The notes below the pieces were generated by a model. It was not told the origin of the DNA. It searched no databases and was given only the letters and a program-made list of their open reading frames with translations. From Bacillota bacterium (lineage in GTDB: Bacteria > Bacillota > UBA994 > PWPR01), in assembly GCA_028280325.1 (NCBI GenBank), contig JANQLZ010000129.1, positions 1 through 64,000 on the forward strand: 64,000 nt of DNA. Direction: 5' to 3'. A program made the position numbers and the translations under genes. Of this stretch, positions 1-64,000 are shown one piece after another (position 1 is the stretch's first letter; every line of letters begins with the position of its first letter).

Positions 1-304
1 CCAGGCTTAGACTATCATCAGATAAAACTCTTAAAATACCGGTGAAGTGAAAGTGCATATTTATTCTCTGGCTTGTTTAATTCTACTAACACAAAAAACT
101 GTTTGTGATCAAAACACGGCCTGTTCACCGATACCTCTGACTAAGCAAGTAAGCCTCCTTTCAAACCTGAATCTGGCTGCTGTGTTTTGTCTGCCTGCTG
201 TCGCATTATGTTGATTTATATTAGTTGGTGGAAAACAATCTGATACTGTGTCGAAGTAAGCCGGACATATGAAAATTATCATTGTAAAATTAAGAAAAAC
301 TATG

Positions 305-332
305 TTGAAGCCTGTTTTAATTTCTGTATAAT
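305..332 (+). promoter_or_regulatory. Sigma-A-like promoter for the small ORF at 373
   Basis: A -35 box TTGAAG (305-310) and a perfect -10 box TATAAT (327-332) are separated by 16 nt. They lie about 40 nt upstream of the ATG at 373. Nothing else recognisable was seen in 1-304. Confidence 0.6.
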
Positions 333-372
333 ATATTTCGTGTACAAAACTTTGAATGAGAGGATAAGAATA

Positions 373-477
373 ATGTTCTGGCAGCGCAAAACAAATACCT
401 TTACCTTTATAAGTTACTTAACTTTACTGATGATAACTGTAATAATATTAAATTTATATCTGCATTTTAAGCTATAG
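373..477 (+). CDS. Small 34-aa single-pass membrane peptide, unknown function
   Basis: This short reading frame starts ATG at 373 and ends TAG at 475-477. It has a purine-rich ribosome-binding site (GAGAGG) about 10 nt upstream and the promoter at 305-332. The peptide starts with a short polar, positively charged segment (MFWQRKTNTF) followed by one hydrophobic stretch of about 20 residues (FISYLTLLMITVIILNLYLHF, broken by only a few polar residues). That is the layout of a single-spanning small membrane protein. No family is recognised. It stands alone and is convergent with the M24 peptidase gene. The promoter and Shine-Dalgarno site make it better than a chance ORF, but expression is unproven. 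Confidence 0.45.
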   Translation: MFWQRKTNTFTFISYLTLLMITVIILNLYLHFKL

Positions 478-500
478 CTCGAGTACTTGCCATGGGCTGA

Positions 501-534
501 GCAAATAAAAGAGGGGGTTATCTATCAACCCCCT
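501..534 (-). terminator. Intrinsic terminator of the M24 peptidase gene
   Basis: Stem arms 512-519 (AGGGGGTT) and 527-534 (AACCCCCT) enclose a 7-nt loop. On the minus strand the stem is followed by CTTTTATTT. It lies 27 nt past the stop codon at 561. Confidence 0.8.
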
Positions 535-560
535 GTGAATAGCAGTGTATCTGTCTTAAC

Positions 561-1658
561 TCAACATAACTCTCGTGGGTAGTTCGTTAAACTATAACAG
601 CCGTCAGCGGTGATAACGACATCATCTTCAATCCGCACTCCCCCGACCCCTGGAATATAGATACCTGGCTCAATGGTAAACACCATACCTTCAAGTAATA
701 CCACTTCATTGCCATCCACAATATATGGTTCTTCGTGAACCTCTAAACCCAGTCCGTGACCGGTACGATGTGTAAAGTACAGGCCATAACCAGCATCTTC
801 AATAACCTTACGGGTTATACGATCTAGCTCCTGGCAAGTGATGCCCGGTTTGGCAGCTGCTCTTCCGGCCTGATTAGCCCTGCGCACTATCTCATAGATC
901 TTGTTTAGCTCGTCGCTTATTCGGCCAACAGGCAGGGTTCGAGTTATATCTGAGCTGTACCCATTCCATCTGGCTCCCATGTCAATGATCACTAACTCGC
1001 CCTCATTAATAACTCTGTCTTCGGAGGTTGAATGCGGATCAGAGGCCTTTGGCCCTGAAGCAACAGACATAAAGCTCAGGCAATTAGGAGCCTCATCCTG
1101 CAGGACAGCCAAGCCGGCCTCCCGCAGCTGGCTTTCTTTTACCCCAGCTTTTAAAATATCGCGCATCCCCTGCATCATTTTATCAGATAAATCTGCGGCA
1201 TATTGTAGATATTTGAGCTCTTTCTCATCTTTGCACATCCGCATTTCAGCCATTATTGATCGTGCGTCAAGTAAATGGCAGTCTGGCAAAGCCTGCCGAA
1301 TAACATCGTACTCCAGCAACCGGGCTGCTCGATATTCGAATGCAACTACTGAATCAGCCGCAATGCTGTTTTGCGCCGCCCAGCGCTTAACAGTTTCATA
1401 GGGGCCTTCTTCATCTACGTAGGTTATGTAATTTTCAATACCAGTTACTTTTTTTATTTTGGATGATTCAAAGGCCGGGCAATAAGCAAATGCCTCCCCA
1501 ACGGCAGGGACTACAACCATAGTAGGCCGTTCACTCATGTGCATATTAAGCCCGGTAAAGTACAGCAGATTTGCCCCAGGTGCAATAAATACATAGTCTA
1601 TCTGTTGTGCAACAGCCAGCTGCTGCAACTTGGCAATTCGCTCTTGATAATTAAACAC
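561..1658 (-). CDS. M24 family Xaa-Pro aminopeptidase/dipeptidase
   Basis: This is a 365-aa creatinase-fold metallopeptidase that releases residues N-terminal to proline from peptides in the cytoplasm. The N-terminal half is the creatinase N domain. The C-terminal pita-bread domain has all five metal ligands: Asp in IIDMG, Asp in SSDITRT, His in GHGLG (about residue 301), Glu in TIEPG (about 330) and Glu in RIEDD (about 344). The start is GTG at 1658 with GGAGG 8 nt upstream. The length fits the family. It is monocistronic, with a terminator just downstream. Together with the two PepF paralogues and the M28-like enzyme in this window it points to peptide use. The exact substrate, dipeptide or longer peptide, cannot be read from the sequence. 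Confidence 0.9.
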   Translation of the reverse strand: MFNYQERIAKLQQLAVAQQIDYVFIAPGANLLYFTGLNMHMSERPTMVVVPAVGEAFAYCPAFESSKIKKVTGIENYITYVDEEGPYETVKRWAAQNSIAADSVVAFEYRAARLLEYDVIRQALPDCHLLDARSIMAEMRMCKDEKELKYLQYAADLSDKMMQGMRDILKAGVKESQLREAGLAVLQDEAPNCLSFMSVASGPKASDPHSTSEDRVINEGELVIIDMGARWNGYSSDITRTLPVGRISDELNKIYEIVRRANQAGRAAAKPGITCQELDRITRKVIEDAGYGLYFTHRTGHGLGLEVHEEPYIVDGNEVVLLEGMVFTIEPGIYIPGVGGVRIEDDVVITADGCYSLTNYPRELC

Positions 1659-1783
1659 TGAATAACCTCCTTCAATTAATAAATTTTTAGTGTTTTGGGT
1701 CTGAGCATTAATTCAGTTTGGAAGCAGTATTATCCTGCTTTAAGAGCTAAATATCTCAAATTATCCTGATATGGGTTTAGTGG

Positions 1784-2002
1784 GCTTGCCTGCAGCAAGC
1801 GGTGGGCGATGGGTTGGCAGCTGTTTTTTACAATAGCTAAGCTATTGCTGGAACAATTGCATGAACATTGCATGAACGATTGTTTTTAAAGTTGCTGGTT
1901 GACTAGAAATATCCTAAACAACGATGTAAGAGTGGGGTGGGTTTGCTAACGCAAACGGGGTGGAATTGCTCCGCAATTGGTTTGGGCTCGCCTTCGGCAA
2001 GC
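1784..2002. repeat. Array of mini-hairpins separated by G-rich spacers
   Basis: Short perfect or near-perfect hairpins with different stems occur at 1784-1800 (GCTTGC/GCAAGC), 1941-1956 (GTTTGC/GCAAAC), 1964-1978 (AATTGC/GCAATT) and 1986-2002 (GCTcGCC/GGCaAGC). The last three are tandem, joined by spacers such as GGGGTGG and GGTTTGG. Stem sequences differ but pairing is kept. The phased 11-nt array at 1831-1885 sits between the first and second hairpin. Confidence 0.6.
1831..1885. repeat. Phased 11-12-nt degenerate repeat array (copy A)
   Basis: Five units follow without spacers: CAATAGCTAAG, CTATTGCTGGAA, CAATTGCATGAA, CATTGCATGAA and CGATTG. The shared core is CNATTG with a period of 11-12 nt, close to one helical turn. 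The same kind of array recurs at 2211, 11853, 33969, 36445 and 36729. Confidence 0.5.
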
Positions 2003-2026
2003 GGGGTGCAGTTGGTTGGGATCTAG

Positions 2027-2153
2027 GCTTTCAGAAATATGCCCAGCTTAAGGAAATTTTAGGATAATACATTTATTATATCCTTAAGAAAATTTCTTAG
2101 TGTGAAAAAGTGTTTTGAGGCAAAAGCACTTGCCAACAGAACCGTCCCTATGG
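2027..2153. repeat. Structured intergenic element, copy a (3' end lost) with REP-like palindrome
   Basis: This is a degenerate member of the element seen intact at 2319-2439, 2468-2649 and 36813-36946. The left arm GGCTTTCAGAAATATGCCCA is present. The central hairpin keeps the AGGATAATAC core. A second hairpin pairs AAGTGTTTTG with CAAAAGCACTT (2108-2131). The right outer arm is missing. In its place stands AACAGAACCGTCCCTATGG (2135-2153), which resembles REP ends around RAYT transposases. Confidence 0.5.
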
Positions 2154-2210
2154 CTGGTTTATAAAAAAGCAAACCTGCCTCTCAAAAGACAGCCTATTCC
2201 CAGCAGAGGA

Positions 2211-2267
2211 CAATTGACAAGCAATCTTTCAGCAATTGTTAATACAATCATACAGCTATTGCATAAA
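2211..2267. repeat. Phased 11-12-nt degenerate repeat array (copy B)
   Basis: Units start at 2211 (CAATTGACAAG), 2222 (CAATCTTTCAG), 2233 (CAATTGTTAATA), 2245 (CAATCATACAG) and 2256 (CTATTGCATAAA). The period is 11-12 nt. Confidence 0.55.
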
Positions 2268-2318
2268 TGATGCTTCATAAAAAGATTTAATAACCACCTT
2301 AAAGTATCACTCACACAG

Positions 2319-2439
2319 GCTTTCAGAATTATGCCCAGATCAAGGAATAGAAGAAATTTTCTACAAGGATAATACGAGTTAGTATATCATTGAGAAAATT
2401 TCTTCGTGTGACGTAGTAGATGGGTATGATTATGGAAGC
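2319..2439. repeat. Structured intergenic element, copy b
   Basis: The outer stem pairs 2319-2337 with 2421-2439, using several G-U pairs and one G.A mismatch. The inner hairpin pairs AGAAATTTTCT with AGAAAATTTCT and then (C)AAGGAT-A-ATAC with GTATATCATTG. Strand segments GATCAAGGAATAG and GTGTGACGTAGTA join the two stems and recur in the other copies. Confidence 0.65.
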
Positions 2440-2467
2440 ACAGCAAGTACGAAGTTCTAATTCTCAG

Positions 2468-2649
2468 GCTCACAGAATTGAAGCTAGATCAAGGAATAAA
2501 AAAAAGTTGCAACAAAGATAATACAATAGTATATCTTTGGGCAACTTTTTGCATATGACAAAGTGTTTTGGTACAAAAGCACTTACCATATATAAACAAT
2601 ATAGAATCTCGGATATAGCTCAATTATGGTAGCTTCCGTGGAAAGAACC
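2468..2649. repeat. Structured intergenic element, copy c, 3' of the pseudopilin gene
   Basis: The outer stem pairs 2468-2486 with 2616-2633 (GAATTGA/TCAATT core). The inner hairpin has arms AAAAGTTGC and GCAACTTTT around the GATAATAC...GTATATC core. A second hairpin AAGTGTTTTG/CAAAAGCACTT follows. GTGGAAAGAACC (2638-2649) ends 5 nt before the stop codon of the minus-strand gene at 2655, the same placement as copy f. Read on the minus strand, the inner hairpin is followed by a run of nine T, so it may also terminate transcription. Confidence 0.65.
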
Positions 2650-2654
2650 AATAA

Positions 2655-3299
2655 CTACTGTTTGTGATTATGCCCTTCGCCATCCTCAAGTTCAAAGGTC
2701 TTGGCGAATTGGAATGAGGTTGCACTGGCATCGGCACCCATTTCCTGTGGGGTAATGCCGTTATACAGTAAGACATCATCTTCAGAATCATCTTCCGGAG
2801 TAGCGTCAACATCGCCATAAGAGACTACTATGTGACCCTGGCCATCTTCATCGGCATAAACAATTACTCTGATATGCTCAGGTATTCCACCTTCAATGTA
2901 GTCGTCGGATATCTCTTTTGCTCTTGAATCAGCATCGGGTACCCCGTCAGTTTCAGGATCTATTAAGACATTATGTATAGACGGATCTGAATCAGGCGCT
3001 CCAGGATCATCTGAGCCATCATATTCGAACAGGTCACCGCTCTCGGCTTCAGTCTCCAAGACGTTTGGATTAATAACAAACATTCCGCCGATACATGAAG
3101 TTAATTCTTTTTCAGTTGCGTAACGCTGCATTGAATTTGCTATTAACTGCATATTATTCTTCAAAGCTTCGATACGTGCATTTTTTATCGTCTGTGTTAC
3201 TCGTGGCACTGCGATACCAGCAATGATTGCCATTATGGCTAATACTGCCAGTAACTCAAAGAGTGTAAAGCCATAATTTTTAAAGAACTTTTTGAACAT
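2655..3299 (-). CDS. Type IV pilin-like (pseudopilin) protein
   Basis: This 214-aa protein has a class III signal peptide: a basic 10-residue leader (MFKKFFKNYG) cut before FTLFELLAVLAIMAIIAGIAVP, with the conserved Glu at +5. The methylated hydrophobic helix is followed by a C-terminal domain of about 170 residues rich in Asp and Glu, ending in a short His-containing tail. It would be processed by a prepilin peptidase and held in or on the membrane. No pilus assembly ATPase, PilC or peptidase lies nearby, so it is a stand-alone (minor) pilin gene. The acidic domain may bind calcium or metal (inference). The start is ATG at 3299 with GGGGGGAG upstream. Structured repeat c follows directly downstream. 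Confidence 0.8.
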   Translation of the reverse strand: MFKKFFKNYGFTLFELLAVLAIMAIIAGIAVPRVTQTIKNARIEALKNNMQLIANSMQRYATEKELTSCIGGMFVINPNVLETEAESGDLFEYDGSDDPGAPDSDPSIHNVLIDPETDGVPDADSRAKEISDDYIEGGIPEHIRVIVYADEDGQGHIVVSYGDVDATPEDDSEDDVLLYNGITPQEMGADASATSFQFAKTFELEDGEGHNHKQ

Positions 3300-3474
3300 A
3301 AAGTTCTCCCCCCTCAGTTATTTTTGTAGAATCAGAATACCACTATTTACTTTCAAAGTAAAGCAAAACAAGTCTTTTTTATGAAAAATTATTTGTTTGC
3401 AATATTCTGAATTTTAAATTATCTTTAAAGTAAGATTTTTTGTCACGTTATACTTTGATATTATAACAAAAAAT

Positions 3475-3501
3475 AATAAAAAAAACAGCTAGAGATATAG
3501 C
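3475..3501 (-). terminator. Possible weak terminator after the gene at 3544
   Basis: On the minus strand AGCTA, a 6-nt loop, TAGCT and then GTTTTTTTT follow the stop codon at 3544. The stem is only 5 bp. Confidence 0.35.
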
Positions 3502-3543
3502 TAATTTGAATTTTATATTATTATATATGTTAACTCATTGTTA

Positions 3544-3933
3544 TTAATTTTCGACATCTTTAGGCCTTTTCCATAGAGAAGAGGCTAAAGGAATTTTTTT
3601 CCTGTCAAAAATCATTCTGCGCCTGTTCTGCGGCCTCAAGTAAACTATCCTGGATCTACAAAACCTGACGATAGTTGCCAATATTTTTCCAATAAACATA
3701 CTCGCTAAAACACCAGCCGGGACACTTAGTACAAAGGCATTAAGGTAATTGGCAACAATCGCTGATATTGGCAGAATAACCGATTGGCTGAGCCAATAGC
3801 CGATACTCAGAGGCAAAGCCAACAGCCCTGCTCCAAAACCAGCATAGGTAGAAACATAAATTAACCAGCCTACCAATACCCATAACAGCCCGAGCCAAAT
3901 ACTTAGTCCACTAAAACGTTCTTTCTTTAACAT
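3544..3933 (-). CDS. Hypothetical multi-pass membrane protein
   Basis: This 129-aa protein has three or four hydrophobic segments: about residues 10-30 (WLGLLWVLVGWLIYVSTYAG), 33-50, 52-70 and 72-90. A very basic cytoplasmic tail follows (RFCRSR, NRRRMIFDRKK). No family is recognised. It lies alone between the pseudopilin gene and the 195-aa gene, all on the same strand with gaps over 100 nt, so an operon is not evident. The start is ATG at 3933 with a weak purine-rich site upstream. Confidence 0.55.
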   Translation of the reverse strand: MLKKERFSGLSIWLGLLWVLVGWLIYVSTYAGFGAGLLALPLSIGYWLSQSVILPISAIVANYLNAFVLSVPAGVLASMFIGKILATIVRFCRSRIVYLRPQNRRRMIFDRKKIPLASSLWKRPKDVEN

Positions 3934-4046
3934 TAATATCAGTCCCTTCCCATCGGGTAAGAATTAGCTATTAATGTATATGAAATTTTCGAGAATAATA
4001 TGTTTAGTTTTGGCAGATTGAGCTAGCCCTTTAGGTTACCAATGGT

Positions 4047-4634
4047 TCAGCTGTCGCTCTCCGGCCATGATTCAAACTCAGCCAGAACCGCTTCTCTGGT
4101 TTGATAGCAGATATCCGGCAGCTGCCCACCCCAGGCCTGATCAGCAGCAGCAAAGCCCTGTAAAAAGCCTTCTTTAATCTGAGCCGCTTTTTCTGGATCA
4201 TTACCAGCCAGCGCTTTAGCCAGGCCAATAATCCTGCCCGAGGTTTTGTCTACACTCCAAAAACCACCTTCTGCCAGATTTAACTTAGCCTGTTCGATTT
4301 TTTCAGGATCTATTTTGCCCTTATCCAGTAACTCTGCTAGAGCCTGCCGGTAGCCAACAGCCTGATCAGCTACAATCTCCTGGGCCATCTGCATAAATCC
4401 TTCACGCATGCTGTCTTGATGCTCCTGCTTCAGGCGTTCAATCTCTGTTTTCGATACAGAATATTTAGCTATTTGGGGTGGCGAATAAATGATATTTTCT
4501 TTACTGTCAGCCAACGGGCTGCTTTGATATTCAACCCCACTACCAGTTTTTTCTCTTTGCTGTAACTGAGTTTTACGCTTATCGATGGTTGAAAGGGAAC
4601 GATGGATATGGGTAGAGTCAGTAATTCTCATCAT
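4047..4634 (-). CDS. Hypothetical soluble 195-aa protein
   Basis: The first 60 residues are polar and look disordered (HRSLSTIDKRKTQLQQREK). The rest is predicted mostly helical, with EGFLQGFAAADQAWGGQLPD near the C-terminus. No signal peptide or membrane span is seen, and I do not recognise the family. Two ATG codons are adjacent (4634 and 4631). GGAGG lies 4 nt before the first and 7 nt before the second, so the second may be the true start. It is separate from the thiN operon by more than 100 nt. Confidence 0.6.
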   Translation of the reverse strand: MMRITDSTHIHRSLSTIDKRKTQLQQREKTGSGVEYQSSPLADSKENIIYSPPQIAKYSVSKTEIERLKQEHQDSMREGFMQMAQEIVADQAVGYRQALAELLDKGKIDPEKIEQAKLNLAEGGFWSVDKTSGRIIGLAKALAGNDPEKAAQIKEGFLQGFAAADQAWGGQLPDICYQTREAVLAEFESWPESDS

Positions 4635-4746
4635 AATACCTCCATAAACTAATCATTAGCTATGCTTAATAGTTTATATCGGATCATCTTGCCATTAAAT
4701 TTATACTATCCAGTAATTCAGTTTTTGAAAGGATACAGCTGGCATA

Positions 4747-5412
4747 CTACCTCTTATAAATCGCATCTATTTCCTTGATTACCAGCAGCACGCCATTGTC
4801 AATAGCTATCTGGGCTGGACTGGCAACTAATTCATTGCTTATCCCCAATGAGCTGCCCTGAATTAGCACACTGTCATTTAAGGGATATTTCAATCCTGTG
4901 GTTGTCACACCCTGAACCTGGGAGGTTAAAGGAATTAAGGATACATATGAGCCGATCTTCCCGGTGATTTGGATACTATCGGTGATCGCTTGGACAAAAC
5001 GCCCGTTGTCATCGCAGAGGCGTATCTCAAGGCCTTTGTAGGCGTATTTCAAAAGCAGAAAAACATTGCCGAAAATATGATCTATCCTACGGCCATGTAA
5101 GGCAGCCAGGACCTTTATCTGCTGATATCCGCGATCAATGCAGTAGTCAATTGCTGCCTCCAGATCGGTAAAGTTTTTTTCAGCTGGAAATTCTACAACC
5201 TTGGAACCAGCCTTGACTATGTTTTGAATGACCCCTTTCGCACAGGAATCCATATCCCCTATCACTACATCAGGGATTCGCCCTGCTCGCAACAGATGCT
5301 CTGCTCCCAAGTCAGCACCAATAATCAGATCAGCATCTTTCAAGTGTTTTGCCAGGGTAGGCAAGGCTGGGGCTTTTCCACCAGCCATTATCAAGGCCTT
5401 TTTAACTGACAT
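4747..5412 (-). CDS. thiN: Thiamine pyrophosphokinase
   Basis: This 221-aa enzyme transfers pyrophosphate from ATP to thiamine, making the cofactor TPP in the cytosol. Family features are the N-terminal strand ALIMAGG, GADLGAEHLL, the acidic VIGDMDS motif, NFTDLEAAIDYC (Asp for Mg-ATP) and GRRIDH, followed by the C-terminal beta-sandwich that binds thiamine. The length is typical of the Firmicute form. The start overlaps the end of thiT by 11 bp, so transporter and kinase are translationally coupled and act in sequence: uptake, then phosphorylation. No TPP riboswitch was seen in front of the operon. Confidence 0.9.
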   Translation of the reverse strand: MSVKKALIMAGGKAPALPTLAKHLKDADLIIGADLGAEHLLRAGRIPDVVIGDMDSCAKGVIQNIVKAGSKVVEFPAEKNFTDLEAAIDYCIDRGYQQIKVLAALHGRRIDHIFGNVFLLLKYAYKGLEIRLCDDNGRFVQAITDSIQITGKIGSYVSLIPLTSQVQGVTTTGLKYPLNDSVLIQGSSLGISNELVASPAQIAIDNGVLLVIKEIDAIYKR

Positions 5413-5920
5413 GCCATTCTCTCCTGGTCAGCATAATCATCAATACCAGAGATATTATGATTTCAGGCACCATAAAAGCCGCATTGTACTGGATTGAGCC
5501 GGCTATGGCAATGCTGTATTCAATGCCCTTGAACCAAAAAAATACACCAGAAACAACATGACTGACAAACCGCAAAGTCCCAGCCACTAAAACTGCTGCC
5601 GTGACAGCAGCAATACTTTTTTTGCGCTGCCAAAAACCGACCAGACCCAGCAAACCGAAAGCCAGCAAATAGTCCAAAAAGAACTGCATCCAGTGCAGAT
5701 AATAGGGCTTAAGCATAAAATCGATTATCCCAAATGCCCCCCCAGCCAGCAAGCCGGTCCTCCAACCCCTTCTCCAGGCCAAAAACATAATTGGCACCAT
5801 ACTGCCTAAGGTAACAGAGCCGCCATTGGGCAGTTGATATATTTTAAGAAAATTGAAAAAAACCGCTAAAGCGATCATCGCCCCGCTCTCCACGATTATT
5901 ATTACAGATTTATTTCTCAT
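5402..5920 (-). CDS. thiT: ECF transporter thiamine-specific S component
   Basis: This 172-aa, six-span membrane protein binds thiamine and delivers it through an EcfA-EcfA'-EcfT module. ThiT hallmarks are visible: LPNGGSVTLGSMVPI near residue 28, RRGWRTGLLAGGAFGI, and FVSHVVSGVFFW with the ligand-contacting Trp, Tyr and His residues. The start was set at ATG 5920 (MRNKS) because the upstream 36 codons are the larC2 frame and are not ThiT-like. It overlaps larC2 by 11 bp and thiN by 11 bp. The only ECF A/A'/T set in this window is at 40002-42095. Whether ThiT shares that set or uses another is unknown. Confidence 0.9.
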   Translation of the reverse strand: MRNKSVIIIVESGAMIALAVFFNFLKIYQLPNGGSVTLGSMVPIMFLAWRRGWRTGLLAGGAFGIIDFMLKPYYLHWMQFFLDYLLAFGLLGLVGFWQRKKSIAAVTAAVLVAGTLRFVSHVVSGVFFWFKGIEYSIAIAGSIQYNAAFMVPEIIISLVLMIMLTRREWHVS

Positions 5921-6422
5921 GATTAACCTCTTGTTCAAAGTTGCTGGCAAGAAATGCTCTTGTGGCAACAGCTCTGACAGCTTGAATAGACATATTGTGC
6001 TTAAGAGCAATTTCCTGGCAATCATCATATTCCGGCTTAATATTAACTATTTTACCTTTCCAACGAGCAATTTTAATATTAACAGGACCCAGTTTGGTTT
6101 CGGTCCTGACTAATTCACGTTGACATTTTATTCTGGAGACCGGGCTTAATCTCATGCCTAAAGTACCAGAATGTTTGAACAACAAATCTATTAACGGCTC
6201 CAACCGTTCTGCTGAGGCCATTACATTTAAGGCTACTCCTGGTCTGTTTTTCTTCATCTGAACAGGGGTGTAGCTGACATCAAGGGCGCCACCCTTAAAC
6301 AACTGGTTCATCAAAAAGCCCAGCCGTTCTCCATCAGTATCATCGCAGTTGGTTTCAATGGTGATGATGGTGTCGGTGCTCTCCATGTTCAGGGTGGTGG
6401 CCATGCTTTCCATCGCCATCAT
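5910..6422 (-). CDS. larC: LarC C-terminal half (LarC2), nickel-pincer cofactor biosynthesis
   Basis: This frame encodes the C-terminal domain of LarC, the CTP-dependent cyclometallase that inserts nickel into the pincer cofactor of lactate racemase-type enzymes. It carries the conserved ETNCDDTDGERLGFLMNQLF motif and the PEYDDCQEIA segment. It is offset from larC1 by +1 (equal to -2) and overlaps it by 68 bp (6355-6422). The LarC2 frame is also open upstream through an A9 tract (6452-6460 as T9 on the plus strand). In Lactobacillus plantarum LarC1 and LarC2 are joined by programmed frameshifting, and the layout here fits that. The listed start (ATG 6422) has no convincing ribosome-binding site, which supports a fused product. 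Confidence 0.85.
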   Translation of the reverse strand: MMAMESMATTLNMESTDTIITIETNCDDTDGERLGFLMNQLFKGGALDVSYTPVQMKKNRPGVALNVMASAERLEPLIDLLFKHSGTLGMRLSPVSRIKCQRELVRTETKLGPVNIKIARWKGKIVNIKPEYDDCQEIALKHNMSIQAVRAVATRAFLASNFEQEVNHEK

Positions 6423-7176
6423 GGTCGTGGTGATGGTGTCGCTGGAAGTTATTTTTTTTTCGCTCCCCTACTAAAAGGCGAGTAAAATTAGGTATTTCCA
6501 ATTCGTGGGTGCCGGCCCCATAACCGATTTTAGCAATGCTCATCTGGGGCTGGTAGCCAAAGCTGTCTGCCAAGGCAGTTACTAACGCTGCCCCGGTAGG
6601 TGTAACCAACTCGTTTCTGAGGCCCTGGCAGTAGGTTGGGATATCTCTTTCAGTCAGTATTTTAAGGGTAGCAGGTGCTGGTACAGGAATCACTCCATGA
6701 GCGGCATGCACAAAGCCGGTTCCCAAATGTAATGGAGAAACTACTATCTCCGGCCAATTCATCATCTCCAGAGCGATGCAGTTTCCGACAATATCTACAA
6801 TTGCATCAATCGCTCCCACTTCATGAAAATGAACTTCGTTAAGAGTGCTGCCGTGAACCTGAGCCTCAGCCTTTGCTAATACAGTAAAAACCTCAATGCT
6901 CTTTTGCTTTACTTTATCTGAGAGCTCGGAGTTGTTGATGATCTCAGTTATCTCTGTCAGTCCCCGGTGATGATGGTCTTCGGCGCAGTGGACCTGCACT
7001 TTAGTGCCGGTAACACCGTTTTTAATTACCCGCTCGGCCGTGAGCTGATATCCTTCAAGTTTTAGTTTCGCCAATTCCTGTAAAAGATCTGTTAATGCGA
7101 TTCCGGCATCGACAAATGCCCCTAACAACATGTCTCCAGCTACACCGCTGAAAGCATGGATATAAACTATACTCAT
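6355..7176 (-). CDS. larC: LarC N-terminal half (LarC1), nickel-pincer cofactor biosynthesis
   Basis: This 273-aa product starts with the LarC signature HAFSGVAGDMLLGAFVDAG and contains HFHEVGAIDAIVDIVG, with candidate metal and CTP-site residues. Its last 30 or so residues are dominated by His, Asp, Glu and Gly, a likely nickel store. The stop at 6355 lies inside the overlap with larC2. Reading through by a +1 or -2 shift gives full-length LarC of about 410 residues. An A9 run in the codons Arg-Lys-Lys-Asn just before the His-rich tail is a good slippage site. The ATG at 7176 is 2 nt after the larB stop, so the two are co-translated. larA and larE are not in the window. Confidence 0.9.
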   Translation of the reverse strand: MSIVYIHAFSGVAGDMLLGAFVDAGIALTDLLQELAKLKLEGYQLTAERVIKNGVTGTKVQVHCAEDHHHRGLTEITEIINNSELSDKVKQKSIEVFTVLAKAEAQVHGSTLNEVHFHEVGAIDAIVDIVGNCIALEMMNWPEIVVSPLHLGTGFVHAAHGVIPVPAPATLKILTERDIPTYCQGLRNELVTPTGAALVTALADSFGYQPQMSIAKIGYGAGTHELEIPNFTRLLVGERKKNNFQRHHHHDHDGDGKHGHHPEHGEHRHHHHH

Positions 7177-7178
7177 TA

Positions 7179-7934
7179 TTACTCGCTCCTTAAATGATTA
7201 ATAATTGAAGCGGAATATCCTGCTCCAAAGCCATTATCTATGTTTACCACTGTTATACCAGAGGCACAGCTGGTCAGCATGGCCAACAAGGCCGAGATAC
7301 CCTGGAAATTGGCACCATAGCCAACACTTGTAGGTACCGCAATTAAGGGCTTGTAAACCAGGCCGCCTACAACTGAGGCCAACGCCCCTTCCATACCGGC
7401 AACTACAATAATTACCCGGGCTTCATCCAGCTTCTGTTTATTCTGCAATAAGCGGTGCACACCGGCAACACCGACATCATATAACCTTTCAACCTTATTG
7501 CCCATAATAACTGCTGTCTCTACAGCTTCTTCAGCAACAGGTAAATCAGATGTACCAGCAGATATCACTAAGATAGTGCCCAGCCCTGTAACCTTAACAT
7601 CTTGTTCATAAGCGACAGTCCGGGCCAGCTGATTAAAGCGCACCTGAGGAACCAGAGCTTTAATTGCCTGGTACTGGCCCATTGTAGCTCTGGTAGCCAA
7701 TACCCTGCCGTTTTTTTGAGCCAGTCTCTCAAATATATTTGCAATATGCTCATCAGTTTTACCAGGGCAGTAGATAACTTCCGGGAACCCTGAGCGCAGG
7801 GCTCGATGATTATCAATTTTAGCATAGCCAACGTCTTCGAAAGGCAAATCTTTCAATCTATCAATGGCGGTTTCAATTTCAATTGAGTTAGAACGCACCT
7901 TTTCCAATAACTGTTTCAGCTTCTCTCTTTCCAC
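7179..7934 (-). CDS. larB: LarB, nicotinic acid adenine dinucleotide carboxylase/hydrolase
   Basis: This 251-aa protein belongs to the LarB/PurE-like (AIR carboxylase) family. LarB carboxylates NaAD at C5 of the pyridinium ring and cleaves the phosphoanhydride, giving the precursor later thiolated by LarE. Family features are the ERLAQKNGRVLATRAT region, ISAGTSDLPVAEEA, DVGVAGVHRLL and a C-terminal Rossmann-like half with VVAGMEGALASVVGGL and VPTSVGYGA. The start is GTG with GGAG upstream. It is the first gene of larB-larC-thiT-thiN. A 210-bp divergent region separates it from the aminopeptidase at 8146. Confidence 0.9.
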   Translation of the reverse strand: MEREKLKQLLEKVRSNSIEIETAIDRLKDLPFEDVGYAKIDNHRALRSGFPEVIYCPGKTDEHIANIFERLAQKNGRVLATRATMGQYQAIKALVPQVRFNQLARTVAYEQDVKVTGLGTILVISAGTSDLPVAEEAVETAVIMGNKVERLYDVGVAGVHRLLQNKQKLDEARVIIVVAGMEGALASVVGGLVYKPLIAVPTSVGYGANFQGISALLAMLTSCASGITVVNIDNGFGAGYSASIINHLRSE

Positions 7935-8145
7935 TAAATCACTCCTATTTTATTGTGAGCTAATATTGCCAGATACAATAGACAGCGACTGATAGCCTAA
8001 AATGGTAATAGCGCTGTCAACCCGAGCAAAAACCTGCAAAAAGCTGTTTCTTCGATTATTATTTAATTGTTTCCAACGGCTCCGGCAGGATTCCTTCTTT
8101 CTGTTATCAAAGTATATAATACCAAATATAAGGGGGAGTTAAAAG

Positions 8146-10158
8146 GTGTTAACCAAATATGCAGAGCTACTTAAAAAAGAATTCAGCCAGCAACGGGCCT
8201 TTAACCACGTGGTTGAAATCAGCCAGCACCACCGCATTCAATCCAGCCCGGGCCATCGAGCGGCTGCTCAATACTGTGCAGATACCTTGCGTAAAGCTGG
8301 CCTGCAGACCGAAACCTTAAGCTACCGGGGCGACGGCAAGACCCGTTACTGGCAATACCTAATGCCTGAAGAATGGGCAGTCAGTAAAGGAACTCTTGAG
8401 ATTATTGATCCTCTGAATGAGGTCATTGCCGATTTTGAAGACACCCCAATATCCCTGATCCAAAGAAGTATTGCCACCCCGTACGAAGGAGTAGAGGCCG
8501 AGCTAATTATTTTAGATAAAGGCGATTCTGAAGAAAACTACCCAGACCTTGATTTTACCGGCAAGCTGGTTCTGACCTCTGGCAAATACGACCTGGTACA
8601 GGAATGGGCGGTAAAGCGAGGAGCACTGGGAATAATCACTGACCGCATAGTTGAACTGCCTCCGGTACGACATCGCTACGATATGGGAGATGCATTGACG
8701 TACACCTCTTTCTGGTGGTCTGGAGACGAGCCGAGATGTTTTGGATTTGTCCTGTCTCCTAAAACTGGGGACAGACTGCGCCGCTTGGCTGCTAAGGGCC
8801 AAACTATCCGTCTTAAAGCTACTATTGAAGCCAGTTTTTATAGCGGTGAGATTGAGGTTGTCAATGGCTTTATCCCCGGCACAAGTGATCAGGAAGTAGT
8901 TATTGTCGCTCATCTGTGCCATCCCCAGCCTTCTGCTAACGACAATGCATCGGGCTGCGGTGTGGCAATTGAAACTGCCCGTACCTTGCAAAGCCTGATA
9001 AACAAGGGCCTGCTACCTCAACCGACCCGAGGAATTCGATTCTTACTACTACCGGAAATGACCGGAACTTTCGCGTTTCTGGCCAATAATGCTGAATTAA
9101 TACCCAATATGATCGCAGCTCTCAATCTGGATATGGTCGGCCAAAATCAAAGCCTGTGTCAGGGTCCTTTAATTGCCGAACTGCCTCCCCATGCCTGTGG
9201 CCATTTTGCCGGAGACCTAATCGTCGAAGCCTTAAACGCTGTCACTGCAGAGGTTTCCAACCTGGCCGGCACGGCCAGTTATGCTCTTTTTAAGCACACA
9301 GTAGCTCCGTTTTCAGGCGGCAGCGATCACTACATTTTGTCCGACCCCTCAGTGGGGGTAGGATGCCCGATGCTGATCCAATGGCCAGACAAGTTTTACC
9401 ACACCAGTTTGGATACTATCGATAAAGTCGACCCGGAAATGCTCAAAAGAGTAGGTATCATTTCCGGTTTATACGCTTACTTTTGTGCAACTGCAGGAGT
9501 CAACGAAGCCCTCTGGCTGGCAGAAGTGATGGCCTTCAGTTTTAAGGACTGGGTAAACGATTATCTTAAGCAGCAATACGCCCAGGCAATTCTCCAAATA
9601 AAAGACCAAGACTATCAAAAGCTGGCGGTTCAAAAATATAATATCACCAAACACCTGAATTATTTATTGAACATTAAAAAAACTCAATTCGGATCCCTGA
9701 TTAAGCTAAGTCCTGATATTGCCAAAAAAATTGCTGACTGTAATCAGGAAATCAGTAACTATGTTCGAGAGCAGTTAGATCAGGCCGATACCATGTTTGA
9801 AGATTTATGCGAGATTAATGGCTGCCAGAAAGATATCTTGACCATGCAGCCGACAGAGCCTGATCAGTGGCTGATTAAGGCCAAAAACATATTACCAAGG
9901 AGACTGAGCCGGGGTCCTTTAAGTTTAAGAGGCCGAATCAACCAGCTGTCACCTGAAACCAGGGCTGAATATAAGCGCTTAACTAAACTACATAGCTCTG
10001 ATTTTGGGAAAATGACCTATCTGCTGTATTGGATGGACGGCAAACGCAATCTGGCAGAAATTATCGAATTGATTGAGCATGAAATCGGTAATATAAATTA
10101 CGAAATAGCTGTTTTCATCGTTAATATATTGAAAGAGTTGCAGCTTATTGCGTTGTAG
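8146..10158 (+). CDS. M28-like aminopeptidase with DUF4910-type architecture
   Basis: This 670-aa cytoplasmic metallopeptidase has an M28-type zinc core, probably with an inserted PA-like domain (about 130-240), and a C-terminal winged-helix-like tail. Metal-site motifs are VAHLCHPQPSANDNASGCG (about 258-276), EMTGTF, LDMVGQ and SGGSDHYILSD, with a final His in FYHTS. Because no signal peptide is present, it likely trims peptides inside the cell. The start is GTG at 8146 with AGGGGGAG about 8 nt upstream. It is monocistronic, with a strong terminator 9 nt past the stop. The last 90 residues (LLYWMDGKRNLAEIIELIEHEIG) resemble a DNA-binding-like helical module of unknown role. Confidence 0.8.
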   Translation: MLTKYAELLKKEFSQQRAFNHVVEISQHHRIQSSPGHRAAAQYCADTLRKAGLQTETLSYRGDGKTRYWQYLMPEEWAVSKGTLEIIDPLNEVIADFEDTPISLIQRSIATPYEGVEAELIILDKGDSEENYPDLDFTGKLVLTSGKYDLVQEWAVKRGALGIITDRIVELPPVRHRYDMGDALTYTSFWWSGDEPRCFGFVLSPKTGDRLRRLAAKGQTIRLKATIEASFYSGEIEVVNGFIPGTSDQEVVIVAHLCHPQPSANDNASGCGVAIETARTLQSLINKGLLPQPTRGIRFLLLPEMTGTFAFLANNAELIPNMIAALNLDMVGQNQSLCQGPLIAELPPHACGHFAGDLIVEALNAVTAEVSNLAGTASYALFKHTVAPFSGGSDHYILSDPSVGVGCPMLIQWPDKFYHTSLDTIDKVDPEMLKRVGIISGLYAYFCATAGVNEALWLAEVMAFSFKDWVNDYLKQQYAQAILQIKDQDYQKLAVQKYNITKHLNYLLNIKKTQFGSLIKLSPDIAKKIADCNQEISNYVREQLDQADTMFEDLCEINGCQKDILTMQPTEPDQWLIKAKNILPRRLSRGPLSLRGRINQLSPETRAEYKRLTKLHSSDFGKMTYLLYWMDGKRNLAEIIELIEHEIGNINYEIAVFIVNILKELQLIAL

Positions 10159-10166
10159 TTTATGGA

Positions 10167-10212
10167 GGGGCTGATGCATTAGCAAAGACATGCTAGTGCC
10201 AGCCCTTTTTTT
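10167..10212 (+). terminator. Intrinsic terminator of the M28-like gene
   Basis: GGGCTG pairs with CAGCCC (ending 10205), with an inner GCATTAGCA/TGCTAGTGC stem and T7 at 10206-10212. It lies in a 70-bp convergent gap. Confidence 0.85.
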
Positions 10213-10228
10213 ATTTCTCCCTAAGTTA

Positions 10229-11722
10229 TCATTCTTCTACAGCCTCATCTTCAACTGGCACCTGATAGTTGCCAACCTCTTGCAGATACTTCTGCCAAGC
10301 CAAATTTCGCCCAAATTCAGCAACTGCTAAAGCCTGTTCCAGGGTTGCTACCTGCTCCTGAGCCTTTAATAACCCGACCAGGGGACTCTCTCCACCACCG
10401 CTGTAGCCGATATCAAAGCTTATTTTAGCAATATTCATCTGGTTTTCTACCAGGGTTAAATTAGCAGCTGTCTGCTCGAGGGCATACTCGGCATTTTGCC
10501 AGTCGTAATAAGATTTCCTGATGTCGGTTTCAGCTGCCAGCCAGGCCTGTTCGTATTCCAATTGTTTTTTCTGAGAATACAGTAGAGACTCTTGATATTC
10601 GTCGGTATTCTCACGATATTCTTCAGCTACATATTCGAGATTTAATTCGGCCATTTCCAGGGCTAAAGCGGCGGTGACCAGATCAGTGCGGTTGGTTTTA
10701 GCGTATTCCAGCCCCTGCTGTAGATTTAAATCTACCAGATTCCAGTCAGGTTCAACCAAGGTAAAGCGTTGATCCAATGGCAAGCCAAGAGCTACACAGA
10801 AATCCAGATTGACCTTGTTTAATTCAATCTCGGCATTATGTAAATTTATCTGCATATTATTTAATTGCAACAAGGCCATTTCCAGTTCTCCATTAGACAG
10901 CAGCCCCTGTTCAAATGATTTTAAGGCAGTATCATACTGTTCCTGGGCCCTGTTGACGGCCTTGGTTTGAAGATTTACCAGCTTTTGAGCTTTTAATACT
11001 TCATAAAAGGCATTCTCGGCCATCAATTCTATTCCGCTGCTGGCATCCTGATCTGCTTTTGCAATTAAAGCAGCTCCATGGTCTACTGCGGTATTAATTA
11101 AATCTAAGGCCTGTTTCATTGTTAAGGTGCGAACAGACTGCAAACCCATCAGCGCAGCAGCAGTGGCATTTGCTTCTTTAATAGTTTGTTTTTTGCCGGT
11201 TCTTATTTCAAAATAGGCCTCCGAAGTCTCTGAACTGGCTGTTTGCAAGACACCGCTGAAATCACTTGTACTCATGGCTTTAACATAATCTACACTGCCC
11301 AATTGACCGGTAAGCCTGCTGATGTAGGTACTGCTGATCGGTCGCAAGGTTAAATCTGCCCAGTTGTCGCCAAGCGTACCTGACAGGCCATTGACATAAG
11401 CTATCTCGCTCTGCATAGCTAAAATGCTTTCACCGAGCATCTCCTCGGACTGCCGGAGGTTTCTTTCTGCGCTTCGCAGATCATTATTTAAGTCATCTGC
11501 TATTTCATTTTGCAGGTCCTGCAGCTCAAGCTCTTTATTGGTAAGTTTCCACTGCAGGTTTTCAGCCAAAGCAGTTGTAATGGCCTGCTCTAAAGTAAAC
11601 TCCATCTCAACCTCAATTGTGAACTCCTCTGTTGACTCCTCTGTTTCCTCGGCGTATCCATTGGCGTTAAAACTAAGCACCAAAGCTATTAATAATATGA
11701 CCGCAGCAATTTTTCTGATCAT
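10229..11722 (-). CDS. TolC/OEP-like exported coiled-coil protein
   Basis: This 497-aa protein has a signal peptide (MIRKIAAVILLIALVLSFNANGYA) and a duplicated long-helix architecture typical of the TolC outer-membrane efflux family. Repeated heptad segments include FTLEQAITTALAENLQWKL in the first half and LQQGLEYAKTNRTDLVTAALALEMAELNLE in the second. The start was moved to ATG 11722, which has AAGGGG upstream; the longer frame adds 19 non-signal residues. No transporter or membrane-fusion gene is adjacent. A TolC-like protein suggests either a diderm envelope or one of the wall-associated TolC-like proteins of monoderm Clostridia. The sequence here does not decide between them. Confidence 0.75.
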   Translation of the reverse strand: MIRKIAAVILLIALVLSFNANGYAEETEESTEEFTIEVEMEFTLEQAITTALAENLQWKLTNKELELQDLQNEIADDLNNDLRSAERNLRQSEEMLGESILAMQSEIAYVNGLSGTLGDNWADLTLRPISSTYISRLTGQLGSVDYVKAMSTSDFSGVLQTASSETSEAYFEIRTGKKQTIKEANATAAALMGLQSVRTLTMKQALDLINTAVDHGAALIAKADQDASSGIELMAENAFYEVLKAQKLVNLQTKAVNRAQEQYDTALKSFEQGLLSNGELEMALLQLNNMQINLHNAEIELNKVNLDFCVALGLPLDQRFTLVEPDWNLVDLNLQQGLEYAKTNRTDLVTAALALEMAELNLEYVAEEYRENTDEYQESLLYSQKKQLEYEQAWLAAETDIRKSYYDWQNAEYALEQTAANLTLVENQMNIAKISFDIGYSGGGESPLVGLLKAQEQVATLEQALAVAEFGRNLAWQKYLQEVGNYQVPVEDEAVEE

Positions 11723-11852
11723 TGATCTACCCCTTCTTATTAAACTGGATTCTTCTGACAAGCTAGTTGCGCCAGTCACAGGTATTGAATTTGCTGTTAG
11801 TGTAACACAACCCTAACTGATACAAAATACTTTTACACCAAAACAAACAGAG

Positions 11853-11907
11853 CAATTGTCAAACTATTGCTGAATAACTGCAGCGATTGCCAGACCATTA
11901 CTTCTAA
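11853..11907. repeat. Phased 11-14-nt degenerate repeat array (copy C)
   Basis: CAATTGTCAAA, CTATTGCTGAATAA, then CGATTGCCAGAC and CATTACTTC follow each other in the gap upstream of the TolC-like gene. Less regular than copies A, B, F and G. Confidence 0.35.
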
Positions 11908-11935
11908 AATAACATTGTTCTCAGGTAATCAAGAT

Positions 11936-11969
11936 ATAAAAAAACCTGTCCATAACATACTGACAGGTT
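11936..11969 (-). terminator. Intrinsic terminator after the dockerin protein gene
   Basis: Arms 11943-11950 (AACCTGTC) and 11962-11969 (GACAGGTT) form an 8-bp stem. On the minus strand it is followed by TTTTTTT. Confidence 0.85.
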
Positions 11970-11991
11970 ATATTAAACTATAAAGCTATGC

Positions 11992-13002
11992 TTACCTTCC
12001 GCTGCCAGTTACTCTCCTCAAAAGCATTACCGCATCGTTTAAGTCTACAATACCGTTCCCAGTCACATCAGCAAGTTGGAACTGCTGCTGGCTAAACTGG
12101 CTGAGAGCATTGGCATCCAGTAAGGTTGCCACATCGATCAGGTCCACCTGATTATCAAGGTTGCAGTCTCCCATACGAAACTGTTTGGTTGGACGAGGGT
12201 AATTGGGATTCGGATCAGGGCTAACTGGCTCAGGCTGATGGGGTTCAATAATATCAGGGGGATCAACTATGATAATAGCTGGTTCTTCTTGTTTCTCTTG
12301 ATATTCCGCTCTGACAGTAATTTTAGTAGAAATATCAGGTCCCAGATTGACCGTTAAAACGGAATCTGTCTCCCCGTAAATATCTAACTCCAGTTCTAAA
12401 GATTCTGTATTAAAAACAGCCTGGCCTCGGATCAGACCCTGGGCACTGATATTCATCAAATAGACATAGGCTTTAGAAATATAGGACAAGCGTCTGCCAT
12501 TACTGTAAAATCTGATCGGTATTTTAACAGTTTTAAGTTCGCCATCATAGACATAAGTGAATACGGAACTCATACTTGGAATAATTCTATCAAAGGGGAG
12601 TACCTCGCTTACAGCACTGATTTGATAACTTTGGGGCATCCTGACTGTGCTATCAACTTTCAAGTAAACCTTTTCATCCTTCTGCAGATAAGCAACTATA
12701 AAAAAATCTTGCTTGTCTCTAAAGGTATCCCCTGAATACATATATTGATAACTGCTGTTATATAAATGTCCTCTCAGTTCGGCACCACCGGAGCCAAAAA
12801 ATGAGTAGTAGCCAGACTCAGGGGCAATAAATGAAAAACTGTCCACATCATAATCTGTGCTAAACTGCCCCTCCAGAGTGGAGTTAAGAGCTATTTCAGT
12901 GGCGCCTGCAAATAAATTGCTGTGATCATCGTCGGCAGCACAAACATTTCTGGTTGATACGATCAGTATAACTAATATTAAAAGTACGCTTATCCGTTTC
13001 AC
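11992..13002 (-). CDS. Secreted protein with PPC-like domain and type I dockerin
   Basis: This 336-aa protein starts with a signal peptide (MKRISVLLILVILIVSTRNVCAA). About residues 25-130 form a beta-rich domain like bacterial pre-peptidase C-terminal domains. A central domain of unknown type and a Pro-rich linker (about 240-275, many PDP and PEP steps) follow. The C-terminus is a dockerin with two calcium loops (DCNLDNQVDLID and DVTGNGIVDLND). Dockerins bind cohesins, so the protein may attach to a scaffold or a surface cohesin. No cohesin gene is in the window and no catalytic domain is recognisable, so it may be a structural or adhesive component. It is the second gene after the response regulator (24-bp gap). 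Confidence 0.8.
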   Translation of the reverse strand: MKRISVLLILVILIVSTRNVCAADDDHSNLFAGATEIALNSTLEGQFSTDYDVDSFSFIAPESGYYSFFGSGGAELRGHLYNSSYQYMYSGDTFRDKQDFFIVAYLQKDEKVYLKVDSTVRMPQSYQISAVSEVLPFDRIIPSMSSVFTYVYDGELKTVKIPIRFYSNGRRLSYISKAYVYLMNISAQGLIRGQAVFNTESLELELDIYGETDSVLTVNLGPDISTKITVRAEYQEKQEEPAIIIVDPPDIIEPHQPEPVSPDPNPNYPRPTKQFRMGDCNLDNQVDLIDVATLLDANALSQFSQQQFQLADVTGNGIVDLNDAVMLLRRVTGSGR

Positions 13003-13026
13003 AATGACAGCCTCCTGATCAAACTA

Positions 13027-13728
13027 TTAGCTTTTTGTGCATTTAAACATATAGCCTACGCCGCGCTTAGTGTGAATATACTGGGGATTTGACACATCAT
13101 TATCGCCCAGTTCTCGCCTTAGATTACGGATGTGGGCCATAACAGTACTGTCATTTTGCGAAACCGGGTTTTTCCACACCTGTTGATAAAGCTCTCTTTT
13201 GCTAATATAATTATCCTCGTTCAGAACCATAAAAATCAAGAGCTTCATGGTCATATCACTTAAATGAAGTTTTTTATCATTTAACCAGGCCTTTTTTTCT
13301 TTTATATTAATGACCAGGGGACCGCATTGATATCTGCCTTTTTCCTGCTTCTCAATTACCCGGCGCTTATGCAGGCTAAACTGCTCTGCTACCATGTACA
13401 TTAGCTCATCGATGTTTTTGATGTCAATACTATTGGATTTACTTTTAACAATATCCAGTGAAATACCATGCTGCTTGTCTTCTTCTGTCAAGAAGACAAC
13501 TGAGGTATCCTGAATCTCTCTTATCCGGCAGGCCAGTTCAATACAATCACCATCAACTGTTGCCATGTCAATAACAATCAAGTCATGTAATTTTTCCTTA
13601 AATTTTGAAACTCCATCATCGCTTTGAGCTGTGGCATTTACTTTACAGCCTTCAGCTTCTAAATGCATAGTTAGCATATCGGTTATTGTTTTATCTTTGC
13701 TGATAATTAAAATGCTTTTTTGCTTCAC
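13027..13728 (-). CDS. OmpR/PhoB-type response regulator, orphan and partly degenerate receiver
   Basis: This 233-aa protein has an N-terminal receiver-like domain (1-115) and a C-terminal winged helix (about 130-230; YISKRELYQQVWKN, STVMAHIRNLRRELGD and the wing RGVGYMF). The likely phospho-acceptor is Asp in LIVIDMA. The usual acidic pair is reduced to SKDK, so phosphorylation may be altered or absent. No histidine kinase is adjacent. Its only close co-directional partner is the dockerin protein 24 bp downstream, which suggests it controls surface functions (inference). A 126-bp inverted-repeat element lies just upstream of its start. Confidence 0.85.
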   Translation of the reverse strand: MKQKSILIISKDKTITDMLTMHLEAEGCKVNATAQSDDGVSKFKEKLHDLIVIDMATVDGDCIELACRIREIQDTSVVFLTEEDKQHGISLDIVKSKSNSIDIKNIDELMYMVAEQFSLHKRRVIEKQEKGRYQCGPLVINIKEKKAWLNDKKLHLSDMTMKLLIFMVLNEDNYISKRELYQQVWKNPVSQNDSTVMAHIRNLRRELGDNDVSNPQYIHTKRGVGYMFKCTKS

Positions 13729-13746
13729 TTGCTACCCTCCTTTATG

Positions 13747-13889
13747 CTATTTAGAGCTTACTGAAACAATTAGCAAACGCCACTGTTCAGACGCCGATAA
13801 TTACGGCTAAAATGGCTTGGTTAAGAATTTTACGAGCTCTGCTCGTTTCTGATTGAATTCTTAGCGATTCATTCAGTAAGCACTATTTA
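13747..13889. mobile_element. MITE-like element with 10-bp terminal inverted repeats and 7-bp flanking direct repeats
   Basis: GCTTACTGAA (13756-13765) and TTCAGTAAGC (13872-13881) are perfect inverted repeats. Inside are nested pairs: GCCG/CGGC, AAGAATT/AATTCTT and ACGAG/CTCGT. CTATTTA occurs directly outside both ends (13747-13753 and 13883-13889), as expected for a target-site duplication. There is no coding capacity. It lies 19 bp upstream of the response regulator start and could contribute a leader RNA. Confidence 0.55.
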
Positions 13890-14127
13890 TAATGTTTTAC
13901 GTTCTTATTATCGGATATTTGTTATAAAGTTTAACTATAAATAATTTAAAAAGCAAGTTTATGTTATTTTTAATTTCTTCGACTGGTTTAATCAGGGCAT
14001 TGTTCCACCAATTTATATCTATTTGGAATGAATATGTTATTTACAGACCTAATTTTTTTATGTTCGCCTTTTTTCTTACTGAAGGAGCTTAACTGCCCCA
14101 CTTTTTAATTTTTCTGCTCAATCCGAC

Positions 14128-14340
14128 TTATACACATTATCCACAGAGTGATGTGGATAACTTTTCAATTGTTTTTACATTTTTGTCATAGTTTCCTAAC
14201 TTAAAAGTATTGTATTCTTAGGAATTTTTAATTTTCGATTAAGGAATTGTGTATTTTGTGTAAAGTGCTTAATATTACAGGAGCTTTCTATCCACATTGA
14301 TTATTGGACAAATCAAAAGTTATCCACAAAATGTGCATAA
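14128..14340. promoter_or_regulatory. Cluster of six DnaA boxes
   Basis: Five exact TTATNCACA matches and one single-mismatch box occur in 213 bp: TTATACACA 14128-14136, TTATCCACA 14137-14145, TGTGGATAA 14152-14160 (reverse), CTATCCACA 14288-14296 (mismatch), TTATCCACA 14320-14328 and TGTGCATAA 14332-14340 (reverse). Three lie within 33 bp. There is no dnaA/dnaN nearby and genes run minus on both sides. A titration or regulatory cluster (like the Bacillus DnaA-box clusters or E. coli datA) fits better than oriC. Confidence 0.75.
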
Positions 14341-14479
14341 CTTGTGAACAAAACAACCGTACGCACTGACTGACAGTATCTTTTTTATTATATTATGTAA
14401 CTAATTGTCGATAAATATCGATAATAACATTTTCATAAATTTCTTGCCTGGTAAAAGCAGTTTTATCAGCTATAATTTT

Positions 14480-14506
14480 GTATACTAATTAAATTAATTA
14501 GTGTAC
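14480..14506. promoter_or_regulatory. 27-bp near-perfect palindrome
   Basis: ACTAATTAA-A-TTAATTAGT (14484-14502) is perfect and extends to GTA/TAC on the outside. It lies in the AT-rich tract beside the DnaA boxes. A protein-binding site is possible. No bound factor can be named. Confidence 0.4.
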
Positions 14507-14903
14507 ATTTATTATTTAATATTTTGGTTTTTAGCTTATTTTAAACTTGCCCCTGCCCCAAAATATGCGACAAATGAGCTCAGTTTATAGAATGAAAATA
14601 GGCTATTAATGTCATACAAACATATTTAAAACCTATTTTTTTAACCTGTATTGATTTGTAGTAAGGCACTCCTGTCGTTTGCAAAATAATAATCACATTT
14701 ACAGCAACATGACCTTACTGGCTTATCTCAAAATGGGTTATTGCCACAGCGGCTCAAAAACTAAAATTAAGCCACTTTTCTGCCTAAATATGTATTTATA
14801 AAGAAGCTTTATTTTGCAAATGGCTCAGTTATCAGTATAGCAATAATAAAACCTGTTGTCATACTTAAACTGATGGCAATTTTTTAAAACAAATGCTTTA
14901 AAA

Positions 14904-15677
14904 CTAGCCTAGCATCCAGTGTCCACCGTCTACACTTATCGTCTGCCCGGTAATCCAACTGGCAGCATCTGAGACGAAGAAAGATACTGCCTTGGCAATA
15001 TCACTGGGCTGGCCCAGACGTCGCAGTGCAATACCCTCCAAAACCTTTTTTTGACCGTCAATCCCCATGGACAACCATTGCTTTTCAGTTGATGGATTAG
15101 ACCTGATAAAACCTGGAGCAATACAATTTACCCGAATGCCATAAACCCCGAGCTCACGCGCCGTTTGTCTGGTTAAGCCAATTAGTCCGGCCTTGGAGCT
15201 GGCATAGGCCTGAATACCGGTTAAGCTGTAGGAGCGCCCTGCACCAGATGATATATTGACAATTGCCCCGTTCTGTTTTGTTTTCATGGTAGCAGCTACG
15301 GCCCGAGTAAATTTAAAAGCTCCATCCAAATTTACAGCAAAGATTCGATGCCAATCCTCGTCACTTACTGCTTCTATCGGCTGACTCTGTTGACCACAAA
15401 CCCCACCTGCATTGTTGACTAGGATATCTATCTTGTTATTGTTCAATAATATCTTGCCAACAAAATCATTTACCTGGTCAGAGCTGCTGACATCAACAAC
15501 CTGAGCAAAGCATTTTCCCGCCGCTGCAATAACTTCCTCTCGGCTTCTCTCTAATTCTTGATCCAGAATATCACAGATATAGACTGTGGCACCCTGAGCC
15601 GCCAGTTCCAACGCAATTGCTCGCCCAATACCATGAGCCGCTCCGGTGACAACAGCTGTTTTATTTTCCAATAGCAC
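14904..15677 (-). CDS. SDR family oxidoreductase (FabG-like)
   Basis: This 257-aa classical short-chain dehydrogenase has the Rossmann motif TGAAHGIGR (about 12-20), an Asp (YICDI) typical of NAD(H) preference, NNAGG, the catalytic Ser in VNISSGAG, YASSKAG (Tyr and Lys) and the C-terminal TGQTISVDGGHWM. The start is GTG at 15677 with GAGGAG upstream. It stands alone, with no fatty acid or sugar genes adjacent, so the substrate cannot be assigned. 3-oxoacyl-ACP, a sugar or a small ketone are all possible. Confidence 0.85.
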   Translation of the reverse strand: MLLENKTAVVTGAAHGIGRAIALELAAQGATVYICDILDQELERSREEVIAAAGKCFAQVVDVSSSDQVNDFVGKILLNNNKIDILVNNAGGVCGQQSQPIEAVSDEDWHRIFAVNLDGAFKFTRAVAATMKTKQNGAIVNISSGAGRSYSLTGIQAYASSKAGLIGLTRQTARELGVYGIRVNCIAPGFIRSNPSTEKQWLSMGIDGQKKVLEGIALRRLGQPSDIAKAVSFFVSDAASWITGQTISVDGGHWMLG

Positions 15678-15761
15678 TTGCCTCAGCTCCTCAAACTATT
15701 TATTAACGCTATTATAATATACATACCGGTTTGATAATAGCAGTCGCCATAGTTTGCCAGG

Positions 15762-15784
15762 CAATAATGCAGCTATTGCTTAAA
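15762..15784. repeat. Possible short phased repeat (copy D)
   Basis: CAATAATGCAG and CTATTGCTTAAA are two adjacent units of the 11-12-nt type. Too short to be sure. Confidence 0.25.
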
Positions 15785-15846
15785 CACCGGCAATGATCTA
15801 ATTGTCAGGATTGCCGAGTAAAGGTTGATATAATATGTTTATCTAC

Positions 15847-16254
15847 TCAGGGCTGAGGAATAACCTCAACTTTAAATTTGCCATCACCCTGATATATTAC
15901 AGTAAAGTATTTACGCAGGTATTCGGCATTAAAGGATTTTAGACCAGAATAGGTTTCCGGCGGCTGGTAATCGAGAAAGCGGTATATTTTTTGAGCTGAT
16001 TCTGTCTCACCCCACGGCTCCAGAGCCAGAAACTTACTGTTGATAAACAGCCAGTTGTCTAATCCAGTCAGCTGTTTGTTTTGCTCTGATAAGGCCTGCT
16101 CAAGCTCCACCTCCAAACTTGCGGCCACAGTTTCTAAGGCCGCCAGCCGAGACTTGCTTATTCTTTGCCAATAAACAGGTATAGTTAAACCGACAATTGC
16201 CCCGACCAGTATGATTATAAAAATTATCTGATAATATGGCTTCAGCTTTTCCAT
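15847..16254 (-). CDS. Membrane-anchored pilin-like protein without a class III leader
   Basis: This 135-aa protein has a short basic N-terminus, a single hydrophobic helix (IIFIIILVGAIVGLTIPVYW, about 10-29) and an amphipathic helix continuing with SKSRLAALETVAASLEVELEQ, much as in a type IV pilin alpha-1 helix. A C-terminal domain of about 80 residues follows. The usual G|FTLIE cleavage motif is missing, so it is not an ordinary prepilin. It could be a membrane-tethered minor-pilin relative. Start ATG at 16254, with AAGGAGGGTC upstream. The 15-bp terminator hairpin at 16303 separates it from YmaF. Confidence 0.55.
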   Translation of the reverse strand: MEKLKPYYQIIFIIILVGAIVGLTIPVYWQRISKSRLAALETVAASLEVELEQALSEQNKQLTGLDNWLFINSKFLALEPWGETESAQKIYRFLDYQPPETYSGLKSFNAEYLRKYFTVIYQGDGKFKVEVIPQP

Positions 16255-16302
16255 TGATGACCCTCCTTAACTGAATCATAACCACAATACCCGTATGCTA
16301 TA

Positions 16303-16338
16303 CAAAAAATAAACACCCTGTAAGGTGTTTATTTTTTG
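16303..16338 (-). terminator. Bidirectional-type terminator hairpin after ymaF
   Basis: A perfect 15-bp stem (16303-16317 with 16324-16338) has a 6-nt loop and ends in T6 on both strands. Confidence 0.85.
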
Positions 16339-16377
16339 CATATGTTGCAAAAAGCCATTTTTTAAGCGCAGCACTGC

Positions 16378-16686
16378 TTAATAACAGTACGGTCGATTAG
16401 GCGCAAGCGTAGTGAAGGTTCTTACTACGTGACAATGTCCATCTTTAAAAGAGGTAACCAGACGCACCTCATGTAAATGTTTACCTTTCTTTTTTATCTC
16501 TCTGCAGGTACATCCACAAACAGCATGAACATGTCCGTCTACATATGATGTGCCGGTTTTAACTGGATGTTCGTGCCCGCAACATGTCGGTATCACTGTT
16601 CCTGTTGTATTGGAAACAGCATGGCGATGGCCGCAGTTGAAACTAGTTACAGTATTAAATCTATGAGTATGACAACACCAACTCAT
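16378..16686 (-). CDS. YmaF family Cys/His-rich repeat protein
   Basis: This 102-aa protein consists of repeated GHxHxV-type units (FNCGHRHAVSN, CCGHEHPVKTG, VDGHVHAVCG, KDGHCHVVRT) alternating with TSF/TSY turns, as in YmaF. Paired His and Cys residues suggest metal binding, but no function is established for the family. The start is ATG at 16686 with GAGGAGGGCG upstream. An 18-bp inverted repeat (16699-16716) overlaps the leader. It is divergent from the PLP-enzyme gene. Confidence 0.75.
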   Translation of the reverse strand: MSWCCHTHRFNTVTSFNCGHRHAVSNTTGTVIPTCCGHEHPVKTGTSYVDGHVHAVCGCTCREIKKKGKHLHEVRLVTSFKDGHCHVVRTFTTLAPNRPYCY

Positions 16687-16698
16687 ATTATCGCCCTC

Positions 16699-16716
16699 CT
16701 CATATCATAATATGAG
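16699..16716. promoter_or_regulatory. Inverted repeat in the ymaF leader
   Basis: CTCATAT-cata-ATATGAG lies 13 nt upstream of the ymaF start. It could be an operator or a hairpin near the ribosome-binding site. Confidence 0.3.
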
Positions 16717-16859
16717 AGTTTAGGACAGGCGCTACTTTTTTTATAAATGATTTTTTTATTAATACGTTGCCAGCACATTTTTTAACTACAATTAGGCCTT
16801 GATGAGGCAGGTTTTTTATTTTTAATAGAGAATGGTACAAAAAAACAGGAGTTTTTGCA

Positions 16860-18017
16860 ATGAAAAATAATAATGATATGGCTTTAGAGACCATGTTAGC
16901 CCACTATGGAGAAGACAGATTTAACTACCATGGCTCGGTTATTCCTCCCATTTTTCAGACATCGCTGTTTACCTTTGAAAATATGGAAGCTATCTCCCGC
17001 GCTTTCAGCACTCCGGGAAGCTATTTGTACACTCGCGGACTAAATCCCACAGTAGAAATTGCCGAAAAGAAAATTGCCTGGCTGGAGGGTGGCGAAAAAG
17101 CTAAACTATTCTCCTCTGGAATGGGGGCAATTACCGCAAGTATTTTAAATTTTGTCCAAACAGGCGATCATATTGTCGCCTTAAAAACAGTATATGGACC
17201 TACTATTAAGTTTTTGGCAGATTACCTGGCAAAAAAGTTTAATATTACAACTACTTTCATTGATGCTGGCCATACAGACAACGTGCTGGCAGCGGTGCAA
17301 AAGAACACCACACTTATTTATCTGGAAAGCCCTACCAGCTTGGTTTTTGAGGTGCTGAACCTCGCTGAAATTGCAGCTTTTGCCAGGCAGCACCAGATAG
17401 CAACCATAATTGATAACAGCTGGGCGACACCGCTTTATCAAAAACCATTGGCGATGGGGATTGATGTGGTTGTTCACTCGGTCAGTAAGTATCTGTCCGG
17501 ACACAGCGATGTAGTTGCCGGGGTAGCAATAGCATCGAATAAAATAATTGAAGCGATCTTTGAGGCAGAGCATGCTTTGCTGGGTGCAAAAATAGCACCT
17601 CTGGAGGCCTGGCTGATTTTGCGAGGGCTGCGCACCCTGCCGGTGAGGATGAAACAGCATAGCGACAGCGCTATGCAGTTGGCCCTTTACCTGGAAAACC
17701 ACCCCAAAGTTAAGGTAGTAAACTATCCCGGCCTGCCGTCGCATCCCCAGTATCTGCTGGCAAAACAGCAGCTTCAAGGCTACAGTGGTTTGTTTAGCTT
17801 TATTCTAGACGCTGATTTGACTAAAACCAGAAGATTTGTAGACAATTTAAAATATTTTAAGATAGGTGTGAGTTGGGGCGGCTTCGAGAGTTTGGTTTTA
17901 AACCTGGCCTATGATGGCAATAATAATGTTCCGGCTGGTTTAGTTCGGGTTTCAGTAGGTTTGGAAAACGTTGAAGACCTTAAAGCAGACCTGGATCAGG
18001 CGCTAAAACTGATTTAA
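16860..18017 (+). CDS. Cys/Met metabolism PLP-dependent enzyme (cystathionine gamma-synthase/lyase family)
   Basis: This 385-aa fold-type I enzyme catalyses a gamma-replacement or gamma/beta-elimination on a sulfur amino acid. Family signs are SYLYTRGLNPT (substrate/PLP phosphate site of the partner subunit), SSGMGAI, VYGPT (Tyr stacking on PLP), the Asp in IIDNSWATP, the Schiff-base Lys in HSVSKYLSGHSD (about 204) and the ending LVRVSVGLENVEDL. The Asn-Ser-Trp in place of the usual NTF is unusual. It may be a methionine gamma-lyase, cystathionine lyase or O-acetylhomoserine enzyme. No met or cys genes are adjacent. The ATG at 16860 has AGGAG 8 nt upstream. No S-box or T-box was seen in the 173-bp leader region. 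Confidence 0.8.
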   Translation: MKNNNDMALETMLAHYGEDRFNYHGSVIPPIFQTSLFTFENMEAISRAFSTPGSYLYTRGLNPTVEIAEKKIAWLEGGEKAKLFSSGMGAITASILNFVQTGDHIVALKTVYGPTIKFLADYLAKKFNITTTFIDAGHTDNVLAAVQKNTTLIYLESPTSLVFEVLNLAEIAAFARQHQIATIIDNSWATPLYQKPLAMGIDVVVHSVSKYLSGHSDVVAGVAIASNKIIEAIFEAEHALLGAKIAPLEAWLILRGLRTLPVRMKQHSDSAMQLALYLENHPKVKVVNYPGLPSHPQYLLAKQQLQGYSGLFSFILDADLTKTRRFVDNLKYFKIGVSWGGFESLVLNLAYDGNNNVPAGLVRVSVGLENVEDLKADLDQALKLI

Positions 18018-18066
18018 TTATTATTATTTTGTACATATTAATTGTTTTATTGGTTAAAATACAATT

Positions 18067-18146
18067 GGAGCCGAGAACAGTGATGCGTCACAAACAATAT
18101 GTTCTTTTATGTATTGTTTGCCACACTTTTTTCGGCTCCTTTATTT
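18067..18146 (+). terminator. Three-way-junction hairpin, probable terminator
   Basis: The outer stem GGAGCCGA/TCGGCTCC (18067-18074 with 18132-18139) encloses two arms: GTGA-TGCG-TCAC (18080-18091) and CAAACAATA/TATTGTTTG (18091-18099 with 18112-18120). TTTATTT follows. More elaborate than a simple terminator. Confidence 0.65.
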
Positions 18147-18190
18147 GCATGTTACTATAGTAGCGATTCGTTTAAAGCAAATCGCTTTAT

Positions 18191-18952
18191 TTATGACTTA
18201 ATGTTGACATCAGCTGTTTTTACTGTTAATATATCACGCATCGAGTAGCAGCCAGCTGGCTGCTGAATTAACCATTGAGCTGCTTTCAAAGCTCCATTTA
18301 CGAATATTCTTCGAGATAAAGCCTGATGTTTCAGCTCAATTATTTCATCATAACCGGCAAATAAGATGCTATGTTCACCGGTAATTGTTCCCCCTCTGAT
18401 CGCATGAATCCCGATATCTCCCTGTTTTCGCTTATATTCACCTAATCCCCGTCCGTAAACCGGTTGTGTAGTATTAACATTATTGTTTTCAAGGATTTGC
18501 AGCAATTCACGGGCTGTCCCGCTGGGGCTGTCTTTTTTTCGATTATGATGCTTTTCGATAAGCTCAATATCCCAATCCCCTAACAAACTGACCATTTGCT
18601 CCAAAATTATTTTTACTATATTAACCCCCAGAGAGGTATTGCCTGCTACCAATATCGGACAGCTTTTGGCTCCTCTGCTGATAATATCATAGTCGTAGTC
18701 ACTATATCCTGTAGTACACAGCAAAATTGCTTTGCCAGTTTTTTCACCCCATTGAATTATGTCTGACAAATTACTGGGGTGGGAAAAATCTATAACTACA
18801 TCTGATTCTCCTTTAAATTCGGCCAGACAGGTTAATCCGTTTGAAACAAGCGGGGTAATCTCTGCCACTGTTTCTACCTCAGGCCTGCAATCTATTTGGG
18901 CTTTCAGCTGCCTGCCCATAACACCGTCTGCACCATAGACAATTACTTTCAT
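18191..18952 (-). CDS. dapB: 4-hydroxy-tetrahydrodipicolinate reductase
   Basis: This 253-aa enzyme carries out the second dedicated step of diaminopimelate/lysine synthesis, the NAD(P)H reduction of HTPA. The Rossmann start is VYGADGVMGRQL. DFSHPSN and TGNTSLGVN-like segments are present. The catalytic segment ELIEKHHNRKKDSPSGTA has the His-His-Asn-Lys set. GDIGIHAIRGG and a C-terminal oligomerisation region complete it. The length is normal. It follows dapA by 44 bp and ends the run lysA-dapA-dapB on this strand. Cell-wall DAP and lysine supply is the role. Confidence 0.93.
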   Translation of the reverse strand: MKVIVYGADGVMGRQLKAQIDCRPEVETVAEITPLVSNGLTCLAEFKGESDVVIDFSHPSNLSDIIQWGEKTGKAILLCTTGYSDYDYDIISRGAKSCPILVAGNTSLGVNIVKIILEQMVSLLGDWDIELIEKHHNRKKDSPSGTARELLQILENNNVNTTQPVYGRGLGEYKRKQGDIGIHAIRGGTITGEHSILFAGYDEIIELKHQALSRRIFVNGALKAAQWLIQQPAGCYSMRDILTVKTADVNIKS

Positions 18953-18996
18953 ATACTTCTCCTTGACCAGGTTAAATGGTTTTTTCCGTCGAGCTG

Positions 18997-19875
18997 CTAC
19001 ATTAAGCCATAGGTGACTAACTCTTGTCTTAGCTGCTCTGCTGTATTTACCTGCATCTCTATCAATGGCAGACGCAGTTCACCATTCAGCAATTGCAAAA
19101 ACTTCATCGCTCTTTTTACTGGAATTGGATTGTTCTCAGTAAACAGAGCTTTAACAACACCATTCATTCTGAGCTGCATCTGCAGCGCTTCAGTTGGGTT
19201 ACCATCCAAATACTGATGGACCATTTTTGAGGTTTCCCGGGGTAAAATATTGGCAACCACCGAGACCACTCCTCGACCACCAAGCGACAATATCGGAACT
19301 ACGTGATCGTCATTTCCTGAGTATAACGTAAAATCTGAAGGACATAACCGAGCTATTTCAGCAATCTGAGCAATATCGCCGCTTGCCGCTTTTAAGCCCA
19401 CAATATTGGGGTGTTTAGCCAGCTCTGCCATGGTGGCAGCCTGAATATTGCAGCCAGTTCTACCTGGCACATTGTAAACAATAATTGGGGTCTTGAGTTG
19501 ATCAGCAATATACTTAAAATGAGCTACAATACCCTGTTGAGAGGTCCGGTTGTAATAGGGGTTGATAATTAGCAACCCATCGGCACCAGCTTTTTCAGCA
19601 AACAAGCTCATCTCCAGAGCTTGATAAGTATTATTGCTGCCTGTGCCGGCTATCACCGGTATTCTACCGGCTACCTTTTCCACCGTGAATTGAATGACCT
19701 TCTTTTGCTCCTCTTTGGACATGGCAGAGGCCTCTCCAGTGGTACCGCAGGGAATAATGGCATCTGTTCCTTCGGCAATATGCCATTCTAATAATTTACT
19801 GTATGTCTTAAAATCTATTGATTTGTCGGCATTAAATGGGGTGACAATTGCTACACCTGATCCTTGAAAAAGCAT
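18997..19875 (-). CDS. dapA: 4-hydroxy-tetrahydrodipicolinate synthase
   Basis: This 292-aa class I aldolase condenses pyruvate with aspartate semialdehyde. Motifs are ATP/VTPF near the N-terminus, PCGTTGEASAMSKEE (GTTGE pyruvate-binding), the Tyr in VYNVPGRTG, the Schiff-base Lys in VGLKAASGD (about 161) and SGNDDHVVPIL. It is full length. The ATG at 19875 has AGGAG upstream. It sits between lysA (119-bp gap) and dapB (44-bp gap). Confidence 0.93.
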   Translation of the reverse strand: MLFQGSGVAIVTPFNADKSIDFKTYSKLLEWHIAEGTDAIIPCGTTGEASAMSKEEQKKVIQFTVEKVAGRIPVIAGTGSNNTYQALEMSLFAEKAGADGLLIINPYYNRTSQQGIVAHFKYIADQLKTPIIVYNVPGRTGCNIQAATMAELAKHPNIVGLKAASGDIAQIAEIARLCPSDFTLYSGNDDHVVPILSLGGRGVVSVVANILPRETSKMVHQYLDGNPTEALQMQLRMNGVVKALFTENNPIPVKRAMKFLQLLNGELRLPLIEMQVNTAEQLRQELVTYGLM

Positions 19876-19994
19876 ATCTTCAACTCCTAATCGTTTTAGC
19901 TGCTACAAAACAGCGCACAGACTACCTGAGATTATTTTATGCAGCCCGACAACATTGTATTAATACATTTCTCAACTACGCATCTAGACCCAAG

Positions 19995-21305
19995 CTACAG
20001 CGGGTCGGTCGCAACATCGCAGCTATGAATATCCTGAAGCTCCTGTCTTTTTGTGACCAGTTGTTCTTGCCCGTTCTTTACTGCTACAACAGCCGGGCGC
20101 GGCAGCCCGTTATAGTTACTCGACATAGCATAGTTATACGCCCCTGTAGCGGCAATTGCTATTATATCTCCATTCTCTGTCGGAGGGAGCATAATATCCT
20201 CGATTAATATATCGCCTGATTCACAACACTTGCCAGCTACTGCCACTCGTTCGGTCTTGTCTACAGATAATTTGTCTACTACCACTGCTTCATATTGAGC
20301 GTTGTACAGGGCAGGGCGTGGATTATCGGCCATGCCACCGTCGACCATTAGGTATTTGCGTCCACTGTAGGTTGTCTTATGTGCTTCAATTTTATATAAA
20401 GTGGTTCCAGCTTCTCCAACTATAGCGCGGCCCGGCTCAATAACAATTTTTTTTAAGCTGAGATTTCGCTTGACAATCTGCTCTTCAGCCTTTCGAACAA
20501 TAGCAGGTAACAGGGAAGATAACTGCGGTGGGGTATCACGTTTGGCATAGTAGATAGCGAAACCTCCCCCAAAGTTTAATTCAGTCAATCCTATTCCTGT
20601 TTGGGCACTGATCTCCGCACAAAAATTGAGCATGATCTCCACTGTTCTGATAAAGGCGGCCTCTTCATTAATCTGTGATCCGATATGACAGTGCAGTCCC
20701 ATCAGCCTAACATAAGGATCACTGCTCAGCTGTTTAATCTTGGACAGAACATCATTTTGGTATAAGCTTATGCCAAATTTTGAAGAATCAAGGGCAGTTC
20801 TCAGATACTTGTGGGTGTGAGTTTCTACCCCTGGATTGACTCGGAGCAAGATATTTGCACGATAGCTGTATTCAGCACATATCTCTCTAATCCTCTGCAG
20901 TTCATCATAATTATCTACTACAATCCGGCCCACACCCAGGGCCAAAGCCATTTTTATTTCCTGTTTTGATTTAGCATTGCCATGTAAATATACTCTGGAC
21001 ATTGGAAACTGAATTTTTTTTAATAAGTCCATATCTCCGGCCGAGATTACATCGATACCCAGCCCATTCTCAGCAACCAATCTGCAAATATAGCCATTGA
21101 TGAAGGCTTTTGAGGCATAGACGATCTCTGTTTCAACCAGGTCAGAGCTAAACCAGCTCTTAAAGTTGCTGATATTGCTTTCAATACACCCCTGATCAAT
21201 AATATAAAGCGGTGTGCCATACTTTTTTGCCAATGCTTGAGTGTTTATCTGACCGATACTCAAGGCACCATTACTGTCCTCTCTCATTGTTCCCCGCAAC
21301 TGCAT
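19995..21305 (-). CDS. lysA: Diaminopimelate decarboxylase
   Basis: This 436-aa fold-type III PLP enzyme makes lysine from meso-DAP. The PLP Lys is in EIVYASKAF, HIGSQI and LNFGGGFAIYY bind substrate and phosphate, EPGRAIVGEAG binds PLP, and the Cys-Glu of CCESGDIL and the Tyr of GAYNYAM complete the dimeric active site. The start was set at ATG 21305 because AGGGGGAG lies 7 nt upstream; the longer frame adds 18 unrelated residues. The 250-bp AT-rich leader (21306-21608) shows no lysine riboswitch that I can recognise. Confidence 0.92.
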   Translation of the reverse strand: MQLRGTMREDSNGALSIGQINTQALAKKYGTPLYIIDQGCIESNISNFKSWFSSDLVETEIVYASKAFINGYICRLVAENGLGIDVISAGDMDLLKKIQFPMSRVYLHGNAKSKQEIKMALALGVGRIVVDNYDELQRIREICAEYSYRANILLRVNPGVETHTHKYLRTALDSSKFGISLYQNDVLSKIKQLSSDPYVRLMGLHCHIGSQINEEAAFIRTVEIMLNFCAEISAQTGIGLTELNFGGGFAIYYAKRDTPPQLSSLLPAIVRKAEEQIVKRNLSLKKIVIEPGRAIVGEAGTTLYKIEAHKTTYSGRKYLMVDGGMADNPRPALYNAQYEAVVVDKLSVDKTERVAVAGKCCESGDILIEDIMLPPTENGDIIAIAATGAYNYAMSSNYNGLPRPAVVAVKNGQEQLVTKRQELQDIHSCDVATDPL

Positions 21306-21608
21306 GCCTACTCCCCCTATTGAGTAATGGCAGTAGGGACTCTGCCCCACTGCCAGCAATCTATGATAGTTTTAAAGCTAATGATAATATTACATGTTTA
21401 AATATGGCCAATAATCACAATCAACAATGACATTGGGATACGATAATAAATTTAAATTTCCTGCATTCTGATAATCAAGTTAGAACAATATTAATTCAAC
21501 TCACCAATTTATTTTATGCCCTGTAAATTAAGGTGTGCCAGTATTGCAGACAACTTGTATAATAATTTATAAATCAAATTATAACATGACAAAAGTTTTT
21601 TTAAAGAC

Positions 21609-22460
21609 TTATTTTTGGCATTTTCCAACGACAATTCGGTCGAGGCCAGCATAATCAGAAAGGATCTCTATCTCCAGAAATTTATTAGCTTTAAAAAGGC
21701 TGGCAACTGCCTTAGCCTGGTTACAATCAATCTCAACCAATAAATGTCCACCATTTTTTAAAAGCTTTGGCGCATCAGCTGTCAATCTTCGGTAGCAGTC
21801 CAAACCGTCAACGCCACCGTATAAGGCCAGCGCCGGCTCCTGCCTGACATTTAAAGGCAGAGACTTCATTCGATCTGTCGACAAATAGGGGGGATTACTG
21901 ACAATTATGTGAAACTTCTCTACAGCCGGGAGTAATGGATTTAATAAATCGCCCTGCAGAAAAGTTATTCTTTCAGCCACCTGATGACGCCGGGCATTCT
22001 TTCTGGCCACTGCTAAGGCCGCTTTACTGATGTCAACCGCTGTGCAGACGGCCTGCTTTATTTTAGTTGCCAGTGAAATAATAACTGCTCCGCTGCCCGT
22101 CCCAATGTCAGCAATTTTAATTTGATTATGGCAGTTCAATTTAGTTAAAACAGCGCTGACCAGCAGCTCTGTTTCCGGTCGGGGAATGAGCACATTTTCG
22201 TCAACATCAAAATTCAAGCCCATAAATTCCTGTTGGCCGGTGATATACTGCAACGGCTTACCCAGCACAATTTGCTGGCTCAGCTGCTGGAGCTCTGCTA
22301 TGGCAGCAGGCGCCAGCTCTTGCTCCAGGCTAGTGATAAACTGGGTAAAAGTATACTGCATTAAATGCATTAATAAAAGACGAGCAGTAGCCCGTCCGTT
22401 TTCTACTTTATGGGCAGCAAATAAATTGCTGCACTGGTTCCAGGCCTGACGTAGTCTCAT
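21609..22460 (-). CDS. prmC: Release factor glutamine methyltransferase
   Basis: This 283-aa SAM-dependent enzyme methylates the Gln of the GGQ motif in release factors. The N-terminal helical domain is followed by the methyltransferase core with IADIGTGSGAVIISLA (SAM site) and the catalytic IVSNPPYL. It lies 2 nt after prfA, the gene of its substrate, a common Firmicute pairing. It is full length. Confidence 0.93.
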   Translation of the reverse strand: MRLRQAWNQCSNLFAAHKVENGRATARLLLMHLMQYTFTQFITSLEQELAPAAIAELQQLSQQIVLGKPLQYITGQQEFMGLNFDVDENVLIPRPETELLVSAVLTKLNCHNQIKIADIGTGSGAVIISLATKIKQAVCTAVDISKAALAVARKNARRHQVAERITFLQGDLLNPLLPAVEKFHIIVSNPPYLSTDRMKSLPLNVRQEPALALYGGVDGLDCYRRLTADAPKLLKNGGHLLVEIDCNQAKAVASLFKANKFLEIEILSDYAGLDRIVVGKCQK

Positions 22461-22462
22461 TG

Positions 22463-23536
22463 CTACCCTTCCAGTTTGGCCAATTTTCGGGCCTGATCGT
22501 CTGTGCTGAGCGCATGAATAAAGGGATCAATTTCGCCATCAAGCACCTTTTCCATCTGATGAACTGTTAAACCGATTCGATGATCAGTGATTCGGGTTTG
22601 AGGGAAATTATAAGTCCGGATACGCTCACTGCGATCGCCTGTTCCAACCTGGCTTCGCCGCTCATTAGCCAGTTCTGCATCTTTTTTGGCCTGTTCAATC
22701 TCCAACAAGCGACTGCGCAACACCCGCATCGCTTTCTCTCTGTTTTTAATCTGAGATTTCTCATCTTGAATGGAAACCACCAAGCCAGTAGGAACATGGG
22801 TTAAGCGTACTGCTGAATAGGTAGTATTAACTGACTGCCCACCCGGGCCACTGCTACAGAATATGTCCACCCTAACCTCATTGGGGTCAACCTGCAGATC
22901 AATCTCCTCAGCCTCCGGTAATACTGCAACTGTGGCGGTAGAGGTGTGAATCCGCCCGCTTGTTTCTGTGGCCGGTACTCGCTGGACACGATGGACACCG
23001 CTTTCATACTTTAACCTGCTATATGCTCCTCGCCCTTCAATAACAAAAGTTATCTGCTTAAACCCGCCGATACCTGTTGCACTTGTATCCATAACCTCAA
23101 CTTTCCAACGCTGCCTTTCAGCATATCGGGCATACATGCGGAATAACACTGCCGCAAATAATGCCGCCTCATCTCCACCAGCGCCAGCTCTGATTTCCAT
23201 AACGACATTTTTCTCATCGTTAGGGTCTTGGGGCAGCAACAGAAATCTCAACTGCTGTTCATATTCATCCTGCCCGCTCTGCAACTGCTTCAACTCGTCA
23301 CGAAGCATGGTTCGAAACTCTTCTTCAGTATCAGGATCATCAAGCATAATTTGACAATCTTTTATCTCCTCAACTGTTTTTTGATATTTATCATAAACAG
23401 CCACTTTCTCTGACAGATTAGCATGTTCACGAGAGTATTCACGAAATTTCTCTTGGTTTTTAATTATTTCAGGCTGAGATAACAGGCCCGTTATTTCCTG
23501 GTATCGTTTTTTGATAGCCTCTAATTTATCAAGCAT
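22463..23536 (-). CDS. prfA: Peptide chain release factor 1
   Basis: This 357-aa factor ends translation at UAA and UAG. The PCRF domain is N-terminal. The codon-recognition segment is [12 protein letters not shown] (PAT-type tripeptide, RF1-specific) and the catalytic loop is [10 protein letters not shown]. The C-terminus is typical. Gene order DUF1385 gene, prfA, prmC with gaps of 0-2 nt indicates co-transcription. Confidence 0.95.
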
Positions 23537-24430
23537 CTACTTCACCTCTGTTGCATCATAATTTACATTCTGGCCATTGATTTTCATGGCCGCTTTGAGA
23601 GCTGCCAGGGCGACTTCTACCTGATCATCATCTGGCTCAGCCGTTGTTAAACGCTGCATCCAGAGACCAGGAGCTAAGATAATCCGCCAGATCGGCTGAT
23701 CTTTGTGCCGACCTGCAGCCTTAATCACTTCGTAGCTGATCCCGGCAATTAAAGGCAGTAGAATCACTCGGGTCAAGATTCTGGTTCCGATAGACTGCCA
23801 GCCAAACAGTGAAAAAGAAAAGATCGCTATGATCATCACCAGCAGCATAAAGGCGGTACCACACCTAACATGAACCGTAGAACATTTCTGGGCTTCGGCA
23901 ACCGTTAAAGAACAATTGCCTTCGTAACAGTTAATCGATTTATGCTCGGCTCCATGGTATTGGAAAACCCGTTTGATATCTGGCATTCTGCCAATCATAA
24001 CTACATAAAAGATAAAAATTAATATTCTCACCGTGCCCTCAAGCAGATTGAGCAGTAAAGGACTGTCGATCAGCTGCCTGGCCAGTCCTGCTAATAATGT
24101 TGGCAAAATCATGAATAATAATACCGACCCGCCAATGCCCAACGCCACTGAAAGCCATAGAGCACCGTCGCTGAGCTCTTCCTCTTCCCCCAGGGCCTCA
24201 TTGGAAGCGTACATGATGCTTTTAACACCCAGGTACAGACTGTCGACCAAACTAAATGCCCCTCGGACAATGGGCATCTTACGCCATTTGGCATTTCCTT
24301 TATTGGTCAGCTCAGTTTTGATAGAAATATGGTTATCAGGGCAGCGCACAGCAATACTATATCCTCTGGGAGCTCGCATCATTACCCCTTCAATGACAGC
24401 CTGCCCTCCGATTGTTTCTTTTCTTAACAT
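23537..24430 (-). CDS. DUF1385 membrane protein (YqhQ-like)
   Basis: This 297-aa integral membrane protein starts with the family signature GGQAVIEGVMMRAP. It has several hydrophobic segments in the middle and conserved FQYHGAEHKSINCYE and VRCGTAFML. Its function is not established. It often lies between rpmE/tdk and prfA in Firmicutes, as here. The stop is directly followed by the prfA start. Confidence 0.85.
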   Translation of the reverse strand: MLRKETIGGQAVIEGVMMRAPRGYSIAVRCPDNHISIKTELTNKGNAKWRKMPIVRGAFSLVDSLYLGVKSIMYASNEALGEEEELSDGALWLSVALGIGGSVLLFMILPTLLAGLARQLIDSPLLLNLLEGTVRILIFIFYVVMIGRMPDIKRVFQYHGAEHKSINCYEGNCSLTVAEAQKCSTVHVRCGTAFMLLVMIIAIFSFSLFGWQSIGTRILTRVILLPLIAGISYEVIKAAGRHKDQPIWRIILAPGLWMQRLTTAEPDDDQVEVALAALKAAMKINGQNVNYDATEVK

Positions 24431-24453
24431 GTTAATCCTTTCCAGACCATTGT

Positions 24454-25038
24454 CTACTCAGCAATAATCGGAGCCTGATAACAGTGCCGACACCTCGCTT
24501 CATATGACTCACTTGCCCCGATTAAAACTATCGGCTCGCCATATTTAGCGGGTTGACCATTGATTAGCCGCTGGGTTCTGCTGGCTGGATTTCCGCATCT
24601 CATACAGATAGCCTGTAGTTTATCCACATACTCCGCTACGGCCATTAATCCCGGAGTAGGGCCAAAAGGCAGGCCTCTAAAATCTGTATCTAATCCCGCA
24701 GCAATAACCCGCAAGCCATTATTTGCTAATTGCTGACATACACTAATAATCCTTTCACTAAAAAACTGAACCTCATCAATAGCGACAACCTTAGTATCGT
24801 TATCAATACAGGAGATAATATCTTCTGGTCGTTCGATATTAATAGCGGTCACACTTGAGCCATTATGGGAGACCACTTCTTGATTATTGTAGCGATTATC
24901 TATTTTGGGTTTGAATACCTGAACCTTCTGTTTAGCATAGCGAGCACGTTTTATTCTGCGAATCAGCTCTTCACTCTTCCCCGAAAACATGCTGCCGCAG
25001 ATAACTTCCAGCCAACCTTCATTTATTATCGGCATCAT
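24454..25038 (-). CDS. tdk: Thymidine kinase
   Basis: This 194-aa class II thymidine kinase salvages thymidine with ATP. The P-loop is [15 protein letters not shown], the catalytic/Mg motif is VAIDEVQFF, and the lasso region has zinc ligands in MRCGNPA and CRHC. FRGLPFG is the conserved TMP/nucleoside loop. The length is normal. The start is the ATG ATG pair at 25038. It lies between rpmE and the DUF1385 gene. Confidence 0.93.
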
Positions 25039-25165
25039 CTGTTTTTCACTCCATCTTAATCTTTATTATATTATGACTAACTCTTTTATTATAACCCATT
25101 AGCTCAACTTTCGCACTAGATTAGAAGGGGCAAAAAACAAGGCTGGCAGAATTACACCTGAAACC

Positions 25166-25191
25166 AAAAAAGCAGAGTCGCTATCGACTCT
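25166..25191 (-). terminator. Terminator overlapping the rpmE stop codon
   Basis: On the minus strand AGAGTCG (25185-25191), a 4-nt loop and CGACTCT (25174-25180) are followed by GCTTTTTT. The arm includes part of the rpmE stop codon. Confidence 0.85.
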
Positions 25192-25411
25192 ACTTTGCTT
25201 TTTTATTCATATTATAACGGCGGTTAAAGCGTTCTACTCGACCGCCTGTATCAACCAGTTTTTGCTTACCAGTGAAAAATGGATGACACTTAGAACATAA
25301 CTCGACACTTAGCTGCTTTGCGGTAGAGCCTGTTTCAAATGTGTTACCACATGCACAAGTAACAGTACATTTATTATAATTTGGATGAATGTCTTTTTTC
25401 ACATCTTTCAC
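25190..25411 (-). CDS. rpmE: Large ribosomal subunit protein bL31, zinc-binding type
   Basis: This 73-aa protein has the four-Cys zinc set of the C+ form of L31 (TCACG and [13 protein letters not shown]). It is full length. The C+ form is replaced by a zinc-free paralogue under zinc limitation in many bacteria; no paralogue is in the window. ATG at 25411. It has its own terminator. Confidence 0.95.
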
Positions 25412-25491
25412 CTACCTCATATAAAGTCGCAAAAAGAATTATAGCATATCTTCTTAAAGGAATGCAAGCTTTTTTGACAACACTGTCTTAA

Positions 25492-26748
25492 CTAGGGGTT
25501 TATTTCACTTAGAGTAAAATTACCTATCACAATGTTCGGCAATTCCTGGCGCAGGACCTCTAACATGGCAATTATGCCTAACCCCGACTGCTGCTGGAAT
25601 CCCGGATAAATATGTCGGTACTGGTCCGGGTCAAGATTGAGATTACGCAGCTGCAGCATATCTATCCTGTATTCTCTGATGAGCTGAATCAGAGCTGTAA
25701 TTTCTGGCTCTGTATCCGTTATTCCCGGCATAGTCAGCCAGTTTAAGGAGACAAAAACATCGTGTTCCTTGGCTATTTTGAGCGACCTTTTAACGTCTTC
25801 CAGGGTATAGGTTGGCCGATAGTAGGCATGATAGTGCTCAGCGATGGCACTGATCATACTGACCCGCAGCATGTCAACTCCAGCTTGACAGACCTGTTTC
25901 ACTCCGGCCGTATGACCGGCATTAGTATTGATATTAATAATACCAGCTGTACAATCCGAGCGTACCATTTTAATTGCCTGAGAAATCAGATTGGCCTGCA
26001 GCAGAGGCTCTCCTTCACACCCCTGCCCAAAGCTGACAATAGCCCCCGGGGCCCTGCTTAAATGGGCGAGCATAACCTCTACCACCTCAGGTAAAGTGGG
26101 AATAAAGTTGATACGCTGCTGAGGGGAGGGACAGCAGTCCGCAACCTGCTCTGAAATACAGCCTACACATTGTGCGTTACATTTCGGCGAAACCGGAATG
26201 CCCGCCTCCCAGCGCTGATAAAAAATATTCTGAGCAGTGAAACAACCGTATTCCTCGGCACAGTGCGCCAGCTGACTCAGAATGCGGTTATCGGGATACC
26301 GGCTTATCGCAGCTGTTATTAATCCAGCCAGGTTAGTTGTATTGTAATTATGGGGCTGCCACTTGTGTTTGTCTGTATCGGTCAGGACAGCAGCAACATA
26401 AAATCTTTGCTCTTCCACATGCCAGGCTACCGCAGTATAGCCAAACAGTGGCAACACTGAGCTGCCGCTAAGGGCAACAGCCGCTGGCAGCAGAGTTCTG
26501 GTGTAACCCTGCGGAAGCAAAGCCGCCACAGCCTGGCCTCTATCGGTGATGGTTGAGAAATTGCCGGTCAGACGGCTTAAGCCGATGGGCAGCCTCTGAG
26601 GCAGCACCATTAAAGAACTGCCTACTGGCAGCGGGATAAATTCCCGATCATCTATTTCAACAATTGAATCTCCCATTCTTGCCAGAGCCCAGAATCTTTC
26701 ATCCTCAAAAATCTGGTCATTTTCATCAGCATAAACAGCAACCAGCAT
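25492..26748 (-). CDS. Radical SAM protein, unknown substrate
   Basis: This 418-aa protein has a radical SAM core with the cluster motif CNAQCVGC (CX3CX2C, about residue 190) after an unusual N-terminal domain of about 185 residues. A second Cys pair (DCCP) follows shortly. The core has GQGCEGEPLL (GGE-like SAM contact) and INTNAG. The ATG at 26748 was chosen (GGGGTGG 5 nt upstream) over the GTG at 26757. It follows the GlmL-partner genes after a terminator and may be an independent unit. The N-terminal extension resembles no family known to me. Confidence 0.75.
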   Translation of the reverse strand: MLVAVYADENDQIFEDERFWALARMGDSIVEIDDREFIPLPVGSSLMVLPQRLPIGLSRLTGNFSTITDRGQAVAALLPQGYTRTLLPAAVALSGSSVLPLFGYTAVAWHVEEQRFYVAAVLTDTDKHKWQPHNYNTTNLAGLITAAISRYPDNRILSQLAHCAEEYGCFTAQNIFYQRWEAGIPVSPKCNAQCVGCISEQVADCCPSPQQRINFIPTLPEVVEVMLAHLSRAPGAIVSFGQGCEGEPLLQANLISQAIKMVRSDCTAGIININTNAGHTAGVKQVCQAGVDMLRVSMISAIAEHYHAYYRPTYTLEDVKRSLKIAKEHDVFVSLNWLTMPGITDTEPEITALIQLIREYRIDMLQLRNLNLDPDQYRHIYPGFQQQSGLGIIAMLEVLRQELPNIVIGNFTLSEINP

Positions 26749-26890
26749 ATCGTCCACCCCAAACAGTTTATTGTCCAGTTTATTATAACAGATTTTGCTG
26801 TTGAGAGACTTATTTTTACCGATAAGAATACCAGCCCCAAATCAGGCAGCCAGAATGGAAATCTATTAACTAAGATGCTTGGTACTGACA

Positions 26891-26925
26891 AAAAAGAGGT
26901 GCTTCCTGATGGCAAGCACCTCTTT
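26891..26925 (-). terminator. Strong intrinsic terminator
   Basis: A 12-bp stem (26893-26904 with 26914-26925, AAAGAGGTGCTT) ends in T6 on the minus strand. It closes the unit 31702-26939. Confidence 0.9.
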
Positions 26926-26938
26926 GTAGTCTATTAAC

Positions 26939-27355
26939 TTAAGTTATTTTTGGCTTTAACCGCCGCTTCCTGGTATCGGTCTGATTAAATCTGTTCATAT
27001 GAATTAACATGTAATAAACAGCCGGCACCAACCCTCCGTCAACAATAAAAGCCAGCGTATTATACTCATATTGATTTATAAATTCAGACAGAGCGCACCA
27101 AGCTGCAGCAAAGATAGTCATAAATCCCAACTGATTGATGATCTCCACCTTGATATAGCTGAAAAATTGAGCATAATTATACATCGGTAACCTTAAAACA
27201 AACTGGCCAATTCCATCTCCCCACAAAGTAATGGCGGTAACCATAATCAAACAACGAAGTAAGGAAATCATCCCAGATTCAGCAAAAACCTGCATAAAAA
27301 CAAGCTGACCAGATGCAATTAAGATCACAAATAAAACCCATATCCTAACTTTCAT
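26939..27355 (-). CDS. Hypothetical membrane protein of the GlmL locus
   Basis: This 138-aa protein starts with a signal-like hydrophobic segment (VWVLFVILIASGQLVFMQVFA-type) and has three further hydrophobic helices, ending in a basic tail (RKRRLKPK). The family is not recognised. It lies 3 nt after the partner gene at 27359, with GAGGTG before its ATG, so it is the last gene of the ArsR-glmL-partner unit. Its location suggests a membrane role in the same pathway (inference). Confidence 0.5.
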   Translation of the reverse strand: MKVRIWVLFVILIASGQLVFMQVFAESGMISLLRCLIMVTAITLWGDGIGQFVLRLPMYNYAQFFSYIKVEIINQLGFMTIFAAAWCALSEFINQYEYNTLAFIVDGGLVPAVYYMLIHMNRFNQTDTRKRRLKPKIT

Positions 27356-27358
27356 TTT

Positions 27359-28705
27359 TTACACCTCATATACTAGCACATTATTTTCACCCAACTGTAC
27401 TACCTCGCCAGATTCAAGCTTAATTTCAACAACGTTTTGAACTGTGCCATTTGGCAGAGTAGTTTTATGACTCCCATCCTTTAATACTGTACCCCACATG
27501 CCGTAATAAGGGTCGCTAATAACCCTAACTTTCATTCCTACGACCGGTTCCAACAGGGTTTGTTCTTCATCTATCACCGGAGAAACTTCAGCGTTCAACG
27601 GTATAATAATCTCTGGCCGGATAACCCCAGCTCTAATCTGAGTAGTTCCATTAATTGAGGCTATTTTACCAGCGTGTTGTTGCAATAGTTGATAGGTGCG
27701 CGGCAGCATCGGCACCTGCCCAAAACCTTCAGTGGCTATCAGAGTAATATCATCTTCTTCCTGGCCGGTAATTCCCACAGAAATCTCTCTGCCCACTATT
27801 TTCACTACATCGTGATTTCTTATCCCACCTACAATAATGCCTCGAACATGTAGTGATATGGCTTTTTGAATGGCTTGGTAGGTAATACCGGCACCACCTA
27901 CCAGAATCTTATCACTGTGCTCTTTGGTTACCATGTCACCAGTTATCAGATCTTGAGCAGAGTTGGCTATAATAACCAATTCCCCGTAGGTCTCATTGCC
28001 TACCCCAAAAACCCCTTCAATATAACAGGCGGGGGTTTCCACAACTGCACCATACTGGGGGATTACCTCTTTCACCGTACCACTGATATAGCCGTACAGG
28101 TTGACTGGACTATAGGGGCGCCTAATAGAGACTGTTCCTTTGCGAGTGTCAATTCTCTCAATAGTACCTCGAACCGGAGATCTTATCGCTCCGGTAGCCA
28201 TGCCGTCGGCAGAGGCTAAAGTTTGGTTATAGGTTACATCCTGTCCCTCAATAACATGCAAAAATGTTTTTAGGAAAAAGGGAGAGATATTAAGCCTTTT
28301 GGCTACATCAATGACGACTAAAGCTTCGTCTGCTGAGAACTTCTCTCTAATAACTACCTCGCCCCGGCTCAAAGAGATGTGTTCAACTACTCCGGTAAAC
28401 GGAGAAGCCAAACTCTGCCTTTTGCTGAAGAAACCCTTTTTCAGAGTGGCAATTTCCTCTCCTTTGGTAACACTATCCCCTTCATTTATATTTAAGATCT
28501 TGTTGATCTGATCATTAGCCATGCCGAAATAAGCTGCAACCTTGACAGTTAAAGGTGGTGAAAAATCCAGTTCTGTCCGAGCAATTACAGTTGAGGCCTC
28601 AACCTGATCCCCTTCAGCTACAAAGACCTCTCCTGGGTAAACCAGTTTTCTGTCCTTGGTAACTATCCGCAAATTGTTAATAGCTTTTACTAATGCAACC
28701 GGCAT
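27359..28705 (-). CDS. GlmL-partner protein with lipoyl-like and KOW-like segments
   Basis: This 448-aa protein has repeated beta-rich segments that look like biotinyl/lipoyl-type hybrid motifs (YPGEVFVAEGDQVEASTVIA near 23 and INEGDSVTKGEEIATL near 75). A central region follows with GGAGITYQAIQKAI and VRGIIVGGI. A C-terminal KOW-like stretch (VGMKVRVISDPYYGMWGTV) completes it. It appears next to MutL/GlmL-type ATPases in anaerobic Firmicutes. Its biochemical role is unknown to me. The start ATG 28705 has GGAGG upstream and is 2 nt after the GlmL stop. Confidence 0.6.
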   Translation of the reverse strand: MPVALVKAINNLRIVTKDRKLVYPGEVFVAEGDQVEASTVIARTELDFSPPLTVKVAAYFGMANDQINKILNINEGDSVTKGEEIATLKKGFFSKRQSLASPFTGVVEHISLSRGEVVIREKFSADEALVVIDVAKRLNISPFFLKTFLHVIEGQDVTYNQTLASADGMATGAIRSPVRGTIERIDTRKGTVSIRRPYSPVNLYGYISGTVKEVIPQYGAVVETPACYIEGVFGVGNETYGELVIIANSAQDLITGDMVTKEHSDKILVGGAGITYQAIQKAISLHVRGIIVGGIRNHDVVKIVGREISVGITGQEEDDITLIATEGFGQVPMLPRTYQLLQQHAGKIASINGTTQIRAGVIRPEIIIPLNAEVSPVIDEEQTLLEPVVGMKVRVISDPYYGMWGTVLKDGSHKTTLPNGTVQNVVEIKLESGEVVQLGENNVLVYEV

Positions 28706-28707
28706 TT

Positions 28708-30594
28708 CTACACCTCCATATAATGCGTGGGATAAGCATCCAAGGCTCTAAACCACTCTTTTAATTGTCTCAATCGCTGCTGAGGGTTTTGGGGAACTAT
28801 AATTGGCCGCCCTCGGCCGTCAAGGATAATTCCAACTGATCCACCAGCCACCAGGGCTTCAACAGTTCGACCAGCACCTTCCCCACAATTATAGCCAAAG
28901 GCTGGCTTGATATTAACTTTTGCCGACTCTCCTTCGTCCAGCGGCAAAGCAATCAGCTTGCCGGCAATAATATCCTGCTTTTCAACCCGGCCATCCTGGT
29001 ACTTAACTGTTACTCTGGCTAAATTCTTACCTGGCTGAGCTGCCGGCCCTGCTGGTGCGATAGAGGTGCCGAGAGGGATTAAACAGTCTTTTTTTAAGAC
29101 ATTGAAGACCTCTTCCCCCATTGCTCCCAGCATTACTCCCAAGTGCGGCATCATGAAGACGCTGTCAACATATAGCTCAGTAACTCCTACAGGCTGGAAG
29201 GCGTCGAGCATAATTGCTAAAGCCTGTTTTCGATTAGGGGTGTGAGATAAGACCCCGCCCGAACCGATTATGACATCGATATCATCATCCTGAATTAAAG
29301 ATAGTTCACTGACATTAACCTGATCAAAGGTATCGTCGATGGATCGCACAATGTGAACCCCGCTCAAGCCGGAAGCCATCAGCTTATGCCTTTTAACCGC
29401 TACACTGATCGCCTCTCTGGCCACCGCATGCTCGATTAAAATGGCCTCTCTGGTTTGGGGTAAAACCGTAGGATGGATCATCTTATTGGACAAAGTGTCC
29501 CGCAGGTCACCTTCGCTGATATTAAATGGCAGCCAACGCATTATATTGTCTCCGCCAGCTTCAGCCAAGACATTGCCAATACTGTAGCTCATACCCAAGT
29601 TAGCATCTACAGATCGGTAAAATGTCCTTCGATAATTCAGGTCACGCGGGGCAACCTCAATTTTATTGGTTACTTCATCAATATAAGTGGCATCGGATCG
29701 ACGATGTCCAATTAGCATACTGGAAAACACATCAGTAGTAGCTCCCCCGATATCTACTGCCATAACATTTATTTCATTTCTTCTGCCAATAGCCTGCAAT
29801 AGTTCCCCTACCGCGTTAGGGGTGGGCATAATGCGGCCTTGAGTAAGTTCAATCAGCTGTTCATATCCTGGAGCATGGGACATGACATGCTCTAAAAACA
29901 GCTCTTGAATTTTATCCCCGGTCGGCTCCAGATTTTCTTTCTCCAATACCGGGCGCAGATTTTCGACATGGTATACCTCGGCAACATCCTTTAAAAATCT
30001 GCCGACTTTATCCCGCGCATCTTCATTGCCGGCATAAACAACCGGAAGTTTAAACCTGTTGCCCAGGCGTGATTGAGGATGGGCTTTGGCCACTAATTCG
30101 GCCATAGAAGTGACATGAACTTCATTGCCCCCGTTAATTCCTCCTGAAATAAGCACCATATCCGGTCGCAGGCGCTGGATTCTTTGAATTCGCTCCAAAT
30201 CCGTGCGCCCATCATCTACCGCCAGAACATCGGTAACTATTGCTCCGGCACCCAGGGCTGCCTTATGGGCACTATCAGCCGTCATCTTTTTTATAACCCC
30301 GGTAACCAGCATTTGCAGGCCGCCGCCAGCACTGCTGGTGGCTACAAAAACGTCAATACCCTCTTTATCTTTGGCTGGGGTAATAACCTTGCCGTCGTGG
30401 ATTAGTTTTCTATCACATTTTTTTTCAAGCATTCTGATCGAGTTCCTGACCCCGACTATGACATCCTCATGTGGCTTTTCGACGGTTGTCGGGGACCCAG
30501 CCCAATCTATCAGCCGCAGCCCATCTTTGGGACCAAACAATATGGCCTTTGTCGTCGTGCTGCCTACATCTATAGCCAATACATAATGCTTCAC
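28708..30594 (-). CDS. GlmL/MutL-type ASKHA ATPase (B12-dependent mutase chaperone family)
   Basis: This 628-aa protein has two ASKHA phosphate motifs: LAIDVGSTTTKAILFG near the N-terminus and MAVDIGGATTDVFSSM near residue 285. VISGGINGGNE and IIGSGGVLSH add adenosine/linker motifs. GlmL-type proteins sit with adenosylcobalamin-dependent mutases and probably reactivate or assemble them. No mutase subunit is adjacent, so the target is elsewhere in the genome or different. The GTG at 30594 was chosen: AGGAGG lies 9 nt upstream, and the longer frame adds 14 residues. ArsR-like regulator lies 70 bp upstream. Confidence 0.8.
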   Translation of the reverse strand: MKHYVLAIDVGSTTTKAILFGPKDGLRLIDWAGSPTTVEKPHEDVIVGVRNSIRMLEKKCDRKLIHDGKVITPAKDKEGIDVFVATSSAGGGLQMLVTGVIKKMTADSAHKAALGAGAIVTDVLAVDDGRTDLERIQRIQRLRPDMVLISGGINGGNEVHVTSMAELVAKAHPQSRLGNRFKLPVVYAGNEDARDKVGRFLKDVAEVYHVENLRPVLEKENLEPTGDKIQELFLEHVMSHAPGYEQLIELTQGRIMPTPNAVGELLQAIGRRNEINVMAVDIGGATTDVFSSMLIGHRRSDATYIDEVTNKIEVAPRDLNYRRTFYRSVDANLGMSYSIGNVLAEAGGDNIMRWLPFNISEGDLRDTLSNKMIHPTVLPQTREAILIEHAVAREAISVAVKRHKLMASGLSGVHIVRSIDDTFDQVNVSELSLIQDDDIDVIIGSGGVLSHTPNRKQALAIMLDAFQPVGVTELYVDSVFMMPHLGVMLGAMGEEVFNVLKKDCLIPLGTSIAPAGPAAQPGKNLARVTVKYQDGRVEKQDIIAGKLIALPLDEGESAKVNIKPAFGYNCGEGAGRTVEALVAGGSVGIILDGRGRPIIVPQNPQQRLRQLKEWFRALDAYPTHYMEV

Positions 30595-30664
30595 TGTTTG
30601 CCTACCTCCTAATTGTAGATCGTATGACCTACCCAATGTAAATTGCCTGTTCTAATTGTAAAAA

Positions 30665-31702
30665 TTAGGTTAATAACAGCTTCACTCGATCCAAAATATC
30701 TTCGATCATTGTTTTATTTACTTTATAATAAACCCTGTTCTCCTTACGCGACGGCTCAATCACCTTGGCTCTGACCAATACCGACAAGTGATGAGATACC
30801 GTCGAATCTGACAAACCCAACCTTTGACCGATCTCATATCCGTACAAATCTTTTTGGTTGAGCATGCGAATAATCTTTATTCTTTTTTCATCTGATATTG
30901 CTTTTAAGGAATCTAAGGAATCATCTACCTGATCCATTTGGATTAATTTCAATCTGTCCATACCGAACAACGACAACAGGTTGTTTTCAACAACTATAGA
31001 GGTCAATGAAACCCCGTAATAGTGAATCGGAAAAATCACAACCTGGTCAAAGCTTTTAATGACATCTATCTCGTTGGCCAAAAGGGTGCCCAGATTCTCA
31101 AACATGCTACTGCCAAGCTCTTTTCTCATTCTGGCTCTGTCCTGGGTATACTTCTCGGCAATACTCTTCTCAAATTTCTTGAAGTAAAGCCGGTAAAAAT
31201 CAGAAATCAGTTTAAATAGACGCTCTTTTGTTCCATTGACATCTGTGAAAAAGTAAGTTAGTTTCCACTTCTCAGGCTCGGGAATATTCATGTTCTTGAT
31301 ATATTCTATCGCCGTCTCTGAACACAGATTATCCTTACCAACAGCATTCATCGTGTAAACAGGGCCTAAAAAACTTTTGACAATCTCCAGTGAGTCTACC
31401 TTGGTTAAAAAATAGAATATAAATTCCTGAATATCCAGGTAGACACCGTAGTTATAAATCAACGGAATCAAGCCATGGGCACAATAGCTGTCCAGATCAA
31501 AAAAGATTTTAATTTCATTTCTAATATCCTGGTCAAGCTGGGCATCAATACTGGCCATCCATTCCAAAGTACTAGATGAAACATATCTTTTCCGATAAGG
31601 ATTACTGTTCAATTTATCCTGGCAGTTAATGTAAAACATGGTGTTCAAAAGCTCAAAAACTATTGAGTTTTCTAAATAGATATTATCTTTAATATGCTCC
31701 AA
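30665..31702 (-). CDS. ArsR-family transcriptional regulator with large N-terminal domain
   Basis: This 345-aa protein has a C-terminal ArsR winged helix of about 80 residues (LKAISDEKRIKIIRMLNQ, YEIGQRLGLSDSTVSHHLSVL, wing ENRVYYKVN). The N-terminal 260 residues are a mostly helical domain I do not recognise, likely for sensing. The start is TTG at 31702 with AGGAGG 7 nt upstream. A good sigma-A promoter (31735-31763) and a 30-bp perfect palindrome (31765-31794) lie just upstream, so autoregulation is probable. It is the first gene of the GlmL unit and probably controls it. Confidence 0.8.
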   Translation of the reverse strand: MEHIKDNIYLENSIVFELLNTMFYINCQDKLNSNPYRKRYVSSSTLEWMASIDAQLDQDIRNEIKIFFDLDSYCAHGLIPLIYNYGVYLDIQEFIFYFLTKVDSLEIVKSFLGPVYTMNAVGKDNLCSETAIEYIKNMNIPEPEKWKLTYFFTDVNGTKERLFKLISDFYRLYFKKFEKSIAEKYTQDRARMRKELGSSMFENLGTLLANEIDVIKSFDQVVIFPIHYYGVSLTSIVVENNLLSLFGMDRLKLIQMDQVDDSLDSLKAISDEKRIKIIRMLNQKDLYGYEIGQRLGLSDSTVSHHLSVLVRAKVIEPSRKENRVYYKVNKTMIEDILDRVKLLLT

Positions 31703-31734
31703 TTCTACACCTCCTAGTTTTAAGCTATATCACA

Positions 31735-31763
31735 ATAGTAATACCTATATTGATCTATGTCAA
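31735..31763 (-). promoter_or_regulatory. Promoter of the ArsR-GlmL unit
   Basis: On the minus strand TTGACA (31758-31763), 17 nt, TACTAT (31735-31740). Both boxes are close to consensus. Confidence 0.75.
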
Positions 31764-31764
31764 T

Positions 31765-31794
31765 AGTAATATTCGATTATAATCGAATATTACT
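31765..31794. promoter_or_regulatory. 30-bp perfect palindrome, probable ArsR operator
   Basis: The half-site AGTAATATTCGATTA is followed directly by its exact complement. It starts 1 nt upstream of the -35 box. ArsR-family dimers bind such AT-rich palindromes. Its position upstream of -35 could allow repression or activation. Confidence 0.7.
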
Positions 31795-31974
31795 CTGGTT
31801 ATATTTGTTATCTGAAACAACGATTAGAAAAAGCTTGTCCGTTAAACAAAAAATCAACAAGTCGCCTCTAATACAGAGTATGTCTAAAAACAGATTATTG
31901 TCAATAATAAGCAGTCGAAGAGCAGCAAAAGAGCCCTGAAAGAGGTAATTGCTGGTCACTTATAGTTGGCTTTA

Positions 31975-33240
31975 TCAGAGTAATTCTTTTATAGTTTGCA
32001 GGGCTGCTGATCTTAAAATCGTCGTCTGCTGTCCGGTAACCATATTTTTAAGGGAGACTGTTTGCTGACTCAATTCTTCTTCGCCAATAATTAATGCAAA
32101 ATCTGCCTTAAGCTTGGCCGCCTGCTTCATCTGAGATTTCAGGCTGCGCTGCGAGTAATCCATATCTGCTGCGACGCCTGCCTGTCTCAGATCATGTAAT
32201 AACTGAAAGCAAAGATCAGCAGCAGTATCCACAGCCCGGACCAGATAGACCCGACAGTATCCCTTTGCGGGCAGGACAACCCCCTCTGCCTGACAGGCTA
32301 AATCAATTCGCTCCAGGCCAGCTCCAAATCCGATTCCGGGTAGACTGGGTCCGCCAATCTCTTCTATTAAACCATTGTATCTGCCGCCCCCGCCGATAAT
32401 GTTTCCTGACCCCTGCAGGGCAGTACTGCAAAATTCAAATGCTGTATTAGTGTAATAGTCCAGGCCTCTTACTAAACGAGTATTTTCCGTATAGGGGATA
32501 GCCAATAACTCCAGATTGCGCTTAACAGCCTGGTAGTGCTCATCACAGTCCGCACACAAATGCTCAATAGTCACCGGGGCACCGGCGGTTAACTGTCGGC
32601 AGCGCTCATTCTTACAATCCAGAATGCGCATCGGATTGCGTTCAATTCTATCCTGACAGGTAGCGCACAACTCGCTCTGACAATCTGCCAAATACTTTAA
32701 CAACGCCTCTCGATGTTCGGGTCGGCATTTTGGGCAGCCAACTGAGTTGATTTGCAGGGCTAACTGACTTAATCCCAATTTGCGGTAAAAGGTATCCAGT
32801 AAATCAATTACCTCAACATCGGTTCGGGGGTCATTAGCGCCAAACAACTCTACGCCGAACTGATGGTGCTGACGCAGCCGGCCAGCCTGGGGGCGCTCGT
32901 ATCTGAAAATGGGAATGGCACTATAATAAAATCGAGCGGGTAAAGCCTGCCCATAGAGCTTTTTCTCAACAAAGGCCCGCACTACTGGTGACGTACCCTC
33001 AGGGCGCAGGGTAATGCTTCTGCCGCCCCTGTCGTTGAAAGTATACATTTCTTTCTGGACGATATCGGTGGTGTCCCCAACCCCTCTTTCGAAAAGCTCG
33101 GTATGCTCAAAAACAGGGGTGCGAATTTCTTTGTAACCAAATGTCTCTGCTACATTTCTAAAAACCAGTTCGATATGTTGATAGCGCTCTATTAATCCGG
33201 AAATTGCATCATATGTACCGCGTGGCGCTTTGGTAATCAT
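31975..33240 (-). CDS. hisS: Histidyl-tRNA synthetase
   Basis: This 421-aa class II synthetase charges tRNA-His. Motif 2 is RPEGTSPVVRAF, the HisA signatures are LVRGLDYYTNTAFEF and the adjacent glycine-rich loop, and motif 3 is GIGFGAGLERIDL. The C-terminal anticodon domain follows. It is full length with GGAGTG before ATG 33240. The 165-bp leader shows no T-box. aspS, a common neighbour in Firmicutes, is absent. Confidence 0.95.
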   Translation of the reverse strand: MITKAPRGTYDAISGLIERYQHIELVFRNVAETFGYKEIRTPVFEHTELFERGVGDTTDIVQKEMYTFNDRGGRSITLRPEGTSPVVRAFVEKKLYGQALPARFYYSAIPIFRYERPQAGRLRQHHQFGVELFGANDPRTDVEVIDLLDTFYRKLGLSQLALQINSVGCPKCRPEHREALLKYLADCQSELCATCQDRIERNPMRILDCKNERCRQLTAGAPVTIEHLCADCDEHYQAVKRNLELLAIPYTENTRLVRGLDYYTNTAFEFCSTALQGSGNIIGGGGRYNGLIEEIGGPSLPGIGFGAGLERIDLACQAEGVVLPAKGYCRVYLVRAVDTAADLCFQLLHDLRQAGVAADMDYSQRSLKSQMKQAAKLKADFALIIGEEELSQQTVSLKNMVTGQQTTILRSAALQTIKELL

Positions 33241-33416
33241 TTATTTCACTCCTATAACCAAGGTATCTCGCCCATAATTATAACAGATATAATATATTTA
33301 TCTCAAAATCAAATAGCAGAATTTAACTTCAGCAACCCCTAATTATATACCTTTGGCTTTAAATCAATTCTGATAAGGTATAAAATGGTGTTATTAAAAT
33401 TGAAATGAGGCGCAAT

Positions 33417-33956
33417 ATGAATCATTTGACAGAGCTAATAATCTTAGCTGTAATAATTGTTGGAGTAGTCATTGCCTTTTTGCGGCAAAATGCCTATAAA
33501 ACTACCCAGCAACAGCTGCAACGCCTGCCGAAGGGATTTAGGGTAAAGAGTCATATCATAGTCAAAAATGATCGGGATGAGGATATCGTGATAGAACATT
33601 TAATTGTCTCTAAGGCTGGTATTTTTATTATTAATGTTGAAGATTACAACGGAAAAATTATCGGAGAAGAGCCCGACCAAACCTGGGTAGCCAAGAGCAA
33701 GAGGGGTACAAAGAACTTTACCAATCCGACTTTAAACAATTTTTTCGCCCTGAAAAGCCTTAGAAAAAGAATTAATGACCCGAATTTTACAGTACCGATC
33801 TATCCGGTAGTTGTCTTTGGCAAGAAAGCTGACCTCAGTGACGTTATCACTGAGTCACCGGTAATCAGATCCTCTAATCTGCTTAGATATTTACAGCGCT
33901 TCCAGGAAGAAAAACTGACGGATTTAGAGCAAGAAGCTATTTTTAGTAAGATATAA
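33417..33956 (+). CDS. Membrane-anchored NERD domain protein
   Basis: This 179-aa protein has an N-terminal membrane segment (LTELIILAVIIVGVVIAFL) and a NERD domain (IEHLIVSKAGIFIINVEDYNGKIIG, with the Asp/Glu/Lys pattern of nuclease-related folds). NERD proteins are thought to process nucleic acids, but activity is unproven. ATG 33417 was preferred (GAGG 6 nt upstream) over ATG 33405, which has no ribosome-binding site. It stands alone on the plus strand, followed by phased repeats. Confidence 0.75.
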   Translation: MNHLTELIILAVIIVGVVIAFLRQNAYKTTQQQLQRLPKGFRVKSHIIVKNDRDEDIVIEHLIVSKAGIFIINVEDYNGKIIGEEPDQTWVAKSKRGTKNFTNPTLNNFFALKSLRKRINDPNFTVPIYPVVVFGKKADLSDVITESPVIRSSNLLRYLQRFQEEKLTDLEQEAIFSKI

Positions 33957-33968
33957 ATTTCAAGTGAA

Positions 33969-34058
33969 CAATCTATCAAGCAATAGGGTGACAGTTGGTT
34001 GACAATAGGCTGGCGGTAGGTTCTTACAATAGCTTAACCATTGTTGAGCAAGGCTGAT
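33969..34058. repeat. Phased 10-13-nt degenerate repeat array (copy E)
   Basis: Units start at 33969, 33981, 33992, 34003, 34014, 34027, 34039 and 34049 (for example CAATAGGGTGA, CAGTTGGTTGA, CAATAGGCTGG). The core CAATAG/CATTG recurs every 10-13 nt. It lies in the gap after the NERD gene. Confidence 0.55.
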
Positions 34059-34092
34059 TGCTGAAAAGTTGTTTGCATGTGTTACATGACCT

Positions 34093-34170
34093 CATTGAGG
34101 ATAAGTCAAAGAAAAAAGAAAATCTGCGACAGAATAATACTGGTAGTATATTCTCGACGCAGATTTGCTT
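34093..34170. repeat. Structured intergenic element, copy d (hairpin part)
   Basis: Conserved hairpin: AAATCTGCG (34120-34128) pairs with CGCAGATTT (34158-34166), then AGAATAATAC with GTATATTCT. It nearly repeats copy e at 36621-36697. T-rich tracts on both sides mean it could also terminate transcription toward the blaR1 end. Confidence 0.6.
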
Positions 34171-34252
34171 TTTCATCATACTACTAAAAAACCAACTAAA
34201 TCGTAAGAAAGCAATAACCCATAGGTTGTTGCTTTCTATAAATAACCCAGTC

Positions 34253-35914
34253 CTATTTATCAGTTAACTGCTTATAAAGCTTTTCTGCCTGTAAACGAGT
34301 AGCTGCTCCTACGCGTATAACACACTCTTCACTTTCAACTTTCTGATAGATCTCGCTTGCTTCTGTTTTTGATAATCTCTTTGCTTCCACTTCATCCTCA
34401 AGATATTCATTTGCAGCTGAGAGTAATTCTTCTAAAGTTTCATAAGGACCAATATTAATATTCTCGCCATCTTTGCCATCTATAACAGCACCTATGAGAG
34501 CTTGACTATCAGCGTTTGAGGAGGTCATACTAAATAAGCTCGATGAAAATAACCTTTCACCATCTTCTTTATTCTCTACCCACTGGTCAATAATCTTAGT
34601 TTTTGATACCCTTGCACCATCTTTTATTTCCTGTAGGATTTTTTCATACATCTCAATTGATTCATCCATTATTTCTTGCGTCCATGTGAACTCGCCTTTT
34701 GAGGATGTCCATCCTATTGCTTTCGTTTCGACTAACTGTTGCAGTTCTATTTTTGTATTATCTAACCATTTCTTGTACTCATCATAGGTATACCATTCAA
34801 ATTCAGCTTCATCATTATAAGGTTCATAATCGGTCCATGTTTTACCCCCATCAGATGATTGCTTTATAGTTCCATCATTACTATCTGAAAGAGTAATTAC
34901 TTCTTGCTTTACTATGCTGATGTTATTATTATTTGAATCGTTTACTGCAAAAACCATTTCAACTCCTATTGTTCCTGCTAATGCAAAACAAAGAATAAAA
35001 ATTCCAATTTTCTTTTTAGTTGTATCCATTATAGAAAAAATTCTTTTTTTCATTGTTTCTTTACCTCCGTAAAAATTGGTTGAGAATGCTGTCCTCATGC
35101 TTGATTGGGTTTTAATTGCTGCAATAATTGTCTCACTGTATTGCAATCTTTTTGTAAAATCGATGTTTTTAAGTACTTCCTCATCACACGATATTTCACA
35201 TTGCACTTCTATTGCTCTGGCCATTAGGTAGACAATAGGATTAAACCAATGGATTGCAGTTGCGAGAAATAGCAAGGCTTTATACCATAAATCCTTTCGC
35301 TTATAGTGAACCAACTCATGTTTAAGTATGAACAACTGCTCATCTGCTGTATAATTCGTTGCTGGCAATAGAATAACAGGATGAATAAAACCAGTTGTCA
35401 TGGGACTTGCAATACTGGAGCAGACCTTTAACTTTACCTGCTGAGATATTTTTAACTCCGCTCGTAGTTCTTGTAGAATATTCAACATCTCCTGGCTGGT
35501 GACTTCCTCACTCCAACGGTTTATCGTTTTAATAAAACGGTAATGCTTCATACAATTAATTGCAATGAATGCTATTGTGCCTATAGACCATAACCATACA
35601 GCCAGCTGATATACGATATTTACCAGGTTTTTTTCAGGCACTGCCTTTGTAACAATGAGCTTGTCATCTGGCATTTGCTCTTCACCTGACACAATATGCT
35701 CCACCACAGGGTGGGGCACATCAACTTTAATTAAACCAGTATCTAGATGAAATCTAAAAGGAATAATAAAGCCTATTACAATTACTAACCAAGCATAGTA
35801 AAGTGATTTGGCAGTATATCTTTTAGACAATAAAGGAGTTAAAGCAATAAATATCACTGCAAATGCTGACATGGCAACGGAGCAAATAATAAGCATAATA
35901 ATGTATTTTTCCAT
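34253..35914 (-). CDS. blaR1: BlaR1/MecR1-type M56 metallopeptidase, sensor domain atypical
   Basis: This 553-aa membrane protein has several N-terminal spans and a gluzincin M56 core: the HELVH zinc motif (FILKHELVHYKRKD, about 200) and a downstream Glu in CEISCDEEVLKN. After a further membrane span (IGIFILCFALAGTIGVEMVFA, about 300) comes an extracytoplasmic domain of about 230 residues. That domain has no SxxK/KTG penicillin-binding motifs, so it is not a beta-lactam sensor of the known type. It is expected to cleave or inactivate the adjacent BlaI repressor on sensing an unknown signal. blaI lies 1 nt upstream (stop at 35916). Confidence 0.8.
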   Translation of the reverse strand: MEKYIIMLIICSVAMSAFAVIFIALTPLLSKRYTAKSLYYAWLVIVIGFIIPFRFHLDTGLIKVDVPHPVVEHIVSGEEQMPDDKLIVTKAVPEKNLVNIVYQLAVWLWSIGTIAFIAINCMKHYRFIKTINRWSEEVTSQEMLNILQELRAELKISQQVKLKVCSSIASPMTTGFIHPVILLPATNYTADEQLFILKHELVHYKRKDLWYKALLFLATAIHWFNPIVYLMARAIEVQCEISCDEEVLKNIDFTKRLQYSETIIAAIKTQSSMRTAFSTNFYGGKETMKKRIFSIMDTTKKKIGIFILCFALAGTIGVEMVFAVNDSNNNNISIVKQEVITLSDSNDGTIKQSSDGGKTWTDYEPYNDEAEFEWYTYDEYKKWLDNTKIELQQLVETKAIGWTSSKGEFTWTQEIMDESIEMYEKILQEIKDGARVSKTKIIDQWVENKEDGERLFSSSLFSMTSSNADSQALIGAVIDGKDGENINIGPYETLEELLSAANEYLEDEVEAKRLSKTEASEIYQKVESEECVIRVGAATRLQAEKLYKQLTDK

Positions 35915-35915
35915 A

Positions 35916-36293
35916 TTACTTGTTCCATTTTTTAACTAAATTCATCAATTCCTCTATATCACTATCATTAAGTTCCTTGCCGTTATAAAAAGCATTAACA
36001 AAGCTAAGAAAAGAATTATCATGATATTGCTTAATAAAATTGGTTGTTTCAAACTTAAGATAGTCTTCCTTTGCTATTAACGGAAAATAAAAGCGCTCCT
36101 TACCGTTCTTTTCTGTTCTTAAAAATCCACGCTTAGTTAATCTAAGCATTAGGGTAATTACAGTAGGTGCTTTCCATTTCCTTTTGCTTCCAAGTTGATC
36201 CATAACCATGTTAGTTGTGATAGGTGGCTTATTTGCCCACACTACTTTCATGATTTCAAATTCTGTAGATGGTAATCTTTTTATATTGATCAC
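35916..36293 (-). CDS. blaI: BlaI/MecI family transcriptional repressor
   Basis: This 125-aa winged-helix repressor has the family start LPSTEFEIMKVVWANKPPITTNMV and the recognition region KAPTVITLMLRLTKRGFL. It is expected to bind the two TAGACA-type operators at 36301-36314 and 36323-36336, repressing itself and blaR1. The first GTG (36293) overlaps the AGGAG sequence, so the exact start is uncertain; a nearby codon may be used. The length is typical. Confidence 0.85.
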   Translation of the reverse strand: MINIKRLPSTEFEIMKVVWANKPPITTNMVMDQLGSKRKWKAPTVITLMLRLTKRGFLRTEKNGKERFYFPLIAKEDYLKFETTNFIKQYHDNSFLSFVNAFYNGKELNDSDIEELMNLVKKWNK

Positions 36294-36300
36294 TCCTTTT

Positions 36301-36349
36301 TAGACAATTGTCTATGATGTATTATACAGTTGTCTAAAATAAAAATCAA
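36301..36349 (-). promoter_or_regulatory. Promoter and two BlaI operators
   Basis: On the minus strand TTGATT (36344-36349), 17 nt, TATAAT (36321-36326). The perfect operator TAGACAATTGTCTA is at 36301-36314, downstream of the -10. A second near-perfect one (36323-36336) overlaps the -10. Centres are 22 bp apart, two helical turns. Confidence 0.85.
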
Positions 36350-36444
36350 GAGCTAAACTTGAATAAAATCAAGTGAGCTGTTAACAGCCCTAAAATTAGA
36401 ATTTATAATAACACAAACCAGTCATAGGGCTAGTGTACATTAAG

Positions 36445-36511
36445 CAATTGCCCTACAATTGCCCAACCATCGCCAACCTACTGCCAACCCATTATTAAGC
36501 TATTGTACAAA
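36445..36511. repeat. Phased 10-12-nt degenerate repeat array (copy F)
   Basis: Six units start at 36445, 36456, 36468, 36478, 36490 and 36500 (CAATTGCCCTA, CAATTGCCCAAC, CATCGCCAAC, CTACTGCCAACC, CATTATTAAG, CTATTGTACAAA). Confidence 0.6.
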
Positions 36512-36535
36512 CTAAAGCATCCAGCCCCCAGAGGA

Positions 36536-36612
36536 ATGAAGTGTTGTTACCACAACATGAAGTATTGCTTCGCAATATGAAGTGCCTCCGGCATGAAGTG
36601 TTACTTCGTAAC
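36536..36612. repeat. Tandem mini-hairpins joined by ATGAAGT
   Basis: Four copies of ATGAAGT (36536, 36557, 36577, 36593) each precede a different small hairpin: GTTGT/ACAAC, ATTGC/GCAAT, GCC/GGC and GTTAC/GTAAC. Stem sequences differ while the pairing and the spacer are kept. Same principle as the array at 1784-2002. Confidence 0.65.
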
Positions 36613-36617
36613 ATGGG

Positions 36618-36697
36618 TTATTGAGGCTAAGTTAAGGAAAAAAGAAAATCTGCGTCAGAATAATACTGGTAGTATATTCTCGACGCAGATTTTTTGC
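36618..36697. repeat. Structured intergenic element, copy e (hairpin part)
   Basis: AAATCTGCGTC (36646-36656) pairs with GACGCAGATTT (36682-36692), then AGAATAATAC with GTATATTCT. It nearly repeats copy d in the same orientation, 2.5 kb away across blaR1-blaI. Confidence 0.6.
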
Positions 36698-36728
36698 ATG
36701 GCAAACAGTTTTGCGGCAACTCAGAAAA

Positions 36729-36786
36729 CAATCGTTCACGCTATTGTTCATGCAATGTTCGGCTATCGTTCCAGCTATTGTAACTA
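36729..36786. repeat. Phased 10-12-nt degenerate repeat array (copy G)
   Basis: Five units start at 36729, 36741, 36753, 36763 and 36775 (CAATCGTTCACG, CTATTGTTCATG, CAATGTTCGG, CTATCGTTCCAG, CTATTGTAACTA). Confidence 0.6.
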
Positions 36787-36812
36787 AACGACGAAACAAT
36801 GGGGGCTGATGT

Positions 36813-36946
36813 GGCTTCCAGAATTGAGGCTAAGTCAAGGAATAGAAGAAATTTTCTACAAAGATAATACAAGGGTATATCTTTGAGAAAATTTCTTTGT
36901 ATGACGCAGAATTAGCTCAATTATGGGAGCCTCAGTGGAAAGAACC
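36813..36946. repeat. Structured intergenic element, copy f, 3' of ybjQ-like gene
   Basis: The best-preserved copy. The outer stem pairs 36813-36833 with 36912-36931, with a conserved G.A mismatch and one bulge. The inner hairpin pairs AGAAATTTTCT (36847-36857) with AGAAAATTTCT (36886-36896) and CAAAGAT-A-TAC with GTATATCTTTG. GTGGAAAGAACC (36935-36946) ends exactly at the stop codon of the minus-strand gene at 36947. Confidence 0.7.
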
Positions 36947-37258
36947 CTAACTAAACCTAACGGCAGTACCATAAACTATAACCTCAGCCGCCCCGCTCAT
37001 AACCGAGCTTGAGGCATAGCGGATATTGACAATAGCTTCCGCCCCCAGTTTTTCAGCTTCCTGAACCATTCTTTTGGTAGCAATAGCCCGAGCTTCATTC
37101 ATCATTTCTGTATAGGCTCCTATCTCTCCGCCCACCAGGGTTTTCAACCCACTCATGATATCTCTGCCGATATGCTTGGATTGAATTGTTGATCCCTTGA
37201 CTATGCCCAGCATTTCCAGTTTCTTTCCTTCAATATAATCAGTATTTACTAAGATCAT
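36947..37258 (-). CDS. YbjQ/UPF0145 family protein
   Basis: This 103-aa protein has the YbjQ pattern: MILVNTDYIEGK at the start, GSTIQSKHIGRDIMSGLKTLVGGEI in the centre and LGAEAIVNIRYASSSV in the last third. It is described as heavy-metal-binding-like, but no role is proven. ATG 37258 was chosen since GAGGAGG lies 6 nt upstream. It overlaps the end of the small membrane gene at 37239 by 20 bp, so the pair is co-translated. Confidence 0.8.
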   Translation of the reverse strand: MILVNTDYIEGKKLEMLGIVKGSTIQSKHIGRDIMSGLKTLVGGEIGAYTEMMNEARAIATKRMVQEAEKLGAEAIVNIRYASSSVMSGAAEVIVYGTAVRFS

Positions 37259-37472
37259 CTTGATCCTCCTCATCAATTTCCTTGAGCCTTCTGACTAAAG
37301 TTATGATTAAAGATACAATAAGATACAACAGGAATAATATCCCCAGAATAAAGAACAGTGATTCTTTACTAGGAAAATTCGGTGCCGGCTGATTCAATAT
37401 GCCTAACATTACCAGCGAAAAATAGCCCACTAATATCGTAACAATGATAATTGGCATAATCTTTTTATGCAT
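37239..37472 (-). CDS. Small two-span membrane protein
   Basis: This 77-aa protein has two hydrophobic helices (about 5-25, IMPIIIVTILVGYFSLVMLGI, and 40-62) and a charged C-terminus (RRLKEIDEEDQDD). No family is recognised. It overlaps the following ybjQ-like gene by 20 bp and likely works with it at the membrane (inference). Confidence 0.6.
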   Translation of the reverse strand: MHKKIMPIIIVTILVGYFSLVMLGILNQPAPNFPSKESLFFILGILFLLYLIVSLIITLVRRLKEIDEEDQDDLSKY

Positions 37473-37583
37473 AATCTCTCTCCTGTCTGTTCCAATCTGT
37501 TTCTTCCTATTTGCATCATACTATAACTATAACAACAGGTCTATACTATATTATATTGCAATTACAAGCTAGTATTCAGCAGA

Positions 37584-38225
37584 TTAAAGCGAGTATTTAG
37601 CGGACAGTTCTCGGGCTTTTTTCCTTGTTTTAGGGCTGATACTGTGCAAACAAGCTTTAATATAGGCATACAGTCTGTTTGAATCATGATAATTTCCGAC
37701 AGCAAGATCAAATACAGTTAATATATCGTGTTTCAAAAGTTCTATTTGCCTGGCTTGATAACGAGTGGTGTGTTCTAAGGATAACAGCAGATTTACTATT
37801 TTTTCTGTCAAATCCTTTCTATATCCAATAATCTTAGCCAGGTTTTTAATACAACAATTTCCAGTCATAACTTTCTGGTCATCAATCAGCAAAAGATATC
37901 TGTCTATTATAGAATCTAGCTTTCGATCGGCATCAATTGCGGTTAAATTAGCTATGATTGCCAAGCCGATATTTCTGTGATATGAATTATTATGATCCAG
38001 CAGTTCTGCAAAGTCATCAAAATAGTCGTAAAACAGTCTGGGATCTTTTTGCGAAGCCAGATCTACAACGTAGTAGCAATGGTAATACACCATGATATGT
38101 TTATTATTGACTAAACTGCTGACCACTATGTCTCTGGCAATCTCATCGTTTAAAACCAGCTTAACAAAGTACTCCCGATCAAAGTCCTTTTGCTTAATCT
38201 GATCGATAATGTTTTGTACGTCCAT
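37584..38225 (-). CDS. HEAT-repeat-like helical protein
   Basis: This 213-aa all-helical protein has repeated amphipathic helix pairs resembling HEAT repeats (DNNSYHRNIGLAIIANLTAID-type, CCIKNLAKIIGYRKDLTEKI and SPKTRKKARELSAK). Such folds bind proteins, so it may be a scaffold or repair-like protein; no catalytic site is seen. The ATG at 38225 has GGGGTG upstream. A 24-bp palindrome lies 30-53 bp upstream, so it probably has its own promoter separate from the Moco-type operon. Confidence 0.55.
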   Translation of the reverse strand: MDVQNIIDQIKQKDFDREYFVKLVLNDEIARDIVVSSLVNNKHIMVYYHCYYVVDLASQKDPRLFYDYFDDFAELLDHNNSYHRNIGLAIIANLTAIDADRKLDSIIDRYLLLIDDQKVMTGNCCIKNLAKIIGYRKDLTEKIVNLLLSLEHTTRYQARQIELLKHDILTVFDLAVGNYHDSNRLYAYIKACLHSISPKTRKKARELSAKYSL

Positions 38226-38254
38226 AATATCACCCCATTGATCTTATCACCTTT

Positions 38255-38278
38255 AATATGACATACTATGTTCATATT
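38255..38278. promoter_or_regulatory. 24-bp palindrome upstream of the HEAT-like gene
   Basis: AATATGA-CATA-C-TATG-T-TCATATT has 11 bp per arm with one central and one extra base. It lies between the YgbA-like gene and the HEAT-like gene start. Operator-like, factor unknown. Confidence 0.4.
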
Positions 38279-38284
38279 GCCCAA

Positions 38285-38584
38285 CTATATTAGCTTTTTA
38301 ACCAGATAAGACAGGGTGATTACTGGATTATATATTAACATTCTCGGTCCAGAATACATCATTACTGCCTTTATTTTTTTCCTCATTTGCGGTGTATAAC
38401 ATTTAATGCTGCATTTTCTGCAGAAAGGTTTACTTAATTTATGGGGGCATTTATAGAGCCTTTTGCGCGTATACTCCAGAAGATTACTACACTCTACACA
38501 GAGCGAGCCATCAGTATTGTGATTTTTGCTACAGTAAAGACGGATCATCTTCTCCACAATATCTGTCTCTTGTTTTATGCTCAA
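38285..38584 (-). CDS. YgbA-type (nitrous oxide-stimulated promoter) family protein
   Basis: This 99-aa protein matches the YgbA_NO family: EKMIRLYCSKNH at the start, CxxC pairs (CVEC, CRKCSIKC) and CYTPQMRKKIKAVMMYSGPRM near the C-terminus. Several Cys may bind metal or an iron-sulfur centre. E. coli YgbA is linked to nitric-oxide/nitrogen-oxide responses, but its role is unclear. The start is TTG at 38584, directly next to the kinase-like stop, so it is the last gene of the Moco-type operon. Confidence 0.75.
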   Translation of the reverse strand: MSIKQETDIVEKMIRLYCSKNHNTDGSLCVECSNLLEYTRKRLYKCPHKLSKPFCRKCSIKCYTPQMRKKIKAVMMYSGPRMLIYNPVITLSYLVKKLI

Positions 38585-39241
38585 TTACGAGAGTTCCCTT
38601 CGCTTCTTTATTGCTTTAATCTCTTCTTCAATTAGCCTGTTAATTTCAGCTGCCGAGATTTGATACCTTGCTGCCAAGTAAGCCTTAAGCCGTTCAGACA
38701 CTTCAAGTTTAAAATCCGAACACACAGGGCTGTAGAACAGGTGCATCGCTATGGTTTTGGCCGCATCCTGTACAAATGTACCCGAACGAATGTCTTCAAA
38801 GTCAATACCAATAATCTGGTGATTGATTACCAGAAAATTTCTAAAGTTAATGTCATAATAACACAGGTTATTGCTCTTAATATACTGGAGCTGGCTAAAT
38901 TTGTACAGGTAGTCAATAAGCTGGGTTAACAGGCTATAAGCATTATCATAGCTCTGCTTAAGCTCATAGGCTTCCAGCCTGTCAAGCAGTGTTGAACAGG
39001 CTATATATTCGATTAACAGCTCCCTTTTTGATGAGTTGTAGTCTAAAAGCCGTGGTGTTTTAAATTCTTCCTTGATCATCATTAAATAGAAGTTCTTTTC
39101 AGTTTCAAAAAGCTCCTGATTATTAAATCTCTTTTGAATATACTGTTCTGCACCATGTTTAATCAAATACACTTCATTCTTTTTTGAATTGAACTGCTTG
39201 ACAACAGTCAGGCCTTTACTTCTTTCGGTATTTTTTCTCAT
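38585..39241 (-). CDS. Kinase-like protein (RIO/BUD32/Kdo-kinase-type fold)
   Basis: This 218-aa protein looks like a small ATP-dependent kinase. It has a Lys-containing N-terminal strand (YLIKHGAEQYIQKRF), a catalytic-loop-like YYDINFRNFLV (D and N as in HxDxxxxN kinases) and IGIDFEDI as the metal-binding DFG-equivalent. A substrate is not known. It overlaps mobB by 26 bp with ATG 39241; an upstream TTG (39256) is possible. It sits inside the Moco-type operon, where phosphorylation of a cofactor precursor or protein could be its role (inference). Confidence 0.6.
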   Translation of the reverse strand: MRKNTERSKGLTVVKQFNSKKNEVYLIKHGAEQYIQKRFNNQELFETEKNFYLMMIKEEFKTPRLLDYNSSKRELLIEYIACSTLLDRLEAYELKQSYDNAYSLLTQLIDYLYKFSQLQYIKSNNLCYYDINFRNFLVINHQIIGIDFEDIRSGTFVQDAAKTIAMHLFYSPVCSDFKLEVSERLKAYLAARYQISAAEINRLIEEEIKAIKKRRELS

Positions 39242-39986
39242 TATAGCCAAACTCAATTTTTATATGGGCATTTTCCTGATAGCCATCCAGCTCGCTCACC
39301 ACTGCCAGAGCTGCGTTTTTAACAAGCCTGGCTACAAACGGTACCATCGGTATCGCTTTATCATTTATCTTAAGCGACACATCATCCTGGTTTATTATAC
39401 AATCACTTCTCTTCTTTTTACCCGAAACTATCAGGCCACACATTGTCCGACAATCATAACCACACGCCCCACAGCACTGCTGGTCGTAATCAGGCAATAA
39501 TTCAAAACTGATCTCTTCAATTAAGTCAACCAAACCAGCCACATTCTCCAGAGCGTTAATCGCTTTTAGCCCCTTGTACTCAGCTATCTCAGCAGCTATT
39601 CTGCCAGAAACTGCAAAGGTACTCTGATCAATCTTTTCATCCAGGTCCTGAAAATTTTTGCCAGTTACAATTTTAGGAACATTGGCCTCTGAATAGCCTT
39701 CCAGTACTAAAAAATCATGATCATAAAAGCTGGCGATCTGGTAAATATCCAATTGTTTTTGATAAAGAATATCTGTTTCAAACAACCCTCTGGCAGTTAC
39801 CAGTTCCGAACCGGCCATCATATGGCGATGAGTATTAGTCCCTTCCTGATCTATTTTGAACTGCTCAAAATGGATATCCTTAACACTGCCAACACTGTAA
39901 TTCCGGCGCTTTAACTCCTTGATTATTTCCTCAATTGTAGTAGTTTTTCCCGTTTTGGTATACCCGATAACCGCAAAAACCTTCAT
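39216..39986 (-). CDS. mobB: MobB-like GTPase with C-terminal Cys-cluster domain
   Basis: This 256-aa protein starts with a MobB P-loop domain (VIGYTKTGKTTTIEEII, then FEQFKIDQEGTNTHRHMMAG, LEGYSEANVPKIV). MobB binds GTP and helps MobA attach GMP to molybdopterin. A second domain (about 165-200) has clustered Cys residues (CCGACGYDCRTMCGL, then SDCI) that look like an iron-sulfur site. MobA is absent from the window. It is within the Moco-type operon, 15 bp after ecfT, which ties the operon to guanylated cofactor. The ATG at 39986 has GGGGGAG upstream. Confidence 0.8.
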   Translation of the reverse strand: MKVFAVIGYTKTGKTTTIEEIIKELKRRNYSVGSVKDIHFEQFKIDQEGTNTHRHMMAGSELVTARGLFETDILYQKQLDIYQIASFYDHDFLVLEGYSEANVPKIVTGKNFQDLDEKIDQSTFAVSGRIAAEIAEYKGLKAINALENVAGLVDLIEEISFELLPDYDQQCCGACGYDCRTMCGLIVSGKKKRSDCIINQDDVSLKINDKAIPMVPFVARLVKNAALAVVSELDGYQENAHIKIEFGYNEKKYRKK

Positions 39987-40001
39987 TTTCTCTCCCCCTA
40001 C

Positions 40002-40745
40002 TCATATCTGCAATAAATGCCAGTTAAAAATAATAATTACCCCGGCTACAATGGCACTGCTCAATGCCAGAGCATAGTCCAGGGCTTTAAATTTCAGAAC
40101 CTTAATACTGGTTCGCTGATTAAAAGCCCTAAACCCCCGGGCTTCAATAGAAATCGATATCTGTTTAGCCTTAGTCAGGGTGTTAACTATTACCGGTGTA
40201 AAGATATAGGCATATATCTCCAGTTTTTGTTTTAGTTTAAGCGAGTTAAGGTCTATTCCCCTTAACTGAATGGCAATTAAGGTGTCTTTTAACTGCTCCA
40301 TCAGCAATGGCAGGAATTTTATTCCCACCGAAGCCATAAACGCCAGGTCATAGGGGAGCTTCAATTGAATTAAACCCTGAATCAACTCACGCATATCAGA
40401 GGTAGCAATTATTGTTCCCGATAAGAAAATGATCATTACTCTCAGCAGATAACCTGCCCCTTTGATTAAACCGACATCTGTTATTATTTTAATATGGTTA
40501 AAGCCGATCAATACCCGTCCAGTTCTGATAAACAGGCTTTGCAAAATAACAATGCCGATGATTAAATAAAGCATCTTGCGCAGCTTTTTGATGGCAGTAA
40601 GGACATTGGCCTGCAGCATCACTGCGTAGATAAGCTCAGCGATCAGCACAATCAGCAGTGTCCAAATATTTTCGAATACTATACCTAAGGTAGACAGGCA
40701 AATTACTAAAAACAGTTTTGCTCGAGGGTCAACTGTGCTGCTCAT
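40002..40745 (-). CDS. ecfT: ECF transporter T component
   Basis: This 247-aa membrane protein couples the two ATPases to the S component. It has four or five membrane spans and the typical cytoplasmic coupling-helix region with GIDLNSLKLK and SISIEARGFRAFNQR (Ala-Arg-Gly signatures). It overlaps ecfA by 17 bp. The A, A' and T genes form one complete module with the S component at 44078. Because ThiT is also present in the window, the module could be shared among S components. Confidence 0.85.
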   Translation of the reverse strand: MSSTVDPRAKLFLVICLSTLGIVFENIWTLLIVLIAELIYAVMLQANVLTAIKKLRKMLYLIIGIVILQSLFIRTGRVLIGFNHIKIITDVGLIKGAGYLLRVMIIFLSGTIIATSDMRELIQGLIQLKLPYDLAFMASVGIKFLPLLMEQLKDTLIAIQLRGIDLNSLKLKQKLEIYAYIFTPVIVNTLTKAKQISISIEARGFRAFNQRTSIKVLKFKALDYALALSSAIVAGVIIIFNWHLLQI

Positions 40746-41394
40746 TGACTACCCCTCCGCGATCTAACTCAATAATTCTGTCGGCCTGTTCCAGCACGAA
40801 CTGATGATCATGACTGATCATCAGCATGCCAATATTTTTAGACCTTATTTTCTGCAATAGGCTGCTAAGCTCCTTTTTTCTTTTTTGATCCAAACCGGTA
40901 GTCGGTTCATCTAAAATCAGGTATTCCGGATCATTTAGCAGAATAGCAGCTAAAGCAACTCTTTGCTTTTCTCCATGGCTTAAAAAATAGGTTTTGGCCT
41001 GGCTCAGATGCTCAAGCTCAAAGACAGCCAGCATTTCATTAACCTGCTGCTGAAGCTGCGGTTGCTGATGCTTTTTAAACCTGTAGGCAAAGGTTAGCTC
41101 TTCCATTACAGTGGCGGCAAATATCTGCCGGTTAGGATTCTGAAATAAATATCCGATTTTTGAGCCGATATTTGCCAGACCCAAATCCTTTACATCCGTA
41201 CTGTCCACTAAAATATAGCCCCTGCTCGGCGCAATAATTCCCATTATTAACTTACTCAATGTTGTTTTACCGCTGCCATTGGGTCCAACCAAGGCCACAA
41301 ACTGATTACGAGCCAGGGACAGATCAATATTATTCAAAACTGCCTGGCCATTAATACTGTAAGATACCTGATGTATCCGAATATAATTGTTCAT
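40729..41394 (-). CDS. ECF transporter ATPase A' (EcfA-type)
   Basis: This 221-aa ABC ATPase has Walker A GPNGSGKTTL, signature LSHGEKQRVALAAILL, Walker B YLILDEPTTGLD and the H-loop SHDHQ. It pairs with the neighbour at 41391 as a heterodimer. The genes overlap by 4 bp (ATGA). Confidence 0.9.
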   Translation of the reverse strand: MNNYIRIHQVSYSINGQAVLNNIDLSLARNQFVALVGPNGSGKTTLSKLIMGIIAPSRGYILVDSTDVKDLGLANIGSKIGYLFQNPNRQIFAATVMEELTFAYRFKKHQQPQLQQQVNEMLAVFELEHLSQAKTYFLSHGEKQRVALAAILLNDPEYLILDEPTTGLDQKRKKELSSLLQKIRSKNIGMLMISHDHQFVLEQADRIIELDRGGVVNEQHS

Positions 41395-42095
41395 TGCAGT
41401 ACCCCATCATAAGGCTTTAATCTGCCGTCAGCTAACAGGTATATCTGGTCAGCATATGCCAGATTACTAAAATCATGCTCAACCATAATGATTGTTTTGC
41501 CACTGTCCCTCAGGTTCTTAATGGCTGCCATAATCAGCTGTCGGCCCTTGTTATCAATCTGTGCCATACACTCATCTAAGATCAAAATCTCAACATTTAA
41601 GCTTAGAACCGAGGCAATTACTACCAGCTGCTTTTCTCCACCCGACAGATTATTGGGGTTTCGGTAGCGCAGATTTTCAATCTGCAGCAGCTCAGTAATA
41701 TCATCAATTCGCTGTAGTATTTCATCAGGTGGAACACATAAATTTTCAGGACCAAAAGCTATTTCATCTTCCACACTGGAGAATACTATCTGGCTGTCGG
41801 GGTCCTGAAAGACGGTGGCAATCACTGTCGATAATTCAAAGACATCTTTTTCAGTAATCTCCTGGCCATTAAGCAAAACCCGGCCCTGAAAGTCACCGTT
41901 GATTCGGCGAGGAATAATCCCATTGAGGATATTCATCAGGGTTGTCTTGCCTGACCCGCTTAAGCCGACAATACCGACAACCTGACCTCGTCTGACACCC
42001 AGATTAATATCGGTCAGCACCGGTTTAGCGCTGTTTTGGTACCTGAAACTAACTCGGTCTACCTCAACCATGTAACCGTTATCTATGTCCCCCAC
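41391..42095 (-). CDS. ECF transporter ATPase A (EcfA-type)
   Basis: This 234-aa ABC ATPase has Walker A GLSGSGKTTLMNIL, signature LSGGEKQLVVIASVL, Walker B EILILDECMAQID (D-E-C replaces the usual DEP) and the H-loop VEHDF. The start is GTG at 42095, with GAGG 7 nt upstream. It overlaps the next upstream gene by 1 bp. Confidence 0.88.
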   Translation of the reverse strand: MGDIDNGYMVEVDRVSFRYQNSAKPVLTDINLGVRRGQVVGIVGLSGSGKTTLMNILNGIIPRRINGDFQGRVLLNGQEITEKDVFELSTVIATVFQDPDSQIVFSSVEDEIAFGPENLCVPPDEILQRIDDITELLQIENLRYRNPNNLSGGEKQLVVIASVLSLNVEILILDECMAQIDNKGRQLIMAAIKNLRDSGKTIIMVEHDFSNLAYADQIYLLADGRLKPYDGVLQ

Positions 42096-42616
42096 TATTT
42101 GACCTCAGCCGATATTGCGTATTTACACCAATGTTGACTGAACTGATCCTTACTGATAATCATCTGATAGGGGCCTTTGCCACCGGACTCTTTGGTTCCA
42201 ATCAACTCGCCTTCTCTTCTGTACGCTAAATACACATTGTTTTCATCCAGTACTTTGTCAATATCTACCGCAACAACATAGCCATCTGCGGCACTGACAA
42301 TAACAGAGCTTTTTCCTTCTAAACTGATACCGGCCTCCACTAAAATATTTTTTAGCAAGACCCCGGTATATTCATAGGGAATAGGTGCTTTTCCGCTGGT
42401 TTTTAAATTCGCTTTAAAAGTGGTTTCACCCATTTCACTTATTTCCTGCATATCATACCTGACAACTTCCTGACCGTTATCATAGACAATAAACTCAGCA
42501 TTTTCAATCAGGGCTTTTTTGTCAGCGACATTTTCTCGATTAAAGTATGCTGCCACTGCAATAATTACAGCAAGTATGACAATAATCCCAACTACTAATT
42601 TGCTACTCTTTCTCAT
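42095..42616 (-). CDS. Membrane-anchored SUOX-fold (molybdopterin-binding-like) protein
   Basis: This 173-aa protein has an N-terminal anchor (LVVGIIVILAVIIAVAAYF) and one extracytoplasmic domain that resembles the sulfite-oxidase molybdopterin domain: YTGVLLKNILVEAGI, VIVSAADGYVVAVD and FSQHWCKYAISAEV. The canonical Cys that binds molybdenum is not clearly in place, so a catalytic oxidoreductase is unlikely. I infer a pterin/cofactor-binding or capture role. It lies between the phosphodiesterase-type lipoprotein (1-bp overlap) and the ECF ATPases. Confidence 0.65.
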   Translation of the reverse strand: MRKSSKLVVGIIVILAVIIAVAAYFNRENVADKKALIENAEFIVYDNGQEVVRYDMQEISEMGETTFKANLKTSGKAPIPYEYTGVLLKNILVEAGISLEGKSSVIVSAADGYVVAVDIDKVLDENNVYLAYRREGELIGTKESGGKGPYQMIISKDQFSQHWCKYAISAEVK

Positions 42617-44085
42617 TAGTTCTTACCCCCGTCGAGAATCATATAAGGTATCAGCATGTCCTCTGCTCGAAACTCCCCATGGCTGCCACCGGTAGCAGTA
42701 TTATGCATGCCATGATCCGACACGATAACTACTTTTCCTGCCCAGCTGTTGACTAAATCTGCAACATAGGAGTCCAGCACCTTCATTTGCTGAACAATAC
42801 TGTCATTAATAGCTCCATAATTATGACCCACTTCATCTAAGCTGTGAAAATGAACAAAAAACAAATCGTATCCATTGTTGATTTCTCCCATAGCATTTAA
42901 AAATATTTCGTCATCCTTAAAACCGTTCTTGTTGGTATCAATATTGAGTGAGGGAGTTATGCTGGTTTTAAGGATACTGGTATCTCCTTCAATCAAAATA
43001 CTTTTCTGCCCCAGGTCAACAGCTTTGTCAAAGATAGTATCCACCTTCAGTTCACGATAACTGCGATTGAGAACCCCATTGACTTGGGGCGGCTGGCCGG
43101 TTATCATGGCTGCAAATCCGGCATTGGTTACTGGCTTAAACACGGTATTGGCCCGGGCCACCCTCTTAATACCGGCAAGGAATAAGTCTGGATGATTTTT
43201 AGAAAAGTATTGATACTGTTGGTATGAAAATCCATCGATTAAGATAACCAGAACATTCTGGCCCTGTTGCAGATAATGCAGGGTATCGTAATACGTGTCC
43301 ATTACATTATGAGCAGGAGGATTGACAATCATTCCAACAATATCACGATAAATTCTGTCAGACAGAATAAGATTGATTCCGCTGTCATCTATCTCAACCA
43401 GCCCTGTCTCCCCGTAGATATAATCGTATTCTCCCTCCTGATCCATTACTAACAGGCTGTCGATATCCTCTGAAACCAGGCTGCTCAGTTCCACAGTTTT
43501 TTTAAGCTGCATCACATCTACCTCATAGTCTTTTTCTCCATGACTCTTAGTCGTAACCCCCTCAGAAAATGCGGCAACCTGATACGGGCTGGATCTGAGC
43601 TCTCCCAAAGAAAAGTTGATCGTCGAGTCGCCGACGATTATATTCAGCCCAAAATCGTAATGTGTTTTATCGGAGTTTTTGACAATAATCATTTCATCAA
43701 TATTCTTTATTCTACTGTTAACCGGATGTTTATCTGAAATAAAAACCCATTGATCAGTCTCGGAATACCCCAGATAAGACTCCCCTAAGGTATCCTCAGC
43801 CAGCTTGATCATAAATCCGTCTGCAGCTTTAAAATAGATATCGTTCTGCTCATAAACCAGGGCCAAACTTTGCAGCAGCAGCTCGGTATTTACCCCCTGC
43901 AGCCGCTGCTCATTGTAACTGATCTGCTCCTGAGTGAGCTCCTTCCAAATATCATTCAGTTTAACTGACTCCTGGAGATCCCCTACTATTGTTAGCTCAG
44001 GCCGGGCCGGATTAGCGCTATCACACCCGCTCCACAACAGCAGAGCGGCCAGCAATACTGTAATTATTTTAGTTATCTTAAGCAT
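42616..44085 (-). CDS. Lipoprotein: SUOX-like domain plus nucleotide pyrophosphatase/phosphodiesterase-type domain
   Basis: This 489-aa protein has a lipobox (LLLWSGC) at about residue 19. A 200-residue N-terminal part resembles the SUOX domain (YNEQRLQGVNTELLLQSL, YFKAADGFMIKLAED). The C-terminal 200 residues are an alkaline-phosphatase superfamily phosphodiesterase: Asp in VLVILIDGF, the Thr nucleophile in PVTNAGFAAMITG, HFHSLDEVGHNYG, VSDHGMHN and a final His in GSHGEF. NPP enzymes cut dinucleotide pyrophosphates, so cleavage of MGD-type cofactor outside the cell is a plausible role (inference). ATG 44085 was preferred to an upstream TTG; it overlaps the S component stop (ATGCTTAA). Confidence 0.75.
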   Translation of the reverse strand: MLKITKIITVLLAALLLWSGCDSANPARPELTIVGDLQESVKLNDIWKELTQEQISYNEQRLQGVNTELLLQSLALVYEQNDIYFKAADGFMIKLAEDTLGESYLGYSETDQWVFISDKHPVNSRIKNIDEMIIVKNSDKTHYDFGLNIIVGDSTINFSLGELRSSPYQVAAFSEGVTTKSHGEKDYEVDVMQLKKTVELSSLVSEDIDSLLVMDQEGEYDYIYGETGLVEIDDSGINLILSDRIYRDIVGMIVNPPAHNVMDTYYDTLHYLQQGQNVLVILIDGFSYQQYQYFSKNHPDLFLAGIKRVARANTVFKPVTNAGFAAMITGQPPQVNGVLNRSYRELKVDTIFDKAVDLGQKSILIEGDTSILKTSITPSLNIDTNKNGFKDDEIFLNAMGEINNGYDLFFVHFHSLDEVGHNYGAINDSIVQQMKVLDSYVADLVNSWAGKVVIVSDHGMHNTATGGSHGEFRAEDMLIPYMILDGGKN

Positions 44086-44644
44086 CTTCAAAGCTATCAA
44101 ACCCCAAATCAGCAATTTTTCTGCATATAAAGTAAGCGATTACCCCGCCTAATCCCCCTGACAATGCACCACTGGCCAGGCTCAGAATGAGCGGAATAGC
44201 TGGCAACCTGAAGAAAACCAGGTTAGACAGATAAGTTCCACTCATGTTGGCAATAATTCCAGCCAGGAAAAAATCAATCGGGGCGTTGATCTTTCTCCGC
44301 GCCATGAGAAAAAGCAGGTCAACCATCAGGCCCGGCAAGGAGTAAGTGATAATACTAACCACACCATGGCTGCCAAAGGCCCCCATCACCATAACTATCA
44401 GCGATTGGGTAAAGGCAATCAGGGTTGCCGTTCCTCTTTTGTTCACCAGGGCAGCTCCTAAAACAATCCACATCATATAAAAGCCACCGGCTACTGCTCC
44501 ACCTGGTATAAAAAGTGGAGAGGTTATTAAATGAGTTAAGGGAACAATAATCGGTTTTGTCGCCAGCCCCAATGCCGCCATCAGGGCAATTACGACAATC
44601 TCATAAATACTGAACTTACGTAAAAATGTACTTTTCTTATTCAT
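44078..44644 (-). CDS. ECF transporter S component, substrate unknown
   Basis: This 188-aa membrane protein has six likely spans (for example IVVIALMAALGLATKPIIVP and ITYSLPGLMVDLLFLMA). The ECF S-fold pattern is present with an Ala-rich first helix. PGGAVAGGFYMMWIVLGAALV and MVMGAFGSHGVVSI resemble YkoE-type components, which carry hydroxymethylpyrimidine-like substrates. The substrate is not known. Its place in a Moco/Tuco riboswitch operon beside MobB suggests a molybdopterin, pterin or metal-related ligand. It overlaps the phosphodiesterase gene by 8 bp. Confidence 0.75.
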   Translation of the reverse strand: MNKKSTFLRKFSIYEIVVIALMAALGLATKPIIVPLTHLITSPLFIPGGAVAGGFYMMWIVLGAALVNKRGTATLIAFTQSLIVMVMGAFGSHGVVSIITYSLPGLMVDLLFLMARRKINAPIDFFLAGIIANMSGTYLSNLVFFRLPAIPLILSLASGALSGGLGGVIAYFICRKIADLGFDSFEDA

Positions 44645-44673
44645 GTACTCCCTCTTTTATGTGCTGCCGACTG

Positions 44674-46218
44674 CTATTTCACAGTTACTTTGCAGACGCC
44701 TTTAAGCCACTTAGAGGCAAACTCGGTGTCCTGAACTAATCTGACCAGATTTGATTCGTCAGTCATTTCCTGCCCATTTTTGACGACAGCAAATATCGTT
44801 TTATCGTCGATCTCATCCCTGCTGTACTCGATTTGATAGCCATCGCCGGCGGTCATGACCAGGCCGTTAAAATCGGTAACTTTCAGAAAATTGAGCACGT
44901 CTAATACCCGGTAGCCCTCCCAGGTGTCGGTGATTTGTTGATCGTCCTTGGTAAAGGTAGTCTCCAGCTCGATCAGCTCTAATTTACGGGCAGCTTTTTC
45001 ACTGGTAAAGTCAAAAGAACCATCACTTAAGCCCTCAAAGGTAATTGTCCAATTTGTGGTTAAACCTTCGTCAAAGACCGCAGCTGGGGGTTCTTCAACC
45101 ACAGAGCTGGCCTCTTTTCCACTCGTACCTACGGCTATGCTTAAGATATTTTTAACTCCAGCAGATTTAGGCATTGACTGGTCAAACTTGATTTTATACT
45201 GCCCACTGTCATCCAGGCAGAGTATTCCTTTTTCCAGGTTTTCCTGAGCAATTTCAGCTTGATAATTGTCTGATGCTGCAAACAAATATGAATCGCCATC
45301 TAAACCGCTTGCTTTAATAACCTCTTCCAGTTTGGCTCCTGATACACCATCAATCTCTCTGGTTGGCAGATTAGCAATAGCCTGAGCAGCAGACATGAAG
45401 ACCACCTGGCCACAGCTGGCAGTGATAAAGTTTTTAACCTGCATGCCCTTTGGCAGATCCGGGGCAATGAACAGAGGTACGTTTTCACCGGTTACTTTAA
45501 AATAACCACCTGATAATACCTCGTATTTTTCTGTTTTCTCGAAGCCATCTCCGGCGACAAACTTTGTAGTACTGTCTTTGGCAATATTATACTTTTGGAA
45601 TAGCTCTGCTACTTTTAAAGCCTGGTCATTGCTCTCGTAATAGGTATAGTCATGAAGCTCTGAATCACTGGCCTCAGTCTCTAAAATAATAACTTTCTGT
45701 GTGGCAGACTGCTCATCATTACCAGCTGGACTTAAATTTATTTCCTGGAGCTGAGATACAAAGTACATCGTCCTGACGCCATCAATAGCTGACCTAAGCG
45801 GCTGCTTGTCCTCGGCCAGCGGCTCGCCATCGAACTCATAGGCCAAAATTATATCTTTCTCAGCTACAACTTCAGGGGGAACATCTATTTCATAGCCATC
45901 GCCCGCGATTAGCCTGACAGCGCTTAAGTCGCTTTGATTCAGTCCCTTTGATTGCAAAATGGTGTTTAGCAGCACCCCTTTAACCTCATTGACAACCTCT
46001 TCACCACTTGAGGTAACACTTTGTACTGTTTTGGTCACTGCTTCCATGGCAAAGATATCATCATAGGCAATCTCAAAAGCATCCTCGATGCCGGTGATTT
46101 TTAAACTGCCATCATAGCTGTAATTGAAGTCAGCCGGCTCGCTTTGGGTACAGGCTGTGGACAGAATCAGCAAAGCAATTAACAACAACGAAACTTTTTT
46201 CATGGCACTATTTCTCAT
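44674..46218 (-). CDS. Lipoprotein with three SUOX-like (molybdopterin-binding-like) domains
   Basis: This 514-aa protein has a lipobox (LLIALLILSTAC). It then carries three related units of about 150 residues: DAFEIAYDDIFAM with VKGVLLNTIL and LIAGDGYEIDVP; the middle one with LFAASDNYQAEI; and WEGYRVLDVLNFLKV with MTAGDGYQIEYS, ending in WLKGVCKVTVK. The pattern matches the domain at 42095 but the molybdenum-ligand Cys is not conserved. ATG 46218 (GGGGG 8 nt upstream) was chosen over the ATG 46248 frame. It overlaps the FMN-binding gene by 4 bp (ATGA), so translation is coupled. Confidence 0.7.
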   Translation of the reverse strand: MRNSAMKKVSLLLIALLILSTACTQSEPADFNYSYDGSLKITGIEDAFEIAYDDIFAMEAVTKTVQSVTSSGEEVVNEVKGVLLNTILQSKGLNQSDLSAVRLIAGDGYEIDVPPEVVAEKDIILAYEFDGEPLAEDKQPLRSAIDGVRTMYFVSQLQEINLSPAGNDEQSATQKVIILETEASDSELHDYTYYESNDQALKVAELFQKYNIAKDSTTKFVAGDGFEKTEKYEVLSGGYFKVTGENVPLFIAPDLPKGMQVKNFITASCGQVVFMSAAQAIANLPTREIDGVSGAKLEEVIKASGLDGDSYLFAASDNYQAEIAQENLEKGILCLDDSGQYKIKFDQSMPKSAGVKNILSIAVGTSGKEASSVVEEPPAAVFDEGLTTNWTITFEGLSDGSFDFTSEKAARKLELIELETTFTKDDQQITDTWEGYRVLDVLNFLKVTDFNGLVMTAGDGYQIEYSRDEIDDKTIFAVVKNGQEMTDESNLVRLVQDTEFASKWLKGVCKVTVK

Positions 46219-46706
46219 TGATTTATTCCCCCATAGTTTTCTATACATAGATTAACACCGGTAACAACCGCTTTTGACGAAATGGTTGCCCCGGTTACAG
46301 CAACGACATCATTACTATTTTTTTTAGCAACTTTAACCAGACTAAGCTGCTGGTTTACTGGCAGTAAAAGCCTGGCTAAAAACCAGTCTTCTACAATGTA
46401 TCCGCCGTAATCCGGGGTTTCATTATGGCTTAGAATGGCAACGTTCTGGACATGCTCATCGTTAATGGCAACCAAAAGCCTGATAACACTTTTGTATCCT
46501 TGCACGGCAACAATCTGTACAATCCCCTCCTCGGTATGATAAACCCTGATAATCTGCTCACTTTCAGCATGTTTAATCCTGTCAGCCTTGCTGTAGCCAT
46601 GCTCATTCAGCACTGACTGATAGTCATCAGCAAAGAAATTAACAGATATTATTGCTGCTGCCACCAGAATGATTATTACCATTACTATTATATTTTTTTT
46701 CTTAAT
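46215..46706 (-). CDS. Membrane-anchored FMN-binding domain protein
   Basis: This 163-aa protein has a membrane helix (NIIVMVIIILVAAAIISVNFF) and an FMN-binding domain with NDEHVQNVAILSHNETPDYGG and the flavinylation motif VVAVTGATISS, where ApbE-type enzymes attach FMN to Thr. It may donate electrons to the operon's extracytoplasmic proteins. The only well-placed ribosome-binding site (GAGGAGG) is 8 nt before an ATT codon at 46706. The next in-frame ATG (46682) has no site. I therefore use ATT, a rare start. The riboswitch and terminator leader lie upstream and are not coding. Confidence 0.65.
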   Translation of the reverse strand: MKKKNIIVMVIIILVAAAIISVNFFADDYQSVLNEHGYSKADRIKHAESEQIIRVYHTEEGIVQIVAVQGYKSVIRLLVAINDEHVQNVAILSHNETPDYGGYIVEDWFLARLLLPVNQQLSLVKVAKKNSNDVVAVTGATISSKAVVTGVNLCIENYGGINQ

Positions 46707-46733
46707 TGTCTCAACCTCCTCAGTCTTAAAACT

Positions 46734-46759
46734 AAAAAATTCTCCCAAAAGGAAGAATT
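46734..46759 (-). terminator. Terminator in the riboswitch leader (expression platform)
   Basis: On the minus strand AATTCTTCC-TTTT-GGGAGAATT (9 bp with one G-U) is followed by TTTTTT and more T-rich sequence. It lies between the cofactor-binding RNA and the first gene, typical of transcription attenuation. Confidence 0.85.
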
Positions 46760-46794
46760 TATTGCATACTTTGTCTAAGGACCAGCAATACCCT

Positions 46795-46875
46795 TTTCCT
46801 TTCCACAATGGGAGGCATAGCCGTTTCCAGCTATACCCTGGCGGCATAAAAATCGTATCCAGTTTAAAAACTGCA
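46795..46875 (-). promoter_or_regulatory. Moco/Tuco riboswitch (molybdenum/tungsten cofactor)
   Basis: On the minus strand the RNA has ACTGGATACG, GCCGCCAGGG, a 10-bp hairpin closed by a GAAA tetraloop (GGTATAGCTG/CGGCTATGCC), GCCTCCC and GTGGAAAGG in the order of the E. coli moaA leader, where GCCACCAGGG, CCTCCC and TGGAAAGG flank a similar arm. The large P3 arm of Moco RNAs is replaced by about 8 nt, as in the Tuco variant. The terminator at 46734-46759 follows. A -10 box TATAAT lies at 46943-46948 (minus strand). It controls the operon 46706-38285. Confidence 0.85.
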
Positions 46876-47001
46876 TTTAGACCAGTATGCTCGGAAATAA
46901 GTGATTTAACTTTGATAATTATTGACACTGTCTTAAGATATTATTATATTCGCTAAAATACGTTAATAACCTTTTGCTTTATCAATATTTGAAACTAAAT
47001 T

Positions 47002-48033
47002 TTAACTTTTAACATAAGGAATAAACTCACCGTATCCCTCCTGTTCCATATCCTGCAGCGGAACAAATCTTAGAGAGGCGCTGTTAATGCAGTAGCGCAG
47101 GCCGCCGCTATGTTGGGGGCCATCCTTAAAAACATGTCCCAAATGACTGTCTCCGGCCCGGCTGCGCACCTCAGTTCGGTCCATGCCATAACTTCGATCT
47201 TTTTTCTCCACTAAAACAGCCTCTTCAATTGGCCGGGTGAAACTGGGCCAGCCACAGCCGGAATCAAATTTGTCTTTGGACAAAAAAAGCGGTTCTCCAG
47301 TAACTATATCCACGTAGATACCTTCTGCTTTAGTTTGATAATACTCATTATCAAAGGGTTTTTCAGTGGCATTTAACTGCGTCACCCGATATTGGATATC
47401 TGTCAGCTGCCCCCTGAGCTGTTCATCAGCGGGCTTACTGTAATTGCTGTTGTTCACGATCTGACTGTCAGTTTGTGGTAGGTTCGACAAATCAATATGA
47501 CAATAGCCGTGGGGATTCTTCTGCAAATACTTTTGATGATAATCCTCTGCTAAATAGTAATGCTCCAGCGCTTTAATCTCCACCACAATAGGTTTAGCGT
47601 ATTTTTGCTGCTCCTCTTCCAGTACAGTTTTAATAATCGGCAGCTCTGTTTCGTCCTGATAATAGATACCGGTTCGATATTGAGTACCGATATCATTCCC
47701 TTGTCTGTTTTCAACTGTGGGATCAATTATGTTGAAAAAATGTTTCAGTAACGCCCGCAGTTTAACCTTACTCTGGTCGTATTTGACGTGTACGGTTTCA
47801 ACATGATTAGTCTTAGCAATCTGATGGTATGAAGGGTTCTCTGTTGTTCCATTGGCGTAGCCAACAGTAGTATCATAAACCCCGTGAATTCGGGAGAAAT
47901 AAGCCTCAACTCCCCAAAAACAACCTCCTGCCAGCCAAATCTCTCTTTTGTGCTCGTCAGCTAATATCAACTCCTCATCTTTAGCTTCTGCTATCTTTGA
48001 TTTTGCACCTAACAGCTTTTTTAAATTAAACAT
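47002..48033 (-). CDS. msrAB: Bifunctional peptide methionine sulfoxide reductase MsrAB
   Basis: This 343-aa fusion repairs oxidised methionine. The N-terminal MsrA domain has the catalytic Cys in [13 protein letters not shown]. The C-terminal MsrB domain has [25 protein letters not shown] and the catalytic Cys in [12 protein letters not shown]. It reduces both S and R forms and uses thioredoxin or similar. ATG at 48033 with GAGGTG upstream. Monocistronic. Confidence 0.93.
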
Positions 48034-48123
48034 ATCATCACCTCGTAAAGATTAGTTTGTAAATGAGATTGAAAAAGAGCATACTATACTATAAACATAA
48101 ACCACGATGCTGAGGAATAAATC

Positions 48124-49017
48124 ATGAACAATAACTCTTTATTTACCAATAACATACCCTCGAAATGGTTTCACAACCTGTTTATACTGCCTTTACTGCT
48201 GTTTTCTATACTTATAGTATCCCAGCTTAGCGGCGTACTACTCTCTGAGGTGCTGCCGCTGCCAGAGCCTTACCAGACAGCAGTTTACACCTTATCGATC
48301 GGTTTTGGGGTGGCCATCGCCTTAACTTTCGCCCTGACCCGCTTTGCAGAAAAGCGCCCGGCCTTAAGCATTGGCTTACAGAGTACCGCGTTTTTAAAGC
48401 AGTTTTTTCAAGGATTGCTGCTGGGAATTGCTTATTTCAGTCTGATTGTCATTGCGGCAATAGCTTTGGGAGGAATAAGGCTTCAGCTAAACTCTGACTT
48501 TAACCTCAGTTCTCTGGCCAATATAACTGTGATGCTGGTCGGGTTTATTATTCAGGGCAGCAGTGAAGAGATAGTAGCTCGAGGCTATATGCTGCAGGTT
48601 ACCGCCAAACGATATAATGTGTTTTGGGGAATCCTTTTATCATCACTGTTTTTTAGCGTCTTGCATGCAGCTAATCCCAGCCTAACCCTTTTACCCAAGC
48701 TAAACCTGTTCCTGTTTGCCGTTTTCGCCGCACTATTGTCCATTGCCAAAAAGCAGATTATCACCATATGTGGTTTTCACGCCGCCTGGAACTGGATTCA
48801 GGGCAATTTCTACGGAATCTTTGTCAGTGGCATCGATATTCCTGGAGGATCAGTCTTTCGGGGCACTCAGCTGGCTGGCAAAGACTTGATTTCTGGCGGC
48901 TTATTCGGTCTTGAAGGAAGTATTCTCACTACTGCTGCCTTCATAATCGGCATAGTATATTATTGGCTAAAAATAAACAGGAGTTCTCCTGACAGGAGTA
49001 AAGAACTTAAAACCTGA
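48124..49017 (+). CDS. CPBP family intramembrane metalloprotease
   Basis: This 297-aa membrane protein of the ABI/CAAX-protease type has eight or so spans. Motif 1 is GSSEEIVARGYML (EExxxR), motif 2 is FSVLHAANPSL and motif 3 is CGFHAAWNWIQG. The substrate is unknown; members process peptides or modulate signalling. It is divergent from msrAB, and convergent with the acetyltransferase. Confidence 0.85.
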   Translation: MNNNSLFTNNIPSKWFHNLFILPLLLFSILIVSQLSGVLLSEVLPLPEPYQTAVYTLSIGFGVAIALTFALTRFAEKRPALSIGLQSTAFLKQFFQGLLLGIAYFSLIVIAAIALGGIRLQLNSDFNLSSLANITVMLVGFIIQGSSEEIVARGYMLQVTAKRYNVFWGILLSSLFFSVLHAANPSLTLLPKLNLFLFAVFAALLSIAKKQIITICGFHAAWNWIQGNFYGIFVSGIDIPGGSVFRGTQLAGKDLISGGLFGLEGSILTTAAFIIGIVYYWLKINRSSPDRSKELKT

Positions 49018-49041
49018 TAAAAACTTGAGCTATTTAGACTT

Positions 49042-49665
49042 CTATAGCTGTTTGGCATATAAAAAGAAAGTTATTTCCTGATCTCTATATGGCTTCAGGC
49101 TGTACTTCTTTTCTGCCTTTTTCTCCAATCCTTGATGCTCATAAAAACCAATATTGCAGGTTGTATCTGTATTTAAGTAAAACGAGCAGAGCTGTTCATT
49201 TTTGAAATAGCGCATTAATCTTGTATATAATCCTTTACCGATACCCATGCCCCGCTGGTCTGAACGCACTGAAAAAAAGACCAGTTCGCCATCATAGTCC
49301 TGCCCAGCTTCCTGCAGCAAACTGTGTTCTAATCTATAAAACTCCCTGAAAACTGCCGCTATTTTTCTTCCTTCCTGACTCGATAGAATTGAGATTACAG
49401 ATTTCAGCTGGGTCAGAACAAATCTCCAGGATAGCCGCTTCGCGTTGCAGTTTTTGCCCATTATTACTCCTACAGGCTCGTTATTATTCAGAGCCACACA
49501 GGTAAAAGTTTGCTCCGAAAGGCAGCTGGCCAGGTAGAATTTTGCCATGGAGCTGGCAATTTCAGGTGAACAGAAGCTTTCAAATACCCAAGTATCATTG
49601 ATAATTTGTTCCAGCGCCTGGTAATCGCTTTTTTTAACTTCTCTGAAGCAAATCCTGTTTCCCAT
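49042..49665 (-). CDS. GNAT family N-acetyltransferase
   Basis: This 207-aa enzyme has the GNAT motif A region VRSDQRGMGIGKGLYTRLM (Q/RxxGxG/A acetyl-CoA loop) and FYLNTDTTCNIGFYEHQGL in motif B. The acyl acceptor is unknown. It is 44 nt upstream of the sugar kinase gene stop region, co-directional, with an unclear link to it. Confidence 0.75.
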   Translation of the reverse strand: MGNRICFREVKKSDYQALEQIINDTWVFESFCSPEIASSMAKFYLASCLSEQTFTCVALNNNEPVGVIMGKNCNAKRLSWRFVLTQLKSVISILSSQEGRKIAAVFREFYRLEHSLLQEAGQDYDGELVFFSVRSDQRGMGIGKGLYTRLMRYFKNEQLCSFYLNTDTTCNIGFYEHQGLEKKAEKKYSLKPYRDQEITFFLYAKQL

Positions 49666-49709
49666 TATTTTTCCTTTCGCAATTTTCAGGAGGAGTACTG
49701 TGATTTTTA

Positions 49710-50663
49710 TTAATGCCTGGCACGCAGTTTTTGCTCAATATCCTGCCTGGACGGCATTGCCGGTATCCCGCCTAATCTCTGGACACAGATTGAGGCTGCT
49801 GCATTGGCGTAAGCAAATACCTCTCGTATTTGATCAGCTTTGATATCACTTATATCATATTTTTTATCTAATATTTGATGGATAACAGCTCCCATGAAGG
49901 CATCACCGGCTCCAGTTGTATCAACTGCTTTTGCCGGATATCCTTGGACGATTCCTGAGCCATTGTTATGAAAATAAAAGGCCCCCTTTTCACCCAGAGT
50001 AATGCATACTAAACGGATTCCCAGCCTGGCCAGTTTTTGACCTGCCTTAATAAAATCGGATTCACCGGTTAGGATGATCGCCTCTGCCTCAGAGACCTTG
50101 ACAATATCTGCATATTCCAGGCCCAAGCTCATAGCCTCTGTCGCCTGTTCTAAACTAGCCCATAAGGCTGGTCGGTAATTGGGATCGTAGGTAATCAATT
50201 TGCCATGGCTGCTGGCATATTTTACAGCCTTTTCAACCGCCGTTTTGCTGGGCTCAGTGGTAAAAGAAAGTGAGCCAAAATGCAGGGCCTGAGTATTATC
50301 AATTAAGTCATAATTGATATCACCTTCTTCCAACATAACATCAGCACAGCCCTGGCGGTAGAAACTAAAGCTTCTGTCACCGTTTTGTTCAAGGTGGACA
50401 AAGGCCAGCGTAGTAGGATACTGCTCTGAGTACACCAAGCCAGCGGTATTGACCTTGCTTTCTGTTAAAACCCTGCCTAAATAGTTACCAAATTTATCGT
50501 TTCCTACTTTGCCGATAAAGGCTGTTTCAGATCCTAACTTAGCTGCCATGGCCAGTACATTGCCGGGCGCTCCACCAGCATTCTGCAGGTAACAGGGGCC
50601 GGGCTCACTTTTAACCGGGGTAAAATCAATCAGCAACTCTCCTATGGCTACAATATTAAACAT
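49710..50663 (-). CDS. PfkB-family carbohydrate kinase (fructokinase-like)
   Basis: This 317-aa ribokinase-fold enzyme has the N-terminal GGAPGNVLAMAAKLG motif and the C-terminal DTTGAGDAFMGAV, with Asp as the base and the glycine-rich anion hole. It probably phosphorylates fructose or a related ketose, matching the D-lyxose/D-mannose isomerase upstream (stop at 50666, ATG 50663). Full length. Confidence 0.85.
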   Translation of the reverse strand: MFNIVAIGELLIDFTPVKSEPGPCYLQNAGGAPGNVLAMAAKLGSETAFIGKVGNDKFGNYLGRVLTESKVNTAGLVYSEQYPTTLAFVHLEQNGDRSFSFYRQGCADVMLEEGDINYDLIDNTQALHFGSLSFTTEPSKTAVEKAVKYASSHGKLITYDPNYRPALWASLEQATEAMSLGLEYADIVKVSEAEAIILTGESDFIKAGQKLARLGIRLVCITLGEKGAFYFHNNGSGIVQGYPAKAVDTTGAGDAFMGAVIHQILDKKYDISDIKADQIREVFAYANAAASICVQRLGGIPAMPSRQDIEQKLRARH

Positions 50664-50665
50664 AT

Positions 50666-51355
50666 TTACATCCCCAAAAACTGCCGGTACTCATGGCAGA
50701 GCGGATGTAAAGCCGGTTCATCTTCTTCTATGACCGCAAATCTACTCATCTCTTCAGCATTATAATTATCGGTGTAGTCATCATTAATGGAAGAAACCTC
50801 GCCGCACACCAAATCACCGGACCCGGCTTTAGCTCCAAATATATGGTAGACAAAAGGCCGCAGGGTGATACTGCTGCCAACCCGTAACTCTATCTCCTGT
50901 CCGGCAGAAAAGGTCTTTTCTACCCCGTCAACAAGGACTTGAACCGCAGAATCGTAGTCAACGCCGCCATCGGGTAGTGAATTGTAAAGCTTAATAACCA
51001 AAACCCCGCCTGCTCTATTAATGATATCTTCAGTTTTGCTGGCATGGTAGTGCAGAGGGAGTCGCTGTCCGTCGTGTAGTAAAATTAATTTTTCAGCATA
51101 GGGTGTTCCGAGCAATGGATTTTCCAAAGAACCATTCCTCAGGGTAAACAAGACCGCCCCCAGCTCCCTGAAATTTTCTCTTCCATAATCGGTGATATCC
51201 CAGCCCAGCATGACCTTTACAATAAGCTGAGCGGCATTGGACATGGCCTGCCACTTTTCGGTCGACCAGTAACCAAAGGGTGGAAGTACGATACTGTTGT
51301 TCTTTAATAATTGCTTAGCCCACTTTAATTCACGATTAATCTCTGACCTTTTCAT
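50666..51355 (-). CDS. D-lyxose ketol-isomerase-like cupin protein
   Basis: This 229-aa protein of the D-lyxose isomerase family interconverts D-lyxose/D-xylulose or D-mannose/D-fructose. The metal-site cupin motif is LPLHYHASKTEDII (two His and Glu) with a later His in RPFVYHIFGA. ATG 51355 was chosen (AGGAG 8 nt upstream) over a longer 22-codon frame. With the PfkB kinase it forms a two-gene unit: isomerise to a ketose, then phosphorylate. Confidence 0.8.
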   Translation of the reverse strand: MKRSEINRELKWAKQLLKNNSIVLPPFGYWSTEKWQAMSNAAQLIVKVMLGWDITDYGRENFRELGAVLFTLRNGSLENPLLGTPYAEKLILLHDGQRLPLHYHASKTEDIINRAGGVLVIKLYNSLPDGGVDYDSAVQVLVDGVEKTFSAGQEIELRVGSSITLRPFVYHIFGAKAGSGDLVCGEVSSINDDYTDNYNAEEMSRFAVIEEDEPALHPLCHEYRQFLGM

Positions 51356-51523
51356 TAATTTGCTCCTAACAATTATAATATTATACTTTTTCGGCAAAGA
51401 TAATATTTCTCCTCTCCCCAATATATATTATAGCTATTTTAATATATTAGAGCTGACAATCCACTGGAGTAAGATCTGATTTTGGAAGAATAATATAACT
51501 ACAAACTGGAAAGGAAGAGATAA

Positions 51524-52336
51524 ATGAAAATTGCCCTGGCCCAAATGAAAATGAAACCCACTGTAAAAGAAAATGCTGCCCAAAGTATTAAGTACATTAA
51601 GCAGGCAGCTCAGAACAAGGCCGACCTGATCTGTTTCCCTGAACTGCAGTTAAGCCCTTTTTTTCCGCAATATCCTGATAAATGTGCTGATAAATACTTG
51701 ATGAAGATTGAGGATCAAATAATTTCAGAGATGCAGCGCGCCTGTGCTGAAAACAAGATAGCTGCCGTCCTCAATCTGTACCTCTTGGAGAACGGCCACA
51801 GTTACAATGTTTCGCCGATGATAGATACAGATGGCTCCATACTCGGTTTAAGCAAAATGGTACACATTGTTCAGTACAAAAACTTTTACGAGCAGGATTA
51901 TTACACCCCAGCAGACACCGGATTTCAGGTTTATGACACAACGCTTGGCAAGATTGGCATTGTAATTTGCTTCGACAGGCATTTTCCGGAAAGCATCCGC
52001 AGCTGCTCCTGGCAGGGGGCTGATCTTATTGTAGTTCCAGCTGCCATAACTACTGAAGATAACCTGGTTTTGTTTGACTGGGAAATTAGAGTGGCGTCAC
52101 TGCATAACAGTGTTTTTATGGCTATGTGCAATAGAACAGGCCGAGAAGATGCCATGGATTTCTCGGGTGGATCAATTGTTACTAATCCCACAGGCAGTCT
52201 GGTAGTAAAAGCAGACCAGGCAGAACAGCTGCTTTATGCCACTATTGATCTGTCCGAATCTCCGCAAGCCCGACAGCAAAAGCAGTATTTTCAATTATTG
52301 AGACCAGATATGTATCTGCCTCACCGTAAAGATTAA
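51524..52336 (+). CDS. Carbon-nitrogen hydrolase (nitrilase superfamily)
   Basis: This 270-aa enzyme has the Glu-Lys-Cys triad: Glu in CFPELQLSPF (about 42), Lys in GLSKMVH (about 112) and Cys in IVICFDRHFPES (about 148). Members split amides, carbamoyl amines or nitriles; beta-ureidopropionase and omega-amidase are possible. It is monocistronic with GGAAAGGAAGAG before ATG 51524. Confidence 0.85.
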   Translation: MKIALAQMKMKPTVKENAAQSIKYIKQAAQNKADLICFPELQLSPFFPQYPDKCADKYLMKIEDQIISEMQRACAENKIAAVLNLYLLENGHSYNVSPMIDTDGSILGLSKMVHIVQYKNFYEQDYYTPADTGFQVYDTTLGKIGIVICFDRHFPESIRSCSWQGADLIVVPAAITTEDNLVLFDWEIRVASLHNSVFMAMCNRTGREDAMDFSGGSIVTNPTGSLVVKADQAEQLLYATIDLSESPQARQQKQYFQLLRPDMYLPHRKD

Positions 52337-52485
52337 GGCGTACGACTGTTTAACCAGGCAAATTGAACAATTAATGTTAGGCACCATCTCTGCCAATTCT
52401 CTCAACTGGTCACGCAAACTGTGATACAATTTTAACAGGTTAGTAACTCACAGAATAATTTTGGGTTTTTTGGGAGGCTGATGTG

Positions 52486-52929
52486 ATGCAGATATACATC
52501 GATGGAGATGGGTGCCCAGTAATCAAGAATACTGTTAAAATTGCCAAATCCTTTAACCTTCCGGTAACTATAGTCAAGAATTATAACCATACCATCAACG
52601 ATGAGTACGCCCAGGTAGTAAGTGTAGACAATCATAAAGACAGTGCTGATTACTATATCAGCAATATGATGCAAAAGAAAGACCTGGTAGTAACCCAGGA
52701 TTATGGTTTGGGTGCGATGGCCTTGGCCAGAGGAGGTTATGTAATAACCCAGAACGGAAAAGTGATTAACGACAAAAATATCGACTTACTGTTGCAGCGC
52801 AGGCATATTAACAGAGAAATGCGGAATAAAAGAAAAAAATATGCTCCAAAAAATAAAAAGCGGACTGAAAAGCTGAATCAGCACTATGAACAAAGCTTGA
52901 TTCAACTTTTACATGAAATTATAGATTGA
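52486..52929 (+). CDS. YqxD/YaiI (UPF0178) family protein
   Basis: This 147-aa protein has the family signatures YIDGDGCPVIKNTV at the start, SADYYISNMMQKKDLVVTQDYGLG and MALARGGYVITQNG. It may have a PIN-like nuclease fold. The role is unknown. ATG 52486 was used (GGGAGG 8 nt upstream); a GTG at 52483 is also possible. The Lys/Arg-rich tail (KRRHINREMRNKRKK) may bind nucleic acid. Confidence 0.85.
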   Translation: MQIYIDGDGCPVIKNTVKIAKSFNLPVTIVKNYNHTINDEYAQVVSVDNHKDSADYYISNMMQKKDLVVTQDYGLGAMALARGGYVITQNGKVINDKNIDLLLQRRHINREMRNKRKKYAPKNKKRTEKLNQHYEQSLIQLLHEIID

Positions 52930-53503
52930 GATGCCCGTTAGAAGCATAAAGTTAATTTTTTAGTTATTTTAATTAACCTTTTGTTTAATAAAAATAAGTA
53001 TAAACTGTATTAAGAAAGTTAAAGAGCTCTACCGACAACAGCAGCAAGCTGTTCGGCAAGCTGTTTCAACCGCTGATCAGGATCAAAGACCTTGTAATTA
53101 CAACCTGGTAATAATTTTTCCTAAAACAACTTACATGGAACAAAATTTATGATATTATAATAAAATGTATAATATTGTTCTATGGATCAAGTCGTGATAT
53201 AGTGTTTGGCACATCTGAATTAACATACATGCTGTTTATTGAAACCAGGCTTGAGATATTTTGGTGATAAATGATCATATATCCTCTGATTTCATGCAGA
53301 TAGTGGTAAAAAATAATATAATCGATATCTTTATTATTGATGTAAACACTTAAACTATCATATAATTTAAGCATATAAGAAAATTTAATAAAATATATAT
53401 TAAATTTTAAGCAATAGACTGTAGTTGAATTTTAATTTAACTTTAACAAAGAACAATTGCATTTTCCGATCTTTGTAAATATAAAATGAGAGGATATGGA
53501 TAA
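52930..53503. other. Intergenic gap with no intact gene
   Basis: The gap holds the short gene remnant at 53019-53120, a weak AT-only hairpin (GTTAATT/AATTAAC near 52951-52977) followed by T-rich sequence that may end the YqxD-like transcript, and otherwise AT-rich sequence. A 64-codon frame on the minus strand (53180-53374) has no ribosome-binding site. Confidence 0.4.
53019..53120 (-). pseudogene. Remnant of a protein-coding 3' end
   Basis: On the minus strand 33 codons before TAA (53019-53021) read as a normal protein end: LLPGCNYKVFDPDQ, then LKQLAEQLAAVVGRAL. An in-frame TAG stands directly upstream (53121-53123) and no open frame continues beyond it. It is richer in GC than the surrounding gap. 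The parent family is not recognised. Confidence 0.4.
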
Positions 53504-54604
53504 ATGAGATTTGTGCCCGTACAAAGTGTCAAGGACAACTCTATACTAATGAAATCAATTTACGGTGCTCATGGAGAGTTGCTTTTAAATGCTGGGGTCG
53601 CACTTAACAGTCAATACAAAAAAAGACTAATTGCCTTGGGCTTGAATGGTGTTTACATACATGATGATATTTCAGACAATATTGAGGTAGTCAGTGTTAT
53701 CAACGATAGTTTAAGAAATCAAGCTGTTCAAAACATCAAGAATACCTTTGTTTTTGTAACTAAACCCAATACCTCCAGGATGGAGAAAAAAAGAAGCTTC
53801 ACTAATATCAGCGATATAGTCGATGAAGTGATCGATGATATCCTAAAAAGCAAAGATATGATCATCAATATGATTGACCTGAAGGTTTTTGACGACTACA
53901 CCTTTTATCACTCGGTTAACGTAGCTGTACTGTCATTGGTTGTAGGTATTGCCTTAAAACTGCCCAGGCCTTCGCTTCACAATCTGGGCCTTTCGGCCAT
54001 TCTTCATGATATTGGTAAAGTTTTTGTGCCCAAAAACATTTTAAACAAAAAAGAAAAACTAACAGACAGTGAGTGGAAGATCCTCCAGGATCATTCGTTA
54101 AATGGCTATGACTATTTAAAAGATGAATACGAAGTAAATCAGAAGTGTTACGAAGCGGTGTTACATCATCATGAAAGATGGAATGGACAAGGCTATCCCC
54201 AGCAAATCCGCGGCAAAAAAATCTCTTTATTTGCCAGAATAATCGCTATAGCTGATGTCTACGATGCCCTTATTTCGGACAGGGCTTATCGAAAAGGATA
54301 CTCCCCTTTTGAGGCTATGGAATATATCATGGGCGGTGGCGGTACAATGTTTGATACAGAGCTGGTTAAAATATTTACCGAAAGAATCGCTCCCTACCCG
54401 GTTGGAACAATTGTCAACCTTTCCAATGACTTGGTTGGTATTGTAGCTGAGAATTTTCCAGGCAGAGGTACCAGGCCGGTATTAAAAATTGTCAGAAAAG
54501 ATGGCAAGGAAATTAAACCTTTCATGCTTGATTTATGGGATCCGGGCACCAGATCTATTACTATAACTTCTCAGGTTAAAAACTGGTATTTAGATGATAA
54601 TTAG
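53504..54604 (+). CDS. HD-GYP domain protein (putative c-di-GMP phosphodiesterase)
   Basis: This 366-aa protein has an N-terminal domain of about 120 residues of unknown type and a C-terminal HD-GYP domain: HSVNVAVLSL, the HD pair in AILHDIGKV, HHHERWNGQGYP (GYP loop) and IADVYDALISDRAYR. It would degrade cyclic di-GMP. Another c-di-GMP-type gene (EAL, 63042) is in the window. The start is ATG 53504 with GAGGATATG upstream. It has its own terminator. Confidence 0.9.
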   Translation: MRFVPVQSVKDNSILMKSIYGAHGELLLNAGVALNSQYKKRLIALGLNGVYIHDDISDNIEVVSVINDSLRNQAVQNIKNTFVFVTKPNTSRMEKKRSFTNISDIVDEVIDDILKSKDMIINMIDLKVFDDYTFYHSVNVAVLSLVVGIALKLPRPSLHNLGLSAILHDIGKVFVPKNILNKKEKLTDSEWKILQDHSLNGYDYLKDEYEVNQKCYEAVLHHHERWNGQGYPQQIRGKKISLFARIIAIADVYDALISDRAYRKGYSPFEAMEYIMGGGGTMFDTELVKIFTERIAPYPVGTIVNLSNDLVGIVAENFPGRGTRPVLKIVRKDGKEIKPFMLDLWDPGTRSITITSQVKNWYLDDN

Positions 54605-54660
54605 ATGTCGATAAACAGGTTTGTTAGTGAGAGTCTGCGAAAGTACTAAGCAATAAATAT

Positions 54661-54707
54661 AAGGGGTTCGCTCAAAATTTTACGATCTATTTTGAGCAAA
54701 CCCCTTT
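54661..54707 (+). terminator. Bidirectional intrinsic terminator
   Basis: AAGGGGTT and AACCCCTT pair, with GCTCAAAAT/ATTTTGAGC inside. T-rich tracts follow on both strands. It lies between HD-GYP and the convergent pepF gene. Confidence 0.8.
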
Positions 54708-54741
54708 AACAGTTGACGTCTAACTGATCACTAATTAGGAT

Positions 54742-56550
54742 TTATTCGAAAAGCTCTTCTAGCTGAGTGATTAAACCACCGACATAAGCCACAGCTTTTT
54801 TAATGGGCTCAGGGTTGGTCATGTCTATTCCAGCTACTTCTAACAGCTCATGAGGCTTTAATGTTCCACCAGCCTTTAGTACTTTTATCCAACGGTCTAC
54901 CGCTGGCTGACCCTCCTCGGCAATCTGCTGAGCAATAGCTGTAGAAGCAGTAAGTCCAGCTGAATAGGTATAGGGATACAAGCCCATATAGTAGTGAGGC
55001 TGACGCATCCAGGTCATAGAGGCATCATCGTCAATATCCACCGCATCACCCCAGAAGCCTTTAATAACAGCAAGCTTAGTTTCACAGAGCATTTTAGCAG
55101 TTAATGATACTCCCTTTTCAGCAGCCGCATATACACGACGCTGGAATTCTCCTTCGAGCAAGTGAGTAACAAAGTTATGGTAATAGGTACCCATTAGCTG
55201 TAAGATAATCCATCTCTTCATTTTAGGATCATTATATTTCTTCATCAGGTGTTGAGCTACTAACATTTCATTCATGGTAGAAGGAGCCTCAATAAAGTAT
55301 CTCGATGGTCGAGTATTAAATACTCTTTGAGCACTGTTAGCATAGAAGAAGTGGCCAGCATGACCCAGTTCATGAGCTAAGAGAAAGGCTGATCGCATAT
55401 TATCTTGGAAGGTAACTAATACATATGGATGAACTCCATATGGGGATGAGCAAAATGCGCCTGTTGATTTACCAACATTATCACTATAGTCTATCCAGCG
55501 TTTTTCAAAGGCTGTTTTGAGCATATTTTGATACTCTTCACCCATGATGCCAAGAGCCTCAATAATGGTATCTTTAACATTCTCATAGGTTGCAGGTATA
55601 CTTACTCCAGCATCAATTGGTGCTTTTAAATCACAGAAACGAATTTTATCTAAACCTAAAAGCCTTTGCTTTAGTTTAGCAAAACGCTGCATATGGGGAG
55701 CTAATTCATTATAGATAATGTTTAGTTGATTTTCATACATCTGCAGTGTTACTTTTTGATCATGTAAGAGCATATGTGCTGTTGATTCATAGCTTCTTAG
55801 CTTTTGCTCTGCCACCTGTTTACGAACCTCGGTTGCGTATACCGCGGCATAAGTATTTACGTATTGCTTAAGAGTTTTAACAAACGAAGCATAAGCATTC
55901 TCTCTGATAACCTTACTGGCCGACTGTTCATACCTACTCTCAAACAAGGCAAAGGAATTTGGGAGTTCCTCCCCATTTTCGTTAAGGAATGAATCGAACT
56001 TCATATCAGCAGCTTTACTGACTGAATAAATGCGGTATGGAGCACCTGTTAACTCACCCAAAGCTGCTAAAACCTGCTCTGTTTCTGGTGATAACATATG
56101 TTTCTTTTTGTCGTGAATATCTGTTAAGTAAAGCCTAAACTCTTCTAACTCCTTTTCACTAAACAACTTGTCAAAATCCTCTTGATTTAGAGCTACAACC
56201 TCTGACTCTAAGAAGGACATCGCTGCCTGAGCCTTGGTTGCTACTATTCCGAAAGTCATACTATCCTCTTGATTAATCGGATCTGTTCCATCGCCTGCTT
56301 GCTTTAAGCGAGCATATGTACCCAAATGAATAAGCTTAATATAGGTTTTTTCTATTAATAAAAGGCACTCTAGCAGTGTTTTTCCATTCTCACAAGAGCG
56401 ACCCTGATAGTCTGAAATCTTAGCTATCTCCGCATCGAGTGCTTTTAATCCCTCTTGCCATTCTTCACGAGTAGTGAATAAATCTCTTAAATCCCAGGTC
56501 ATCTCTGCTGGTACTTCGGCACGCATAAGTCTTTTCTTCTTTTCTGCCAT
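54742..56550 (-). CDS. pepF: Oligoendopeptidase F (M3B), copy 1
   Basis: This 602-aa cytoplasmic zinc endopeptidase cuts oligopeptides of about 7-17 residues. The zinc motif is LLAHELGHAGHFF (HExxH), with the third ligand Glu in APSTMNEMLV. ATG 56550 was chosen because GGGAGGG lies 7 nt upstream; the longer frame adds 7 codons. It is preceded in the same direction by a diverged paralogue (56628), so a tandem duplication has occurred. Confidence 0.92.
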   Translation of the reverse strand: MAEKKKRLMRAEVPAEMTWDLRDLFTTREEWQEGLKALDAEIAKISDYQGRSCENGKTLLECLLLIEKTYIKLIHLGTYARLKQAGDGTDPINQEDSMTFGIVATKAQAAMSFLESEVVALNQEDFDKLFSEKELEEFRLYLTDIHDKKKHMLSPETEQVLAALGELTGAPYRIYSVSKAADMKFDSFLNENGEELPNSFALFESRYEQSASKVIRENAYASFVKTLKQYVNTYAAVYATEVRKQVAEQKLRSYESTAHMLLHDQKVTLQMYENQLNIIYNELAPHMQRFAKLKQRLLGLDKIRFCDLKAPIDAGVSIPATYENVKDTIIEALGIMGEEYQNMLKTAFEKRWIDYSDNVGKSTGAFCSSPYGVHPYVLVTFQDNMRSAFLLAHELGHAGHFFYANSAQRVFNTRPSRYFIEAPSTMNEMLVAQHLMKKYNDPKMKRWIILQLMGTYYHNFVTHLLEGEFQRRVYAAAEKGVSLTAKMLCETKLAVIKGFWGDAVDIDDDASMTWMRQPHYYMGLYPYTYSAGLTASTAIAQQIAEEGQPAVDRWIKVLKAGGTLKPHELLEVAGIDMTNPEPIKKAVAYVGGLITQLEELFE

Positions 56551-56627
56551 GTTTTTCCCTCCCATGAACATTTTCTTTTAAATTATACACTTCTTTACTA
56601 ATCTTTTGAATAGGTGTATTAAAAAGA

Positions 56628-58445
56628 TTAAGCCTGGTCAAATAATCTTTCGACTTCTGTTATCAAACTTCCGATAAAATCGATTGCTTTTTTAACTGGT
56701 TCTGGTTTAGTCATATCAATATTAATCATATTCAGTAGCTCATCGACCCCACTACTCTTAAGGCCTTTTAAAAACCTTATCCAGCAGGCAACACCTTCAG
56801 CTTTATTGGCTTCGATCTGAAGTAATACATTTGTGGCGATTGTTTGTCCTGCTGAGTATATATACGGCCTAAGATTGCCATAATAGTGGTTTTGCCTCAT
56901 CCAAGTCAATGAGGCATCATCATCAATACCTACTGCATCGCCCCAGAAGCCCTTAAGAACAGCCAATTTGATTCTCTTAAACACTTCAGCAGTTAAAGGT
57001 CTATCATTCTCGGCATGATTAAAAACTCTTCTTAGAAACTCTGCCTCTAAAAGGTGGGTAACAAAATTGTGATAATATGTTTTTAACAGATGCAAAATTG
57101 CGACAATCTTTAAACTCTTGCTGCTGGCATTGTCAATAAGGTATTTTCCTACTAGCAGCTCGTTCATGGTGGACGGAGCCTCTCTCAGGTATAGTTTATT
57201 GACAAAGTTTAGAGGAACAAGCTCTTTATCACGGAAAACTGATACCCCAGCATGTCCCAATTCATGTGCCAATACTGTAATTGAGCGGATAGAATTTTGC
57301 ATTGTAAGAATTATGTACGGATGAACACTATAATTTGTTATGCAGACACCCTCTGGTGTCTTGCCAATATTATCTGCATAGTCAATCCAACGCTTCTCAA
57401 AAGCGGTTCTAATAAAAGACTGATACTCATCTCCCAAAATTCCTAAAGACTGAATTATTGTTTCCTTAGCATAGTCATAGCTGATATCTAACTCACTCTG
57501 GGGTGCTATGGAGGCCTTTAAATCACAGAATCTCAGTTCTTTTAAACCTAATGCCTTTTGTTTTAGTCGGGCAAAGCGCTGCATATGGGGTGCCAGCTCT
57601 CGGTAGGTAGTGTTGATTTGATTCTCATGTATCTGTACGTTCACACCCTGATAATCTAACAGCATATGAGTAGCTGATTTATATTTCCTGATCTTAGCTA
57701 AAGCAACTTGACCTCTGATATAGGTTGCCAGGGTAGCGGCATAGGTGTTTTCGTAGCTTTTTAAACCCTTTACCAGAGACTGATAAGCCCTTCCTCGTAT
57801 TTCGTAGCTGGAGGATTGCTCATAGTTCATCATATAGAGAGATATAGAGTTGGGTAGGATTTCATCCTTATCATTCAGAAATGAACTAAGTTTTAAATCA
57901 GTACTCTTGCTTATTTCATAGATTTTTGAAGGGGATTTAAAAAGGTTGTATAGCTTTGCTAGTGCTAACTCACTATCAAGTGATAAGAGATGTGGTTTCT
58001 TTTCCTGGATTCTTTTAAGGAATGGATGATATTTTTTTAGTTTAGGTTCTTCCTTAACTAACCTGGCAATCTCTGGCTTAGGCTTAAAGGCAATTCTCGT
58101 TTCGAGAGATGATTTTATCGCTAAGAATTGGCCAAAAAGAGAATCTGCTAGAATGTTATCACTGCGATTATTTACATTAGTATAGTCTTCATAGATTTTA
58201 AGACGAGTGTAGGTTTTAAGCTGAGCGATTCTCTCACTAAAGTTACTAATCAATTCAAGATGCTGAAATAGTTCTTTTCCATTACTAAATGGGTGCTTTT
58301 TTACAATATTTAACTCTTTACAAAGTGCAAATAAAGCCTGGTTCTCCTGCCTAAAATCCTCTCTACTCTTAAATAAATCAGATAAATCCCAGGTCATTTC
58401 AGCAGGCAGTTCAGAACGCTTGAGTCTTCTCTGCTTTTCAGTCAT
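56628..58445 (-). CDS. pepF: Oligoendopeptidase F (M3B), copy 2
   Basis: This 605-aa paralogue shares the same start (LKRSELPAEMTWDLSDLF), HELGH zinc motif (VLAHELGHAGVSVF) and ending as copy 1. The region after the zinc motif differs (RDKELVPLNFVN in place of the YANSAQRV stretch), which may change specificity. ATG 58445 was used (GGAGGGG 5 nt upstream). A 77-bp gap separates the two. Confidence 0.9.
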   Translation of the reverse strand: MTEKQRRLKRSELPAEMTWDLSDLFKSREDFRQENQALFALCKELNIVKKHPFSNGKELFQHLELISNFSERIAQLKTYTRLKIYEDYTNVNNRSDNILADSLFGQFLAIKSSLETRIAFKPKPEIARLVKEEPKLKKYHPFLKRIQEKKPHLLSLDSELALAKLYNLFKSPSKIYEISKSTDLKLSSFLNDKDEILPNSISLYMMNYEQSSSYEIRGRAYQSLVKGLKSYENTYAATLATYIRGQVALAKIRKYKSATHMLLDYQGVNVQIHENQINTTYRELAPHMQRFARLKQKALGLKELRFCDLKASIAPQSELDISYDYAKETIIQSLGILGDEYQSFIRTAFEKRWIDYADNIGKTPEGVCITNYSVHPYIILTMQNSIRSITVLAHELGHAGVSVFRDKELVPLNFVNKLYLREAPSTMNELLVGKYLIDNASSKSLKIVAILHLLKTYYHNFVTHLLEAEFLRRVFNHAENDRPLTAEVFKRIKLAVLKGFWGDAVGIDDDASLTWMRQNHYYGNLRPYIYSAGQTIATNVLLQIEANKAEGVACWIRFLKGLKSSGVDELLNMINIDMTKPEPVKKAIDFIGSLITEVERLFDQA

Positions 58446-58674
58446 AATCACCCCTCCATAAATATTTAACACAACTATCGCACTTCTTTAGCGAGAGAGT
58501 GTAAACATTATACTACTCTTCACTAGAGCAATAGCTACGCTAGGTAAAAGGTAAAATTAGAAGATACCCACCATTCTAGTAATATATTTAACCGTTTAGC
58601 CTCTTAAACTTTTCCCTTACCCAATTATATCATAGATATTTATGCCTATTTTGTCAGTAATAATAAATCCTCTG

Positions 58675-58711
58675 AAAAAAGCTACCCTTCATTACCTGAT
58701 AGAGTAGCTTT
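58675..58711 (-). terminator. Intrinsic terminator after rsgI
   Basis: On the minus strand AAAGCTACTCT (58701-58711) pairs with AGGGTAGCTTT (58678-58688) with one G-U pair. TTTTTT follows. Confidence 0.85.
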
Positions 58712-58751
58712 ACATATGTAGGTTATTTCAAAATTTCACTAAATGGCTGAA

Positions 58752-60404
58752 TCAATCTGTCTTTTTTCCTTTGCCCTTTCCTTTATTGCCATCATCGTCA
58801 TCATCCTCATCATCCTCATCATCGTCTTCGTCATCGTCATCTTCGTCGTCATCTTCATCTTCATCGCTATCATCGTCTTCATTATCTTCGTTGCTATTAT
58901 CTTGGTCACTGTCTTCGTCTTCGTCGTCATCTTTATGGTCTTTTGGGTTCTTCTTATCTTCACCGTCTTGATCATCTTCATCGTCATCCTGATCAGCATC
59001 TTCTATTGAATCACTGGCTGAGCTGTCATCCTCATCATTTTCACCCTGGTTATCATCATTATCCTGGTCAGCATCGTTGTCATCGTCGCCTTCATCCTCG
59101 TCGCCTTCATCCTCGTCATTATCGTCATCATCGTCGATATCATCATGTTCATTGTCCTCATCATCATCGCTTATATCTTCATCGCTGTCTTTATTTTGCT
59201 GCCTATTTTGTTGTTTACTTTGGCCCTGATTGTTCTGTTTCTCTTTATTCACATTGCCACGCTCTTCACTGTCGTCTTCGTCGTCTTCGTCGTCATCAAC
59301 CAGGTAATTGTCACCCTCGATATGCTGCTTTACTTTCTCTTTGATAGACTCAAGATTATCTTTATGCTCTTCCATATCCTCTTTATGTTTCTCAGCGTTC
59401 TCTAAGGCGATTCTTGCTGCAGCAATAGCACTCTGATCCCCAGATTTAAGGGCCTGATGGTATTCATCTCTGGCCAGGTGAAAAAGCCTCTTGGCCTCAA
59501 TAAAGTCTTTTCTGGCCTGCTGGAATGAGGCTTTAGTATTCTCAACTCTGACGCCCTCTGTTTCCATTTGATTCAAATATTTTTCTATTAAGGCAGCTTG
59601 ATTCTCAAAGGTTTTCTCAATAATCTCCCCATCATCGTTAAAAGCTGCCAGCCTTTCCTCATCAGCAAAAAACTCTTGTACGGATCTAATTTCGTCTCCT
59701 AAAACAACTCCGCCGCTGGCGGCAACCAGGCCTGCTGGCACACTATGCTGCTGGGCCTCTGCTAGTTCTGCTACAGTTGCTTCTATCATAGCTACATTGA
59801 CATTTTGTAGTTCGGTGCTTTCGGAGATCTTATCCTTAATCTTCGCTTCTATTGCTCCAGCCTCAGCTTTGGCATCTTCTTTGAGAGGTATCGTCGTTAT
59901 CAAAACAAAGTCATCTGTCAAATCCTTTACATCCAGAAAGCCGGCCTTTCTGGCACTGGCTACAAACACCTCTATGGCCTCATCAATATCTAACCCAATT
60001 AATTTTGCTAAACTAAGATTGCTGCCATCCTCATTCAGCGACTCAACCGCTATCGTTTTATTGTCAGCATCAACCGATATCTGAATACTCGGATTGATAT
60101 CTACAGTCACAAAGGCGACAACATTATGTAAAATACCTTGAGTTCCCCGATCAGTAAGCAAATTATTGTAGCCGATAATACCGCCGGCTATCAGCAGAAA
60201 TACAGCTACTGCCGCAGCCAGCCTGGGCATAATCTTAATATCAGCCCACCTGTTTTGCTTGGCTAATATATCATCACTGGTAAATATGATCTTTTGACCA
60301 ACAGCCAGCTTATTTTTAAGTTTAATTCTTGTGAACTCGTTGTCTTGGGTTAAGACAATAGCATAGTTTTCTTTTATTTTCATGACAATACCCTTGAGCC
60401 ACAT
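58752..60404 (-). CDS. rsgI: RsgI-type anti-sigma-I factor with a long acidic tail
   Basis: This 550-aa protein has an N-terminal cytoplasmic RsgI domain (KGIVMKIKENYAIVLT) that binds SigI, a membrane helix (about 62-80) and an extracytoplasmic domain with VTVDINPSIQISVD. The next region has coiled-coil-rich helices (VENTKASFQQARKDFIEAKRLF). The last 180 residues are mostly Asp and Glu with Ser, Asn, Gln and Lys, and no carbohydrate-binding module. It probably holds SigI until a wall or cation signal is sensed (inference). It is 35 nt after sigI. Confidence 0.85.
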   Translation of the reverse strand: MWLKGIVMKIKENYAIVLTQDNEFTRIKLKNKLAVGQKIIFTSDDILAKQNRWADIKIMPRLAAAVAVFLLIAGGIIGYNNLLTDRGTQGILHNVVAFVTVDINPSIQISVDADNKTIAVESLNEDGSNLSLAKLIGLDIDEAIEVFVASARKAGFLDVKDLTDDFVLITTIPLKEDAKAEAGAIEAKIKDKISESTELQNVNVAMIEATVAELAEAQQHSVPAGLVAASGGVVLGDEIRSVQEFFADEERLAAFNDDGEIIEKTFENQAALIEKYLNQMETEGVRVENTKASFQQARKDFIEAKRLFHLARDEYHQALKSGDQSAIAAARIALENAEKHKEDMEEHKDNLESIKEKVKQHIEGDNYLVDDDEDDEDDSEERGNVNKEKQNNQGQSKQQNRQQNKDSDEDISDDDEDNEHDDIDDDDDNDEDEGDEDEGDDDNDADQDNDDNQGENDEDDSSASDSIEDADQDDDEDDQDGEDKKNPKDHKDDDEDEDSDQDNSNEDNEDDDSDEDEDDDEDDDDEDDDEDDEDDDDDGNKGKGKGKKTD

Positions 60405-60439
60405 GATTAACCACCCTAACTTTCATCATAATATACAAG

Positions 60440-61123
60440 TCAACAATCAGATTTAGGGGCCTTTTTATCCTTGATCCAGGAAACAATTACAGAATAGCCG
60501 TTGACAATAGCAACTACAACCGATGTTATGAACATTTTGCTGCGTTTAACAATTTTAATACTGACTAAAAACCGTTGGGCAATCTTAGTGACGGGCAACC
60601 GCTTCTTTTGGTAGAGATGGTTGACCAGGTCTTCTTCACCACTGGTTTTAACTCCAATATCAATCGCTGTAGCTCTGGTATCTCTGTGCTTGGGAGAGAC
60701 CTCAATTAAATCCTCAAAGTCTATATTAAACTTACTTAGTTCCTGTTCAAATGCCAAGATTTCTTCTCGTAAAGCAAGTTCCTCTGCAGAAGTTTTATCC
60801 AAAACAGTGTAACCCAGTTCATCCAAAGACTGATGCACATATTTATTTTTTCTGTCTAAAAATGATTTGACTCTACTGGATATCACCAGCGATGCAAAAC
60901 TAAGAAAACTGCCTTTACTAATATCATACCGATCTATGGCCTCAGCAAATGCCAATAAACCAATAGAATATTCCTCATCATTTTCTACCTGAATATATTC
61001 ATTTTTTAAATCAGAAACAGTACAAATGATAAAAGGCTTATAATTCTCAATTAATTGATTAATTTTTTCTTTGTTGTTATTAGATTTCAATTCTGAAACT
61101 AATAAATTTAGATCATTTTTCAT
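60440..61123 (-). CDS. sigI: RNA polymerase sigma factor SigI
   Basis: This 227-aa alternative sigma factor has SigI features: EEYSIGLLAFAEAIDRYD and FLSFASLVISSRVKSFLDR in the N-terminal part, and a C-terminal HTH-like region. The last 40 residues (MFITSVVVAIVNGYSVIVSWI) are hydrophobic, as in the family. ATG 61123 was preferred to ATG 61150, since GGAG is well placed only for the former. It forms the usual sigI-rsgI pair, possibly autoregulated; targets such as the dockerin gene are speculative. Confidence 0.85.
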   Translation of the reverse strand: MKNDLNLLVSELKSNNNKEKINQLIENYKPFIICTVSDLKNEYIQVENDEEYSIGLLAFAEAIDRYDISKGSFLSFASLVISSRVKSFLDRKNKYVHQSLDELGYTVLDKTSAEELALREEILAFEQELSKFNIDFEDLIEVSPKHRDTRATAIDIGVKTSGEEDLVNHLYQKKRLPVTKIAQRFLVSIKIVKRSKMFITSVVVAIVNGYSVIVSWIKDKKAPKSDC

Positions 61124-61315
61124 CACTTTGCACTCCAAAATTACTGACATAAATATTGGTTGATAATTTCTTTAATCTAATTAAATCTTACCACAATCTA
61201 ACAACATTTTTTTAAGCCTTAAGAAAATAATTTAACATTACTAAATTACTTTTTAGTCTCCGTCTAAATGATACAAGTGTAACCAAATATCTAAAATGCG
61301 TCTGTGAAACTTAAG

Positions 61316-61329
61316 CAGAGGAACAGTCC
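61316..61329 (+). repeat. REP-like end flanking the transposase remnant
   Basis: CAGAGGAACAGTCC mirrors the CAGAGGGACTGTCCCC end (minus strand, 62168-62183) on the other side of the gene. GGAC-GTCC is palindromic. Such flanks are typical of RAYT genes. Confidence 0.5.
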
Positions 61330-61335
61330 AGATGG

Positions 61336-62121
61336 TCAAATCAATTTATTTAGTTTACTGGTTTTGTTGACAAAATAACTGCTAATTCCAATTAAACTGG
61401 CTAACTTTCTATTCGACAATTTGCTGGCTGAAAGAAGCTCAGCTATTAACTGTTGCATCAATACAGGTTGATCATAGATATCTCTGATTTCAGGTATCCT
61501 ATGTTTTTCACAAAAGTTTTTAATTGTGTTCGCTGCTTTGGCAATCTGTTCACTACTATTAACTTCGGTTGAGCACAAATATTTTTTAAAATCCTTAACC
61601 TTGTGAAATTCCTTAAAACTCTGCATAGAGTTAAAATAACTTAATATAAATTCTATTTGCTTTTTGTCTGAATATTTTGGGATAGTTAGATACTCACGAA
61701 AACTACTCCATAAATACCTTTGCCCCTTAATAGCCATACCTTTTTCGATTGGTCTGTTATGTATATATTTGACTACCCCAAGCAAAAAACTCTCTTCTTC
61801 AACATTTACACACTTGAATCTACCCCTGAAAACATGCCCCAACCGGTCATATTTTTTATTGTACAATATCGCATACCTGGTATTTACTTCTCTCATTAAC
61901 TGGGACAAGCTGTCCAGCGAAGTTTTAAACAAAAAGTGCGCATTGTTAATGAGCATACACCAGGCTGCTAAATCAACATTGTGATTTGTCATGGAGTCTT
62001 TCAAATTGAGCAAGTAAAATTCCTTATCGATATTGCTGCTAAAAATATGCTCCCGATTATTTCCCGCTACCATCACATGATAATAACCTGTTCTACTTGG
62101 AAACCTTGCTTTTCATGCCAT
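61336..62121 (-). pseudogene. REP-associated (Y1/RAYT) transposase, nonsense codon at position 3
   Basis: The frame from ATG 62121 reads MA-stop-KARFPSRTGYYHVMVAGNNREHIF and on to 61336. The stop TGA (62113-62115) replaces the usual Arg codon of the family start. A later ATG (62076) opens a 246-codon frame but lacks the first strand of the Y1 fold. The catalytic Tyr region KYIHNRP is present. The HUH motif is degraded (NNAHFLF instead of NHVHLL), so transposition is unlikely. REP-like ends flank it on both sides. Confidence 0.7.
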
Positions 62122-62167
62122 ATTTTTCACCCTATTTTAAAATACTACATAATTGGATATTTAGCAA

Positions 62168-62183
62168 GGGGACAGTCCCTCTG
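62168..62183 (-). repeat. REP-like palindrome on the 5' side of the transposase remnant
   Basis: GGGGACAGTCCCTCTG contains the palindrome GGGAC-A-GTCCC. It is inverted relative to 61316-61329. Confidence 0.5.
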
Positions 62184-62240
62184 TTAAAAAGCCAATTATG
62201 TATAATTATAACATGTGGGTTGAGGGTTGAGGAGTTGCTG

Positions 62241-62357
62241 CCAGTTTGGGATTTGTAGTTATGGCTTGTCGTAACATAGTCAGGTTGGGATTTATAGTTT
62301 GAGCTTGATGTTAATATTGTCAGGTTGGCAGTTTGAGTTTGGGTTTGGCGGTAATTG
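62241..62357. repeat. Three degenerate 40-bp tandem repeats, G/T-rich
   Basis: Units start at 62241, 62281 and 62321 with CCAGTTTGGGATTTGTAG, CAGGTTGGGATTTATAG and CAGGTTGGCAGTTTGAG. The spacing is exactly 40 bp. Non-coding; the minus-strand frame through it is repeat-derived. Confidence 0.6.
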
Positions 62358-62487
62358 TTATTAATTTCGTGATATAATAGTCCAATAGTTTTAATATCAG
62401 TAACTGTAACAGCTATTGCTATCAAACTTAAGAATAGCTATTATTTGATTTTGTAATTTGGCTTAATTTATTGAAAGGTTATTAAAT

Positions 62488-63027
62488 ATGATTAGAAAGT
62501 ATGCGGATTTTAGAAATATATCATGCTTAATTGACAAACAGTTTAGCCTGACTTATATGGACAACAACGATTTTAAGGGCTATGTTTCCTTAATTCAAAT
62601 TCATAAAGTTACTGATCCAATTGTTGTTAAAGTTGCTGAGCAAGAGATCTGCTTTGCTGACAATAACTATTGCTGGACAAGGCATTTTCCTGATGAGGGC
62701 AACTATAGCCTGATAACCATGTACGATGCGGATCAGGAGGTTATTCAATGGTATTTTGATATCTGCACCGGCAACAAAGTAGATGCTCAGGGGATGCCCT
62801 TTTTTGATGATATCTATTTAGATATATCAATTATGGCGAATGGTGAAATTTATTTGCTCGATGAGGATGAATTAGAGGACGCTTTGACCAATAATATTAT
62901 TACCATAAAGCAATATCAGCAGGCCAGAGCAGATGCTCTGGAGCTGCTGGCTAAAATACGCAATGATGAAATACGGTTATTGAATAAAACAAAAGAGCAT
63001 CTTAATCACTTGCTTACGCTAAGATAA
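62488..63027 (+). CDS. DUF402 domain protein
   Basis: This 179-aa protein matches the DUF402 pattern: WTRHFPDEGNYSLITMYDAD, IQWYFDICTG, FFDDIYLDI and LLDEDELEDAL. DUF402 proteins bind divalent metals and some hydrolyse nucleoside di/triphosphates; members also appear fused to RNA-processing proteins. The Asp/Glu/Tyr core is intact. AAAGG precedes ATG 62488. Confidence 0.8.
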   Translation: MIRKYADFRNISCLIDKQFSLTYMDNNDFKGYVSLIQIHKVTDPIVVKVAEQEICFADNNYCWTRHFPDEGNYSLITMYDADQEVIQWYFDICTGNKVDAQGMPFFDDIYLDISIMANGEIYLLDEDELEDALTNNIITIKQYQQARADALELLAKIRNDEIRLLNKTKEHLNHLLTLR

Positions 63028-63041
63028 TAACAACACTGCGT

Positions 63042-63647
63042 TTACTTTAATACCTTGCGTTCATTTCCTTTGACCAGGATCGGTCTGCTGAAAAAATACC
63101 CCTGAAAGTAGTCATAACCAATATCCCGGGCCAGCCGGTACTCTTCCCGGGTTTCAACCTTTTCAGCTAAGAACTTGGCCTGGCCTGACAGTTCTTGCAT
63201 TATCTTTACCTGCAAATCAATACTGACCTGATTGAATTCAATCTTAATAATATCAGCCAGCTCAATCAGACAGGAATAATCTTTATCAAAAATAAAATCA
63301 TCCAGCGCCAATAAATAACCCTGCTGTTTTAAATGGCGGCAGGCCTCAACCACCTTTTCAGTGATATCAACCCTTTCCAGGATCTCAATCACCACTTTTT
63401 CTCGAGGCAGGGTCAATGGAATCTTTTTTTCGATCAGTTCCCCTGAAAAATTGATAAACGCCCGGCAGCCCAGGGTTAATTCATCGAACTGCATATTTAT
63501 AAAGGCATTGTTAATCAATTCGGAGGTAGCCTGGGTGTCGTCCAGGCTGGAACAGTAATTATCGGTACTTTCACGATACAGTAATTCATAACCAAAAACA
63601 TTCATCTTTCTATCAAATATCGGTTGTCTTGCTACATATATTTTCAT
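63042..63647 (-). CDS. Truncated EAL-domain protein of the EAL-HDOD (YuxH-like) type
   Basis: This 201-aa protein has the start typical of EAL-HDOD proteins (YVARQPIFDRKMNVFGYELLYR). The normal EAL triad reads ELL and the catalytic Glu region IEIL is followed by LALDDF. Most family members are about 400 aa with a C-terminal HDOD domain. Here the frame stops just after the EAL part, so HDOD is missing. It may bind c-di-GMP without hydrolysing it. ATG 63647 has AGGAGC upstream. Confidence 0.75.
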   Translation of the reverse strand: MKIYVARQPIFDRKMNVFGYELLYRESTDNYCSSLDDTQATSELINNAFINMQFDELTLGCRAFINFSGELIEKKIPLTLPREKVVIEILERVDITEKVVEACRHLKQQGYLLALDDFIFDKDYSCLIELADIIKIEFNQVSIDLQVKIMQELSGQAKFLAEKVETREEYRLARDIGYDYFQGYFFSRPILVKGNERKVLK

Positions 63648-64000
63648 AGAGCCGCTCCTAGCTGATAAAAAAATTCACTACCAGTATTATAGCTTAAAAA
63701 CCATGTCAATCATACTAAATTAAACAAATCTTTAAAATTATTACTACCCAACTTAAAGGAATGCCAGCGATATAGCTGATACTTTAAATTATTTTTATTT
63801 TAGTTTTAACAGCCCAATGGGGCGGCAATAATCTGGCAATTATGAGGCACTTTCCTCTCTACTTATAATATGCGGCTAAGAATAAATATACATAATACTG
63901 TAGAAAATGGTCTGAAAATTAAAAACACTCCTGCTATTGAGAAGTGTATCAGTTGGTTGGTTGTTCTATGTATGCTGCTGATTTAATGGGTGTGTTCAGC
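63648..64000. other. AT-rich end of window, no gene recognised
   Basis: No credible reading frame is present. It contains the terminator-like hairpin at 63921-63947. Confidence 0.5.
63921..63947 (-). terminator. Probable terminator of a gene outside the right edge
   Basis: On the minus strand ACACTTCT-7 nt-AGGAGTGT (one G-U) is followed by TTTTT. It points to a minus-strand gene beyond 64000. Confidence 0.55.

Follow-up and report, generated by a model that had tools for sequence, protein, structure and literature searches.

A Riboswitch-Headed ECF Operon of Bacillota as a Candidate Importer of Molybdopterin-Type Cofactor

Organization of the Locus

On its minus strand, the window (the whole 64-kb stretch of DNA analyzed here) carries 11 overlapping or closely set genes, with gaps of −41 to +29 bp, behind a Moco/Tuco riboswitch aptamer. 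A first-pass annotation of the sequence had claimed such a riboswitch-headed run, and the RF01055 match together with the family matches along the run shows that it is real. The features are as follows:

46780..46908 (−): Moco/Tuco riboswitch aptamer, P3-less (Tuco-type); RF01055, 70.6 bits, cut-off 36
46737..46760 (−): terminator-like hairpin with U-rich tail, putative expression platform (transcriptional OFF switch); consensus scan
46215..46706 (−): FMN-binding (RnfG/FMN_bind-like) exported protein, start inferred; PF04205, 59 bits
44674..46248 (−): multi-domain SUOX-like lipoprotein, putative extracellular cofactor binder; PF00174 (Oxidored_molyb), 52.5 bits in two stretches, lipobox by eye
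44078..44644 (−): ECF S component (membrane, substrate capture); PF09819, 48 bits, AF2 model compared with YkoE 5EDL
42616..44115 (−): NPP-type phosphodiesterase lipoprotein; PF01663 (Phosphodiest), 52.7 bits
42095..42616 (−): membrane-anchored single SUOX-like domain, putative pterin/cofactor binder; PF00174, 30 bits
41391..42095 (−): ECF ATPase A; TIGR04520, 212 bits
40729..41394 (−): ECF ATPase A'; TIGR04520, 184 bits
40002..40745 (−): ECF T component (CbiQ/EcfT); PF02361, 90 bits
39216..39986 (−): MobB-like P-loop GTPase with C-terminal Cys/FeS domain; TIGR00176, 84 bits, cut-off 76.2
38585..39256 (−): APH-fold small-molecule kinase, putative re-phosphorylating/trapping enzyme; PF01636, 30 bits
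38285..38584 (−): YgbA-family protein; NF007714, 109 bits, above cut-off

The leader, for which a score below the Rfam model threshold had been considered, is instead matched over its full length and far above it (E 5e-15). The P3 hairpin is absent from the aptamer, its positions being deleted in the Rfam alignment, and the same P3-less form occurs in 20 of 20 aligned relatives. PMC2408646 ties this RNA type to tungsten use and proposes it as the Tuco type. Between the aptamer and the first gene, the terminator-like hairpin has 10 pairs followed by its U-rich tail, from which we infer that the leader would act as a transcriptional OFF switch.

The first gene probably starts with ATT at 46706 after AGGAGG, or else with ATG at 46682, as read from the sequence; the GTG listed as its start, upstream of the aptamer, is probably wrong. 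An iterative FMN_bind profile drifted and became mixed with the SUOX lipoproteins, and no claim made here rests on it. At the other end of the operon, the YgbA gene is a feature of a single genus: of the loci examined by HMM, those of the window and its congener have it within the operon, and no others do.

Putative Binding Proteins and Processing Enzymes

Residue conservation indicates that the active sites of both processing enzymes are intact. In the NPP protein, the Thr nucleophile (T330) and the two-metal ligand set (D294, D427, H431, D467, H468, and H479) are invariant in 28 relatives, and the nearest relative of solved structure is a bacterial NPP. In the kinase, to which the earlier annotation had assigned no function, K42, E53, D135, N140, and D152 are invariant in 29 relatives.

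The SUOX-like proteins are partly as first described. In the large lipoprotein, annotated with three SUOX domains, two are clear (about residues 17–148 and 429–524) and the middle one is weak; in the lipoprotein annotated as SUOX plus NPP, the NPP part stands, while the SUOX part is weak. The single SUOX domain (42095..42616) gave an AF2 model with a pLDDT of 93, whose best fold matches are the PruR pterin-binding proteins, followed by sulfite oxidases. The Mo-ligating cysteine column of the SUOX family is absent from these domains, the sole Cys column being C164 near the C terminus (25 of 41); a role as active SUOX enzymes was considered and rejected. What they share with PruR (7KOM, 7KOS, 7KOU; PMC13259868), the top structure match, is an exported SUOX-fold domain of about 150 residues without the Mo-ligating Cys, and the modeled fold thus suggests putative pterin or cofactor binders. 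PruR signals to DcpA without a transporter,[PMC13259868] whereas the SUOX domain here is membrane-anchored and shares its operon with an importer or, in a sister system, forms one polypeptide with the S component. PruR binds reduced monapterin or neopterin and probably not full Moco,[PMC13259868] so the idea that the single SUOX domain accommodates the intact cofactor is a guess.

Recurrence and Genome Content of the Carriers

Relatives of the S component were found in 46 of 399 genomes of the phylum, mostly with the same block of genes (S, NPP, SUOX-like, A, A', T, MobB-FeS, and kinase), often under a Moco RNA. Because the block is conserved across loci, a chance association of its parts is excluded. 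Co-occurrence of the S component with the Moco/Tuco RNA, the check put forward with the first-pass annotation, proved strong: among the 75 S loci of named genomes that could be tabulated, 54 have a Moco RNA, against an expectation of no more than about 5, and in 45 it heads a same-strand gene run. Homologous operons thus retain the Mo/W link, whose loss would have spoken against the proposal. The block is not uniform. NPP and kinase are absent from some otherwise matching operons, some copies adjoin TupABC, and in a sister system S is fused to SUOX and a calcineurin-like phosphoesterase stands in for NPP, one such phosphoesterase being itself fused to SUOX.

The strongest evidence on the substrate comes from what the carriers lack. 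In 18 S carriers from ten families, including the window organism, family searches found neither MoaA, MoaC, MoeA, nor Mog/MoaB; the lone PF00994 match, where there is any, is a CinA-sized ORF, and genome G298 has one weak second match. The tungstate-binding protein TupA is likewise missing from all 20 MoaA-less carriers searched, compared with its presence in 9 of 10 MoaA-positive ones. The set searched for loss consisted of MoaA, MoaC, MoeA, Mog/MoaB, and TupA. The loss is seen in two genomes assembled as single contigs, and in genomes more than 95% complete. All 18 nevertheless encode a Mo/W enzyme, of the AOR family in 16 and of the DMSOR family, above cut-off, in 14. Carriers with Mo/W enzymes and without the searched synthesis genes would depend on finished cofactor, and the operon is therefore the best candidate for its importer. 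Across 132 MoaA-less genomes, a Moco RNA was present in 16 and absent from 2 with the S component, versus 12 and 102 without it (odds ratio 68, p 2e-11). One MoaA-less carrier, Anaerosalibacter massiliensis ND1, is a cultured isolate with a formate-dehydrogenase-like gene after the operon. MoaA is also encoded by 28 of the 46 S carriers, so the operon is not confined to auxotrophs.

These findings support the core of the first-pass annotation, namely that a molybdopterin-type cofactor is captured, trimmed, and imported. The alternative that survives best, although we regard it as unlikely, is that the imported compound is another pterin, or else a precursor or degradation product of Moco (cPMP, neopterin, or metal-free molybdopterin), and that the cell finishes the cofactor. 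The resemblance of the SUOX-like domains to PruR, with its reduced pterin ligands, would suit such an import. MoeA and Mog are, however, required for metal insertion into molybdopterin, and the 18 obligate carriers lack both as well as TupA, so that a novel insertase, perhaps MobB-FeS, would have to be invoked. The same absences make it most likely that the metal comes in together with the cofactor.

Very improbable, in our estimate, is that the MoaA-less carriers make Moco by a novel pathway and that the operon only assists in the redox chemistry or maturation of Mo/W enzymes. The kinase, MobB-FeS, and the FMN proteins could be maturation factors, and MoaD and MoaE lay beyond the gene set, but every searched step has been lost, repeatedly, in ten families and in the most complete genomes, and a transporter with a phosphodiesterase suits salvage better.

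The S Component and the ECF Module

Accompanied in its operon by dedicated A, A', and T subunits, the S component belongs to a group I ECF system. Its AF2 model (pLDDT 85) best matches the fold of the thiamine transporter subunit YkoE (5EDL, TM 0.73) at 18% identity; searching PDB sequences with the S profile gave no match, and the link to YkoE came from the fold search and an intermediate sequence. The YkoEDCB group I ECF thiamine transporter (5EDL; PMC5037267) likewise combines a PF09819-family S component with dedicated A, A', and T in a single operon, whereas the window operon stands under a Moco RNA and has SUOX, phosphodiesterase, MobB, and kinase partners.

This fold, and the FMN_bind protein encoded within the operon, could be taken to mean that a known vitamin (thiamine/HMP or flavin) is imported, with the SUOX and FMN-binding proteins in a separate extracellular redox chain. 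The pocket argues otherwise: the thiamine contacts Tyr46, Trp49, Glu77, Gln95, and Asp131 of YkoE are replaced by G, Y, V, P, and N in the window-type S component, leaving 0 of 5 identical, and three of the replacements are invariant. Binding of an unrelated vitamin, raised at the outset as a possible objection, is thus not suggested by the predicted pocket. In addition, ThiT and thiamine diphosphokinase are already encoded in the window, Rfam scans of the window and of homologous loci revealed neither a TPP nor an FMN riboswitch, and neither the MoaA-less carriers nor the Moco RNA would be explained; we give this possibility scarcely any weight. Equally remote is an ECF-type molybdate/tungstate importer with the SUOX-like proteins as metal chaperones, since, despite the Moco/Tuco RNA control and the copies next to TupABC, a metal oxyanion would be useless for the known cofactor route where MoaA, MoaC, MoeA, and Mog are missing, NPP and kinase would be left without a role, and ECF metal systems of the CbiMN/NikMN type have a different S family. 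An extracellular electron-transfer locus was also considered and rejected.

Proposed Route of Cofactor Uptake

We consider it likely that the operon serves the riboswitch-controlled uptake of extracellular molybdopterin-type cofactor by capture, trimming, import, kinase trapping, and MobB-FeS delivery; in the window lineage, the imported cofactor is probably the tungsten form. When cofactor is scarce, the aptamer would be empty and transcription would pass the terminator. The Cys-less SUOX lipoproteins and the anchored SUOX domain may then take up cofactor, free or released, on the outer side of the membrane, where the NPP-type phosphodiesterase would cut a dinucleotide or phosphate ester to give a smaller, less charged species. 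To judge from genome content, the S component and its dedicated A, A', and T subunits would import this trimmed species, and the APH-fold kinase would plausibly trap it inside by re-phosphorylation. The FMN-binding proteins may hold the cofactor in its reduced state.

The last step differs from that of the first-pass annotation, whose interpretation stands for capture, trimming, and import and fails in having MobB join GMP to molybdopterin. This joining is done by MobA, not MobB. No credible MobA match was found in the window genome or its congener (the former has weak ones only, e.g., a GlmU-sized ORF), and no DMSO-reductase-family (guanine-dinucleotide-type) enzyme was found in the window genome. 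Re-guanylation was therefore rejected as the role of MobB here, which in this genome does not work with MobA in making MGD. The protein is a family member by its P-loop and TIGR00176 score, and its P-loop and C172, C175, C179, and C196 are invariant in 31 relatives; a step in cofactor handling is suggested, in which the MobB-FeS GTPase would carry the cofactor and deliver it to the aldehyde oxidoreductase. The 14 carriers with DMSOR enzymes have MobA-like matches of 50–97 bits, and in organisms with dinucleotide enzymes such a separate protein may add GMP.

Relation to Known Systems and Outlook

A literature search outside subscription papers and preprints found no description of Moco or molybdopterin uptake, of a transporter, or of ECF systems linked to molybdopterin in bacteria, and T11SS outer-membrane proteins have been suggested as possible actors in such uptake.[PMC12282271] The operon is a widespread candidate Moco importer. 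The closest parallels are partial. QrtT–QueK–QueL, for preQ1/queuosine salvage in C. difficile,[PMC11477304] also combines a cofactor-type riboswitch with an S component and processing enzymes, but serves another cofactor class and has neither extracellular binding proteins nor a dedicated ECF module. Moco/Tuco riboswitch regulons share the RNA family of the window leader and, in the available portion of their description,[PMC2408646] comprise genes for synthesis, metal transport, and enzymes, with no cofactor importer among them. In C. elegans, dietary Moco is taken up ready-made by cells unable to synthesize it; this recipient is an animal, the source is protein-bound bacterial Moco, and the mechanism and transporter are not known.[PMC9793310] By the prevailing view, a cell that needs Moco has to synthesize it, and the passage of Moco across membranes still counts as an open question.[PMC9793310]

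More tentatively, and at somewhat less than even confidence, metal-loaded Mo/W cofactor could be a true vitamin for many anaerobes: at least 10 families of the phylum would include species that have given up synthesis, metal insertion, and TupA and live on cofactor set free by others, through Cys-less SUOX capture, trimming and dephosphorylation outside the cell, import by a dedicated ECF transporter, and re-phosphorylation by a dedicated kinase. The system offers natural obligate users, a cultured MoaA-less isolate, a riboswitch readout, and candidate proteins for binding, trimming, and trapping. If the proposal is true, it may also provide a route to stabilize or deliver Moco, and the Mo/W cofactor would join the shared goods of microbial communities, which would help to explain the dependence of some anaerobes on their partners.

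Operon Architecture and Conservation

The operon is laid out as follows.

46908-46780, minus strand: Moco/Tuco riboswitch aptamer (full match to RF01055, 70.6 bits, cut-off 36)
46760-46737, minus strand: terminator-like hairpin between the aptamer and the first gene
46706 or 46682 (probable start of the first gene) to 38285, minus strand: eleven genes 3' of the hairpin, in 5' to 3' order FMN-binding protein, multi-domain SUOX-like lipoprotein, ECF S component (PF09819), NPP-type phosphodiesterase lipoprotein, short anchored SUOX-like protein, ECF A, A' and T, MobB with a Cys/FeS domain, APH-fold kinase, and YgbA-family protein

The leader described as riboswitch-like in the first-pass annotation scores above the Rfam threshold, and its count of eleven overlapping or tightly spaced genes was confirmed (gaps of -41 to +29 bp). 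Two of its domain assignments held in part: the three-domain SUOX lipoprotein is multi-domain with a weakly supported middle SUOX domain, and the SUOX-plus-NPP lipoprotein has a sound NPP domain and a weak SUOX part. The aptamer lacks the P3 stem, as do 20/20 aligned operon RNAs; this form is proposed as a tungsten-cofactor sensor (PMC2408646). A bifunctional MsrA/MsrB methionine sulfoxide reductase gene (47002-48033), also on the minus strand, immediately precedes the riboswitch.

S-component relatives occur in 65 of 399 sampled phylum genomes, with a close group of 46 genomes. Stretches of up to 20 kb from close-group genomes were compared, together with 80 loci from named genomes. The common order is Moco RNA, FMN_bind, SUOX lipoprotein, S, NPP, SUOX, A, A', T, MobB, and kinase. 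The anticipated co-occurrence of the S component with Moco/Tuco RNA and SUOX-like lipoproteins is kept across homologous loci: the covariance model finds a Moco RNA in 54 of 75 tabulated named loci, and in 45 it heads the same-strand gene run. With as many as ten such RNAs in every genome, only about five would be expected by chance in these stretches.

Additional genes accompany individual copies. The tungstate transporter TupABC adjoins some, under a Moco RNA in two extracted loci (L040:11696-14383, L050:15919-18513). A MoeA-like gene lies between MobB and kinase in a MoaA-containing lineage (L045:7662-8906, same place in L049). Directly upstream of S in L117 (6264-9952) are a FecCD-type ABC importer and a periplasmic binding protein, a possible second cofactor uptake route, with similar gene patterns in L145 and L165. 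Other operons (L116:1873-9449, similarly L124, L159, L162-L164) encode a large surface protein (~1,320 aa) bearing an SLH domain, together with a membrane protein that combines Fer4_5 and FMN_bind domains; this gene content suggests a surface complex that is anchored and supplied with electrons.

Carriers Lacking Known Cofactor-Synthesis Genes

The decisive evidence for the function of the operon is the content of the carrier genomes. The S component is present in 18 of 132 genomes scored as lacking MoaA (PF06463). A Moco RNA occurs in 16 of these 18 versus 12 of the 114 S-negative MoaA-less genomes (odds ratio 68, p 2e-11); relatives are not independent in this comparison, but the 18 come from ten families. 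None of the 18 has MoaC or MoeA; matches to PF00994, used for Mog/MoaB, are either missing or limited to one CinA-length ORF each, with one weak second match (G298), so Mog/MoaB appear absent too. TupA was found in none of the 18, nor in two further MoaA-less carriers, and was present in nine of ten MoaA-containing carriers. Ten MoaA-containing carriers, used as positive controls, gave matches for MoaC, MoeA, and PF00994. Scoring covered MoaA, MoaC, MoeA, Mog/MoaB, and TupA. Since two of the 18 genomes are single contigs (the window's congener G312 and G095), missing contigs do not explain the absences.

All 18 nevertheless encode Mo/W enzymes, of the AOR family in 16 and of the DMSO-reductase family (over cut-off) in 14. 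MoaA is likewise absent from Anaerosalibacter massiliensis ND1 and one other named genome; the former carries a formate-dehydrogenase-like enzyme, a ferredoxin, and MobB 3' of the operon. The sole AOR-family gene found in the window's genome (L081:8985-11548) is preceded by a polyferredoxin-type protein. The second Moco RNA of this genome (L080:2371-2489, C31) precedes a gene for an L-glutamate gamma-semialdehyde dehydrogenase (TIGR01236, 807 bits), as in the congener (L082:9726-9846); the enzyme may be a metal-independent aldehyde dehydrogenase that is turned on when AOR is short of cofactor.

Probable Imported Species and Role of MobB

With MoaA and MoaC lost, the known route cannot supply the cofactor de novo. 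The loss of MoeA and Mog speaks against import of metal-free molybdopterin or of a precursor from an earlier step, unless an as yet unrecognized insertase exists. MobA-like proteins (50-97 bits) occur in 14/14 MoaA-less carriers with DMSOR-type (dinucleotide) enzymes. No credible MobA was found in the window's genome or its congener, both of AOR type only, and the other two AOR-only MoaA-less carriers have weak matches (41-42 bits). This distribution fits a cofactor that would enter without its nucleotide and be guanylated inside only where needed. The earlier proposal that MobB re-guanylates the imported cofactor is thus not upheld for the window's organism, where the operon MobB does not serve MGD synthesis.

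Proposed Capture, Trimming, and Import

The short SUOX protein (AF2 model, pLDDT 93) has an N-terminal membrane helix; its fold matches PruR pterin-binding proteins best and sulfite oxidases next. No conserved Mo-ligating Cys was found in the SUOX domain of aligned relatives. PruR likewise has no such Cys; it is a periplasmic binder of reduced pterins and is considered too small to hold full Moco (PMC13259868). In NPP, which among solved structures is closest to a bacterial nucleotide pyrophosphatase/phosphodiesterase, the nucleophile Thr and every metal ligand are invariant among aligned relatives. The same holds for the kinase Lys, Glu, catalytic Asp, Asn, and Asp; the kinase is therefore probably active and, being encoded among salvage genes, may re-phosphorylate an imported dephospho-cofactor.

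The predicted S component (pLDDT 85) best matches YkoE (TM 0.73, 18% identity). Despite the similar fold, the thiamine-pocket residues Y46, W49, E77, Q95, and D131 of YkoE (PMC5037267) are all replaced, by G, Y, V, P, and N, of which G, Y, and P are invariant. Thiamine is already provided for by a separate ThiT and thiamine diphosphokinase in the window (4747-6028 and 5910-7934), which lie beside the nickel-pincer cofactor genes LarB and LarC.

In several genomes, including the MoaA-less G250, G320, and G335, S is fused to a SUOX domain (PF09819 + PF00174; loci L084, L085, L086, and L099, related locus L088). This independent sister system has fused A and A', T, and SUOX lipoproteins, and a calcineurin-like/purple-acid-type phosphoesterase stands in for NPP (fused to SUOX in L088); a Moco RNA lies upstream in L084 and L088. 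The covalent link between transporter and SUOX domain, and the exchange of one phosphoesterase family for another, support the view that binding and phosphoester cleavage belong to one function. The sister system also explains some of the 12 genomes with Moco RNA lacking both S and MoaA; several others are incomplete or keep MoeA. Elsewhere, two Moco RNAs flank another ECF module (A, A', T) with a distant S-like component (L089:8426-13137, L098:173-4884).

Conclusion

In the proposed mechanism, the riboswitch would switch transcription off. The SUOX domains, of established fold, would capture the cofactor outside the cell; NPP, with its conserved active site, would trim it; and the ECF module, established in architecture, would import it, as genome content indicates. 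The kinase, whose active site is also conserved, would trap the cofactor, MobB-FeS may deliver it, and the FMN proteins may give redox support.

Salvage operons of the ECF type controlled by cofactor riboswitches are already known. In the open literature searched, none was found described for the molybdenum/tungsten cofactor; a 2022 paper still presents de novo synthesis as the prevailing view and counts the way Moco passes membranes among the unexplained points (PMC9793310). The new part is therefore the proposed salvage of the molybdenum/tungsten cofactor through an ECF operon, a previously unreported and surprising function.
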